From NCBI GenBank assembly GCA_017483575.1, contig JAFUWF010000010.1:1-46963 (forward strand): a stretch of DNA of 46,963 nucleotides, written 5' to 3'. Below are positions 1 through 46,963 of the stretch, piece by piece (within the stretch, counting starts at the first letter, position 1; the number at the start of each line of letters is the position of its first letter). Under the pieces are notes generated by a model. It did not search any database, had not been told where the DNA came from, and saw nothing but the letters and a program-made list of their open reading frames with translations. Source of the stretch: Bacteroidales bacterium. Its GTDB lineage: Bacteria > Bacteroidota > Bacteroidia > Bacteroidales > P3. Both the position numbers and the translations under genes were made by a program.

Positions 1-1
1 C

Positions 2-100
2 ACGCCGAACCAGGCCCACCAGACGGAGGGGAAACTCAAGAAACACTGGCATTCGTACCGCGACGACGCCATAGAAGAACTGCAAAAAGTGGCCGTATGA
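2..100 (+). CDS. C-terminal end of an unidentified protein (truncated by window edge)
   Basis: An open frame enters from the left edge and ends at a TGA at 98-100, giving about 32 residues of a basic, hydrophilic C-terminus ending in EELQKVAV. I do not recognise the family. It is treated as real because the frame is open to the edge and a promoter-like TATATTTG follows it directly at 112-119. It could also be a chance open frame. Confidence 0.4.
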   Translation, partial: TPNQAHQTEGKLKKHWHSYRDDAIEELQKVAV

Positions 101-111
101 TGAAAAAGTTG

Positions 112-119
112 TATATTTG
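112..119 (+). promoter_or_regulatory. Bacteroidota-type -7 element TATATTTG
   Basis: TATATTTG fits the TAnnTTTG consensus of the primary sigma factor of Bacteroidota. No clear TTTG lies 19-20 bases upstream. There is no plus-strand gene downstream until about 4.2 kb, so a transcript from here would be non-coding. Chance matches to this motif occur in AT-rich DNA. Confidence 0.3.
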
Positions 120-125
120 CCACAG

Positions 126-300
126 GAAAAGTAGACGACGGAGACAGTACCGGAGCATACAACCGCGTTTGTTTTCAAATCATTGGGGCATCGAGCCCCG
201 ATGATTTGAGGCAAACCAAAAGCTCTGGCTCTTGATCAGAGTAAACCGTTTTCAGTCGCAACCGCGGGCGTCTGACAACAAAAAACAGTCGATAACTATT
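126..300 (+). ncRNA. Candidate structured small RNA
   Basis: This gene-free stretch contains a strong hairpin. Bases 176-183 pair with 201-208 (CAAATCAT/ATGATTTG) and 185-189 with 195-199 (GGGGC/GCCCC) around the loop ATCGA. An outer helix pairs GTTTG 167-171 with CAAAC 212-216. A second small hairpin pairs CTCTG 223-227 with CAGAG 237-241. A -7-like box lies just upstream and no coding frame follows on this strand. It does not match the tmRNA, RNase P or SRP RNA cores I know. The 3' end is not defined. Bases 300-465 hold nothing else I can identify. Confidence 0.3.
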
Positions 301-465
301 AACCCGTCAACTTAATCCAGTCGTAAGACACAAAAGTGACAACTTAAATCAGCAAATCACACGTAAAGAAGGCACCAATAAGGGAGGTGGTCGGGAGGGG
401 TTATGCAACGGTTTCGCCGAAGGATCGCCGAGAGACCGAAGAAGGGTCGAAGAGGGGGAGATGGG

Positions 466-1593
466 TCATTCGTTGTCCTTCTGTTCATTGAATTCAGCAA
501 TCCATTCTCGTAGTTTGCTTTGCAGCAACGTTTTGTCTGGCAGATATAGCGTGTATTGTTGTGCGTAAATATTGGCTTCCTCGGGCAAGGTCAATTCGAC
601 CAATGCATTGTTGGCCGTCTCGCACAGCAGGATGCCTATTGTGGGCTTCTCGAAGTCCTGCCGCACATAGCGGTCGTAGTAGTTCACATACATCTGCATC
701 TGTCCGAGATCCTGATGTGTGAGGTCACCTGTTTTGAGGTCAATTAGGACATAGCATTGCAGGAGGCGATTATAGAATACTAAGTCGACATAGAAGTTAC
801 GCTCCTCGAAGGTGAAACGCTTTTGTCTGGCCTCGAATAGGAATCCTTTGCCAAATTCCAACAGGAATTGCTGTAGTTTGCTTATAATCGCCTTTTCCAA
901 ATTGGATTCCGTATAGGCGGAATCGGGTTTAAGCCCGAGGAACTCCAGCGTGATGGGATTCTTGATGATGTCGGACGGCTTTTCGACGGTTTGGCCTTCT
1001 TGAGCCAACCGCATCACTTCGTCCTTGTCGCGGCTCAACGCCAGCCGTTCATAGAGGTTGCTGCCCACCTGACGTTTGAGCTGGCGAACACTCCATTGCT
1101 GTTGGTGTGATTCTATCTCGTAGAAACTCCTCTCGTCGGGATTGGGGATGCGCATCAGCACCTGATAGTGGTTCCACGAAAGGGAAAACGATGGCGTTGT
1201 GTCATGTGGCAATTCGGATTTCATCTGCGGCGTAGACGAAATCCGCTGCGGTGTAGCGGATTTCTTGCCCGGCAATTTCCGCTGCAGTGTAGCGGAAATT
1301 GAATACACGCTATAGAATTTCCTGCATTTCTCTAATGTATCCACCGACCATCCGCTGCCAAATCGCTCGGTCAGCCGTGCAGACAGCTCCTTCAGCACAC
1401 CTTTCCCGTATTCAGCTCGACTATTCCCCTGCTGTTCGTTTTCTATAATATGGTGGCCTATTTCGTATTTGGTGTAGACCTCGGCTACGTTGATGGCCAT
1501 AGCCACCTGTCGCCGTGACTGTTCAATCAATTCGGATATTCTGTTGAACAGATTATCCATTCTGTTGTCTATTGTGGCTATATCGTTCATCAT
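466..1593 (-). CDS. DUF1016 (YhcG-like) PDDEXK nuclease domain protein
   Basis: A 375-residue member of the DUF1016/YhcG family: an N-terminal winged-helix-like domain followed by a PDDEXK nuclease fold. The N-terminal signature is seen in YEIGHHIIENEQQGNSRAEY and the SLSWNHYQVL segment. The nuclease core is seen near the C-terminus in NFYVDLVFYN followed by YVLIDLKTG, which supplies the D...D-x-K residues. Family members often sit among restriction or mobile genes; their function is poorly known. I chose the ATG at 1591-1593 because a near-consensus promoter (1612-1642) lies upstream and would fall inside a longer reading. The linker before SLSWNHY is expanded by three related palindromes (1217-1300). 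A decayed second family copy lies at 16.9-17.7 kb. Confidence 0.85.
   Translation of the reverse strand: MMNDIATIDNRMDNLFNRISELIEQSRRQVAMAINVAEVYTKYEIGHHIIENEQQGNSRAEYGKGVLKELSARLTERFGSGWSVDTLEKCRKFYSVYSISATLQRKLPGKKSATPQRISSTPQMKSELPHDTTPSFSLSWNHYQVLMRIPNPDERSFYEIESHQQQWSVRQLKRQVGSNLYERLALSRDKDEVMRLAQEGQTVEKPSDIIKNPITLEFLGLKPDSAYTESNLEKAIISKLQQFLLEFGKGFLFEARQKRFTFEERNFYVDLVFYNRLLQCYVLIDLKTGDLTHQDLGQMQMYVNYYDRYVRQDFEKPTIGILLCETANNALVELTLPEEANIYAQQYTLYLPDKTLLQSKLREWIAEFNEQKDNE
1217..1300. repeat. Three related 27-bp palindromes inside the DUF1016 gene
   Basis: Palindromes at 1217-1243, 1238-1264 and 1274-1300 each have a 7-base loop of the form GCnGnGT. The second has arms GAAATCCGCT/AGCGGATTTC and the third AATTTCCGCT/AGCGGAAATT, both perfect over 10 bp. 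The first has one mismatch and shares six bases with the second. They keep the reading frame and encode the variable linker of the protein. Confidence 0.85.
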
Positions 1594-1611
1594 CTCATTT
1601 AAAATAGGCTG

Positions 1612-1642
1612 CAAAGATACAAAGATTATTTGTACTGGCAAA
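1612..1642 (-). promoter_or_regulatory. Promoter of the DUF1016 gene (TTTG-N19-TATCTTTG)
   Basis: Read on the minus strand, TTTG (1639-1642) and TATCTTTG (1612-1619) are separated by 19 bases, the consensus for the Bacteroidota housekeeping sigma factor. It points at the ATG at 1593 and leaves a short leader. Confidence 0.7.
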
Positions 1643-1837
1643 ATATTTTTGAGAATGCAGTATTTGGCTGTGATTGTGTGGTATTATGATGCACACGGGA
1701 AAGGGCAGGGCGAAAAGCATCTGGGGCGGAACAACCCATCGGGGCAGACACAAGTGTCCGGGCACGGGACGAGGGAAAAGAGGGCTCCGGGAATGCCTGA
1801 GGTGATGAACGTGATGTCAGAATGTCAAAAGCGATGT

Positions 1838-2320
1838 CTACACCGTCAAATCGGCCAGCTGGCCACGTGCGGCGCGGACAAGGTCGGCGGGGGCAAGGCA
1901 GAACTGCAATCCGCGCTGGCCGGCGCTGCAGTAGACCTTGTCGTAGTCCATCACCGACTGGTGAAACCATGTGGGCAACGCCTTCTTCATGCCTATGGGC
2001 GAGCATCCGCCGCGGATGTAGCCTGTCAGCGGCAGCAGCTCCTTGACGTGGATCATCTCCACCTTCTTGTTGCCTGTCACCTTGGCGGCCTTCTTGAGGT
2101 CCACCTCCTCGGCGCCCGGTATGACGCATACGAAGAGCCCCAGCTTGTCGCCTCGCAGCACCAACGTCTTGAACAGACGCTCGATGGGCTGGCCGAGCTG
2201 CTCGGCAATGTGCTGTGCGCCGAGGTCGTTTTCGTCCACCTCGTAGGGAATGAGGTCGTAGGATATCTTCATCTGGTCCAGCAGACGTGCTGCATTGGTC
2301 TTGTTTATCTTCATATTCAT
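1838..2320 (-). CDS. ybaK: Cys-tRNA(Pro)/Cys-tRNA(Cys) deacylase, YbaK/EbsC family
   Basis: A 160-residue YbaK-type trans-editing enzyme, predicted to hydrolyse mischarged Cys-tRNA(Pro) in the cytoplasm. The YbaK/ProX-type fold is recognisable in GAQHIAEQLGQPIERLFKTL, in the KKAAKVTGNKKVEM segment, and in GYIRGGCSPIGMKK, the conserved glycine-rich loop with the invariant lysine region. Length matches the family. The start ATG overlaps the stop of the upstream fucosidase gene as ATGA (2317-2320), so the two are probably translationally coupled although their functions are unrelated. Bases 1642-1837 downstream hold no gene I can support. Confidence 0.93.
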   Translation of the reverse strand: MNMKINKTNAARLLDQMKISYDLIPYEVDENDLGAQHIAEQLGQPIERLFKTLVLRGDKLGLFVCVIPGAEEVDLKKAAKVTGNKKVEMIHVKELLPLTGYIRGGCSPIGMKKALPTWFHQSVMDYDKVYCSAGQRGLQFCLAPADLVRAARGQLADLTV

Positions 2321-4077
2321 TTGATTTTGAATACCCAGGCGTGGTCGAGGGCGTTGAGTTCTTTTTGGTTGAGTCCAGAGAGGTCGAGCTTGAGGGTGCC
2401 GTCCTTCTTCTGCTTCCACTTGGTAGTGCCCGTGGTGCCCAGCAGGGTGACGGCGGCGCCTTTCTGCAGGCGTGGCATGTTGGGGATGACTACCGTCTGG
2501 CCGGGACGCTCGAACTCGATGACATAGAGGTTGCCGCCCTTGGTGGTGAAGCAACGGAGCGTGCGCTCCCAGGAGGCGGTGCCGTGCCAGTCTGCATAGA
2601 CGGGCGTGAAGGTGCGCCCGCCGTCGCGGCTCCAATCGACATGCACCGCCGCCTCGAGGTCTTTCTCGCGGTAGCGCACGTAGAGGGCCAGCACATGGTT
2701 GCCGTCGAGGTGCACCGTGGCCGTGTTGTTGTTCTCGGCCCAGGCATGGTTGTAGTAGAGGGTGTCTACGCTCCCCGTCAGCCACACCTCGTCGTCGCCC
2801 TCGATGCGGATGATGTAGTCGCCCGCCTTCGGCGGTGTGGGACCCGTGACGCCCTCCCAACGAATCTCGAAGTTGTCCACCGGCATCCCCTTCAGCGGGG
2901 CGTTGCGCACCCAGTCGTAGTCGATGTGTGTGCGGTGCGGCAGTTCGGCCACGGTGCGTGTGCGTTGGCAGGGTGAGAGTACGCCTTCTGGTGTCTTATA
3001 GGGGCGGCTACCGTAGATGGCTTCGCCGTTCACCTGCAGCCAGCGGCCCAGTGCCTGCAGGCGTTCCTGCTGGATGAGGGGGATGGTGCCGTCGGCATAG
3101 GGGCCCACGTTGAGGGTCAGGCCGCCGCCGCTGGCCACCAGCTCGCAGAAGTGCTGGATCAGTTCGGTGGCGGTGAGGTAGTTCTCGAGGTCCTCGTTGC
3201 GGTTGAGTCCGAAGCTGCGGCCGATGCCTCTACATTCCGCCCATGGGCGGTCGGTGACAGAAATGCCAGCGCTGTACTCGGGGGTCTTGAATCCGTGCTG
3301 TGTTCCCTTGCCCCAGCGGTCATTGACGATGGCCTTGTCGCCCACGGTGTTGTAGTACCAGGCGATGAGCTCTGTGGAATGCAACTGCTCTGAAGAAAAA
3401 TCCCAGTCGCCGTCGGCGAAGACGGCATCGGGCTGATATTTAGAAACCAGCGATTTGAACTGCGGTATCATGTAATTGGCGACATAATCGCCAATCGCTG
3501 TGTCGGGGTCCACCGTCCAGCGGTGCAGAGGATTGCTCCACTCCGGCAACGAATAGTAGAAGCACATGCGCAGCCCCTCCTTGCGCACCGCCTCGGTCAG
3601 CTCCTCCACGATGTTGCGCTTCGGACCGCTCACCACGCTGTTCCACTCCGGCTCGTAGGGGTCGTCCCACAGGCTGTAGCCGTCGTGATGCTTGGTGACC
3701 AGCATCACGTACTGCGCCCCCGCCTCGCGGAACATCCGCGCCCAGTCCTGCGGTTGCCACAGCTCGGCGTGCCAATGGCGCGTCAGCTGGCCGTACATTT
3801 CGCGCACCGGCAGCGTGGTGTCGGCATAGTAGCTCATGGCCCGCATGCGCCCGGGGTCGCGCGCGAGCAACCCCTTGTAGAGCCACTCGCCGTAGCCCTC
3901 CTTGCCGGCATAGGCGGGCACCGAGTAGAGGCCCCAATGGATGAAGATGCCCAGCTTGGCATCGGAGAACCACTGCGGGTAGCCTCTCCGGTTGAGGCTT
4001 TCCCACGTGGGCTCCACCTGCTGTGCCTGCAAGGCCAGCGGCAGGAGCAGCACTGCTATCAATAGTAGTCGTTTCAT
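2317..4077 (-). CDS. Alpha-L-fucosidase, glycoside hydrolase family 29
   Basis: A 586-residue secreted GH29 enzyme expected to release alpha-linked L-fucose from host or dietary glycans. Residues 1-20 are a signal peptide ending in LALQAQQ. The catalytic barrel shows FIHWGLYSVPAY (about 45-56), KHHDGYSLWDD (about 128-138) and DAVFADGDWDF (about 213-223), whose DGDW aspartate corresponds to the family nucleophile. The C-terminal 100 residues form a beta-rich accessory region. A second ATG two codons upstream (4083) is also possible. No SusC/SusD pair or other glycosidase is nearby, so this is not a polysaccharide utilisation locus. It has its own promoter at 4107-4138 and shares a short divergent region with the YigZ gene. 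Confidence 0.93.
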   Translation of the reverse strand: MKRLLLIAVLLLPLALQAQQVEPTWESLNRRGYPQWFSDAKLGIFIHWGLYSVPAYAGKEGYGEWLYKGLLARDPGRMRAMSYYADTTLPVREMYGQLTRHWHAELWQPQDWARMFREAGAQYVMLVTKHHDGYSLWDDPYEPEWNSVVSGPKRNIVEELTEAVRKEGLRMCFYYSLPEWSNPLHRWTVDPDTAIGDYVANYMIPQFKSLVSKYQPDAVFADGDWDFSSEQLHSTELIAWYYNTVGDKAIVNDRWGKGTQHGFKTPEYSAGISVTDRPWAECRGIGRSFGLNRNEDLENYLTATELIQHFCELVASGGGLTLNVGPYADGTIPLIQQERLQALGRWLQVNGEAIYGSRPYKTPEGVLSPCQRTRTVAELPHRTHIDYDWVRNAPLKGMPVDNFEIRWEGVTGPTPPKAGDYIIRIEGDDEVWLTGSVDTLYYNHAWAENNNTATVHLDGNHVLALYVRYREKDLEAAVHVDWSRDGGRTFTPVYADWHGTASWERTLRCFTTKGGNLYVIEFERPGQTVVIPNMPRLQKGAAVTLLGTTGTTKWKQKKDGTLKLDLSGLNQKELNALDHAWVFKIK

Positions 4078-4106
4078 GACCATTGTCGTCTTTAAATATC
4101 CGACTG

Positions 4107-4138
4107 CAAAGATACGATAAATCTGCCATGTGGCCAAA
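4107..4138 (-). promoter_or_regulatory. Promoter of the fucosidase gene
   Basis: On the minus strand TTTG (4135-4138) and TATCTTTG (4107-4114) are separated by 20 bases. The start codon follows 24-30 bases further on. The upstream part overlaps that of the divergent promoter at 4144-4174. Confidence 0.7.
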
Positions 4139-4143
4139 AATAT

Positions 4144-4174
4144 TTTGCCACGTCTAGAAATATGTGTATCTTTG
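4144..4174 (+). promoter_or_regulatory. Promoter of the YigZ gene, near-leaderless
   Basis: TTTG (4144-4147) and TATCTTTG (4167-4174) are exactly 19 bases apart. The ATG at 4180 begins only five bases after the -7 box, so the transcript would have almost no leader. The segment 4131-4150 between the two divergent promoters is a near-palindrome (TGGCC...TTGCCA). Confidence 0.7.
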
Positions 4175-4179
4175 CATCC

Positions 4180-4782
4180 ATGTTTGACGACACCTACCGT
4201 ACCATCGCCGGCCCCGCCGAGGGCCTCTACAAGGAGAAGGGCTCCAAGTTCCTCGCCTTCGCCTATCCCGTTCACAGCCAGGAGGAAGTGAAGGCGCACC
4301 TGGAGCAGTTGCGCAAGGACTATTTCGATGCGCGCCACCACTGCTACGCCTACATCCTCGGTCCCCGCAAGGACGCTTTCCGCGCCAACGACGACGGCGA
4401 GCCCAGCGGCACCGGCGGCCGTCCCATCCACGGCCAGCTGTTCTCGGCCGACCTGACGGACACGCTCATCGTCGTGGTGCGCTATTTCGGCGGCATCCTC
4501 CTCGGCGCCAGCGGCCTGGCCAACGCCTACAAGACTGCCGCCCGCGACGCCATCGACCATGCCACCATTGTGGAAAAGACCATCGACCACCGCTACCGCC
4601 TGGGCTTCAAGTACGAGACCATGAACGACGTGATGCGCATCCTGAAGGACTACGACCTCAAGCCCGAGAACCAGCAGTTCGACCTCGACTGCTCCCTCGA
4701 AGTCTCCATCCGCCAGTCGCTTTCGGTGCGTTTCTACGACGCCGTGGCCAACCTCCGCACGGTGAAAATCGACATTCTATAG
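4180..4782 (+). CDS. YigZ/IMPACT family protein
   Basis: A 200-residue member of the UPF0029/IMPACT family, similar to E. coli YigZ. The N-terminal domain carries RHHCYAYILG, NDDGEPSGTGGRPI and VVRYFGGILLG, the diagnostic motifs. The C-terminal part is the DUF1949-like ferredoxin fold. The molecular role of bacterial members is not settled; the eukaryotic relative acts in translation control. An ATG at 4162 is in frame but lies before the -7 box, so the ATG at 4180 is preferred. Confidence 0.9.
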   Translation: MFDDTYRTIAGPAEGLYKEKGSKFLAFAYPVHSQEEVKAHLEQLRKDYFDARHHCYAYILGPRKDAFRANDDGEPSGTGGRPIHGQLFSADLTDTLIVVVRYFGGILLGASGLANAYKTAARDAIDHATIVEKTIDHRYRLGFKYETMNDVMRILKDYDLKPENQQFDLDCSLEVSIRQSLSVRFYDAVANLRTVKIDIL

Positions 4783-4812
4783 TTTTATTCTCTCCATACT
4801 AGATTTTTTTCG

Positions 4813-4820
4813 TATCTTTG
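4813..4820 (+). promoter_or_regulatory. -7 element TATCTTTG upstream of pcrA
   Basis: A TATCTTTG box lies 23 bases before the pcrA ATG. No TTTG is found at the usual spacing upstream. Confidence 0.5.
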
Positions 4821-4843
4821 CAGTTTTAAAATCGACATAGGAA

Positions 4844-7189
4844 ATGAGTGAACTGCTTGACCAACTGAATGAACCTCAGCGCGAGGCGGCGGCATGCACC
4901 GACGGACCCGTGATGATTATCGCCGGTGCCGGCAGCGGCAAGACGCGCACGCTGACCTACCGCATAGCCCACCTCATGGAGCTGGGCGTCGACCCCTTCC
5001 ACATCCTGGCCCTGACCTTCACCAACAAGGCCGCTGCCGAGATGAAGGAACGCATCATCAAGCTCGTGGGCGGCGAGGGCCGCAACCTGTGGATGGGCAC
5101 CTTCCACAGCATCTTCGCCCGTGTGCTGCGCGCCGAGGCCACCAAGCTGGGCTACACCTCCAGCTTCACCATCTACGACACCGACGACTCCAAGGCCGCC
5201 ATCAAGCAGATTGTCAAGCAGCTCAACCTCGACCCCAAGACCTACAAGCCCTCCTTCGTCCTCAGCCGCATCTCCATGGCCAAGAGCAACCTCCTCTCGC
5301 CCAAGGACTACCAGGAGAACCCCGAAATCTACCAGACCGACATCGACTCCAAGCGCCCCGCCATCGGCCAGATCTACGTCATGTACGACCAGCGCCTGCA
5401 CAACAGCAACGCCATGGACTTCGACGACCTGCTCTTCAACATGAACATCCTCCTGCGCGACTTCCCCGACGTGCTCCTCAAGTACCAGCAACGCTTCCAC
5501 TACATCATGGTCGACGAGTACCAGGACACCAACTACGCCCAGTACCTCATCGTGAAGAAGCTCGCCGCACGCAACCAGAACATCTGCGTCGTGGGCGACG
5601 ATGCGCAGAGCATCTACGCCTTCCGCGGCGCCAACATACAGAACATCTTCAATTTCAAGCGCGACTACCCCGACATGCACCTCTTCAAGCTCGAGCAGAA
5701 CTACCGCTCCACGAAGAACATCGTCAACGCCGCCAACAGCATCATCAGCCGCAACCGCGACCAGATACAGAAAGAGCTCTGGAGCGACAACAGCGTGGGC
5801 AACCGCATACGCCTCATCCGCGCCATGGACGAGAAGGACGAGGGCATGCGCGTGGCCGACTCCATACAGAACTTCCGCCTCGGCGACGACGCCGAATACC
5901 GCGACTTCGCCGTGCTCTATCGCCAGAACTCCCTCTCCCGCTCCGTCGAGGACGCCCTGCGCAAGATGAACATCCCCTACAAGATCTACCAGGGCCTCTC
6001 CTTCTACGGCCGTCGCGAGGTGAAGGATGTGCTGGCCTACCTGCGCCTGGCCATCAACCCCCACGACGACGAGTCCCTCGTGCGCGTCATCAACTATCCC
6101 ACCCGCGGCATCGGCCAGACCACCATGGACAAAATCCGCGTGGCCGCCGCCGACAACGACATCAGCATCTGGACCGTGTTGGAGAACATCCAGTCCTTCG
6201 GCCTCCCCATCCAGAGCGGTGCCGTGCAGAAGATCACGGAGTTCGTCTACATGATCAAGCGCTTCGAGAGCCAGGTGTCCACCGTCGACGCCTTCTCCCT
6301 GGCCAAGCAGATAGTCTACGCCAGCGGCATCGTCAAAGCTCTCCGCGAGGAGGACGACCCCGAGAGCGCCGAGCGCATAGAGAACATCGACGAGCTCCTG
6401 AACAGCGTCCAGGAATTTGTCGAAGACAGTGATGAGGTAGGAGGTATGATGTCGGAGGTGGCTGACGCCGAGGCACAACCTCCGACCTCCGACCTCCTAC
6501 CTCCTACCTCTCCACTAAGAACTCTCGACGAGTTCCTCCAGCAGGTGCTCCTCTACACCTCCGAGGACAAGGACAAAGACAAGGACGCCAACAAGGTCTC
6601 CCTGATGACCATCCATGCCGCCAAGGGCCTGGAGTTCCCCTACGTCTACGTCGTCGGCATGGAGGAGCAGCTCTTCCCCTCCTTCTTGGCCAGCAGCCGT
6701 GCCGAGCTGGAGGAGGAGCGCCGCCTGTTCTATGTCGCCGTGACGCGTGCCGAGAAGCAGGTGACCCTCAGCTATGCCCAGACGCGCTTCAACAACGGCC
6801 AGCGCATGGGCGGCGAGGTGAGCCGCTTCGTGGAGGAAATCGACCCGCAGTACATCGAAATCCCTGCCCAGCGCCGCAGCACCCCCGAACCCGGCACCCT
6901 GCCGCGCGCCTTCTTCAACGCCGGCAAGCCCAACCAGAATACTCAGACTACTCGGACTACTCGGAGCACTCAGACCCCTCAGAAACCCCGCACGGCACCC
7001 ATCCCCAACACCCCCGCCCAGATTGGCAGCATCATGCCTGGCATGCGTGTCAGCCACGAGAAGTTCGGCATCGGCAAGGTCCTCGGCGTCGAAGGCGCCG
7101 GCGACTCCCGCAAGGCCACCGTCTTCTTCGAAGGGGTGGGGCAGAAGCAGCTCATGCTCAAATTCGCCAAGCTCAGCATCGTGGAATGA
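4844..7189 (+). CDS. pcrA: UvrD/PcrA-type ATP-dependent DNA helicase
   Basis: A 781-residue superfamily 1A 3'-5' DNA helicase acting in repair and replication-fork maintenance. Walker A is IIAGAGSGKTRTL (about 24-36), Walker B is MVDEYQDTN (about 220-228), motif III is VVGDDAQSIYAFRGA, motif IV is EQNYRST, motif V is MTIHAAKGLEFPYV and motif VI is RRLFYVAVTRAEKQ. The C-terminus has the PcrA Tudor-like segment GMRVSHEKFGIGKVLGVEG. Two low-complexity inserts keep frame: a 7-mer inverted array at about residues 530-556 and five 9-base units at about residues 698-712. The stop codon is the first unit of a heptamer array that runs into the next gene. Confidence 0.95.
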   Translation: MSELLDQLNEPQREAAACTDGPVMIIAGAGSGKTRTLTYRIAHLMELGVDPFHILALTFTNKAAAEMKERIIKLVGGEGRNLWMGTFHSIFARVLRAEATKLGYTSSFTIYDTDDSKAAIKQIVKQLNLDPKTYKPSFVLSRISMAKSNLLSPKDYQENPEIYQTDIDSKRPAIGQIYVMYDQRLHNSNAMDFDDLLFNMNILLRDFPDVLLKYQQRFHYIMVDEYQDTNYAQYLIVKKLAARNQNICVVGDDAQSIYAFRGANIQNIFNFKRDYPDMHLFKLEQNYRSTKNIVNAANSIISRNRDQIQKELWSDNSVGNRIRLIRAMDEKDEGMRVADSIQNFRLGDDAEYRDFAVLYRQNSLSRSVEDALRKMNIPYKIYQGLSFYGRREVKDVLAYLRLAINPHDDESLVRVINYPTRGIGQTTMDKIRVAAADNDISIWTVLENIQSFGLPIQSGAVQKITEFVYMIKRFESQVSTVDAFSLAKQIVYASGIVKALREEDDPESAERIENIDELLNSVQEFVEDSDEVGGMMSEVADAEAQPPTSDLLPPTSPLRTLDEFLQQVLLYTSEDKDKDKDANKVSLMTIHAAKGLEFPYVYVVGMEEQLFPSFLASSRAELEEERRLFYVAVTRAEKQVTLSYAQTRFNNGQRMGGEVSRFVEEIDPQYIEIPAQRRSTPEPGTLPRAFFNAGKPNQNTQTTRTTRSTQTPQKPRTAPIPNTPAQIGSIMPGMRVSHEKFGIGKVLGVEGAGDSRKATVFFEGVGQKQLMLKFAKLSIVE
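6434..6511. repeat. Inverted heptamer array (GGAGGTA-type) inside pcrA
   Basis: The left arm GAGGTAGGAGGT (6434-6445) is the reverse complement of 6499-6510. The right arm begins at 6478 and is a run of 7-base units ACCTCCG, ACCTCCG, ACCTCCT, ACCTCCT. It encodes a proline-rich insert in the helicase. The same unit recurs in prmC at 10341-10368. Confidence 0.8.
6935..6979 (+). repeat. Five 9-base units (CNGANTACT-type) inside pcrA
   Basis: Units CAGAATACT, CAGACTACT, CGGACTACT, CGGAGCACT and CAGACCCCT follow each other and encode a Gln/Thr/Arg/Ser linker before the Tudor-like tail. The same unit type forms the linker of RNase HI at 11205-11297. Confidence 0.8.
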
Positions 7190-7303
7190 GAAATGAAAAA
7201 TGAAAAATGAGAAATGAAAAAGCAAGAGTGAGCCGTAAGAATAGCCAGGCATGGCTGGCTCGCGCAAGCTTTTTTCTCTTTTTTCATTTTTCATTTTTCA
7301 TTT
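7187..7303. repeat. TGAAAAA heptamers with an inverted partner at the pcrA/CotH junction
   Basis: Five units of TGARAAA run from 7187 to 7221, the first containing the pcrA stop codon. An inverted array of TTTTTCA units lies at 7280-7300. Between them are two more inverted repeats: AGCCAG/CTGGCT, and GCCGTAAGA with TCTTACGGGC. The right arm is inside the CotH gene and encodes its signal-peptide core. Confidence 0.85.
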
Positions 7304-8985
7304 CCTCTTACGGGCAGGCGGTGCATTTCTCGCATCCCGGCGGTTTCTATGCCGACACCTTCAGCCTGGCCATGCAGCTGGCCTACGCCCCCGAGGGGGA
7401 ACCCTTCACCATCCACTACACCCTCAACGGCAACGCCCCCACCGCGTGCGACGCCCTCTACGAAGGCCCCCTGCCGCTAACCAACGCCCTCTATTCCCCC
7501 TCCGCCCTCTTCCGCCTGCCCACCGTGCCCGAGGACCGCTGGTACGCCCCCGACAGCGTGGAGCGCATCGTCGTGGTGCGGGCGGCAGTCTTCGACACCA
7601 CGGGCCTCCGCCGTTCGCCCGTGACCACCCACGCCTACCTCGTCGACTCCCTCCTCCGCCGCCGCATCTCCCTCCCCGTGGTGTCGCTCTGTGCCGACTC
7701 CCTCAGCCTCTACGACCGCGACACCGGCCTCTTCGTCCCCGGCTGGTACTTCGACCGCCGCTATCCCTACAGCACCGGCAACTACTTCCAGCGCGGCCGC
7801 CACTGGGAACGCCCCGCGGCCTTCGCCTACTATGCCCCCGACGGCAGCGCCACCGAGCAGGACTGCGGTCTCCGCGTCCACGGCAACAGCCAGCGCGTGC
7901 TGGTGCAGAAAGGCCTCTCGCTCTACGCCCGCCGCGAATACGGCGACAACACCTTCAGCCACCCCTTCTTCGGTCCCCACGGCCGCGAGAGCTACCGCCG
8001 CCTGGTCCTCCGCCCCTGGAGCACCTCCTGGAGCGGCGCCGGCATCGAGGACTGGCTCTGCCAGCATCTGGCGGACTCGCTGCGCTTCGACCACCTGGCC
8101 ACCTCGCCCGTGGTGCTCTTCGTCAACGGCGAGTACTGGGGCATCTACTTCCTCGAGGAGAAGGCCGACGAGCACTACGTCGAGGAGCACCACGGCGTCG
8201 ACAGCCGCTCGGTGGACCTCCTGGCCTACTGGGGCGGCGAGGTGGAGAACGGCTCCGCCGCACGCTGGAACGACCTCTACCAGTGGCTGCAGGCCGACGG
8301 CACGGACTACGAATACCTCGCTTCGCAAGTCGACACCGGCGCCGTGATGGACTACATGCTCATGCAGATACTCATCCTCAACGACGACTGGCCCGTCAGC
8401 AACGTGCGCCAGTGGGCCTCTGCCGACGGCCCCTGGCGCTGGATCTTCTTCGACGCCGACGGCGCCCTCTCCTCTTTCCCCGACAACGCCGCCATCCTCG
8501 ACTACATGACCTATCGCGCCTCCGGCACCTCCTCCCACACCTCAGCGCAGTCCACGCTGCTCTTCCGCCGCCTCTTCGCCAACCGCACCTTCCTCGAGGC
8601 CTCCATGCGGCGCCTGCGCGAAATCGTGGCCTCCCACTTCCGCTACCGCCGCTCCGGCGCCCTGCTGCGGCAGGTCGTGGAGGCTCTGGAGAGCGAGGTG
8701 CCCCACCAGATACGCCGCTTCGACAAGCCCTCCTCCATGGTCCGTTGGCGCATGGCCGTGGAGGTGATAGACGAATTCCTCCGCACCGAACCCGAGGCCA
8801 TGGTGAACGAATACGCCCAGTACTTCGGCCTCGAGCTCCCCGAGAGCGACCTCTGCACCGTCCTCGACCGCTACGGCCAGCTCGTGGCCACGGGCCACCT
8901 CCACGACCTCCGCGCCCACCTCCCCCAGGGCACCTACTACGTCCGCACCCTCGGCCACGACCCCCAGAAATGGCTCATCCCCTAA
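7207..8985 (+). CDS. Secreted CotH kinase family protein
   Basis: A 592-residue exported protein of the CotH family, which comprises atypical secreted kinase-like proteins. After the signal sequence comes a chitobiase/hexosaminidase C-terminal-like beta domain (about 40-145, with FTIHYTLNGNAPT). The CotH fold follows, with LRVHGNSQRVLVQKGLS (about 220-236), EYWGIYFLEEKADEHYVEE, and FFDADGALSS (about 413-422) holding the probable metal-binding aspartates. There is no T9SS C-terminal domain. The start ATG at 7207 lies inside a heptamer array, and no purine-rich ribosome-binding site distinct from the repeat is visible. The hydrophobic signal core (SFFLFFHFSFFISSYGQA) is encoded by inverted heptamers. 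It is separated from dtd only by another heptamer array. Confidence 0.88.
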   Translation: MRNEKARVSRKNSQAWLARASFFLFFHFSFFISSYGQAVHFSHPGGFYADTFSLAMQLAYAPEGEPFTIHYTLNGNAPTACDALYEGPLPLTNALYSPSALFRLPTVPEDRWYAPDSVERIVVVRAAVFDTTGLRRSPVTTHAYLVDSLLRRRISLPVVSLCADSLSLYDRDTGLFVPGWYFDRRYPYSTGNYFQRGRHWERPAAFAYYAPDGSATEQDCGLRVHGNSQRVLVQKGLSLYARREYGDNTFSHPFFGPHGRESYRRLVLRPWSTSWSGAGIEDWLCQHLADSLRFDHLATSPVVLFVNGEYWGIYFLEEKADEHYVEEHHGVDSRSVDLLAYWGGEVENGSAARWNDLYQWLQADGTDYEYLASQVDTGAVMDYMLMQILILNDDWPVSNVRQWASADGPWRWIFFDADGALSSFPDNAAILDYMTYRASGTSSHTSAQSTLLFRRLFANRTFLEASMRRLREIVASHFRYRRSGALLRQVVEALESEVPHQIRRFDKPSSMVRWRMAVEVIDEFLRTEPEAMVNEYAQYFGLELPESDLCTVLDRYGQLVATGHLHDLRAHLPQGTYYVRTLGHDPQKWLIP

Positions 8986-9038
8986 CCAATAACCAATAAC
9001 CAATAACCTATAACCAATAACCCATAACCCATAACCAA
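8983..9038 (+). repeat. Eight tandem TAACCAA heptamers filling the CotH/dtd spacer
   Basis: Eight consecutive 7-base units with the consensus TAACCAA run from the stop codon of the CotH gene (TAA 8983-8985) to the A of the dtd start codon (9038). Variants are TAACCTA and TAACCCA. The whole intergenic space is repeat. Confidence 0.95.
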
Positions 9039-9532
9039 TGAGAATTGTAATCCAACGCGTAAAAGAAGCCTCCGTCACCATCGGCGGCACCCTCAAGTCC
9101 GCCATCGGCCCCGGACTGTTGATCCTCGTGGGCATCTGCGACGACGACAGCGACGACGACATCGAATACCTCTGCCAGAAGGTGGTCAAGATGCGCATCT
9201 TCGACGATGCCGACGGCGTGATGCAGCCTGAGCCGCAGGCGAATGGCCTGCGACCTCGTGGAGCAAACCTCCCCGTGACCGACATCGACGGCTCCGGCCT
9301 GCTGGTCGTCAGCCAGTTCACGCTGATGGCCTCCACCCGCAAAGGCAACCGCCCCAGCTACATCCGCGCCTCCAAGCCCGACATCGCCGTGCCCCTCTAC
9401 GAGCGTTTCGTGGCCCGGCTGCAGCAACTCTTCGGCCGTCCCGTCCAGACCGGCACCTTCGGCGCCGACATGCAGGTGGCACTCGTCAACGACGGCCCCG
9501 TCACCATCCTCATGGACTCCCAGCAACGCTAG
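9038..9532 (+). CDS. dtd: D-aminoacyl-tRNA deacylase
   Basis: A 164-residue DTD enzyme that hydrolyses D-aminoacyl-tRNA (and Gly-tRNA(Ala)) in the cytoplasm. The two signature motifs are present: VVSQFTLMAS and the C-terminal NDGPVTI. It is longer than the usual roughly 150 residues because about 13 residues (around 64-76, PEPQANGLRPRGA) are inserted just before the DIDGSGLL strand. The inserted DNA contains a 7-bp hairpin. The gap to the upstream CotH gene is entirely heptamer repeat, so no normal ribosome-binding site is seen. Confidence 0.95.
   Translation: MRIVIQRVKEASVTIGGTLKSAIGPGLLILVGICDDDSDDDIEYLCQKVVKMRIFDDADGVMQPEPQANGLRPRGANLPVTDIDGSGLLVVSQFTLMASTRKGNRPSYIRASKPDIAVPLYERFVARLQQLFGRPVQTGTFGADMQVALVNDGPVTILMDSQQR
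9234..9252. repeat. Small palindrome in the dtd insertion
   Basis: CGCAGGC (9234-9240) pairs with GCCTGCG (9246-9252) around a 5-base loop. It lies in DNA that codes for residues absent from typical Dtd proteins. Confidence 0.6.
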
Positions 9533-9571
9533 CCCCTCCACCTCGTCCCCGAGAGGGGTCAAAGAGGTGTC

Positions 9572-9702
9572 TTATTCGACTGTTCTTATATAGTATACAT
9601 ATAGTATTCATATACTTCCCATATAGTTCTTATATACAGTATATGAATACTATATGAGAAGTATATGAATACTATATGTATACTATATGAGAACGGTCGA
9701 AT
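9572..9702. repeat. 131-bp AT-rich palindromic element, copy 1
   Basis: A near-perfect inverted repeat centred on A9638 with arms of about 64 bases, running from TTATTCGAC to GTCGAAT. Inside, each arm is a run of 11-base units beginning ATATA. It lies between the convergent 3' ends of dtd and prmC. Outside it are small C/G hairpins: CCCCgagaGGGG on the left and CCCCTG...CAGGGG on the right (9707-9723). Two further copies of the same length are at 32954 and 46823. Confidence 0.95.
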
Positions 9703-9706
9703 GAAA

Positions 9707-9723
9707 CCCCTGTTTGACAGGGG
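9707..9723. terminator. Possible terminator hairpin CCCCTG/CAGGGG
   Basis: CCCCTG and CAGGGG surround the loop TTTGA. It is at the right edge of palindrome copy 1, downstream of prmC and dtd. No long T-run follows on either strand, so it may instead be part of the repeat element. Confidence 0.3.
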
Positions 9724-9759
9724 TTTGGCCAGTTCTTTTGACGTTTCCGTTGATGGGGT

Positions 9760-10719
9760 TTAGCGGGTGCGGATGGCGGTGACCATGCGGTCGCGGCCGC
9801 GGAAGTCGCGGTGCACCGTGGGGTCGAAGCCGTGGCGGAGGAGGAGGGTGCAGGTGTCCGAGGCCAGGGCTTCGTTGATTTCCAGCGCCAGGAGGCCGTC
9901 CGGAGCCAGGTGGCGTTGGGCGATGCGGGCTATGGCGCGGTAGAAGCGCAGCGGGTCGTCGTCGGGGACGAAGAGGGCGAGGCCCGGCTCGTAGTCGAGG
10001 ACGTTGCGGTGCATCTGCGCGCGTTCGTTGTTGCGCACGTATGGAGGATTGCTGACGATAAGGCTGTAGGTTTTATTGGCAAAAATGTCTGGGATGTTGC
10101 CATCCGGCTGCTCCCCTAAGTTAGGGGAGCTGTCGGCCCGGAGGGCGGACTGAGGAGTGTGTAGGACGTCGGCCTGGAGGAAGCGGACCTCCACGCCGTT
10201 GTTTTCCGCGTTCTGGCGGGCGATGGCGAGGGCAGTGGGGGAGATGTCCACGGCCGTGACGTCGGCCCCGCAGAAGGCCTTTTTCAGCGCTATGGCGATG
10301 CAGCCGCTGCCGGTGCAGAGGTCGAGGATGTTGTGAGGTTGGAGGTGGGAGGTAGGAGGTAGGAGGTGGGTGATGAGGCGGTTGACGATTTCCTCGGTCT
10401 CGGGGCGGGGGATGAGGACCTCGGGGCCGACGGCGATGCGGTAGCCACAGAAGTCGGTGTGGCCGATGATGTGCTGGATGGGGCGTTGGCGCTTGAGGTC
10501 CTCGAGGGCCCAGTGGAGGCGCAGGAGGTCGCTCTGGTTGACGGTCTGCTCGCGCGAGGTCAGCAGCCGCACGCGGTCCCAGCCCAGGAAGGCCTCGAAG
10601 AGCATCTCGCCGAAGGCCGTCACCTCGCCGGGACCGTAGAGGGCGTCCAGCTCCTCGTGGAAGAGCCCCAGGATATCGCGCACGCGGTTGCTTTTGAAAC
10701 GTATATTCCGTGTATTCAT
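9760..10719 (-). CDS. prmC: Peptide chain release factor N5-glutamine methyltransferase
   Basis: A 319-residue PrmC/HemK enzyme that methylates the GGQ glutamine of RF1/RF2. The N-terminal helical domain carries RPIQHIIGHTDFCGYRIAVG. The SAM fold shows VLIPRPETEEIV, LDLCTGSGCIAIALK and the catalytic SNPPYV motif. Two extra stretches are in frame. One of about 12 residues (around 116-127) comes from GGAGGTR heptamers. One of about 25-30 residues before the NPPY strand comes from a palindromic repeat. The start at 10719 is chosen by homology. It follows rnhA by 20 bases in a probable operon, the spacer being degenerate heptamers. Confidence 0.95.
   Translation of the reverse strand: MNTRNIRFKSNRVRDILGLFHEELDALYGPGEVTAFGEMLFEAFLGWDRVRLLTSREQTVNQSDLLRLHWALEDLKRQRPIQHIIGHTDFCGYRIAVGPEVLIPRPETEEIVNRLITHLLPPTSHLQPHNILDLCTGSGCIAIALKKAFCGADVTAVDISPTALAIARQNAENNGVEVRFLQADVLHTPQSALRADSSPNLGEQPDGNIPDIFANKTYSLIVSNPPYVRNNERAQMHRNVLDYEPGLALFVPDDDPLRFYRAIARIAQRHLAPDGLLALEINEALASDTCTLLLRHGFDPTVHRDFRGRDRMVTAIRTR
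10103..10160. repeat. Palindromic repeat inserted in prmC
   Basis: GCTCCCCTAA (10110-10119) and TTAGGGGAGC (10121-10130) form a 21-base palindrome. It is followed by an imperfect hairpin GTCGGCCC...GGGCGGAC (10132-10150) and CTGAGGAG. The order resembles a dispersed repeat, known in several bacteria, of the type TAGGGGAGCTGTC...GACTGAGG. It codes for residues not found in typical PrmC. Confidence 0.7.
10341..10368 (+). repeat. Four GGAGGTR heptamers inside prmC
   Basis: Units GGAGGTG, GGAGGTA, GGAGGTA and GGAGGTG encode, on the minus strand, a Leu-Pro-Pro-Thr-Ser stretch in the linker before the SAM-binding domain. This is the same unit as in pcrA at 6434-6511. Confidence 0.8.
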
Positions 10720-10739
10720 TTCCCTATAACCAATAGCCT

Positions 10740-11474
10740 CTAACCTTTCCTCCCGAAGTCTGCCGGTATCTCGCCCCAGCGGTCGGTGTCCCACTTGCGG
10801 ATCTCGGTGGTGTAGGTGTTGGTGCGGAGCCACTGCTCGGCGCGGTGCACGAAGTCCCACAGCTCGGCCGTGCGGGCGTCGTTGGGCAGCTTGCTCTTGC
10901 ACACCTTCTGGCGCACCCAGGAGATGGCGTTGACGGAGTCGGAGTAGATGATCTGGTTGAGGCGGTGCTTCTTGAGGTAGCTCAGGCCGTGGACGATGGC
11001 GAGGAACTCGCCGATGTTGTTGGTGCCGCGCTCGGCGCGGTAGTGGAAGACCTGCGTGCGCGTGGGGATGTAGATGCCTTGGTATTCCATGACGCCGGGG
11101 TTGCCGCTGCAGGCGGCGTCGACGGCCAGGGCGTCGAGGACGGGCAGCGGCGGCTGCGCGTCGGGCCGGAGGGCCGTCATGCCGTCGTTGTCGACGAAGA
11201 GAATCGGATTATTCCGAGTACTCCGATGACTCGGATTATTCTGAGTACTCTGAGTATTCTGATTATTCGGATTACTCTGATTATTCTGAGTGCTCTGGGC
11301 GACCACGCTGCCATACGGCAGCTTGATGGCCGCCTCGGCCTCCGCCAGGCTGTCGAAGCCCTTGTACTGCGCCCCCTGCACGCCCACGACCTGCTCCTTG
11401 CACTCGTCCCAGTCGGTGTATATGCCGGGCTGCTTGCCCTGCCACACCACATAGTATTTCTGTTTCTTCGCCAT
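10740..11474 (-). CDS. rnhA: Ribonuclease HI with N-terminal viroplasmin (hybrid-binding) domain
   Basis: A 244-residue RNase H1 that cuts RNA in RNA-DNA hybrids. Residues about 5-52 are a Caulimovirus viroplasmin/hybrid-binding domain (KYYVVWQGKQPGIYTDWDEC...YKGF). Residues about 110-244 are the catalytic domain, with acidic residues in AVDAACSGNPG, NNIGEFLAIVHG, YSDSVNA and KWDTDRWGEIPADFGRK. The two are joined by a Gln/Asn/Ser/Thr-rich linker (about 59-90) encoded entirely by 9-base tandem repeats. It is probably co-transcribed with prmC; its stop codon lies within three degenerate heptamers shared with the spacer. Confidence 0.95.
   Translation of the reverse strand: MAKKQKYYVVWQGKQPGIYTDWDECKEQVVGVQGAQYKGFDSLAEAEAAIKLPYGSVVAQSTQNNQSNPNNQNTQSTQNNPSHRSTRNNPILFVDNDGMTALRPDAQPPLPVLDALAVDAACSGNPGVMEYQGIYIPTRTQVFHYRAERGTNNIGEFLAIVHGLSYLKKHRLNQIIYSDSVNAISWVRQKVCKSKLPNDARTAELWDFVHRAEQWLRTNTYTTEIRKWDTDRWGEIPADFGRKG
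11205..11297 (-). repeat. About ten 9-base units forming the RNase HI linker
   Basis: On the minus strand the units follow C(A/C)GA(A/G)TA(A/C)T, for example CAGAATAAT, CAGAGTACT and CCGAATAAT. Three codons per unit keep the frame and give Gln/Pro-Asn/Ser-Asn/Thr tripeptides. The family is the same as in pcrA at 6935-6979. Confidence 0.85.
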
Positions 11475-11519
11475 AGTTTTTTTCCGTTATTCCCCGTTGC
11501 TGCCTATTTGCAGTACGTC

Positions 11520-11867
11520 TTAGGCGGCCACCTGCGCCATCCATTGCTTGAAGGGCTCGGCTTTGGGCGAGGGGATGGACTGGATGAGGCGGAAAAGCTG
11601 CTCGGTGTCAGCGACATCGGTCATGCGCATCTTGCCGTCCAGCGCCTGCAATTTGAACTGGTGACAATTTGTCACCGTTTCATTGCCCTCCTCTTTCAGA
11701 CGTTGTTTCAGTTTGTTCCAATATTTGCGGGCAGTCAGATAATCCTTGCTGTCCGTCAGCACCGCCACGGTGTCCACGATGGAGAAGTACCATTTCTCCT
11801 GCTCGTCGTCCCATACGGTGCGCACCTTCTTCTCCTCAAAGAGTTGTATTGCTTGCTTTTTCGTCAT
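11520..11867 (-). CDS. BRO N-terminal domain protein, truncated
   Basis: A 115-residue protein equal to the N-terminal part of BRO-N/phage antirepressor-like proteins common in Bacteroidota, which usually run to about 250-300 residues. The conserved start (QLFEEKKVRTVWDDEQEKWY, FSIVDTVAVLT) and the block DVADTEQLFRLIQSIPSPKA are intact. The frame ends two residues after KQWMAQV, where the family continues. The missing C-terminal half is not found downstream. It is either a decayed remnant or a short DNA-binding protein. A -7 box lies at 11891-11898. Confidence 0.8.
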   Translation of the reverse strand: MTKKQAIQLFEEKKVRTVWDDEQEKWYFSIVDTVAVLTDSKDYLTARKYWNKLKQRLKEEGNETVTNCHQFKLQALDGKMRMTDVADTEQLFRLIQSIPSPKAEPFKQWMAQVAA

Positions 11868-11890
11868 GCCTGATGTGTGTTTTCCGAATG

Positions 11891-11898
11891 CAAAGATA
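11891..11898 (-). promoter_or_regulatory. -7 element of the BRO-N gene
   Basis: TATCTTTG on the minus strand, 23 bases before the start codon. A TTTG at 11921-11924 is 22 bases upstream, slightly longer than the usual spacing and overlapping the neighbouring terminator's T-run. Confidence 0.5.
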
Positions 11899-11921
11899 CG
11901 AAAAAAAAACCGTTATGGTAC

Positions 11922-11956
11922 AAAAAAAAACCGCCTCCCACAACCGGGGGAGGCGG
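11922..11956 (-). terminator. Rho-independent terminator of the 1323-residue surface protein gene
   Basis: On the minus strand the stem CCGCCTCCC/GGGAGGCGG (11948-11956 with 11931-11939) is followed by nine T residues (11922-11930). It lies 24 bases after the stop codon at 11980. Confidence 0.85.
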
Positions 11957-11979
11957 CCTGCAAAAGTACTAAGTGCTGA

Positions 11980-14900
11980 TTAGAGCACAACTACTATTCT
12001 TTTTGCCTGATAGTTGCCGACTTTGACCAGGTAGGTGCCGGTGGCGGGGGCGTCGAAGTAGACTTCGCCATAGGGGTCCTGTTTGGTGGCCAGCATGTGT
12101 CCGACAACGTCGAACAGGCGCACAACATTGTTCTCGGCACCGCTGACGGCGATCTGGTTGCCGACCTGGGAGACGGTGAAGTTGACCTTGTCAACATCGT
12201 TGATACCGACGACGACGGTGTCGTGGACATAGACGGTGTCGTAGATGTACTGCGGCAGGTAGACGGTGTCGTAGCGGGTGACGATGGTGGTGTCGTGGAC
12301 GTTGTTGATGATGGTGTCGTAGTAGGTCAGCGTGATGGTGTCGGTGTTGCAGATGGTGATCACGCTGTCGTAGGTGATGGCGATGGTGTCATAGTAGGGC
12401 ACATCGATATAGACCGGGTTGTAGATAGTGGTGTCGACGTAGTGGTAGACCGGCTGGTTGATGTAGTTGTAGATGATGGTATCCACATACTGGGGCTGGT
12501 AGGAGGTGATGTAGATGACGGTGTCGTGGTAGGTGACAACAGTCTGGTTGACGTAGTTGTAGATGACGGTGTCAACGTAGACGGGGTTGTTCACGTAGAC
12601 GGGGTTGAGGATGACGGTGTCTCTGAGAATCTCGTTGTTGCCAACAACAGTGTCCTTGGTGACATAGTTGTAGTTGTAGACAGTGGTGTCGACGGTCTGG
12701 CCGGTGCGGTAGGCGATGGTGTCGACGTAGCTGGTCACGTAGATGGTGCTGTCCTGGGTGACGTAGTTGTAGTTGTAGATGACAGTGTCACGGATGAAGT
12801 CGGTGGCAGGTTTGAAGGTGGCCTTGTAGTACACATCGGCGGTGGGGCTGAAGGTGTAGGGGTTGTACTTGATGGTGTCGGTATTGATGTCAGCAGTGTT
12901 GGTGCTGTTGACCTTCACCCAACCGGTGAACATGTAGCCGCTGTATCTTTCGGCTTCCATCATCACGGTGTTTCTGTAACGGACGTTGATGTATTTGCCG
13001 GCACCCTGGGCGATACCATTCACATTGTAGGCGATTTCACCGGTAGAAGTCAGATTCTTGATGTTACCCTTCTCGAGGTTTTCGGTGAAGGCAGTCACTT
13101 TGTACTGCTTGTAATCGAAGTAGGTGTCGAAGGTCAGCTGGCCGTTGTTGTTGCCACGCTTGAAGCCATCAACCACGAAGGTGTACATACCGTTGGTATA
13201 GTTGTAATTTTCGTCATCTCCAACCCAATTGTTGTTAGCATCCTTATAGCCGGCGAAGACATAGATAGACTGGTCGCCGCTGAGTTTGGTGTTGGCGGTG
13301 AGTTCGACGAAGTCCATATACTCAACCTCGTAGGTGGTCTTGGAGAAGTTGCCGTTGGCGGAGACGGTGCCGGTAGCGGCCTGGCCGTTCACTTTGACGG
13401 TGACGTAGCCCATGGTGGTGTCGATTACGTCGAAGTTGGCATCCTTGTAGTTGCGGATAACCACTTCGTATTTCTTCTTGGTGAAGACGGGGACGACGGT
13501 GTAGTAGTCGTTGGCGACATCCATATTGATGCTGAGGGTATTGTTGTCGTTGGTGGTGAAGTTGTCGTTCGAAACTTCGGCACCGGTCTTGTCAAAAACC
13601 TTCCAGCTGGTCAGCTCCCAACCGCTAACAATGGGATCGACATTGAGGTCGATGTAGTCGCCATGTTTGGCATTGATTTTCACGATGTCTGCTACTATGG
13701 TGCCGTAGGTTGTCAGAGAGTCAGCAAAATCCGATGTACCGGAACAAATAAGGCCATAGTGATCGCTATTGGTGTGGTTGGCGGTGAGATAATCGTTGTA
13801 CTGATTACCGTTGGTTTCGGACAGGTAGGTACCCTTCTGGTCGTTTTTGAAGACAATGGTAACATCCTTGGCGATATAGTTGGCATAGATGCCTTCGATG
13901 TCCATGTCGTCAGGGGTGATGTGGATAGGATTCGAGGTGAGGTCGTCGGAGGTATACTGGCTAAGGTCAATGCTGTTAGAAGACCAGCCGCTGAAAGTGT
14001 AGCCGGCCTTTTCGGGAGCGGTAAGGGTGACGGTCTCGCCGCTGTACACCCAAGCGGGGCTCACGTTGACGGTCGCGTCGTTTGTGCTCACGTGGAACTT
14101 GCGTTCTTTGAAGATGACGTTGTCGAGGAGACCAGCATAATTCCTATCGAGGGTACCGGCAGGTCTATCCCACTTGAAAACGAGCACGTATTCTGCGTTG
14201 CTGTTGATCGGGTTGAAATCGGTGGAGTCGTTTTTGGGCGTGCTGTAAGGGTAACTAAGAGAATTCCAGTTATTGATGGCGCTGAAATCACCGCTTTTGA
14301 TAGCATCGGTGGCAGGAACCATGGCATACTGCATATAGTCCTTATACTGCCAGGAGAGTTTGTAGTAAGTGTTGGCCTTGATGTTCATGACGCGATAGGC
14401 GTAGGCGGTGGTGGCTACGGTGTTGTCGTAATTGTTCGTGTTGCCATCGTTGGTGATAATCATTTTGCCGTCGACGATAGCCCAGCGGTTCTTGCTGTTG
14501 CTGGTGAAAGCCCAGAGGTTGTTCTGGTGGGCATTGGAGAAGTCGGAGTTGAGTTCGAGGTTGCGGTCGAAGGGGGCCACAACGTCGAAGTAGGCGGTGA
14601 GGGTGGTGTCGCCGGTAACCTGGATGTTCTGATAGGGGTTGTCGGTCACGCCATTGCTCCAGCGGATGAATTTGTAGCCGCTGTTGGGCTGGGCGGTGAT
14701 GGTCACCTGGTCGTTGTAGTAGGAGGTGATGTTGCCGCTGGTGGTACCCATGGTGTTGGCCTCGCTGTTCACGGTCACCAGGAAGGTGAGGCGGTCGACG
14801 AAGGCGTTGACAGGCATGGCCTGGTTGAGGTTGCCACGGATTTCCATCTCGGTGTTGTTGTCAAAGGCACCACCGCTCCAGCGTGCGAAGGAGTAGCCGG

Positions 14901-15951
14901 GCTTGGGGGTGATTTTCAGAATCCACTGGCTGTTGGTCTCGCAGGAAGGTTTGGTGTAGGTGATGGTGGCAGCGACCTCGCTGGGGTTGACGGGGGAATA
15001 GATGGTGGTGGTGCTGGCCATGGCCGAGGGGACATAGTCAACAAAACCGGCGACGCTCTTGGCGGTGCTCCAGATGTTGGCGGTCTCGAAATCGCTCACT
15101 TTGTCGCAGAGAGCTTCGATGTCAGTGTTGTCGAGGTGGCTGAAGGTGTTGGCGTTGATGGCGGGGGCAGCACCGTAGGCCTTGATGGTGGCAAACGAAC
15201 GTTTGGCAAAGGTCAGCTCGTTGATGTTGGTGACCTCGGCGGGAAGAACGAGGAGAGAGGACTGTTTGTAAACAGTATTGCCGTTGATATCCTGGACGGC
15301 CATGGGGGCTTTGTCGAGAAGGGTGGTGTAGGTGTCATTGTAGCCGATTTCGCCGTTGTAGTTGACAACGTTGATGGCAGTGCCGAGGGTAAGGGTCGGG
15401 AAGATGGTGTTGTTCCAGTTGGTGGGCATGGTGCCATCGATGGTGACGTAGTTGCTGGAAACCTGCTCTTTGACAGCCACGGGGTTGGAGTTGAGGTTGA
15501 AGAAGCTAACAGCACACCACTGGGCCACGGTTCCGTTCCACACAACGCCGGTCACTTTGGTGTTGGCAAAGGCGTCCTTGCCAATGGTGAGGGCGCTGCT
15601 GCTGTTGCGGTTGATGGTCAGGGTGTTGATTTCGCCGTTGATGAAGGCGTACTGACCGATGGTGGCAACAGTGGCGGGGATGGTGACGTTGACGTTCGTC
15701 AGGGTGCTGTTGGCAAAAGCACCGCTCTCAATCTCCACAACGGTGAATTGGATACCGGCATTCGTTACGGTGCCGGGGATGTCGATGGTGCCGGTGAATG
15801 TGTAGCCACTCTGAGCACGAACGGACACCTCGTTGGCGTCACCCTTGGTGGTGTAGACGAGACCATTGTTAGTCCAGTCCAGAGCGAAAGCGCTCTGCCA
15901 GCCAACGATTGCCATCATGAAGATGGTTAAAAGAAATCGTTTGTTTTTCAT
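11980..15951 (-). CDS. Large T9SS-exported surface protein with LRR_5 and InlB B-like repeats
   Basis: A 1323-residue protein with a signal peptide (MKNKRFLLTIFMMAIVGWQS, cleavage near FALD). Domains in order: a BspA/LRR_5-like segment (about 65-150, ESGAFANSTL...IPATVATIGQYAF); InlB B-repeat/Flg_new-like segments (SFARWSGGAF, KFIRWSNGV, FSGWSS, about 340-700 and again near 1010); a beta-rich, carbohydrate-binding-like stretch between about 460 and 620; a roughly 190-residue region of DTVIYNY-like repeats (about 1050-1240); and a type A T9SS sorting domain (about 1245-1323: RLFDVVGHMLATK, ATGTYLVKVG). It is likely anchored on the outer surface, with an adhesive role inferred. It has a long, structured leader (15952-16432) and a strong terminator. 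Confidence 0.88.
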   Translation of the reverse strand: MKNKRFLLTIFMMAIVGWQSAFALDWTNNGLVYTTKGDANEVSVRAQSGYTFTGTIDIPGTVTNAGIQFTVVEIESGAFANSTLTNVNVTIPATVATIGQYAFINGEINTLTINRNSSSALTIGKDAFANTKVTGVVWNGTVAQWCAVSFFNLNSNPVAVKEQVSSNYVTIDGTMPTNWNNTIFPTLTLGTAINVVNYNGEIGYNDTYTTLLDKAPMAVQDINGNTVYKQSSLLVLPAEVTNINELTFAKRSFATIKAYGAAPAINANTFSHLDNTDIEALCDKVSDFETANIWSTAKSVAGFVDYVPSAMASTTTIYSPVNPSEVAATITYTKPSCETNSQWILKITPKPGYSFARWSGGAFDNNTEMEIRGNLNQAMPVNAFVDRLTFLVTVNSEANTMGTTSGNITSYYNDQVTITAQPNSGYKFIRWSNGVTDNPYQNIQVTGDTTLTAYFDVVAPFDRNLELNSDFSNAHQNNLWAFTSNSKNRWAIVDGKMIITNDGNTNNYDNTVATTAYAYRVMNIKANTYYKLSWQYKDYMQYAMVPATDAIKSGDFSAINNWNSLSYPYSTPKNDSTDFNPINSNAEYVLVFKWDRPAGTLDRNYAGLLDNVIFKERKFHVSTNDATVNVSPAWVYSGETVTLTAPEKAGYTFSGWSSNSIDLSQYTSDDLTSNPIHITPDDMDIEGIYANYIAKDVTIVFKNDQKGTYLSETNGNQYNDYLTANHTNSDHYGLICSGTSDFADSLTTYGTIVADIVKINAKHGDYIDLNVDPIVSGWELTSWKVFDKTGAEVSNDNFTTNDNNTLSINMDVANDYYTVVPVFTKKKYEVVIRNYKDANFDVIDTTMGYVTVKVNGQAATGTVSANGNFSKTTYEVEYMDFVELTANTKLSGDQSIYVFAGYKDANNNWVGDDENYNYTNGMYTFVVDGFKRGNNNGQLTFDTYFDYKQYKVTAFTENLEKGNIKNLTSTGEIAYNVNGIAQGAGKYINVRYRNTVMMEAERYSGYMFTGWVKVNSTNTADINTDTIKYNPYTFSPTADVYYKATFKPATDFIRDTVIYNYNYVTQDSTIYVTSYVDTIAYRTGQTVDTTVYNYNYVTKDTVVGNNEILRDTVILNPVYVNNPVYVDTVIYNYVNQTVVTYHDTVIYITSYQPQYVDTIIYNYINQPVYHYVDTTIYNPVYIDVPYYDTIAITYDSVITICNTDTITLTYYDTIINNVHDTTIVTRYDTVYLPQYIYDTVYVHDTVVVGINDVDKVNFTVSQVGNQIAVSGAENNVVRLFDVVGHMLATKQDPYGEVYFDAPATGTYLVKVGNYQAKRIVVVL

Positions 15952-16114
15952 TTTTTGTTGTTTTTGTTTAATTAATAATGTTAATAATCTTTGTTTTTCT
16001 TTTTTTCTCTTTGTTTCAGGTTTTGTTTTTACATGTTTATTTGTTTTCGTTTTACTTAGGTTTTGCTTTTTTTTCTATTTTTTCCGTTTGCGTCGGTAGA
16101 AACAATAAAACAGA

Positions 16115-16147
16115 ACAAGGCTTCTCGGTGTGAGCCGGAAGCCTTGT
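16115..16147 (-). terminator. Terminator-like hairpin in the leader
   Basis: ACAAGGCTTC (16115-16124) pairs perfectly with GAAGCCTTGT (16138-16147), extended by CGG/CCG inside. On the minus strand it is followed by TCTGTTTTATTG. It could be a conditional terminator for the downstream surface protein gene, or the end of a separate transcript from upstream. Confidence 0.45.
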
Positions 16148-16229
16148 CGGTCTTTTCTATATATAAGGTATTATGTCTTTCTGTTTTTTAACAAAGAAGG
16201 ACATGAACCTTCGTGTTTTGACCTTATTT

Positions 16230-16350
16230 CTACTATGAGTGTCTGGAAATGACTCTTGGAATAAATAAGTACGAATAATCCACGCCCCATGCGCGAACTT
16301 TCGGCATCCTTATTCTCATTCCAAATAAAATTTTCCAGACTTTATAGTAG
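16230..16350. repeat. 121-base nested inverted repeat (four-helix hairpin)
   Basis: The helices are CTACTAT (16230-16236)/ATAGTAG (16344-16350), GTCTGGAAA (16241-16249)/TTTCCAGAC (16332-16340), TTGGAAT (16256-16262)/ATTCCAA (16318-16324), AATAAG (16264-16269)/CTTATT (16309-16314), and an apical ATGC...GCAT (16289-16292/16304-16307) with CGA/TCG inside. It can be read as a leader RNA structure or as a small mobile-element-like inverted repeat. Confidence 0.75.
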
Positions 16351-16432
16351 GAGAACAAGAGCTTCAAGCTCAGTTAGTTATGTCTTTTTCTATGTTTTAT
16401 TTCTTCATCTTTTTATGCGTTAAAATCCGATG

Positions 16433-16440
16433 CAAAGATA
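16433..16440 (-). promoter_or_regulatory. -7 element upstream of the surface protein leader
   Basis: TATCTTTG on the minus strand, followed by CATCGG. It is the only good -7 box between this gene and the upstream remnants. No TTTG is seen at the normal upstream spacing. Confidence 0.5.
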
Positions 16441-16932
16441 CGACTTTTTTTTTACATGGTGGTTTTTTTTTAGTTTTTAACGTTTTTTCACCTGTGTTCC
16501 GCCCAGTAGGCGCCATCATCCTAGGTAGGTTTTTTCCCAGTGCCAAAGGATGATGGCTAAAAGCTGGGGCGTGCCACCTTGTTCATTAATGTTATGTCGT
16601 TATGGGGATGTGTTTCCATTGTTTTGACATAGTGTGGAAAAAGGTGGTTTCGGTTCTTACAGAGTGATTTCCAATGTGTTTTCCAGACTTCATAGTACTC
16701 ACTCGGCAAGTCCCATTCAAGGCGCAAAAGTACAAATAATTTTGAATATAGCGGAGTTTTTTTTGTGTTGTATTGTTTTTCAAGGAGATAATTGTTGTTT
16801 TTTAATAGAAAATGTACCTTATAGGACCAAATAATTTACGGCATTGAATGGCCTCTCGGGTTCTTTTTTTGATAAAAAGACGCGAATGTCCGCGAATTAA
16901 CCGTTAATGACTGTATGGGTGTTCCGTGGTAA
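16441..16932. other. Intergenic stretch without recognisable gene
   Basis: AT-rich DNA between the surface protein promoter and the decayed DUF1016 gene. A 19-base match to the right arm of the 121-base inverted repeat (TTTTCCAGACTTYATAGTA) is at 16679-16697. A short tandem pair, GACGCGAATGTCCGCGAATTAA-like, lies near 16879. No coding frame with a plausible start or family match is visible. Confidence 0.6.
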
Positions 16933-17666
16933 TCAGTTGCTTTTCTGCTGCAGCAGGCGTGCTAGTTCGGTTTCCAACTGTTCCCTTGAGGGGAGATAGA
17001 GCTGATACCGGCTTACGAACAGTTGGTTGCTGATGCCCTCCATAGCGTACTGCATTGTCAGTCGGTCGCCTGCTGTACCGAGGACTATGCCTATCGGCTC
17101 GTTGTCGCCTTCGCCCGACACTTCGTGCCTGAAATAGTTCAGGTAGAGATTCATCTGTCCGATGTCCTCGTGTTTCACCTCCCCTCGTTTCAGGTCAATC
17201 AGTACGAAGCATTTCTATGAAAGAGCATGCTGTCGCGTTGACGCTTCAGTTCCCGCACGCTCCAGCGTGCATTCTCGCACTCGTGGACGTAGAAGCTGAT
17301 TTCCAGAGGGTCATCGAGCTTGAGGATTTCTTGATAGTGACTCCAGCTCAATTTGCACGACAGTGTCGTGCTATTCGGGAAAGTCATATAGAACTTGCGC
17401 ATATACTGCAAGTTGTTCCGATTGAAACCTCGTCCGTACTTTTCTGTCAAATCGCGAGACAGACGGTTAAGCAACCCGCTGCCGTATTCGGCGCGTTCGT
17501 TTCCGTTTTGCTCGTATTCGACAATATGTTTTCCGATGTTCCAGTAAGTCTCTACCAGTACATTGTTGACGGCCACAGCCAGCTGTTTGCGGGCATCGGA
17601 AAGCATTGCTCCGATGTTGCTCACCAGTTGGCTGTAGCCGGTGTTTTCTGTCGTAATGGCAGCCAT
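16933..17666 (-). pseudogene. DUF1016 PDDEXK protein gene with internal deletion and frameshift
   Basis: The N-terminal part (from the ATG at 17666) carries the family features: VLVETYWNIGKHIVEYEQNG, LSCKLSWSHYQEIL and ARWSVRELKRQRDSMLFH. It then breaks into a stop near 17199. Just past the break another frame resumes with CFVLIDLKRGEVKHEDIGQM and the normal family C-terminus, down to 16933. Roughly 110 residues are missing, including the first nuclease acidic motif equivalent to NFYVDLVFYN. The nuclease must be inactive. The start lies only five bases from the asnS stop. Compare the intact family member at 466-1593. Confidence 0.85.
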
Positions 17667-17671
17667 AGCCT

Positions 17672-19108
17672 TTAGAACTCGGCGGTCTTGGGGGTGCGGG
17701 GGAAGGGGATGACGTCGCGGATGTTGGCCATGCCGGTGACGAAGAGCATCAGGCGCTCGAAGCCGAGGCCGAAGCCGGCGTGGGGGCAGGAGCCGTAGCG
17801 GCGCGTGTCGAGGTACCACCACATGTCCTTCATCGGGATGTTCAGCTCGTTGATGCGGGTCATCAGCTTGTCGTAGTTCTCCTCGCGGACGCTGCCGCCG
17901 ATGATCTCGCCGATCTGCGGGAAGAGCACGTCGGTGCCCTGCACGGTGCGGCCAGAGAAGCCCTGTTTTTTGCCCTCTTCGACCACGGTGTCGTTGAGCT
18001 TCATGTAGAAGGCCTTGATCTCCTTCGGGTAGTCGATCATGATGACGGGCTTCTTGAAGTGTTTTTCCACCAAGTAGCGCTCGTGCTCGCTGGCGAGGTC
18101 GACGCCCCAGCTGACGGGGAACTCAAACTTGACGCCGTTCTTGACGGCCTCTTCCAGAATCTTGATACCCTCGGTGTAGGGCAGGCGGACGAAGTCGGTG
18201 TCGATGACGGAGCGCAGGCGCTCGATGAGGCCGTTGTCGATCATCTTGTTGAGGAACTCGAGGTCGTCCATGCAATGGTCGAGGGCCCAGCGGATGCAGT
18301 ATTTGATGAACTCCTCCTCGAGGGCGGTGAGCTCGTCGAGCTGGTAGAAGGCCATCTCGGGTTCGATCATCCAGAACTCGGCCAGGTGGCGCGGGGTGTT
18401 GCTGTTCTCGGCGCGGAAGGTGGGACCGAAGGTGTAGATTTTTCCTAATGAGGTGGCGCCGAGCTCGCCCTCGAGCTGGCCGCTGACGGTGAGGGCGGTG
18501 AACTTGCCGAAGAAGTCCTGGTCCCAGTCGATGGTGCCGTCCTCGCGGCGGGGCGGGTTTTCGGGGTCGAGGGTGGAGACGTGGAACATCTCGCCGGCGC
18601 CTTCGCAGTCGCTGGCGGTGATGAGGGGCGTGTGGAAGTAGAAGAAGCCGCGCTCGTGGAAGAAGGTGTGGATGGCCATGGCCATGTTGTGGCGCAGGCG
18701 CATGACGGCGCCGAAGGTGTTGGTGCGCAGGCGCAGGTGGCCTATCTCGCGCAGGAACTCCATCGAGTGGCCCTTCTTCTGCAGCGGGTAGGTCTCAGGG
18801 TCGGCCTCGCCGTAGACGACGATCTTCTCGGCCTGCACCTCGACGGCCTGGCCGCTGCCCTGGCTCTCGACGAGCGTGCCCTCCACGCCGATGCAGGCGC
18901 CGGTGGTGATGCGACGCAGTTCTTCCTCGAACTTGGCCGGGTCGGCCACGACCTGCATGTTGTGAATGATGCTGCCGTCGTTCAAGGCCAGGAAGGCCAC
19001 GTTTTTGTTGCCACGCTTGGTGCGCACCCATCCTTTGACACAGATCTGAGTGCCAATCAGTGCGCTGACGTCTTCTTTCAGAAGATACTTGATCTCGTAA
19101 CGTTTCAT
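17672..19108 (-). CDS. asnS: Asparaginyl-tRNA synthetase
   Basis: A 478-residue class IIb synthetase that charges tRNA(Asn). An N-terminal OB-fold anticodon-binding domain (about 15-105, [20 protein letters not shown]) precedes the catalytic core with motif 2 ([20 protein letters not shown]) and motif 3 ([16 protein letters not shown]). The insertion [16 protein letters not shown] is typical of Bacteroidota AsnRS. It lies downstream of thyA and manC on the same strand, 58 bases after manC. The run of three is compact, but asnS may also have its own promoter. Confidence 0.96.
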
Positions 19109-19159
19109 ATTATTCTATATTTTTTTATTGTCCTAATTTAATGTCATCAATAATGCATT

Positions 19160-19198
19160 TGTCCTTTCACTCCTTTTCACTCCCTTTCACTCCTTTGT
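19160..19198 (-). repeat. Three 10-base GGAGTGAAAR units at the manC stop
   Basis: On the minus strand units of GGAGTGAAAG type are repeated with TGA every 10 bases. Because 10 leaves a remainder of 1 on division by 3, the TGAs fall in all three frames. They encode the last residues of ManC (GVKGSEKE) and supply its stop. Confidence 0.7.
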
Positions 19199-20267
19199 TG
19201 TCTATCAGTTTCTTCAGCTCCACGTCGTTGGCGAAGCGGAAGACTTGTTCTTCGTTTTTGCGGCGGCAGACCATGAGGGTGTTGTCGTTGGCGGCGACGA
19301 TGTAGCCGTCCAGGCCCTCGAGCACCACGGTCTTCGAGTGGTCGTCGGGCATGACGACGAGGGAGTTGCGGGTGTCGTAGGTGAAGACGTTGCCGCTGAG
19401 GATGGCGTTGCCGTTGTGGTCGCGGGGCGATACATCGTAGAGCGAGTCCCACGTCTCCACGTCGCTCCATCCGAAGCTGGCGGCGAGCACGTGCACGTTG
19501 GCGGCCTTCTCCATGATGCCGTGGTCTATGCTGATGGACTCGCAGTGCGAGTAGACCTCGTCGAGCTGGGAGCGGAGGGTGGAGGGCGGAGTGTGGAGGA
19601 ACGGCTCGGCGATGGCGGGGAGGTGGTCCTCGTAGGCCTTGCGCAGCACGGGGAGTGTCCAAACGAAGATGCCGGCGTTCCAGAAGAACTCGCCGCTGGC
19701 GATGAACTGGCGAGCCATCTCGACGGGTGGCTTCTCGGTGAAGGTGACCACCTCGTGCAGGTTGTGGGCCTTGGGCAGGGCGGGTTCCTCGCGGAACTGT
19801 ATGTATCCGTAGCTGGTCACCGGGCGCACGGGCTGTGCGCCGAGGGTGATAATCCAGTCGTGTGTGGCCACGGTGTCGATGGCCTGCTTCATGTCGGCCA
19901 TGAATTTCTCCTCGCGGAAGATGGCGTGGTCCGAGGGGGTGACGATGACCACGGCCTGTGAGTCGCGCTCGGCGATAACGGCGGCGGCGTAGGCCACACA
20001 GGGGGCTGTGTTGCGACGCAGGGGTTCGCAGAGCACCTGCCACTCCTCCAGGTCCGGCAGCTGTTCCCGCACGCGGTCGGCATACTGCTCGCCGGTGACC
20101 ACGACGATGTGCTCCTTGCTGCAGAGCTGAGCATAGCGGCGGTAGGTGCTTTGGAGCATGGTGCGCCCCGTGCCCATGACGTCGATGAACTGCTTGGGGC
20201 TGTCGGCATTGCTGATGGGCCAGAAACGGCTGCCCAGGCCTCCGGCCATGATGACGCACCAGGTCAT
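19167..20267 (-). CDS. manC: Mannose-1-phosphate guanylyltransferase
   Basis: A 366-residue nucleotidyltransferase making GDP-mannose for surface glycans. Seen in sequence: the nucleotide-binding loop [59 protein letters not shown] and [13 protein letters not shown]. It is a single-domain form without the C-terminal phosphomannose isomerase. The start overlaps the thyA stop as ATGA (20264-20267), so it is translationally coupled to thyA. The C-terminus runs into a 10-base repeat array. Confidence 0.93.
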
Positions 20268-21058
20268 ACGCTCACCTCCCCTTTGATGTGTGGATGGGGG
20301 TCGTAGCCCTCGAGGCGGAAGTCCTCGTACTCGAAATCGAAGATGCTCTTGCGGTCGGGGTTGATATGCATCGTGGGCAGGGGCCGCGGCTCACGGATGA
20401 GCTGCAGGTGCACCTGGTCCAGGTGGTTCTTGTAGATGTGCGCGTCGCCGAAGGTGTGGACGAACTCGCCGGGCTCCAGGCCGCACACCTGTGCCATCAT
20501 CATGGTCAGCAGGGCATAGGATGCGATGTTGAACGGCACGCCGAGGAAGATGTCGGCGCTGCGCTGGTAGAGCTGGCAGCTGAGGCGTTGGTGGTCGACA
20601 TAGAACTGGAACAGGCAGTGGCAGGGGGGGAGGGCCATGTCTTCTATTTCGGCGGGGTTCCAGGCCGTCACCAGCAGGCGGCGGCTGTAGGGGTTGGTCT
20701 TGATCTGGTGCACCACGTTGGCAATCTGGTCGATGGTGCCGCCACGGCCGTCGGGCCACGAGCGCCACTGGCTCCCATAGACGGGTCCCAGGTTGCCCTC
20801 GGCGTCGGCCCACTCGTCCCAGATGGAGACGCCGTGGTCCTTGAGGTACTTGATGTTGGTGTCGCCGCGGAGGAACCACAGCAGTTCGTAGATGATGGAA
20901 CGCAGGTGCAGCTTCTTCGTCGTCAGCACAGGGAAGCCCTTGGCGAGGTCGAAGCGCATCTGGTAGCCGAACACGCCCACGGTGCCTGTCCCTGTGCGGT
21001 CCAGGCGCTCCGTGCCGTTGTCCAGCACATATTGTAAGAGGTCTAAATATTGTTTCAT
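20264..21058 (-). CDS. thyA: Thymidylate synthase
   Basis: A 264-residue ThyA that converts dUMP to dTMP with methylenetetrahydrofolate. Seen: the folate/dUMP site [18 protein letters not shown], the active-site cysteine in [12 protein letters not shown], and the dUMP-binding [17 protein letters not shown]. Length is normal for bacterial ThyA. It is the first gene of the thyA-manC-asnS run. No folA follows, although that pairing is common elsewhere. Confidence 0.97.
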
Positions 21059-21190
21059 AAATATAAATCCGCTCTCATAACGCCAAAAAAAGAAAAATGT
21101 TGCATGGGTGTAAAAATATATTTTGCCCCGGAAGTAGGACCAGGAGGTAAACTTAACAAAAACGTAACAATTTATTCGGGATATTATGTG

Positions 21191-21198
21191 TACTTTTG
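21191..21198 (+). promoter_or_regulatory. -7 element of the Na/Pi cotransporter gene
   Basis: TACTTTTG followed by CA, 27 bases before the ATG at 21226. The upstream DNA is A/T-rich without a clear TTTG at 19 bases. Confidence 0.5.
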
Positions 21199-21225
21199 CA
21201 GCGTCGAAAAAGAAAAAGTAGAATT

Positions 21226-22947
21226 ATGGAAATAACTGATATTGTCTTCATCCTCTTGAATTTGGCCGGAGCGCTGGCGGTGTTCCTCTTTGCCATGAAA
21301 CTGATGAGCGAGGGCCTGCAGAAGTTCGCCGGATCGAAGTTGCGCCATGTGCTGAGCCGCATCACGGGCAAGCCGCTGAGCGGCATCCTGGCGGGTGCCG
21401 GCATCACGGCTGCCATCCAGTCGAGCACGGCCACCACGGTGATGGTGGTGGGCTTTGCCGGCGCGGGCTTGCTGACGCTGGGTGGCGCCGTGGCGGTGGT
21501 GATGGGTGCCAACATCGGCACCACCATCACGGCCTGGATCATCGCCCTCTTCGGCATCGGCAACGGCGCCTCGGACGCCGTGAGCTTCTCGCTGCCGATG
21601 TTCCTCGGCACGCTGAGCCTCTTCTTCATGTTCTCCAAGAAGAACAAGATGCAGTATCTGGGCCAGACCATCATAGGCCTGTGCCTGCTGCTGGTGGGCA
21701 TGGAGCTGCTGGAGAGCGCCATTCCGCAGCTGAGCGACGAGGTGGTGGAGACCATAGCCACCTGGAGCCACTGGGGCTTCTGGTCGGTGCTGCTGTTCAT
21801 CGTCGTGGGTGCCGTGCTGACCATCATCCTGCAGACCTCGGCGGCCATGACGGCGGTCATCCTGCTGATGGCCAGCCAGGGCTGGATAGAGTTCCCGATG
21901 GCGTTGGCCCTGGTGATGGGCCAGAACCTGGGCACGACGCTGACGGCGCAGGTGGTGGCCATGACGACGGGCACCACGGGCAAGCGCGCCGCCCGGGCGC
22001 ACCTGGTGTTCAACGTGGCGGGTGTGCTGTTCTGCCTCATCCTGTTCTACCCCATCTGCAACGGCATCATGGCCCTCTCGGGCGTTACCGCCGATACCGC
22101 CGACCCGCTGAACCAGCAGCGCTACCCCTTGGCCATCACCATCTTCCACACCTTCTTCAATGTCGGCACGACCATCATCCTGGCCTTCTTCATTCCGCAG
22201 ATTGTGAAGATAGTGGAATGGATGGTGCCCGAGAAGAAGGGCGACGAGGGCGAAGAGGAGTTCCGCCTGACCTACATAGAGCCCAACCTGCTGAGCACCG
22301 CCGAGCTGAACCTGCAGAGCGCCAAGAGCGAGATCGAGGAGTTCTCGAAGCGGGTGCTGCGGATGTATACCTTCCTGCCGGGCCTGCGCACGGCCAAGGA
22401 CGACGAGGAGTTCGACGCCATCATGGCACGCATAGCCAAATACGAGGAGATTACCGACAGGATGGAAATGGAAATCTCGAAGTTCCTGACGAAGGTGGGC
22501 AGTGGCGATGTGTCGGAGCATGCGTCGGAGCGCATCAGCACCATGCTGCGTATCATCGACAACCTGGAGTCCATTGGCGACACCGTCTACCAGATCGCCA
22601 TGACGCGCCAGAGCAAGCGCGAGGATGCCGTGCATTTCGATGCTGGGCTGAACGCCAATCTGGCCCACATGAGCGAGCTGGTGCAACAGGCCCTCGACGT
22701 GATGGACCGCAATCTGCACGACTACGACCATGTGGACCTCGATGCCGCTTATGCCGCCGAACATGAAATCAATGGTTTCCGCGACCGCCTGCGTGCGCAG
22801 CACCTCGACGCCCTGAAGCTGGGCGTCTACGACTACGCCATCGGCAACGCCTACAGCAGCCTCTATGCGCTGTACGAGAAGCTGGGCGACTATGTCATCA
22901 ACGTCAGCGAGGCCATCGACAGCAGCCGCAAGCACGCTGAGGATTAA
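21226..22947 (+). CDS. Na/Pi cotransporter family protein with PhoU-like domain
   Basis: A 573-residue inner-membrane protein of the NptA/PNaS family, predicted to import phosphate with sodium. The N-terminal two thirds hold about eight hydrophobic helices and the two inverted repeats with QSSTATT (about 65-71) and LQTSAAMT (about 203-210). VMGANIGTT and VMGQNLGTT mark the paired repeats. Residues about 365-573 form a PhoU-like helical regulatory domain. An in-frame TTG at 21196 lies within the -7 box and is rejected as a start. No other phosphate gene is adjacent. Confidence 0.92.
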   Translation: MEITDIVFILLNLAGALAVFLFAMKLMSEGLQKFAGSKLRHVLSRITGKPLSGILAGAGITAAIQSSTATTVMVVGFAGAGLLTLGGAVAVVMGANIGTTITAWIIALFGIGNGASDAVSFSLPMFLGTLSLFFMFSKKNKMQYLGQTIIGLCLLLVGMELLESAIPQLSDEVVETIATWSHWGFWSVLLFIVVGAVLTIILQTSAAMTAVILLMASQGWIEFPMALALVMGQNLGTTLTAQVVAMTTGTTGKRAARAHLVFNVAGVLFCLILFYPICNGIMALSGVTADTADPLNQQRYPLAITIFHTFFNVGTTIILAFFIPQIVKIVEWMVPEKKGDEGEEEFRLTYIEPNLLSTAELNLQSAKSEIEEFSKRVLRMYTFLPGLRTAKDDEEFDAIMARIAKYEEITDRMEMEISKFLTKVGSGDVSEHASERISTMLRIIDNLESIGDTVYQIAMTRQSKREDAVHFDAGLNANLAHMSELVQQALDVMDRNLHDYDHVDLDAAYAAEHEINGFRDRLRAQHLDALKLGVYDYAIGNAYSSLYALYEKLGDYVINVSEAIDSSRKHAED

Positions 22948-23119
22948 ACAAGCGGGTGTTGAGGAGGAGCGTGCTGGAGGGTGTCCGGATAGGGTATCCG
23001 GGGGAGTGAATCGTTATCCACCGACTAAACGTTTGAATGCAAAAGGAGTGCCCCGATTGGGGGTGGATTTGTTGATAACTTGTTGGCGGGATTAAGTTTT
23101 TTTAAACTAATTTAGCATC

Positions 23120-23170
23120 ATGAAAAAAAGGCTTATGGCCTTTATAATGAATTATAGTATAACAACATAA
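23120..23170 (+). CDS. Possible 16-codon leader ORF upstream of nrdJ
   Basis: ATG at 23120 opens 16 codons (MKKRLMAFIMNYSITT) ending at TAA 23168-23170, 16 bases before the nrdJ ATG. A 6-bp hairpin, AAAGGC/GCCTTT (23127-23143), overlaps it. There is no clear ribosome-binding site before it. It may be chance. Confidence 0.2.
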   Translation: MKKRLMAFIMNYSITT

Positions 23171-23186
23171 AATAAAAGGAGCAATC

Positions 23187-25760
23187 ATGCAAGGCGACTT
23201 GTTTTCATCAACCGAACCCAAGAAGGAACCCAAAGAGTACCGTCAGTACACTCCGGAGGAGATTATGCGCTCGTCGGTGGAATATTTCCACGGCGACGAG
23301 TTGGCAGCCAACGTCTGGATGAACAAGTACGCCCTTCGCGATGAAGACCGTATCTTCGAGCTGAACCCCGACATGATGCACCGCCGCCTGGCTGCCGAGT
23401 ATGCCCGCATCGAGGAGAAGTACCAGAACCCCATGGGCGAGGAGGAGATCTACCAGATGCTGAAGGATTTCAAGTATATCGTCCCGCAGGGCAGCCCCAT
23501 GAGCGGTATCGGCAACACGTTCCAGGTGGTGAGCCTGAGCAACTGCTTTGTTATCGGCAACCAGGGCAACAGCGACTCCTACGGCGGCATCATGAAAATC
23601 GACCAGGAGCAGGTGCAGCTGATGAAGCGTCGCGGCGGCGTGGGCCACGACCTGAGCCATATCCGCCCCGGCGGCAGCCCGGTGATGAACGCAGCCCTCA
23701 CGTCGACGGGCATCGTGCCTTTCATGGAGCGCTACAGCAACACCACGCGCGAGGTGGCGCAGGGCGGTCGTCGCGGAGCGTTGATGCTGAGTATCAGTAT
23801 CAAGCATCCCGATGCCGAGCAGTTTATCGATGCCAAGCTGGAGCAAGGCAAGATTACGGGTGCCAACGTCAGCGTGAAGATTACCGACGAGTTCATGCGT
23901 TGTGCTATGGAGGGAAAGCCTTTTGTGCAGCAGTACCCCATCGACTCGCCCAACCCCGTCTATACCAAGGAGATTGACGCACGTGCGTTGTGGAACAAGA
24001 TCATCTCCAACGCATGGAGCTCGGCCGAGCCCGGCGTGCTCTTCTGGGACACCATCCTCCGCGAGAGCGTGCCCGACTGCTATGCCGACTTCGGCTACCG
24101 CACCGTCAGCACCAACCCCTGCGGCGAGATACCGCTGTGCCCCTACGACAGCTGCCGCCTGCAGGCCATCAACCTCTACAGCTATGTGGACAACCCCTTC
24201 ACTCCGAAGGCCAAGTTCAACTTCGACCTCTTCCGCGAGCATGTGATGAAGGGTCAGCGCCTGATGGACGACCTCATCGACCTCGAACTGGAGAAGGTGG
24301 AACAGATATTGAGAAAGATAGAGAGCGACCCCGAGAGCGACGAAATCAAGATGGTGGAGCACAACCTGTGGCTCAACATCAAGATGAAGTGCCTCGAAGG
24401 GCGCCGCAGCGGCTTCGGCATCACCGCCGAGGGCGACATGCTGGCCGCCCTGGGACTGCAGTATGGCAGCGACGAGGCCACGGCCTTCTCGGTCAAGGTG
24501 CACGAGACCCTCTGCCTGGCGGCCTACGCCTCCAGCGTCCAGCTGGCCAAGGAGCGTGGCTGCTTCCCCATCTACGACGCCCGCCGCGAGGAGAACAATC
24601 CCCTGATTTCGCGCATCCGCGAGGCCGACCCCGCCCTCTATGCCGAGATGACCAAGTACGGCCGCCGCAACATCGCCCTGCTGACCATCGCCCCCACGGG
24701 TACCGTCAGCATCTGCACGCAGACCACCAGCGGTATCGAGCCGGTGTTCCTGGTGAGCTACAAGCGCCGCAAGAAAATCAACCCCAACGACAAGGACAAC
24801 AGCAAGCAGACCATCATCAAGGACGAGAACGGCGACTTCTTCGAGGAGTACAACGTGTTCCATCCGAAGTTCCTCGACTGGGCCCGCATCAACGGCTACG
24901 ATGTGGAAGAGGTGAAGCACATGGACGACGCCACGCTGCAACAGCTCATCGAGCAGAGCCCCTACTTCCACGCCACCAGCGCCGACATCGACTGGGTGGC
25001 CAAGGTGAAGATGCAGGGCGCCATCCAGAAATGGGTGGACCACAGCATCTCCGTTACCGTCAACATTCCCAAGGAGACCACCAAGGAGGTTGTCAGCAAG
25101 ATCTACGAGACCGCCTGGGAGAGCGGCTGCAAGGGTTGCACCATCTACCGCGACGGTTCGCGTACCGGCGTCCTTGTGTCCAACAACGACAACAAGAAGG
25201 ACGTGCCCTGCTTTGGCGAGAACCGTGCCCCCAAGCGTCCCAAGAAACTCGAGGCCGAGGTGGTACGTTTCAAGAACGAGAAGGAGGACTGGATTGCCGT
25301 CGTCGGCATGTACGAGGGACGCCCCTACGAGATCTTTACCGGTCGTGCCGAGAACTTCCTCCTGCCCAAGTGGGTGGAGAAAGGCTGGGTGATCCGCGTC
25401 AAGGAGAAAGGCCAGGAGCACGCCCGCTACGACTTCCAGTTCACCGACCAGGACGGCTACCACATCACCATGGAGGGCCTCTCGCGCATGTTCCGCAAGG
25501 AGTATTGGAACTACGCCAAGCTCATCTCCGGCATCCTGCGCCACGGTATGCCCATCCCCAACGTGGTGGAGCTCATCGGCAAACTGAACTTCGATACCGA
25601 CAGCATCACCACCTGGAGTAACGGTGTGGCCCGCGCCCTGAAACGCTACATCAAGGACGGCACCGAGACCGACGAGGTGTGCCCCGACTGCGGCAGCAAG
25701 CTCGTGTACAACAGCGGCTGCAAGAGCTGCCCCAACTGCGGATGGAGCAAGTGTAGTTAA
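23187..25760 (+). CDS. nrdJ: Adenosylcobalamin-dependent (class II) ribonucleotide reductase
   Basis: An 857-residue class II reductase that makes deoxyribonucleotides using coenzyme B12. Seen: the N-terminal redox cysteine in SNCFVIGNQG (about 118), GGVGHDLSHIRPGGSPV, the catalytic STNPCGEIPL loop (about 307-316), the phosphate-binding IAPTGTVS, and a C-terminal region ending in a four-cysteine zinc ribbon (CPDCGSKL...CPNCGWSKC) that carries the shuttle cysteines. A good Shine-Dalgarno-like AAAGGAG lies eight bases upstream. No cobalamin riboswitch is recognised in the 239-base gap before it. A strong terminator follows. Confidence 0.95.
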   Translation: MQGDLFSSTEPKKEPKEYRQYTPEEIMRSSVEYFHGDELAANVWMNKYALRDEDRIFELNPDMMHRRLAAEYARIEEKYQNPMGEEEIYQMLKDFKYIVPQGSPMSGIGNTFQVVSLSNCFVIGNQGNSDSYGGIMKIDQEQVQLMKRRGGVGHDLSHIRPGGSPVMNAALTSTGIVPFMERYSNTTREVAQGGRRGALMLSISIKHPDAEQFIDAKLEQGKITGANVSVKITDEFMRCAMEGKPFVQQYPIDSPNPVYTKEIDARALWNKIISNAWSSAEPGVLFWDTILRESVPDCYADFGYRTVSTNPCGEIPLCPYDSCRLQAINLYSYVDNPFTPKAKFNFDLFREHVMKGQRLMDDLIDLELEKVEQILRKIESDPESDEIKMVEHNLWLNIKMKCLEGRRSGFGITAEGDMLAALGLQYGSDEATAFSVKVHETLCLAAYASSVQLAKERGCFPIYDARREENNPLISRIREADPALYAEMTKYGRRNIALLTIAPTGTVSICTQTTSGIEPVFLVSYKRRKKINPNDKDNSKQTIIKDENGDFFEEYNVFHPKFLDWARINGYDVEEVKHMDDATLQQLIEQSPYFHATSADIDWVAKVKMQGAIQKWVDHSISVTVNIPKETTKEVVSKIYETAWESGCKGCTIYRDGSRTGVLVSNNDNKKDVPCFGENRAPKRPKKLEAEVVRFKNEKEDWIAVVGMYEGRPYEIFTGRAENFLLPKWVEKGWVIRVKEKGQEHARYDFQFTDQDGYHITMEGLSRMFRKEYWNYAKLISGILRHGMPIPNVVELIGKLNFDTDSITTWSNGVARALKRYIKDGTETDEVCPDCGSKLVYNSGCKSCPNCGWSKCS

Positions 25761-25784
25761 GGATATATTAAGCAAGCATATCAA

Positions 25785-25823
25785 GCCGGGCGCCGGCCAT
25801 CGGTAGATGGCCGGCGCCTTTTC
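25785..25823 (+). terminator. Rho-independent terminator of nrdJ
   Basis: GGCGCCGGCCAT (25789-25800) pairs perfectly with ATGGCCGGCGCC (25807-25818) around CGGTAG, followed by TTTTC. It separates nrdJ from ribD, which begins 12 bases later. Confidence 0.9.
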
Positions 25824-25835
25824 TGAAACACAACA

Positions 25836-26768
25836 ATGGAACAGAACCGAGACGAATACTACATGCGGCGCTGCCTGCAGCTGGCAGCCAACGGACTGGG
25901 GCGCGTGAGGCCTAACCCGATGGTGGGCTGCGTGGTGGTCAAGGACGGCCGCATTGTGAGCGAAGGCTTCCATCAATACTATGGAGGCTATCATGCCGAG
26001 CGGAATGCCTTGCTGCGTCCGCTGCCGGTGGAGGCGTTCCGCGGGGCGACGCTCTATGTCAACCTCGAGCCCTGCTCGCACTATGGCAAGACCCCCCCCT
26101 GCGCCGACCTGGTGGTGGAGCGCGGCATCCGCCGTGTGGTGTGCTGCAACGACGACCCCAACCCCCTCGTCTCCGGCAACGGCTTCCGCAAGCTGGAGGA
26201 GGCAGGCATCGAGGTGGTGCGCCATGTGCTGGAGGCCGAAGGGCGCGAGCTCAACCGCCGTTTCTTCACCTTCATGGAGCAGCGGCGGCCATACGTCATA
26301 CTGAAGTGGGCCCAGAGTGCCGATGGCTTCCTGGCACCTGCCAACCCGTCGCAGCCTTACTGGCTCAGCACCCCGTGGCAGAACCGCCTCAACCACCGTT
26401 GGCGCACCGAGGAGGCCGCCATCCTGGTGGGCAGCGAGACCTACCTGTGCGACCGCCCGTCGCTCACGGCACGCCGTTTCCTGGGACCCCAGCCGCAGCC
26501 CGTGGTGCTGGACCGCCGCGGTCGTCTCGACGATGTCCCCGCACACTGGCTGCATCTCCACACCCAGACCGTCGAGGAAACCCTGGCCGCGCTCTATGAA
26601 AAGAAGATACAATCGGTCATCGTCGAGGGTGGCCGTCGGATTCTGGACTCCTTCATAGCCAGCGGCCTCTACGACGAGGTGCGCATCCTGCGCAGTCCGC
26701 AGCGCCTGGGCGCCGGACTCGAGGCTCCTGCCGTTCCGCCGTCGGGACGGCTCTCAATCATCGATTAG
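25836..26768 (+). CDS. ribD: Bifunctional riboflavin deaminase/reductase RibD
   Basis: A 310-residue enzyme for the second and third steps of riboflavin synthesis. The N-terminal deaminase has the zinc ligands in YHAERNA (about 52-58) and EPCSHYGKTPPCADL (about 77-91). The C-terminal reductase (about 150-310) has YVILKWAQSADGFLA and SVIVEGGRRILDSF. The C-terminus is slightly shorter than in many homologues. Other rib genes are not nearby. The stop TAG directly abuts the stop of the convergent methyltransferase gene (sequence TAGCTA at 26766-26771). Confidence 0.95.
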   Translation: MEQNRDEYYMRRCLQLAANGLGRVRPNPMVGCVVVKDGRIVSEGFHQYYGGYHAERNALLRPLPVEAFRGATLYVNLEPCSHYGKTPPCADLVVERGIRRVVCCNDDPNPLVSGNGFRKLEEAGIEVVRHVLEAEGRELNRRFFTFMEQRRPYVILKWAQSADGFLAPANPSQPYWLSTPWQNRLNHRWRTEEAAILVGSETYLCDRPSLTARRFLGPQPQPVVLDRRGRLDDVPAHWLHLHTQTVEETLAALYEKKIQSVIVEGGRRILDSFIASGLYDEVRILRSPQRLGAGLEAPAVPPSGRLSIID

Positions 26769-27980
26769 CTAGACCCTTTCTGCCACAGCGACACAAGTGT
26801 GCGTGCCCAGGGTGGTGGCGATGACGAAGAGGTCGCCGCCCTCTTTCAGACCCAGCTGCTTCTGCAGCTCGGCGGCGGCCACGGGATAGTTGCGCGTGAC
26901 CACATGGGCCTTCCCGTCGGGAATCCACTTCTGCACCTCTCTGCGGGTGGGCTTGATTTCCGCAAGGACGCTGAAGATGCGGCCCGGGAAACGCGGAAGG
27001 AAACGGTCGCTGGTGTAGAGGTGCGTGTTGCGCGAAAGCTTCTCCACCTTCTCCCGCTGGCTCAGCAGCCTGAAGGGGCCGGCCTTCATCAGCGCGGCAT
27101 GGGGCTCGTAGAGGTATTTACCCATCTCGCTGGCAAAGGTGGCCTGGGCTTGGACCTCGTCGTCGCGGGTGAAGACAAAGTCGTCCACCTCGCCATGGTG
27201 CAGGTGGTGGCAATGGATACGGGGCTTGCCGTCTGGCCTTCCGCAACGGAACAGCACCTCCTTGCATTCGCCTTGGACGGCGATGACATAGATGTCGCTG
27301 ACACTCTGCAACTGCGATGCGGCCAACGAAATGTCGATCATGGGCGAGGCCTTCACCAATATCTCTTTTCCTCTGGAGAGCAAGAGCTCCCGGTGTGCCA
27401 ATATGTCGGGCGTGCAATCCTCGAAGGCGGCCACCTTGCGCCCCTGTTGGTCGCGCCGGGCGGGGTCGACAAACAGCAGGTCGAAACGCTTGTTCTGCTG
27501 CCGGAGCCACTCCAGGCTGTCGCCGCAATGGACGTGGACGTTGTCCAGCCCCAGGGCCTGGCGGTTGTGTTCCATCAGGGAGCAGAGCTCGTTGCTGCGC
27601 TCGATGTAGTCCACCTGTGCCCCCGTGCGGGCAAAAGCGATGGTGTCGATGCCCATGCCGCCTGTGAGGTCGGCGACGGTCTCGCAGGCCGGGAGGCCGT
27701 CTATCAGGGCGGCCTTGTGCTGTGCCGTCTCCTCCGACGAGGCCTGCTCGCGGTTCAGTCGGGGAGGGTAGAGGAACCCCAGGCAATCCAACAACGATGG
27801 CCACTTCTCCCGTGCCGTCCGCCGCCCCTCGATCTGCTGCACCGCCAGCGGCATGTTGATATCAGGATACCGCCTGGCACTCAGCAGCAGCCGCGCGGTA
27901 TCCTCGTTCTCATGCGCCAGGGCGAATGTTACAGTCTCCCGCTCCGCGAAATCATATCTCCCGCCTTCGGCGTAATCCAT
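26769..27980 (-). CDS. PG_1098-like SAM-dependent methyltransferase with THUMP-like domain
   Basis: A 403-residue protein of a Bacteroidota-conserved family often annotated as THUMP-like domain or PG_1098 methyltransferase. The Rossmann core shows TVADLTGGMGIDTIAFA and FDLLFVDPARRDQQGRK. The C-terminal part (about 300-403) is the THUMP-like region, including FSVLAEIKPTRREVQKW. The substrate is unknown; an RNA is likely from the domain type. The start at 27980 (MDYAEGG) is preferred because upstream in-frame ATGs fall inside the GxxExxY gene. It follows that gene by 11 bases. Confidence 0.87.
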   Translation of the reverse strand: MDYAEGGRYDFAERETVTFALAHENEDTARLLLSARRYPDINMPLAVQQIEGRRTAREKWPSLLDCLGFLYPPRLNREQASSEETAQHKAALIDGLPACETVADLTGGMGIDTIAFARTGAQVDYIERSNELCSLMEHNRQALGLDNVHVHCGDSLEWLRQQNKRFDLLFVDPARRDQQGRKVAAFEDCTPDILAHRELLLSRGKEILVKASPMIDISLAASQLQSVSDIYVIAVQGECKEVLFRCGRPDGKPRIHCHHLHHGEVDDFVFTRDDEVQAQATFASEMGKYLYEPHAALMKAGPFRLLSQREKVEKLSRNTHLYTSDRFLPRFPGRIFSVLAEIKPTRREVQKWIPDGKAHVVTRNYPVAAAELQKQLGLKEGGDLFVIATTLGTHTCVAVAERV

Positions 27981-27991
27981 AAATCTATTCT

Positions 27992-28390
27992 TTATTGTCG
28001 AAAATCGTAATTTATAATCCTGACCATCCCTTTGACAAAATCTTCTGCTCCAAAATTCATTAGCCACCCTTCGGGTTTGTTCAGCAATTTCAAATATGTG
28101 CGTAGTTGCTTGAAGTGGACTTTCTTTAATTCCTCAACGGATTTTAGTTCGATAACAACAGTATCGTCTACGAGCAGGTCAAGCCGTAAGTCATTTCCCA
28201 CCACCTCGCCTTTGTAGACTATGTTGACAGGAATCTGGGAAACCACATCGATTTCACGGAGTTTGAACTCGTGAATCAACGCCTTTTCATATACCGATTC
28301 CAGCAGTCCGGGGCCTAGTTCGTTGTATACGTTCATGGCGGCACCTCGTATCTCATACGAGAGTTCCTTCAAACATTCCAAGTGCATCAT
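27992..28390 (-). CDS. GxxExxY protein (PDDEXK_3 family)
   Basis: A 132-residue GxxExxY protein; the naming motif is seen in GPGLLESVYEKAL. The predicted nuclease-like core shows LRLDLLVDDTVVIELKSVE with D and E-x-K residues, followed by QLRTYLKLLNKPEGWLMNFG. These small genes occur singly or in many copies in Bacteroidota and environmental genomes and are of unknown function. Codon use is more AT-rich than in its neighbours, which suggests recent arrival. Confidence 0.93.
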   Translation of the reverse strand: MMHLECLKELSYEIRGAAMNVYNELGPGLLESVYEKALIHEFKLREIDVVSQIPVNIVYKGEVVGNDLRLDLLVDDTVVIELKSVEELKKVHFKQLRTYLKLLNKPEGWLMNFGAEDFVKGMVRIINYDFRQ

Positions 28391-28401
28391 ATCCTAAAAG
28401 T

Positions 28402-28445
28402 GGATTTATAGATTTCCGCCGCAGGCGGGAGATTTATAATCCGCA
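28402..28445. repeat. Small repeat with hairpin CCGCC/GGCGG
   Basis: ATTTATAGATTT and AGATTTATAAT flank the hairpin CCGCCgcaGGCGG in the spacer between two minus-strand genes. It resembles the small dispersed palindromes elsewhere in the window. Confidence 0.4.
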
Positions 28446-28457
28446 GGGGGGCTTAGT

Positions 28458-29348
28458 TTAGTAGGTCCCGTTGGCATGAAGGGCGGCGAGGCGCTCGACG
28501 ACCATGGGGCGGTCTTCCTTGTAGGTGACGCCGAACCACTGGGCGGTGGTCTTGAGCACCGTCATGGTGGCGTAGCCGCTGTGGATGAAGGTGTTGACGG
28601 CGAATGGGATGTAGTATTCGCTCTTCATCTCCTGGCCATGCTCTTTGAGGAAGTCCACGAACAGCTCCTCGCTCTTGGCGAAGTAGTCGGGCGTGAAGCC
28701 GAAGAGGTTCATGCTGACGGTGGCGTCGGCGCTCAGCGGGTGCATGCTGCCGTCGGCATCCTTGTACTCGATACCGTTGGCCGTGCGGCCGATGGAGGTG
28801 CGCTCCGTCATACCCACGAGCAGCCCCTTGGCATCGGTCTCGCACACGCCGCGGCTCACCGTGCCGTTCTCGCTCAGCGTGTTCTCCAGGCGGTAGCCCA
28901 CCATGCAGTACTGTCCTTTCGTGCCCTCGAGGGTGCGCAGGTGGTCGGCAATGACCTGGAAAGCGTCGCGACCGTAGAAGTCGTCGGCATTGATGATGGC
29001 GAACGGCTCGTGGATGACCTCCTTGGCCATGAGGATGGCGTGGTTGGTACCCCAGGGTTTCTCGCGCCCTTCGGGCACGCTGAAGCCCGCCGGCAGCTTG
29101 TCGAGCTCCTGGAAGACGTACTCCACCTCGATGCGGTTGCCGAAGTGGTCGGCATTGATGTGCTTCTTGAACTCCTCCTCAAACGAGTGGCGGATAACAA
29201 AAACCACCTTGCCAAAGCCGGCGCGGATGGCATCCTCGATGCTGTAGTCCATGATGATTTCGCCGTGAGGGCCCACGCCGTCCATCTGTTTCAGTCCACC
29301 ATAGCGGCTGCCCATACCGGCTGCCAGAACAAGTAATGTAGGTTTCAT
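28458..29348 (-). CDS. Sugar-phosphate nucleotidyltransferase family protein
   Basis: A 296-residue protein with the NTP_transferase fold. Seen: the N-terminal nucleotide loop LVLAAGMGSRYGGLKQMD, GTNHAILMAKEVI, the metal-binding FAIINADDFYG, and FGFTPDYFAKSEELF. Family members activate sugar phosphates; the exact sugar cannot be read from sequence. The kinase often paired with this family is not adjacent. The upstream spacer (29349-29407) contains TATAGATTT and GAGGCGATA repeats. Confidence 0.88.
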   Translation of the reverse strand: MKPTLLVLAAGMGSRYGGLKQMDGVGPHGEIIMDYSIEDAIRAGFGKVVFVIRHSFEEEFKKHINADHFGNRIEVEYVFQELDKLPAGFSVPEGREKPWGTNHAILMAKEVIHEPFAIINADDFYGRDAFQVIADHLRTLEGTKGQYCMVGYRLENTLSENGTVSRGVCETDAKGLLVGMTERTSIGRTANGIEYKDADGSMHPLSADATVSMNLFGFTPDYFAKSEELFVDFLKEHGQEMKSEYYIPFAVNTFIHSGYATMTVLKTTAQWFGVTYKEDRPMVVERLAALHANGTY

Positions 29349-29407
29349 AATAATATCTTTGTTTTTTAAATCTATAAAATCTATCTTTTCTATAATGTCT
29401 ATCGCCT

Positions 29408-29854
29408 CTATCGCCTCTTTTTAAAAAACTCCTTCACCAGCGCCAGGCACTCCTCCCCCCTCACGCCTGCCGTCACCTCCGTCTTGGGGTGCAGCATGCC
29501 GCGTCCGAGGCGTTCGAAGCCGCGCTTCTCGTCCGGGGCGCCATAGACAATCCTCGCCAGCTGGCTCCACCCCAACGCTCCGGCGCACATCACGCAGGGC
29601 TCCAGGGTGACATACAGCGTGCACCCCGTCAGGTACTTTGCCCCCAGGTGCTCCGCCGCCGCCGTGATGGCCAGCATCTCGGCGTGGGCCGTCACGTCGT
29701 GCAGCAGCTCCGTCTGGTTGTGTGCACGGGCTATGATGCTGTCGCCTGCCACCACCACGGCACCCACGGGAATCTCCCCGTCGTCCTCGGCGCGTCGGGC
29801 CTCTTTCAGGGCCTCGCCCATGAAGTATTCGTCGTCAGGTTGCAGTATTCCCAT
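29408..29854 (-). CDS. tadA: tRNA-specific adenosine deaminase
   Basis: A 148-residue TadA that converts A34 to inosine in tRNA(Arg). Zinc ligands are in VTAHAEMLAI and LEPCVMCAGAL; RIVYGAPDEKRG is conserved in the family. It starts five bases after the LolA-like gene, so it is the last gene of the TPR-DUF4292-LolA-like-tadA run. Its last codons (KKRR) and stop are encoded by a GAGGCGATA repeat. Confidence 0.95.
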   Translation of the reverse strand: MGILQPDDEYFMGEALKEARRAEDDGEIPVGAVVVAGDSIIARAHNQTELLHDVTAHAEMLAITAAAEHLGAKYLTGCTLYVTLEPCVMCAGALGWSQLARIVYGAPDEKRGFERLGRGMLHPKTEVTAGVRGEECLALVKEFFKKRR

Positions 29855-29859
29855 GGTGC

Positions 29860-30612
29860 TTATTCGTGTTCGAAGAAGTCGGGCTCCAAGGCCTCGAAGT
29901 GGAAGCTGGTGCGCATAATGGTCAGCTCGCCGTTGCGCATGAAGCTCTCCAGCGAGGGCAGCAGGCCCACCGTCAGGGGCTGGTATTCGTGGAAACTCTT
30001 CCATTCGATGTGCCCGGCATGGATGTCTTTGGTGCCATCGAACATCACGTCGGTCTCGAAGATGAGGGTCAGCAGGCCGCTCTCCGGTTCGAACATGTAG
30101 TAGCGGGTGTACATGTTGGGGCACTCGATCTTGACCACCTGCAGGGGTTGCCCTTTCAGCTCTGTGGTACCGTTCCAGCTCAACTGTGCGCCCTTCTCTT
30201 CCCAGTGGTAGAGCGGTCCGCGGAAGTCGTAGCCCATCAGCTTGTGGTTGAGCTCCTCGATGCTGATGCTCTCCCAGGTCTCGTAGGCGGTCCGGTAGAT
30301 ACGGAATCGGTCCTTGCCGTTGCTCAGCAGGCCGTATTCCAGCTTCTTGTTGTTCCACACCTCGATGCGGTGTCTCTCGCCCGGGGCATACCAGCGGCGC
30401 ATCCAGATGGTGTCCTTTGTGTTGAGGCTGGTGGTGATGGCGGTTTCCATCACCAGCAGGCTGTCCTTAGGCAGGTTGTCGATGTCGAGCATCTGCACGT
30501 AGCGGTCCACCACATGCATGGCCGAGTCGCTCAGCAGGTCGCGGTGGTTCTGGGCCGTCAGGCCCAGGGGCATCAGCGCCATCAGCGCCACAATCATTCT
30601 TTTCCTTTTCAT
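29860..30612 (-). CDS. Exported protein resembling LolA/LppX fold proteins
   Basis: A 250-residue protein with a short signal peptide (KRMIVALMALMPLGLTAQ). The body alternates beta strands (RIEVWNNKKLEYGLLSNGKDRFRIY, QVVKIECPNMYTRYYMFEPESG) as in the outer-membrane lipoprotein-sorting fold. This is an inference from pattern, not a clear family match. It may act in the periplasm with the upstream lipoproteins. It is 23 bases downstream of the DUF4292 gene. Confidence 0.6.
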   Translation of the reverse strand: MKRKRMIVALMALMPLGLTAQNHRDLLSDSAMHVVDRYVQMLDIDNLPKDSLLVMETAITTSLNTKDTIWMRRWYAPGERHRIEVWNNKKLEYGLLSNGKDRFRIYRTAYETWESISIEELNHKLMGYDFRGPLYHWEEKGAQLSWNGTTELKGQPLQVVKIECPNMYTRYYMFEPESGLLTLIFETDVMFDGTKDIHAGHIEWKSFHEYQPLTVGLLPSLESFMRNGELTIMRTSFHFEALEPDFFEHE

Positions 30613-30635
30613 TTCCTTTTGTTTTACGTTTTTTC

Positions 30636-31130
30636 TCATTTGTTGAAGGGGAAGGTCAGCCGGTCGGCCTTCTCGCGGCGGGTGATGTGCACCTGCACGT
30701 TGTAGCCCAGCTGGCGGCCCAGCGCGGCGATGCGCTCGTCGGCGTCGTCGCTCAGGAGGATGGCTTCCAGGTCGGCGAAGGCGATGCGGCGTCCCGACAG
30801 GCGCTCCAGGTCGCGGTAGTCGCCCTTGCGGTCGAGGTCCATCATCGTGGCCCGTACCCATAGCGAGTCCGGCGTGGCCATGGCACGCCCCAGCTCGATG
30901 AACTTGCTGACGCTGCACCAGATGACCTTCCCGTGCTCCATGCGCACCTGTCCGCTGACGCTGATGCCCTCCACCGTGCCGGAGAACGTCATGACGGTGT
31001 ACTGGCTTTCCGTAGGCGTGACCACGGGCGTGGGCGCCGGCGTCGGGCGTGTGCTGCGGCATCCGGTGGCCACCAGGGCCAGCAAGGTCAGGGCCAGCAG
31101 GGCGAATGCGTGTCTTCTCGTAGTGTTCAT
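30636..31130 (-). CDS. DUF4292-like lipoprotein
   Basis: A 164-residue predicted lipoprotein: hydrophobic leader then lipobox LVATGC. After a Thr/Pro linker the body fits DUF4292 in context (TFSGTVEGISVSGQVRMEHGKVIWCSVSKFIELGRAMATPDSLWV), though it is shorter than the usual family length. In Bacteroidota this gene typically follows a TPR lipoprotein gene, as it does here by 11 bases. The function is unknown. Confidence 0.75.
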   Translation of the reverse strand: MNTTRRHAFALLALTLLALVATGCRSTRPTPAPTPVVTPTESQYTVMTFSGTVEGISVSGQVRMEHGKVIWCSVSKFIELGRAMATPDSLWVRATMMDLDRKGDYRDLERLSGRRIAFADLEAILLSDDADERIAALGRQLGYNVQVHITRREKADRLTFPFNK

Positions 31131-31141
31131 AGTGCGGTGTC

Positions 31142-32788
31142 CTATTTGTTGCGGATGGCTTCCAGGTGTTCTCTCAGGGTGTCGCTCTTGGGGTCGAGGC
31201 GCACGGCCTTCTCCATCAGCGGCAACGCCTCGCGGTCGCGACCGAGGAGGTGGAGTATCCAGGCGTAGGTGTCAAGGTTGTTGGCGTTGTCCGGCTGGGC
31301 CTCGATGGTGCGGCGGCTCATGCGCTCGGCCTTCTCCAGCTGCGTGTTCTGCTCGGAGAGGTAGTAGGCGTAGTTGTTCAGCGTGCCCATGTCGTCCGGC
31401 CGCAGGGCCAGGCAGCGGTCGAAGGCCTGCCAGGCTTTGTCGTACTGCCCTGTGCGGTAGTAGGCTTCGCCCATCAGTCCGTAGGTCTCCGCCTCGAGGT
31501 ATCCCTTGCTGAAGCCCCAGCGCGCGGCGGTCTCCAGCTCGCGCAGGGCCTCGTCGTAGCGCTCGGCCAGGACGGCCTGCTGCGCCAACATGAAGTGGGG
31601 CATCGTGTGCACCGGGAAGAGGGCCGCGGCGCGGCGGGCGTAGCGCCCCAGGTCCGCCTCGCGCTCCGGGGTGGCGCTGAGGCTGATCAGCAGCAGCTCC
31701 CACACCTCGTACATGCTGCTGTCCCGCTGCAGGGCCAGCTCCATCTGGCGCGCCGCCTCGGGGTAGCGCTGCTGGTTGAAGAGCACGTTGCCGTAGAAGG
31801 CGGCAAACTCTGTGCTGTCCGCGCAGTCGGCCATGGCCTTGTCCATCAGGCGGAAGGTCGTGGCGCTGCGGGAACCGAAGAACTCCTCGTTGCTGTAGAA
31901 CGAGCCCAGGAGCTGCAGCTTGCTCTTGCCGTCGAGGGCGGGGTTGTCGAATGCCCGCACCATCTCGCTGTCGGCCTCGGCGGCGTTGCCCACGGCCTTG
32001 TAGTATTCGGCCAGCTGTATGTGTATGTACGGGTCGTCGGGATCGGCCTCGAGGATGCGGTCGTAGTAGGTCTTGGCCTTCGAATAGCGTTTCTGCTGCA
32101 TGTTCATCTCGGCCAGGATGGCGTTGCTCTGCTTGTCGCCCGGCACGGCCTTGGCCAGGGCCTCCACCTCAGCCATGGCCTTCTCCGGCTTGCCGGCGGC
32201 GTTCCACAGCTTGGCTTTCTGCATCGAGATGGGCTCCGTGACGCCTATGCGCTTCTCCACGCGGTTGAGCACCTCCACGGCCTTCGTCAGGTTGCCCGAG
32301 GCGATGTACTGGTTCGAGAGCTCGTAGTAGTAGTCCAGCACCTCGGGGTTCTGGCGCACGATGGTCTCCCAGGTGTCCAGCAGCCCCCGGCTGTCGCCCT
32401 TCATCTGCTGCGTCATGGCCAGGGCCAGGAGGTACCACACGTTGTCGCCCTTCAGGGCCACAGCCCGGCGGGCGCAGGCCTCGGCGCTGTCCGTCCAGCC
32501 TCGCTGGGCCAACAGCTGGCTCATGCCGTACCATGCGGCGCCGCATCCCGGATGCTTCTCCACGGTGCGGGCATAGGCCTCCAGGGCCTCGTCGGCGCGC
32601 TCGGTCTCCTGCAGCGCCAGGGCGTCGATGAGCATGCCGTCCTCGGCCAGCTGCTCCTCCGTCACCTCGCGTATCGGCGGCCGCTCGAAGGGATTGGCCT
32701 TGCCCACGGCGGCCTTCTTGCCGCTGCCGCATCCCGTAGCAGCTACCGTCGCGGCAACCATCAGCACCAGTATCGCTTTTTTATACAT
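31142..32788 (-). CDS. Tetratricopeptide-repeat lipoprotein
   Basis: A 548-residue lipoprotein with lipobox VAATGC at residues about 15-20, then TPR units across almost the whole length, for example DEALEAYARTVEKHPGCGAA, AKTYYDRILEADPDDPYIHI and YDKAWQAFDRCLALRPDD. It is probably attached to the outer membrane facing the periplasm and acts as a scaffold. It is the first gene of the minus-strand run with DUF4292, the LolA-like gene and tadA. In many relatives dut precedes it and a peptidoglycan M23 peptidase follows; neither is here. A purine-rich AAAAGGAAAG precedes the ATG. Confidence 0.9.
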   Translation of the reverse strand: MYKKAILVLMVAATVAATGCGSGKKAAVGKANPFERPPIREVTEEQLAEDGMLIDALALQETERADEALEAYARTVEKHPGCGAAWYGMSQLLAQRGWTDSAEACARRAVALKGDNVWYLLALAMTQQMKGDSRGLLDTWETIVRQNPEVLDYYYELSNQYIASGNLTKAVEVLNRVEKRIGVTEPISMQKAKLWNAAGKPEKAMAEVEALAKAVPGDKQSNAILAEMNMQQKRYSKAKTYYDRILEADPDDPYIHIQLAEYYKAVGNAAEADSEMVRAFDNPALDGKSKLQLLGSFYSNEEFFGSRSATTFRLMDKAMADCADSTEFAAFYGNVLFNQQRYPEAARQMELALQRDSSMYEVWELLLISLSATPEREADLGRYARRAAALFPVHTMPHFMLAQQAVLAERYDEALRELETAARWGFSKGYLEAETYGLMGEAYYRTGQYDKAWQAFDRCLALRPDDMGTLNNYAYYLSEQNTQLEKAERMSRRTIEAQPDNANNLDTYAWILHLLGRDREALPLMEKAVRLDPKSDTLREHLEAIRNK

Positions 32789-32953
32789 GTCTTTCCTTTT
32801 AAATATAAATTCGCACCCATAGAAACGCAACCCTGCGCAAAATATTGTACGGAACATATAAATAAAATACACCTTCCGCACACCAACGGACGGCAGCATC
32901 CCCCGGCCTCCGCCCCCGGAATCCACCCCCGAAACAGGGTTCAAACAGCCGTT

Positions 32954-33084
32954 TTATTCGACTGTTCTTATATAGTATACATATAGTATTCATATACTTC
33001 TCATATAGTATTTATATACAGTATATGAATACTATATGAGAAGTATATGAATACTATATGTATACTATATGAATACAGTCGTAT
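32954..33084. repeat. 131-bp AT-rich palindromic element, copy 2
   Basis: The same length and structure as copy 1, centred on A33020. The arms are runs of 11-base ATATA units. On the right it continues into TTTGACCCCT (33084-33093), the reverse complement of the AGGGGTCAAA found left of copies 1 and 3. It sits between divergently transcribed genes. Confidence 0.95.
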
Positions 33085-33144
33085 TTGACCCCTGTCTGGA
33101 GGGGGTTGGATGCAGGTTGGAGAATCATAAAAAAACAAAAAAAA

Positions 33145-33175
33145 ATTGCAGTATGAAAAAAAATGCCTATATTTG
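33145..33175 (+). promoter_or_regulatory. Promoter of the 935-residue T9SS cargo gene
   Basis: ATTG (33145-33148) and TATATTTG (33168-33175) are 19 bases apart. The start codon is at 33288. Confidence 0.65.
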
Positions 33176-33287
33176 CATCGTGAAATATAGTGTGGTGAAG
33201 TGTTAAAAATATGTTGAACAAACAGAAAAACAAGAATATAGACATCGAAATTGAAAGTAATTTATTAATCATCAAAATTCAAACAAA

Positions 33288-36095
33288 ATGAAAAAAGTAC
33301 TAATGGTTTTAGGTTTTGCACTGTGCACCACCATGGCCTTTGCACAAACCGCCAAATCCCATCAAGTGGCCTATCGCGACTTCGATGAGAAGCATTTGGT
33401 GAAAGGACAGACGGAGTCGAACCAGCCTGTTGACTACAAGGCTTCTATCTTCACCAAGACCGGTGACTACGACACCGCCCGTGTTTTCCGTTTCAGCGAA
33501 TCTGAATGGGGCACCGACATCACCACCGGCACGATCCAGGCTACGGATCACATCTGGGCCAACGGCCACGACAGCGTCTTCGGCACTGCCAACTCCAACC
33601 GCGTCAACGTGAACGCTCACTCTTGGTGCCAGTGGCGTCGTTTTGCCGACACTAACACCTTCTACAACACTGTAAATACTGTCTATCCTAATAATGGTTA
33701 CCAGTACAATCCCGCTACTGTCGCTTACTACCTTGGCGCCGAGTATAACGAAGGCGATGCCGGCTATCAGGACGATGGTTTTGTGGTGCTGAACTATTCC
33801 GAGGAGGTCAGTGGTTTTGTCAACATCTACATGGAGTTTGCCAATGTCCAGCGTCAGAATGTGGGCCACATGGTTTGGGTTCACCTCAATCAGGTCTATG
33901 CCAAATACTACGACCAGTGCTTCATCGACTATTGGTTCAACAACCGTTGGAACGCCGTTGAAATCAACGTCACCGGTGTCGATGTCGAAATTAACGCCTA
34001 TGCTTCTATGAAGGCTCGCTATGCTCTGCCCACCGAGATGCTCAACGAGGCCAACATCAAGATCCGTATCCGTGCCTGCGGTCCTAGCCGTTCTGTCCGC
34101 TTCTATGGCTTCGGTTGGAACATCGACAATGTGGCCATCGCCTCCGCTACCTCCGACGAGTCCTGGAACTTCATCTCCACCACTCCCGTTGAAGGTTTCT
34201 ACGGCACCATCCCCATGGGCATGTCCCTGCCTGTCAGCTATGGCGCTCTTGTCCGCAACACCAACATCACCGACATCAACAATGCCACTATGACCCTCAA
34301 GGCCGGTACTCCTGGCAACCTCGCCAACATCCTCACCAGCCGTACTTTCAGCCTCCCCGGCAACGATGTGTACAACAATCAGAAGATGTTCATCGACGAG
34401 CGCGGTTTCATCTATGGTGGCGACACCAACTACACCTCTTGGCTCGGCTATTCCCCCAACTATGGCAACAATGAGAACCACGGCAACTACGGCCTCCGTT
34501 CGCTGCCCACTCCCGCTGCCGGTTCCTACCGCTACGCCATCTATGCTGACGGTGGCTCGCAGCACACCCTTGTCGACTCCGTGCTCTACACCGTTTCCGA
34601 CGAACTCGTCTACCCGAACGGCGACGGCGTCAACGGTTACCGTTGGGCTCGCGACAATGGCCTTCTGCCTTCCAACTCCGCCTTCAAAGTGGCTTTCACC
34701 GATGTTGATGATCAGGGGAACAAGTATATCACCCAGACTGACGAAGGCAACCACTCTGGTGCCGAGGGTTACTCCGTCCACATGAGCTACGTCACCGGTG
34801 CCACCGTTCCCACCACCGACGGTCAGCCCTGGGTGCTGAAAGGCATCGAGTATGTCCCCGCCACCGATGGTGGCAACTTCGCCGGCGAGGCTGTTATTGC
34901 TCCTATTGTCCGCTTCGAGACCTACACCGACGATGGTCAGTACCTCAGCTGGACTTCCGTGGCTACCGGTATCGAGGGCCTTGCCTTCGACCTTACCGAG
35001 GACCATCTCTCCAACCTGCCCGACACTGGCTATGTGATGCCCACCACTGGCCACATCGCCCCCTACAGCACCGTCAGCATCATGTTCCCCAACCAGCCCG
35101 AGCTTCGCCCCAACCAGGGTTATCGTTTCGGTTACACCCTGAACACTGATGCCAACTTCCACGTGGCCAGCCAGGCTACCTCCTACAAGCTCAACGATTC
35201 TACCACTGCTACCTATTCCTACAACGATGAGACCGCTCCCTATCGTCGTCAGAACACCCCCATCAGAGGCTATCAGGTCTATGTCAGCGATGCCGCTGCC
35301 GATGACGACATCACCGCTTGGAATATCAACTACTACCCCATGATTCGCCCCATCGTTGGACCTCGCGAGCCTGTCGCTACCGATCTCTTCATCTCCGACT
35401 GCTCGAACAACACTGAGGATTCCGCCTTCTCCGTGGTTACCAACTCTGAGGAGCTCTGCGGCACTGAGGGTGTCGAGTACGCCGTGGGTGGCAGCTACGT
35501 CTTCACCGTCAGAGGCGGTACGGACCACTCCGTTATCGACCACATCTATGTCAATGGCATCGAGGCTCAGATTTACGATCCCGGCGATCCCGAGCATAAC
35601 GTGGTTCCTGATGAGCCCTTCTACCTCTCCTTCTATAATACTGCCTTGAACAACGACAATGTCGACACCATTACTCAGAGAGTTCTTGCTAATGGTACTA
35701 TTGTTTATGATACCACCACTATCCTCTATCGTGGTTTCTATGTTCTCCGCTTCCCGGAGATTGCCGAGACTTCTACTCCCTATGTCATCACTGCTTCGTT
35801 CCACTATGAGGACTTTATGGATATCCCCACCAGTGGTATCGACCCCGTGGCCCCCGAGACCAGCCTGTCGCTCTATCCCAATCCTGCTACCTCCACTGTC
35901 AAGCTGTACGTCAACGGTGTCAGCGGCATGGTCAACTGCAGCATCATTGACATGAGCGGCCGCGTTGTCTACAATGCCCGCGTCAACGCCGAGAACGAGA
36001 ACACCATCAACGTGAGCAACATGCCCGCCGGTGCCTACTTCGTCCGCGTCACCAACGACACCTTCAGCAAGATCGAGAAACTCATCATCAAGTAA
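33288..36095 (+). CDS. T9SS type A sorting domain-containing secreted protein
   Basis: A 935-residue protein with a signal peptide (KKVLMVLGFALCTTMAFAQ) and a C-terminal T9SS type A domain (about 855-935: SLSLYPNPATSTVKLYV, MSGRVVYNARV, MPAGAYFVRVTN). The middle is beta-rich. The strand RFYGFGWNIDNVAIAS recalls jelly-roll domains of secreted Bacteroidota proteins, but no catalytic domain is recognised. Codons in this gene use more T-ending synonyms than its neighbours. It is probably secreted or surface-attached. It has its own promoter and a strong bidirectional terminator. Confidence 0.9.
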   Translation: MKKVLMVLGFALCTTMAFAQTAKSHQVAYRDFDEKHLVKGQTESNQPVDYKASIFTKTGDYDTARVFRFSESEWGTDITTGTIQATDHIWANGHDSVFGTANSNRVNVNAHSWCQWRRFADTNTFYNTVNTVYPNNGYQYNPATVAYYLGAEYNEGDAGYQDDGFVVLNYSEEVSGFVNIYMEFANVQRQNVGHMVWVHLNQVYAKYYDQCFIDYWFNNRWNAVEINVTGVDVEINAYASMKARYALPTEMLNEANIKIRIRACGPSRSVRFYGFGWNIDNVAIASATSDESWNFISTTPVEGFYGTIPMGMSLPVSYGALVRNTNITDINNATMTLKAGTPGNLANILTSRTFSLPGNDVYNNQKMFIDERGFIYGGDTNYTSWLGYSPNYGNNENHGNYGLRSLPTPAAGSYRYAIYADGGSQHTLVDSVLYTVSDELVYPNGDGVNGYRWARDNGLLPSNSAFKVAFTDVDDQGNKYITQTDEGNHSGAEGYSVHMSYVTGATVPTTDGQPWVLKGIEYVPATDGGNFAGEAVIAPIVRFETYTDDGQYLSWTSVATGIEGLAFDLTEDHLSNLPDTGYVMPTTGHIAPYSTVSIMFPNQPELRPNQGYRFGYTLNTDANFHVASQATSYKLNDSTTATYSYNDETAPYRRQNTPIRGYQVYVSDAAADDDITAWNINYYPMIRPIVGPREPVATDLFISDCSNNTEDSAFSVVTNSEELCGTEGVEYAVGGSYVFTVRGGTDHSVIDHIYVNGIEAQIYDPGDPEHNVVPDEPFYLSFYNTALNNDNVDTITQRVLANGTIVYDTTTILYRGFYVLRFPEIAETSTPYVITASFHYEDFMDIPTSGIDPVAPETSLSLYPNPATSTVKLYVNGVSGMVNCSIIDMSGRVVYNARVNAENENTINVSNMPAGAYFVRVTNDTFSKIEKLIIK

Positions 36096-36115
36096 GGTAA
36101 GTCCTGTTGGATACA

Positions 36116-36147
36116 GAAAAAGCCGCCCACTCGGGCGGCTTTTTTTT
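36116..36147. terminator. Bidirectional Rho-independent terminator
   Basis: GCCGCCC (36122-36128) pairs with GGGCGGC (36133-36139). Eight Ts follow on the plus strand and five on the minus strand. It serves the convergent T9SS gene and yicC. Confidence 0.9.
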
Positions 36148-36162
36148 GTTTTAATAAATCAA

Positions 36163-37023
36163 TTACAATACGTTTCCCAGCTGTTCCTTGATTTTCTCCA
36201 GCTCGTCCTTCATCTCGACGACGAGTTTCTGGATGCCCACGTGGTTGGCTTTGGAACCGGTGGTGTTGATTTCGCGGCCCATCTCCTGGGCCACGAAGCC
36301 CAGCTTCTTGCCGCAGGAGGGCTCGGAGGCCATGGTCTGGCGGAAGTAGTCGATGTGTTTCTGCAGGCGCACCTTCTCCTCGGTGATGTCGAGTTTCTCC
36401 AGATAGTAGATGAGCTCCTGCTCGAAGCGGTTGGGGTCCACCTCCACGGCAGCCTCGGCGAGGTAGCGTTTGATGCGCTCCTTGGCGGTGTCGATGCGTT
36501 CGCCCTCGAGGGCGGGGATCTGGCGCAGTTTCTCCTCGATGAGGTCCACATGCTTGTGGAAGTCCACCTCGAGCACGCCGCCCTCGTGGGCACGGAACTG
36601 GTCGCAGAGGCTGATGGCGCGTTGGAGGTCCGTGGCGGTCTGCTGCCATTCCTCGTCGCTGACCTCGTCGCTGGAGGCGCTGTTCCAGATGTCGCCCATG
36701 GCGGCCACGGTGTCGAAGATGGCGGCATTGGCCACATGGAGCCCGTTGGCCACGTCGACCAGGGCGTTGTAGCGGGCCACGAGGATGTCGCGGTTGAAGC
36801 TGGCGGCACTGGCGGCGGTGCTCTCCTCGCTGAGGATGCACTCCACCTTGCCACGCTCCAGGGCTCCGAGCATGGCCCGGATGTCCAGCTCGTGGGAACG
36901 GTAGGAGGCAGGGAGCTTGACGATGAGGTCCAGCTGTTTGCTGTTGAGGGTCTTGATTTCTATGTTCAGTTTCTTGTCGCCAAAGGTGGACTGCACCTTG
37001 GCATAGCCGGTCATTGATTTCAT
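36163..37023 (-). CDS. yicC: YicC family protein (endoribonuclease-like)
   Basis: A 286-residue YicC homologue. The start MKSMTGYAKVQ is diagnostic; the N-terminal YicC domain (NIEIKTLNSKQLDL) and the C-terminal DUF1732 (CGKKLGFVAQEMGREINTTGSKAN) are complete. E. coli YicC is an endoribonuclease affecting small RNAs. In Bacteroidota gmk and nadD often follow; here a terminator follows instead. The start overlaps the apbE stop as ATGA (37020-37023). Confidence 0.94.
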   Translation of the reverse strand: MKSMTGYAKVQSTFGDKKLNIEIKTLNSKQLDLIVKLPASYRSHELDIRAMLGALERGKVECILSEESTAASAASFNRDILVARYNALVDVANGLHVANAAIFDTVAAMGDIWNSASSDEVSDEEWQQTATDLQRAISLCDQFRAHEGGVLEVDFHKHVDLIEEKLRQIPALEGERIDTAKERIKRYLAEAAVEVDPNRFEQELIYYLEKLDITEEKVRLQKHIDYFRQTMASEPSCGKKLGFVAQEMGREINTTGSKANHVGIQKLVVEMKDELEKIKEQLGNVL

Positions 37024-38063
37024 TGTTTTACTACTAAATCCATAAATTCTTTTGTTCCATATTCTTTGAGGGTGCCGCAGGAGTCGTAGATGAAGTATAC
37101 GGCTCCTGTGCCGGGTCCGTCGGGGTGCCGGGCTATGAAGCGGCGGGCGCTGTCGAGGCCCATGACCATGTAGGCGGTGCACATGGCGTCGGCCAGCCAG
37201 CACTGCTCCTCGACGACGGAGACGCTGAGGAGGGAGTGCTGCACGGGGCGTCCGGTGGCGGGGTCGATGGTGTGGGAGTAGCGCACGCCGTCTTTCTCGT
37301 AGTATTTGCGGTAGCTGCCGGAGGTGACTACGGAGGCGTCGGTGAGGGCTATGGCGGTCTGCACGACGGGCTCGCTGTAGCGGTTCTCGGCGGGGCGTTC
37401 GATGCCCACACGCCAGGGTTTGCCGTCGGGCTTGAGGCCGCGGGAGATGACTTCGCCGCCGATGTCGACAAGGTAGCTGCCGATGCCGTGGCTCTCGAGG
37501 AGGCGCGCCACGAGGTCGGAGGCATAGCCTTGGGCGATGGCGTTGAAGTCCAGCTCGGTGTCGGGGTTCTCGCGGAAGAAACGCATGTCCTCACAGCCTA
37601 TGGCGCCGTTGGCGGCACGGAGCAGGGCGGCGAGGGTGGCGCTGTCGGGTTCGGTGCGTGCTTTGAAGCTGAAGCCCCAGGACTGTACGAGGCGCCCCAC
37701 GCGGGGATCGAAGGCTCCGTCGGTGTATTCCATGATGCGAAGGGAGTTCTGCAGGAGGAATCTGAGTATGTCGTCGAGGGTGTCGGTCTGGCCGGCGTTG
37801 ATGCGCCGCAGCAAGGAGCTGTCGACCCAGAGGGACGCCGAGCGGTCGAAGGCCAGGAGCAGGGAGTCGATCTGGGGTTGGAGGTTGCGCTGTTCGGCGT
37901 CGAAGTACTGGATGCTGTAGTAGGTGCCTTGGGCCTCGCCAGCGAGGCGCAGGGGTTCCTGGCGCTGGCAGGAGGAGAGCAGCAGGGCAGCGGCGGCCAG
38001 GGTTACCAAAAAGCGTCCGGCACGGGGGTGCCGAACGCTTTTGTTCTTAGGATATGTATTCAT
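37020..38063 (-). CDS. apbE: FAD:protein FMN transferase, lipoprotein form
   Basis: A 347-residue ApbE that attaches FMN to flavoproteins such as NqrB/C or RnfG outside the cytoplasm. Lipobox LLLSSC is at about residues 28-33. Family motifs: AQGTYYSIQYF, LDFNAIAQGYASDLV, YLVDIGGEV, DASVVTSGSYRKYY and YSHTIDPATGRP. Its ATG shares a base with the stop of the upstream T9SS cargo gene (TAATG, 38061-38065), and its own stop overlaps yicC, so the three genes form a coupled unit. No nqr or rnf gene is in the window. Confidence 0.95.
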   Translation of the reverse strand: MNTYPKNKSVRHPRAGRFLVTLAAAALLLSSCQRQEPLRLAGEAQGTYYSIQYFDAEQRNLQPQIDSLLLAFDRSASLWVDSSLLRRINAGQTDTLDDILRFLLQNSLRIMEYTDGAFDPRVGRLVQSWGFSFKARTEPDSATLAALLRAANGAIGCEDMRFFRENPDTELDFNAIAQGYASDLVARLLESHGIGSYLVDIGGEVISRGLKPDGKPWRVGIERPAENRYSEPVVQTAIALTDASVVTSGSYRKYYEKDGVRYSHTIDPATGRPVQHSLLSVSVVEEQCWLADAMCTAYMVMGLDSARRFIARHPDGPGTGAVYFIYDSCGTLKEYGTKEFMDLVVKQ

Positions 38064-39952
38064 TATTTGTTGACAATGAATTTGCGGGTGGTCTGCTCGC
38101 CGTTGGCGGTGCGGATCTGGAGGGTGTAGTTGCCGGCGGCAAGGACGCCCAGGTCGAGCTGGGTGGCGCTGGCGTTGACATCGCGACGGATGACCTGCTG
38201 GCCGATGACGTTGTAGACGATGACCTCGCTGATGCCCTCGGCGCTCTCAACATTGAGGTAGCGGCTGGTGGGGTTGGGGTAGAGGTTGACGTTGAGGCCA
38301 TCGACATCGTCGATACCCACGGTGTAGGTGATGGTGATCCAGTTGTTGGCGGTGCAGCCCTTGTTGCTGGTGGTCTCGAGGTGGATGTCGGTGTTGGCAT
38401 CGACGGTCACGGCAACGGAGTCGGCGGTGCTGAAGGGCGTGCTCTCGTTGTTCTTGAACCACTTGTAGGTGTTGTGGTCGGCGGGATTGTCAACAATCTT
38501 GAGGTTGGCCACGTTGGTGGTGTTGGGATGGAGGTGCCAGTTGCCCTCGATGGTGACCTCGGGGGTGTAGTTAATGGTGAGGTTCAGACGGCCCACGGAG
38601 TCGCAGTTGACGCTGTTGCGCGTGTTGGGGAGGACGTAGGTCTGGACGGTGGAGGAGGTGTAGGTCTGCTCGGTGAAGGGCCAGAAGTAGCTGTCGCAGG
38701 TTCTGACGGTGGTGTCGGAGTAGGACTTATGGTTGACAACGATGTGAATCCACATGGAGGTGTCGTAGCAGATGTTGGCGTTGTAGTGGTTCTGGAAGAG
38801 GAGGAGGGAGTCGACGGACTCGGTGAAGGTGTAGCGGCGGCCGTTGAAGGAGATGCTGTAGCTGTCGCACACGGTGTCGTAGACGGGGGTGGGGTTGACC
38901 TGAACATCGATGGGGGTGATGTTGACGCTGAGGGTGTGGTAGGTGATGCAGCCGGTGGTGAAGCTCTTGGAGTAGAGGGGCACGCCGTTCTCATCCTCGG
39001 TGTACACGCCGCTCTCGTAGAAGTAGGCGGTGTCGCGGGCACCGGCAATGCCGCTGCGGGAGGTGAAGCGGTACAGGTAGTAGTCGCAGGAAGAGGCCAG
39101 GACGGTGTCGTAGTTGTCGACGAGGTGCAGGTCGAGGTATTTGTTCTCGGTGCAGGTGGCGGTGGTGGTGGTCACCATCACGATGGTGTCGGTGGTGTAC
39201 AGGGTGCGGTTCTCGGACCAGGTGTAGCTACCGCAGTTGTAGACATGGTTGGTATCGTTCTGGATACCGTTGAAGCTGACGATGTGGATGGCCACGAGGC
39301 TGTCGCAGTTGCCAGCGGTCTTGACATTACCGTAGACGGTGCGGTTGGTGTCGGCGAAGGTGTAGGTGATGCCCTGCCAGTCGATACGGCAGCCGCCGAT
39401 GGTGTCGCGGACCACGACAGCGGCGGTGTCGGTGTAGGACGGGTTGATGGTGAGGTTGAGGTGGGTGTACTGGTGGCAGTCGCCGGTGCTCTCGGTGATG
39501 GTGTACTCGCCGGAGGTGGTGTATTCAACGCTGTCGAAGACGTACTTGTCGCAAGCCACGGCGGTGATGGTGTCGTGGGTCTCGCCAACGAGGGTGACCT
39601 GTACTTTGACGATGCTGTCGCAGCCGCTGACGGTGCTGAGCGTGTCGAGGAAGGTGCCGGAGGTGGTCCACGTGTGGCCGTTCAGCGAGACGCTGCAGGT
39701 GCCGTCGAGGGGGATGGCAACGGCGGTGTCAACAGCGGGCTGACTCATGGTGAGGTTGAGCACGTAGGTGTTGGAGTCGTTCTCCGGGGCGTAGAGTACC
39801 ACGGTGTCGTGATTGTAGGTGACACCGTTCATCCACGTGAAACTGCTACAGACGGTGGTGTCGATAGTTACCAAACTGCCGGCTTTGTTCTGGCCGATAG
39901 CCATAGGCATGCATGCAATAGCCAATAACAGACTCAATAATACTTTTTTCAT
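38063..39952 (-). CDS. T9SS cargo protein with eight cysteine-paired repeats
   Basis: A 629-residue protein with a signal peptide (LLSLLLAIACMPMAIGQ). It has about eight repeats of 45-60 residues, each starting near a cysteine (CDSYFWPF, CDKYVFDS, CGSYTWSE, CDYYLYRF) and ending in a second cysteine before LNLTI or IHI. Each pair could form a disulfide. The C-terminal 75 residues are a T9SS type A domain (LYPNPTSRYLNVES, NVIGQQVIRRDV, LAAGNYTLQIRT). It is probably a surface or secreted adhesive protein. It is translationally linked to apbE. The leader has a 7-bp hairpin at 40031-40054. Confidence 0.9.
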   Translation of the reverse strand: MKKVLLSLLLAIACMPMAIGQNKAGSLVTIDTTVCSSFTWMNGVTYNHDTVVLYAPENDSNTYVLNLTMSQPAVDTAVAIPLDGTCSVSLNGHTWTTSGTFLDTLSTVSGCDSIVKVQVTLVGETHDTITAVACDKYVFDSVEYTTSGEYTITESTGDCHQYTHLNLTINPSYTDTAAVVVRDTIGGCRIDWQGITYTFADTNRTVYGNVKTAGNCDSLVAIHIVSFNGIQNDTNHVYNCGSYTWSENRTLYTTDTIVMVTTTTATCTENKYLDLHLVDNYDTVLASSCDYYLYRFTSRSGIAGARDTAYFYESGVYTEDENGVPLYSKSFTTGCITYHTLSVNITPIDVQVNPTPVYDTVCDSYSISFNGRRYTFTESVDSLLLFQNHYNANICYDTSMWIHIVVNHKSYSDTTVRTCDSYFWPFTEQTYTSSTVQTYVLPNTRNSVNCDSVGRLNLTINYTPEVTIEGNWHLHPNTTNVANLKIVDNPADHNTYKWFKNNESTPFSTADSVAVTVDANTDIHLETTSNKGCTANNWITITYTVGIDDVDGLNVNLYPNPTSRYLNVESAEGISEVIVYNVIGQQVIRRDVNASATQLDLGVLAAGNYTLQIRTANGEQTTRKFIVNK

Positions 39953-40030
39953 CTTGTTAGTGTGTATTTTTTATTTATTATTATTCCTATTTGTTTTTAT
40001 ACAATCGTTTGTTGTCTAGTTTGTTGCACC

Positions 40031-40054
40031 GACAGCGGTGCGCTCTTCGCTGTC
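40031..40054 (-). promoter_or_regulatory. Leader hairpin upstream of the cysteine-repeat gene
   Basis: GACAGCG (40031-40037) pairs with CGCTGTC (40048-40054) just after the presumed transcription start. Its role is unknown. Confidence 0.35.
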
Positions 40055-40066
40055 AAGAACAACATG

Positions 40067-40074
40067 CAAAGATA
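40067..40074 (-). promoter_or_regulatory. -7 element of the cysteine-repeat T9SS gene
   Basis: TATCTTTG on the minus strand, 114 bases before the start codon at 39952. No TTTG at the standard spacing. Confidence 0.5.
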
Positions 40075-40123
40075 ACACTTTTTTTCGAAATGAACAGAAT
40101 TTAGTTGAAAAAACTATTTTTTT

Positions 40124-41560
40124 TCAGTTTTTTAACACCAGTTCCGCGATGTTTTCTACGTGCTGTGTGTGGGGGAACATGTCGACGGGCTGTATGCGCC
40201 GCACCTCGTAGCGCGCGGCCAGCATCTGCAGGTCGCGGGCTTGGGTGGCGGGGTTGCAGCTGACGTAGACAATCTTCCGTGGCGCCGTGGCCAGGAGTTG
40301 CGCCACGACTTTCTCGTGCATGCCGGCGCGCGGCGGGTCGGTGACCACGACATCCGGACGGCCGTTGGCGGCGATGAATTCCTCGGTGAGCACCTGCGCC
40401 ATGTCGCCGGCGTAGAAACGCGTGTTGTCGAAACCGTTGAGGCGGGCGTTCTGCTTGGCGTCGGCAATGGCTTCCTCGACATATTCGATACCGACCACGC
40501 GACGGCACTTGTCGGCCAGGAAGAGGGCTATGGTGCCGGTGCCGGTGTAGAGGTCGTAGAGGGTGTCGTCGGCCTTCAGCTCCGTCAGCTCGGCCACGAA
40601 GCTGTAGAGCCGCTGGGCCTGGGCGGAGTTGGTCTGGTAGAACGACTTGGGGTTGATGATGAACCTCAGCTCGCGGCTGCCCTGGTAGCCCTGCATGCAC
40701 TCCTCGATGTGGTCGCTGCCACGGTAGGTGACCACGGTCTGGTCGCCGTAGGAGTCGTTCATCTTGGTGTTCACTATGTATTGCAGCGAGGTGATCTGCG
40801 GGAACCGTGCGGCGAGCATGTCCAGCAAGGGGAAGAGGCGGCCGGGGTCGTCGCTGGCCACGATGACGATGACCATCCACTGCCCGGTGGAGGTGTTGCG
40901 GACAACGAGGTTGCGCAGGAAGCCCGTATGGTTGCGTATGTCGTAGTATTCCAGCTTGTTCTCTTCGGCATACCGGCGCACGGCGAGGCGGATGTCGTTG
41001 CTCGGGTCCTGCTGCAGGGCGCAATGGTCGATGCTGAGCACCTTGTCGAAGAGCTGCGGGATGTGGAATCCGAGGGCCCCGTGCGAGGGTAGGGGAGTGT
41101 CGGCGGCGGCGGCAAGCTCCTCCTGGGTGCGCCAGGCCTTGGTGGAGAAGGTGAATTCCAGCTTGTTACGGTAGTAGTATATGTTCTCCGAACCGCAGAT
41201 GGGACGCATGCCGGAGCAGTCCACGTTGCCCAGACGCTCCAGGTTGTCGCGCACCTGGCGCTGTTTGGCCTCGAGTTGGGATTCGTAGCGGAGGGTTTGC
41301 CACTTGCATCCGCCGCACACACCGAAGTGGGGGCAACGGGCCTCGACGCGGAGGTCGGACAGGCGGTGGAACTTCACGGCACGCCCTTCGGCATAGTTCT
41401 TTTTCTTCTTGTGGAGCTGTATGTCGACCACATCGCCCGGCACCACGAAGGGCACGAACACCACCAGGCCGTCCACCTTGGCCACGGCCATTCCCTCGGC
41501 ACCGGCATCGGTGACGGTCACCTGCTCCAGCAACGGCAGATCTCTGTTTCTTCTTCCCAT
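40124..41560 (-). CDS. rlmD: 23S rRNA (uracil(1939)-C5)-methyltransferase
   Basis: A 478-residue RlmD/RumA-type enzyme. An N-terminal TRAM domain (about 8-62) is followed by an iron-sulfur site with CPHFGVCGGC (about 75-84) and a fourth cysteine in IDHCAL. The SAM core has LYDLYTGTGTIALFL, VTDPPRAGMHEKV and the catalytic cysteine in VSCNPATQARDL. RlmCD-type dual specificity cannot be excluded. It follows rpmH on the same strand, with a terminator between. Confidence 0.93.
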   Translation of the reverse strand: MGRRNRDLPLLEQVTVTDAGAEGMAVAKVDGLVVFVPFVVPGDVVDIQLHKKKKNYAEGRAVKFHRLSDLRVEARCPHFGVCGGCKWQTLRYESQLEAKQRQVRDNLERLGNVDCSGMRPICGSENIYYYRNKLEFTFSTKAWRTQEELAAAADTPLPSHGALGFHIPQLFDKVLSIDHCALQQDPSNDIRLAVRRYAEENKLEYYDIRNHTGFLRNLVVRNTSTGQWMVIVIVASDDPGRLFPLLDMLAARFPQITSLQYIVNTKMNDSYGDQTVVTYRGSDHIEECMQGYQGSRELRFIINPKSFYQTNSAQAQRLYSFVAELTELKADDTLYDLYTGTGTIALFLADKCRRVVGIEYVEEAIADAKQNARLNGFDNTRFYAGDMAQVLTEEFIAANGRPDVVVTDPPRAGMHEKVVAQLLATAPRKIVYVSCNPATQARDLQMLAARYEVRRIQPVDMFPHTQHVENIAELVLKN

Positions 41561-41592
41561 ACTGTTTGTTGGCTCTTTATAGGTTATAAATG

Positions 41593-41618
41593 AAAAAAAG
41601 AAGTATCCTCAATACTTC
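41593..41618 (-). terminator. Terminator of rpmH
   Basis: On the minus strand GAAGTAT (from 41618) pairs with ATACTTC (to 41600), followed by seven Ts (41593-41599). It lies 51 bases after the rpmH stop and just before rlmD. Confidence 0.75.
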
Positions 41619-41668
41619 TTTTCTCTTTGCAACGCCTTACAAGTCTCCATGCTGAATGGAGCTCTTGC

Positions 41669-41815
41669 TTATCGTTCGTCGGAAACGGTCAGTCTCTTTC
41701 TGCCTTTTCTGCGACGTGCGGCCAGCACTTTTCTACCGTTGGCGGTAGACATTCTCTTGCGGAAACCGTGCTTGTTTGCTCTTTTTCTCAGTGACGGTTG
41801 GAATGTTCTTTTCAT
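41669..41815 (-). CDS. rpmH: 50S ribosomal protein L34
   Basis: A 48-residue L34 protein. It begins [20 protein letters not shown] and ends [11 protein letters not shown], with the invariant [18 protein letters not shown] block between; length and basic composition are normal. It has its own promoter (41874-41881) and terminator. The usual partner rnpA is not beside it. Confidence 0.97.
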
Positions 41816-41873
41816 CTTTCTGCTATATTATTTTTGTTCTTTTTCGTCTTTTTTCTCGTTCAAATTGAGTTTG

Positions 41874-41881
41874 CAAAAGTA
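41874..41881 (-). promoter_or_regulatory. -7 element of rpmH
   Basis: TACTTTTG followed by CA on the minus strand, 59 bases before the start codon. The 282-base divergent region shared with the TPR-tail gene is very AT-rich. Confidence 0.6.
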
Positions 41882-42007
41882 CACATTTTTTTTGAATTGT
41901 TGATAAAAATTTCTGCTCAACAAATCTTTTTTCTTTATAAGATGTTGTTTTTCAGCTGTAAGGATAATGAAAATAAATTCTTTTTTTTCTGTTTGAAAAA
42001 ATATTTG

Positions 42008-42015
42008 TACATTTG
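42008..42015 (+). promoter_or_regulatory. -7 element of the TPR-tail/secG operon
   Basis: TACATTTG followed by CA, 82 bases before the ATG at 42098. A T-run lies at the -33 position instead of TTTG. Confidence 0.55.
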
Positions 42016-42097
42016 CAAATCCATTTTTCAATGTGAAAAGTTGTTAAATGGAACAATTTTTGAACAGATAAAGTAACAAAAAAAACAACTGTCGGAT

Positions 42098-42700
42098 ATG
42101 GACAAAAAACAGTTTATCGACATGGCATCGGCTCCTGGCCGTTTCACCTCGCAGGACCGTGGTTGGCTCAAAGCGCAGCTGGCCAAGTATCCCTATTCCT
42201 CGGTTGTGGCCACCCTGGCGCTGCTGGCCGACCATGCCTATGGCTTCGACACCCCCGAGGAACGCCGTTCCGTGGCCCTGTCGATGTGCAACCCCGCCGT
42301 CCTCGACGACCTCATGGCCCGTGCCACCACGGCCGCCGCGCCTGCCCCCGTGGCCGACGATCCCTCCTTCGACATCCTCAGCGAAATCAACACCTTCCAG
42401 GAGGTCTCTTTCAAGACCGCTCCCAAGAGCGTCATCCTGTCCAATTTTTTGAAAGTCGACCCCTCCGAGGAGGAAAATGACACCGCCAACGGCACCTCCA
42501 GCCACGACATCACCGATAAAAAAAGTTTGACCCCCGATGTTTCGCTAGGCACTGAAACTCTTGCTGTTATACTCGAAAAGCAAGGTCGCTACGACAAAGC
42601 TTTGGCAATTTATAAGAATTTATTGGCCCAAAATCCCGAAAAAAGTAGTATTTTTGCACCCCGAATTCAACGACTGACAACAATATTAAATAGTAAATAA
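42098..42700 (+). CDS. Conserved protein with C-terminal TPR unit, upstream of secG
   Basis: A 200-residue protein of unknown function. The C-terminus has a single TPR-like pair (TETLAVILEKQGRYDKALAIYKNLLAQNPEKS); the rest is helical and acidic. In Bacteroidota a similar protein commonly precedes secG. Here the two are 15 bases apart and likely co-transcribed. A role near protein export is inferred from context only. Confidence 0.8.
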   Translation: MDKKQFIDMASAPGRFTSQDRGWLKAQLAKYPYSSVVATLALLADHAYGFDTPEERRSVALSMCNPAVLDDLMARATTAAAPAPVADDPSFDILSEINTFQEVSFKTAPKSVILSNFLKVDPSEEENDTANGTSSHDITDKKSLTPDVSLGTETLAVILEKQGRYDKALAIYKNLLAQNPEKSSIFAPRIQRLTTILNSK

Positions 42701-42715
42701 AACATTTAAAAAACT

Positions 42716-43069
42716 ATGCTGTATAACATCATCGTAATCCTGATTATCATTGTTTGCGTACTGCTTGCATTGGTTGTGCTCGTGCAGAACTCCAAGGGCG
42801 GCGGCCTCGCTGCCAACTTCTCCGCCCCCACCCAGGTGATGGGTGTGCGCCAGACCGCAGACTTCCTTGAGAAGGCCACCTGGTGGCTCGCCGGCATCCT
42901 CGTGGTGCTCAGCCTCGCTGCCACCGTCAGCATCCACCGTGGTCAGAAAACCGACCCCCTCCAGTCCGAGGTGAAGGTCGCCGACTACAGCCCCGTCCAG
43001 CAGGCTCCCGCCGCTACGGCCACCATGCCCGTAGCCGCCACCCCCGCTCCCGAGGCCGACCAGCAGTAA
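42716..43069 (+). CDS. secG: Preprotein translocase subunit SecG
   Basis: A 117-residue SecG with two membrane helices (about 3-22 and 55-74) separated by the conserved VLVQNSKGGGLAANF and FLEKATWWLAG. The Ala/Pro-rich tail is longer than in E. coli, as is common in this phylum. It works with SecYE at the inner membrane. It sits between the TPR-tail gene and a helicase gene starting four bases after its stop. Confidence 0.93.
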   Translation: MLYNIIVILIIIVCVLLALVVLVQNSKGGGLAANFSAPTQVMGVRQTADFLEKATWWLAGILVVLSLAATVSIHRGQKTDPLQSEVKVADYSPVQQAPAATATMPVAATPAPEADQQ

Positions 43070-43073
43070 GGTC

Positions 43074-44513
43074 GTGGCTGCCTCAGGCTTCGAGCCGGTT
43101 GTCCAAAAGCTCATACTATCCCACTTTCCGCACCATCCCACGGGCGGACAGTGGGATGCTTGTGCCTCCATGGCACGCTTCCTCTACGACTCCGACCCCC
43201 GTTCGGCCTTCCTCCTGAAAGGCTATGCCGGCACCGGCAAGACCTCCCTCATCTCCGCCCTCATCCAGACCCTCCCGGCCCTCCGCGTCAGCTCCCTGCT
43301 CCTCGCCCCCACGGGCCGCGCCGCCAAGGTTATCTCCGCCTACTCCGAACGCCCGGCCTACACCATCCACAAGAAGATCTACATGACCGTCACCGACGCC
43401 TCCGGCGCCGTGCGCACGGTCCGCGGCATCAACAAGCACGCCTACACCCTCTTCATCGTTGACGAGGCCTCCATGATAGGCCTCGAGCCCACCTCCACCC
43501 GCCAGAGCCTCCTGGAGGACCTCATCGACTACGTCTACGACGGCAACCACTGCCGCCTCATGCTCATCGGCGACAGCGCCCAGCTGCCCCCCGTGGGCCA
43601 GAGCGAGAGCCCCGCCCTCGACGAGCGCTACCTCTCCGCGGCCTTCTCGCTCAACGTCATCAGCGCCGAGCTCACCGAGGTGGTGCGCCAGAAGCAGCTC
43701 TCCGGCATCCTCGCCGGAGCCACGGCCCTTCGCTCGCAGATCACCGCCCTGGCGGGCGGCGACGAAGCACAGATGCCCCTCTTCGACCCCAACAGCGTCG
43801 ACGTCGTCCGCCTTGCTGGCGAAGACCTCATGGAGACCCTCTACCGCGAATACGGCGACTTCGCCCTCGACCAGGTCGTCGTCATCTGCCGCTCCAACAA
43901 GCGCGCCAACCTCTTCAACCAGGGCGTGCGCAACAGCGTCCTCTTCCGCGAGGAGGAGGTCAACGCCGGCGACTACCTCATGGTGGTGAAAAACAACTAC
44001 TACTGGCTCGACGAGGACAGCTCCATAGGCTTCATCGCCAACGGCGACATCGTCGAGGTCCTCAGCGTGCGCCATGTGCAGGAACTCTACGGCTTCCGCT
44101 TTGCCGACGCCACGGTGCGCTTCGTCGACTACCCCGACGAGGAGCCCCGCGACTGCAAGCTCCTCCTCTCCACGCTCTACTCCGAGTCGCCCTCGCTCAC
44201 CGCCGACGAGGCCAACCTCCTGTTCAACAACGTCATGGAAGACTATGCCGACCTGCCCACCAAGGCCGACCGCCTGCGCGAACTCCGCGCCAACCCCTAC
44301 TTCAACGCCCTGCAGGTCAAGTTCGCCTACGCCCTCACCTGCCACAAGACCCAGGGCGGCCAGTGGCGCACCGTCATCATCGACCAGGGCTTCCTGCCGC
44401 CGGACATGCTCCTCGACCGCGAATACCTGCGCTGGCTCTACACCGCTTTCACGCGAGCCACCGACCGCGTCTATCTGCTCAACTTCGAGCCCCGTTTCTA
44501 CGATAAAGTGTGA
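43074..44513 (+). CDS. RecD2-like ATP-dependent DNA helicase
   Basis: A 479-residue superfamily 1B helicase. Walker A is LLKGYAGTGKTSLI (about 46-59) and Walker B is LFIVDEASMIG. LMLIGDSAQLPPVGQSES is motif III; ALTCHKTQGGQW and LYTAFTRATDRVYLL are the UvrD_C_2 motifs. It lacks the long N-terminal part of full RecD2. The only start close to secG is GTG at 43074; the next in-frame ATG (43170) would cut into the N-terminal region. It converges on the acyltransferase gene with four bases between stops. Confidence 0.88.
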   Translation: MAASGFEPVVQKLILSHFPHHPTGGQWDACASMARFLYDSDPRSAFLLKGYAGTGKTSLISALIQTLPALRVSSLLLAPTGRAAKVISAYSERPAYTIHKKIYMTVTDASGAVRTVRGINKHAYTLFIVDEASMIGLEPTSTRQSLLEDLIDYVYDGNHCRLMLIGDSAQLPPVGQSESPALDERYLSAAFSLNVISAELTEVVRQKQLSGILAGATALRSQITALAGGDEAQMPLFDPNSVDVVRLAGEDLMETLYREYGDFALDQVVVICRSNKRANLFNQGVRNSVLFREEEVNAGDYLMVVKNNYYWLDEDSSIGFIANGDIVEVLSVRHVQELYGFRFADATVRFVDYPDEEPRDCKLLLSTLYSESPSLTADEANLLFNNVMEDYADLPTKADRLRELRANPYFNALQVKFAYALTCHKTQGGQWRTVIIDQGFLPPDMLLDREYLRWLYTAFTRATDRVYLLNFEPRFYDKV

Positions 44514-44517
44514 AATC

Positions 44518-45615
44518 CTATTTCCGTGCCGAAATCACGGGGTTGGCATACATCTCCATGAATATCCGCTGGCACTCGCCCTCCGGCAGCTGGTTCATAC
44601 GCTGCAGGAACTGGTTCTTCACCTCGGAGGAATAGTGCTGGCGATGCTGGTTGGTGCCCGTCAGCATGTCGTAGGCCAGATAGTTGGTCGGCATCAGCTT
44701 GTACAGCTTCTGTATGCGCTTGTCCAGCACGGCGGCCACGTGGTCCGCCAGGTCGCCGTCGGTGGCTATCTCGGTGCTGCTCAGGGGCTTGCCGATGGCC
44801 AGGTGCACATGCCCCTTGGGCCCTATGATACCCGTGGTGACGCTGTTGGTGTCCTCGCCCTCCACCTTGTGGTATCCGCCGTGGGCGCGGTGGTAGAGCT
44901 CGTTGGCCTTCATCAGGTCGCAGGGGTCCCATTCGTACGACACCGACACGGGAATGATGTTCAGCTCCGCCAACGTCTTGTCGGCCGGGCCGTCGCTGCC
45001 CAGGGTCAGCATCTTCACGATGGCCGGAGCCGTGGAGTCCACGCCGTCCTTGCTGCGGCCGTTCTTCTGGGCTATCCACACCGACTCCCGCTGCTCCACA
45101 ATGAGACTGTGCAGATACTGCGACAGGTGCTGCAGGCTCCGGTAGAAGGCCCGCGGGTTGCCCCCGCCGCGCTCCATCTGGATCAGGTGGTTGCTCAGGA
45201 AGAGGTCCCTCAGCAACGGAGTCTCCATCAGGTTGTTGCCGAAGACGATGTACGAGGTCTTCCGCTGGCGGCTGATGAGCAGCATCTGCAGCAGGAAGGC
45301 GTCCAAGGTGATGTCGCGGTGGTTGGAGATGTAGAGGCAGGGCTTGCCCTTGCGGATATAGTCGAAGCCCGAGTGCGAGAACCCCTGCGTCGTGGTGCTG
45401 ACGATGCGGCAGATGGCGTCGTACATGAAGGTGATCTGCAGCTCCTTCACCGTCTGCACATTCTGCAGCCGCTGCATGGACTCCTCCACGGGCATCTGCG
45501 GATAGATGAATTTCAGTATCTGGGGTATCAGTTCCCACTTGACGATGCGTTTCAGCGCCTCGCGCAACTCCGCGTCGTTGTAGGGTCGTATGTCGTCGAA
45601 CGTATTGGCTTCCAT
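44518..45615 (-). CDS. 1-acylglycerol-3-phosphate acyltransferase-like protein
   Basis: A 365-residue acyltransferase of the PlsC/GPAT superfamily. The catalytic motif is YISNHRDITLDAFLL (NH-x4-D), with YIVFGNNLM and a MERGGGNPRAFYRS phosphate-binding region. It lacks clear membrane helices and is probably peripheral. It is 30 bases downstream of gpsA, which makes its probable substrate precursor, so the pair suggests glycerolipid synthesis. Exact acyl acceptor specificity cannot be read from sequence. Confidence 0.85.
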   Translation of the reverse strand: MEANTFDDIRPYNDAELREALKRIVKWELIPQILKFIYPQMPVEESMQRLQNVQTVKELQITFMYDAICRIVSTTTQGFSHSGFDYIRKGKPCLYISNHRDITLDAFLLQMLLISRQRKTSYIVFGNNLMETPLLRDLFLSNHLIQMERGGGNPRAFYRSLQHLSQYLHSLIVEQRESVWIAQKNGRSKDGVDSTAPAIVKMLTLGSDGPADKTLAELNIIPVSVSYEWDPCDLMKANELYHRAHGGYHKVEGEDTNSVTTGIIGPKGHVHLAIGKPLSSTEIATDGDLADHVAAVLDKRIQKLYKLMPTNYLAYDMLTGTNQHRQHYSSEVKNQFLQRMNQLPEGECQRIFMEMYANPVISARK

Positions 45616-45645
45616 GCCTTTGATGCTATCTGAATAGTTTGGTGT

Positions 45646-46638
45646 TTAAAAGACATTCTCTATCAGGTTGTCTATCTCCTCCTTGGGGTCGGACCCCTCG
45701 TAGAGCACACGGTAGACGGCCTCCACAATCGGCATATCGTCGCAGCGGCCTATCAGCAACCCCAGCTCGTGGAAGTTCTTGGCGGAATAGTAGCCCTCGG
45801 CCACGGTGCCCATCTTCTCGAAGATGTCGTCGATCCTGCCCCCTTTGGCGATTTCCTCGCCGAGGCGGCGGTTGCGGCTGTGCCTGGACCAGCAGGTGAC
45901 CATCAGGTCGCCCAGGTAGCAGTTGTCGGCAATGTTGCGGTTCACCGAGGGGAACACCTGTATCAGGTGCGCCAGCTCGCGCATGGCGGCGCTGACCATC
46001 ACGGCGTTGAGGTTGTCCCCGTAGCCCAGCCCCTGGCACATGCCAGCGCCTATGGCGTAGACATTCTTCAGCAGCCCCACGCGCTCCACGGCCATGATGT
46101 CCGTCGTGTGCGTGGTGTGCAGGTACGGGCAGCGCATCATCTGCTCCACCTCGATGGCCAACGAGGGGCTGTTCGACGCCATCGTCAGGAACGTCGGCTT
46201 CCCGTGCCCCGCCTCCTCGGCGTGCGTAGGGCCGCTGATGACGCAGATGTCGCTGCGCTTCACCTTCACAATGCTCTCCAGATACACCGACACCGAAATC
46301 CTACGCTCCGGGATAATGCCCTTGATGGCCGAGACAAACTTTTTGCCTTTGTAGGCCGACTTCGGCAGCTGCTCCAACACATTGGCTATGAACGCCGACG
46401 GCGTTACAAGGAACAGGTACTCGCTCTTCGCCACCACCTCCGCCAGGTCGTTGCTGATGTCCAGCCGGTCGGCGTCGAGTTCCACGTCCGGCAGGTGCAC
46501 CGGATTGTGTCCGTCGCGTTGCAAACCCGTGCGTACCTCCTCGTTTCTTACCCACCAATTCACCCTCCGGTCTGCCTGTTCCAGCAGTATTTTGACAATT
46601 GCAGTGGCCCACGAGCCACTTCCAATCACTCCTATCAT
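45646..46638 (-). CDS. gpsA: NAD(P)-dependent glycerol-3-phosphate dehydrogenase
   Basis: A 330-residue GpsA making sn-glycerol-3-phosphate from dihydroxyacetone phosphate. Nucleotide loop IGVIGSGSWATAI (about 2-14), ISGPTHAEEAG, the catalytic lysine in VGLLKNVYAIGAGM, and CYLGDLMVTCWS with RNRRLGEEI. Length is normal. It is the first gene of a pair with the acyltransferase; the promoter lies at 46698-46705. Confidence 0.96.
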   Translation of the reverse strand: MIGVIGSGSWATAIVKILLEQADRRVNWWVRNEEVRTGLQRDGHNPVHLPDVELDADRLDISNDLAEVVAKSEYLFLVTPSAFIANVLEQLPKSAYKGKKFVSAIKGIIPERRISVSVYLESIVKVKRSDICVISGPTHAEEAGHGKPTFLTMASNSPSLAIEVEQMMRCPYLHTTHTTDIMAVERVGLLKNVYAIGAGMCQGLGYGDNLNAVMVSAAMRELAHLIQVFPSVNRNIADNCYLGDLMVTCWSRHSRNRRLGEEIAKGGRIDDIFEKMGTVAEGYYSAKNFHELGLLIGRCDDMPIVEAVYRVLYEGSDPKEEIDNLIENVF

Positions 46639-46697
46639 TTCTTTATCTTATTGTACCACAGAGGATAACCATCCTTTGGCCATCCTTATTTATTCTG

Positions 46698-46705
46698 CAA
46701 AGATA
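46698..46705 (-). promoter_or_regulatory. -7 element of gpsA
   Basis: TATCTTTG followed by CAG on the minus strand, 59 bases before the ATG. A TTTG at 46730-46733 is 24 bases upstream, longer than usual. Confidence 0.55.
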
Positions 46706-46822
46706 CGTATTCTTTTTCACACTTTATAACAAAATTTTGTTAAAATCCCTTAAAATTCCATTCCCCCATCCCCGACCCACCCCCGGAAACGGACCCCAAA
46801 AAAGAGGGGTCAAATAGGTACC

Positions 46823-46953
46823 TTATTCGACTGTTCTTATATAGTATGCATAGAGTATACATATACTTCTCATATAGTATTTATATACAGTATATGAATA
46901 CTATATGAGAAGTATATGTATACTATATGCATACTATATGACATGGGTCGAAT
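46823..46953. repeat. 131-bp AT-rich palindromic element, copy 3
   Basis: The same length and 11-base unit structure as copies 1 and 2, centred on A46889, with AGGGGTCAAA on its left (46805-46814). Relative to copies 1 and 2 it has two paired changes that keep the arms complementary (46848/46930 and 46859/46919) and one unpaired change (46853). It lies upstream of gpsA. Confidence 0.95.
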
Positions 46954-46963
46954 TATACCCCTC

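Follow-up and report, generated by a model that had tools for sequence, protein, structure and literature searches.

Long palindromes in the window

The DNA analysed here (hereafter the window) is the whole 46,963-nt contig C29 of a Bacteroidales genome, designated G000, whose assembly of 1.96 Mb in 30 contigs is 77.7% complete. It carries three 131-bp elements, each symmetric about base 67, that begin TTATTCGACTG and end CGAAT or CGTAT (Table 1). On re-reading of the sequence, the coordinates, length, centre, start and ends listed in a first-pass annotation were confirmed for all three copies, and the gene contexts it had given were likewise borne out. The genes adjoining the first copy (W1) encode a D-Tyr-tRNA deacylase and a PrmC-like methyltransferase, and those adjoining the second (W2) a TPR protein together with one that has a secretion-system sorting domain; gene contexts throughout derive from an unpublished, approximate gene finder. 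Two runs of shorter repeats are also present in the window, a 14-bp tandem repeat (TAACCAATAACCTA) at 8983-9052, mostly between two genes, and 9-bp tandem repeats (TCGGATTATTCTGAG...) at 11204-11302, inside a predicted gene (10740-11474).

Table 1. Positions of the three palindromic elements and their parts in the window.
Feature	Position	Strand	Description
W1 palindromic core	9572..9702	+	131 bp, centre 9638, between convergent genes
W1 left arm	9586..9636	+	11-bp units from 9586, 9597, 9608 and 9619, then a partial unit to the centre; read from sequence
W1 right arm	9640..9694	+	Five 11-bp units (TATATGAATAC, TATATGAGAAG, ...), largely complementary to the left arm
W1 left outer degenerate inverted-repeat part	9546..9571	+	Family consensus CAAACAGGGGTCAAACAGGTGTC; from column information
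W1 right outer degenerate inverted-repeat part	9703..9728	+	Family consensus GGGGCTGTTTGACAGGGGTTTGG; from column information
W2 palindromic core	32954..33084	+	Between divergent genes
W2 left outer part	32928..32953	+	
W2 right outer part	33085..33110	+	
W3 palindromic core	46823..46953	+	Upstream of gpsA, 10 bp from contig end
W3 left outer part	46797..46822	+	Right outer part cut off by contig end

While the 131-bp core is as first described, the true element is longer, being extended on both sides by ~25 bp of degenerate inverted repeat; with these outer repeats it is a non-coding, multi-copy sequence of 131-180 bp. Among the 40 G000 copies available with flanks (37 fetched loci plus the three window copies, the best-scoring 40 of at least 69), the core hardly varies, ~25 bp on either side of it form the degenerate repeat, and conservation goes no further. 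Across 39 of these copies, mean pairwise identity falls from 0.937 in the core to 0.557 and 0.553 in the two outer parts and to 0.293 in the flank. The outer motif, when allowed up to six mismatches, was found beside cores 29 times on the left and 25 times on the right, and three times elsewhere, one of these being the W2 flank itself; since nearly all matches adjoin cores, we rejected the idea that it constitutes a separate repeat family.

Both arms are built from 11-bp units, and the lag-11 self-match reaches 0.71 in G000 (40 copies) and 0.84 in a related genome, G007 (UBA3684), against 0.33 in shuffles of ten G000 arms. W1 and W2, the two copies tested, fold as DNA at -45.6 and -49.3 kcal/mol (z = -13.7 and -15.7), a stability equalled by 0/200 shuffles, and 2233 of the 2560 arm cells in G000 are paired (87%). 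The G007 element is less symmetric, with a mean paired fraction of 0.78 vs 0.89 in G000 (RNA parameters); its core occurs in variants of 117 or 128 bp, one 11-bp unit apart, and its arms, unequal by one such unit, pair less than those of G000. Three pairs of positions vary on both arms in G000 and are complementary in 37/40, 30/40 and 6/40 copies. Together they give 73/120 complementary combinations, compared with a mean of 51 and a maximum of 63 in shuffles, although linkage of allelic forms could produce the same counts.

Copy number and genomic context

The first genome search scored 40 copies in G000 (from 77 first-look candidates), and later searches brought the total to at least 69 distinct copies, so the earlier surmise that three copies in one contig signal many in the genome was correct. 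An assembly artefact, which the first-pass annotation had named as a way in which the finding might fail, or an error of binning is scarcely credible for the family: 54 G000 copies (40 + 14) have differing surroundings, 8 of the 69 listed copies, W3 among them, lie within 500 bp of a contig end, and the same sites recur in independent assemblies of other species. What might suggest otherwise is that contigs of G007 and of a further relative, G100 (UBA4347), often end in the element.

None of 40 copies overlaps a predicted gene. The 37 classifiable sites comprise 17 divergent, 14 tandem and 6 convergent gene pairs, vs 10, 36 and 2 for the remaining gaps of 100 bp or more in that sequence, and orientation at the tandem sites is evenly split (7 vs 7). 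These figures bear on whether the palindrome acts at the RNA level, as a terminator, an RNase III site or the source of a hairpin-derived small RNA. Such a role would suit the long hairpin and the excess of complementary doubly variable pairs, but 17 of the 37 sites lie between divergent genes, no orientation is preferred at tandem ones, a search of Rfam gave no match to the palindrome, and the unequal arms of G007 pair less well, leaving an RNA-level function very improbable. A consensus scan of W1 placed two sigma-70-like matches within the palindrome, against 0.4 expected, and a single terminator-like site beyond it, with the proviso that this consensus may not be the host's; Bacteroidales use a promoter type other than the sigma-70-like consensus.

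Other repeats occur beside the palindromes. A second G000 family (..ACACTCCTCAGTCAGCG..CTCCCCTAACTTAGGGGAG..) adjoins several copies (L017, L021, L028, L029), and many G007 palindromes, at loci such as L104-L118, have runs of short repeats (GTGATGA, GTTAAGA) immediately outside them.

Spacing along the chromosome

The copies avoid one another. The 69 listed G000 elements define 46 spacings within contigs, with a minimum of 7,893 bp and a coefficient of variation of 0.525 (0.94 at random); none is below 7.5 kb, where 14.2 were expected at random. This regularity was matched in 0/4000 simulations, even when candidate gaps were restricted to one in every 4 or 8 kb. Without recourse to the pattern-based list, a profile search covering 270,735 bp (3 kb on either side of 37 copies, together with the window) found no extra copy, relic or solo arm near known copies. 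Under a hard-core model the observed spacing is slightly more regular than expected, with p = 0.03 at an exclusion of 7 kb and 0.07 at 7.8 kb, and exclusion thus accounts for most of the regularity. In G007 nine spacings can be seen, the smallest being 9.6 kb; weak partial matches underlie some of them, and because the positions are partly inherited they are not independent evidence. At the other extreme, the 213-kb contig C26 holds one copy vs 7.5 expected (P 0.0026, for a contig chosen after the fact). The dnaA contig of G000 has four copies, and contigs C13, C15, C17 and C30 (30-34 kb each) have no palindrome among those listed.

The spacing is therefore non-random, a property shared with matS-like sites. 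matS/MatP and other chromosome-organising palindromes are spaced at tens of kb, and matS itself is a short site; the element described here resembles them as a palindromic site recurring at tens of kb and differs in measuring 131-180 bp, in being lineage-specific and in diverging between sister species. The first-pass annotation had proposed a chromosome-organising site or a protein-binding array, and the even spacing gave the former unexpected support, while the 11-bp units suit the latter. Combined, the two ideas would make the palindrome a multi-unit array, its units repeating roughly once per helical turn and forming two sets that face each other, to which a nucleoid or segregation protein would bind; the array would be needed at intervals of about 25 kb, and its sequence would co-evolve with that protein. 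Besides the G000 spacing and the 9.6-kb minimum in G007, the 11-bp periodicity in two species and, as discussed below, the retention of orthologous positions while the sequence changes are consistent with such a role. However, the binding protein is hypothetical, with no candidate linked to the palindrome; the element is confined to few genomes of one genus, its cores diverge between sister species and another sister has almost none; C26 bears a single copy; and hard-core exclusion nearly explains the G000 spacing, to which G007 adds no independent evidence. We consider this account rather unlikely. Its bolder form, a new kind of organising site in which 11-bp-unit arrays about every 25 kb keep their positions through several speciations while their sequence is rewritten together with a fast-evolving DNA-binding protein, is more doubtful, yet if true such sites would be a bacterial parallel to rapidly evolving centromere repeats.

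Distribution among related genomes

Searches of the genus (120 genomes) with the G000 element gave matches in G000, G007, G044 (RUG539) and G087 in a set of 99 genomes, and in G100 and G087 in a set of 22. When 84,980 species genomes were scanned for the exact pattern, a search that changed cores would escape, 34 stretches were returned, all from UBA3684, UBA4347 and RUG539 (Bacteroidales). The palindrome had no match in phage and plasmid records by distant blastn or in viral contigs by exact pattern. The RUG539 copy (L193/L049) lies on a 3.2-kb contig (ONQD01000074.1) and probably represents contamination or transfer from the clade of G000, G007 and G087; we set it aside because its flank is 86% like G087, while at a different locus G044 is ~73% from G000.

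Shared sites with species-specific cores

G007 has ~40 copies with a core different from that of G000, and some of the two species' copies occupy the same sites. Flanks of 14 of the 40 G000 loci are shared with G007 element loci, and for 13 of these the shared flank approaches the element to ~230 bp or less in each species, on one side or both; in the fourteenth pair (L031/L107) it begins ~2 kb away in both. The 13 G000 loci correspond to 12 G007 loci, one of which, L136, pairs with both L017 and L046. Close flank on both sides is seen among these pairs only for L024/L121 and L038/L124, and many G007 contigs end in the element. Three further orthologous pairs are L360/L138 (both sides), L320/L137 and L350/L111, and at L046/L136 and L036/L125 the alignment is continuous from gene into element.

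At these orthologous sites the cores are far more alike within each species than orthologues are between species. Pairwise alignment in both orientations gives mean identities of 0.928 within G000 (53 of 69 listed copies), 0.954 within G007 (27 of 40 fetched loci) and 0.780 between species, with the 12 orthologous core pairs at 0.763-0.814 in the better orientation. A single multiple alignment gives 0.935 and 0.949 within G000 and G007, 0.695 between them and 0.661-0.722 for 11 orthologous pairs, and BLAST gives 75-79% between the two cores, so that between-species core identity spans ~70-79% depending on method. The first 40 G000 copies were the best-scoring, which inflates identity, and adding 13 of 14 more (one of <110 bp was dropped) lowers the mean from 0.937 to 0.928. 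No G000 core is nearer a G007 core than its closest G000 core. Intermediates exist, with L350 at 0.90 to G000 and 0.83 to G007 and L362 at 0.91 and 0.85. Orthologous cores are slightly more alike than cores with shuffled partners (p = 0.027), which indicates that a trace of locus history remains and that homogenisation is incomplete.

The sequence just outside the core, on the other hand, keeps its locus identity. Over the last 60 bp, orthologues are more alike than non-orthologues (p = 0.0012, 13 side-pairs, mostly through L046 and L036), and over the last 30 bp p = 0.04, with one side, L028, poorly bounded. At two sites common to all three species (L021/L115/L189 and L023/L113/L188), G100 carries a third core type; here the match is by flank on a single side, since the G100 contigs have their ends in the element. 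G100 also has a G007-like core, adjoining the right flank of the L046 site, and at another position one G000-like core. Of the 13 orthologous pairs, 6 show opposite relative orientation, and two copies, L353 and L360, have a flipped centre. One stretch of 155 bp, 93% identical between G100 and G007 copies with different neighbours, takes in ~50 bp of sequence outside the core and has the look of a conversion tract that overran. In L136 the flank to the left of the L046 site is fused to the one on the right of the L017 site, whereas in G087 the two L017 flanks are still found together; the breakpoint would fall in the palindrome, and the arrangement is consistent with a crossover between copies or, possibly, a mis-join at the repeat.

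These shared sites weigh against the non-autonomous mobile element that the first-pass annotation had put forward. An active MITE-like element moved by a host transposase could in principle yield both main patterns, if bursts replaced older copies and target immunity, which is known for some transposons, set the spacing. The element is short, non-coding and multi-copy, as MITEs are, and its copy number, its intergenic siting, its degenerate outer inverted repeats and the minority core types in G100 would all fit. But its ends are more diverged than its interior, the drop in identity from 94% to 56% to 29% across the core border being a poor fit to a single transposed unit of one age, and sites are common to species with different cores, 13 of the 40 G000 loci with flanks having a G007 element at the same place. 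Direct flanking repeats did not exceed those of shuffled pairs at k = 2-8 in 38 copies, whose exact ends are uncertain, and no transposase-bearing relative was seen in the G000 sequence around the copies and the window. Together with the lack of extra copies or solo arms nearby, these results make transposition an unlikely source of the present family. A link to Y1 (RAYT-type) transposases of the REP/REPIN kind was rejected, as Y1 genes are neither specific to carriers nor distinctively beside copies: PF01797 is over cut-off in 17 of 22 genomes, among which carriers are not distinct, and for two of the three Y1 genes of G000 the nearest listed copy is at least ~7 kb away. A distance of ~2.2 kb separates the third, a partial match at C5:136924, from the copy at C5:134672, which is not unusual at this density.

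Relics and SbcD in a sister species

G087 is about as close to G000 as G007 is, with identities over 37 segments of 86.9% and 87.9%, respectively. A profile search of 1.6 of its 2.6 Mb found five decayed relics at E <0.01 (reversed control 0), and searches with the G000 element a sixth, on C12. The site of G000 copy L011 holds one relic, where the flanks align on both sides, and another lies beside the right flank of L033. When 14 G000 sites were set against G087, one had a relic and 13 had none, the intergenic sequence there being mostly unalignable. G087 has almost no copies and is probably a sister species that lost them. A strict palindrome scan gave 15 palindromes in 270,735 bp of G000 (13 in elements) and 7 in 1.6 Mb of G087; it missed most elements and was set aside.

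The hairpin nuclease subunit SbcD (TIGR00619) is over cut-off in G087, whereas G000, G007 and G100 reach only 20-22 bits against a cut-off of 77.65. A link between the lack of an SbcD match over cut-off and the palindromes is suggestive only: because 63 of the 120 genus genomes lack a hit over cut-off, so that three of three carriers would do so by chance with a probability of ~0.14, and because the carrier genomes are only 72-79% complete, we treat the absence as a lead.

Homogenisation by gene conversion as the favoured explanation

Identity within species well above that between species at orthologous sites is the mark of a repeat family that appears to evolve in concert. The pattern is one of concerted evolution, best explained by ectopic gene conversion as its simplest cause. 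The overall account that we favour, and judge probable with some reserve, is that of lineage-specific, dispersed intergenic giant palindromes with cores of 11-bp units, homogenised by ectopic gene conversion, with a putative loss of SbcCD permissive and mutual exclusion presumably arising by deletion between close pairs. Cores would be overwritten by homologous recombination between copies at different loci, perhaps started at hairpins or breaks at the palindrome. As both arms match, conversion could proceed in either orientation, and the poorly matching outer parts would form natural borders of the conversion tracts. Repeated transposition into the same sites could mimic this pattern, conversion itself being something that we infer from the pattern.

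Extracts of work on Escherichia coli describe SbcCD cleaving hairpins formed by long palindromes (PMC4245961). A model in which such cleavage drives conversion was dropped because the carriers have no SbcD over cut-off. Loss of the nuclease may instead let palindromes accumulate, in keeping with G087, which has SbcD and shows only decayed relics. The ~8-kb exclusion would follow if close pairs recombine and lose the DNA between them; alternatively, the spacing may itself be functional. As to function, a homogenised repeat is favoured over a chromosome-organising site, and any host function is hypothetical.

Dispersed repeats in bacteria are usually read as the debris of transposition, whereas here positions are inherited and sequences have been replaced genome-wide, in a different way in each sister species. 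The family is real, large and lineage-specific; what surprises is that sites are shared while the cores are species-specific, and that copies avoid each other. It bears on the homogenisation of dispersed intergenic DNA, on the possible licensing of long palindromes by SbcCD loss and on selection on repeat spacing.

Comparison with known repeat families

The family is a variant of dispersed intergenic palindromic repeats, new as such. Open-licence PMC literature yielded nothing on this family or on concerted evolution of dispersed bacterial palindromes, and in the extracts available of a survey of perfect inverted repeats (PMC13155455) the term Bacteroid is absent.

ERIC is palindromic. Going by extracts of published descriptions, ERIC/IRU elements (127 bp) are similar in length, mostly intergenic and present in tens of copies or more (PMC2229807, PMC10969869). 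They belong to another clade, and the present family is set apart by arms of 11-bp units, shared sites with species-specific cores and mutual avoidance, a comparison made with ERIC by description only. REP/REPIN sequences with their RAYT transposases are also extragenic palindromes of high copy number, but REPs measure 20-40 bp in the extracted accounts (PMC3116915, PMC3733652) and no specific Y1 transposase link exists here. The STAR elements of staphylococci resemble the palindromes in occupying dozens of intergenic loci per genome with uneven presence among sister species; their authors report that the species compared had no neighbourhoods in common and gave no indication of gene conversion (PMC3532100), the opposite of what the palindromes suggest. 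The BrickBuilt MITE of Porphyromonas gingivalis is likewise from Bacteroidales, strictly intergenic and with internal short repeats in variable unit number, but differs in being composed of 23-nt tandem direct repeats with terminal repeats that match known IS elements. According to extracts from its description (PMC4596501), target duplications of varying length accompany three of the four BrickBuilt copies with both ends, and some sites are common to P. gingivalis and its sister species P. gulae.
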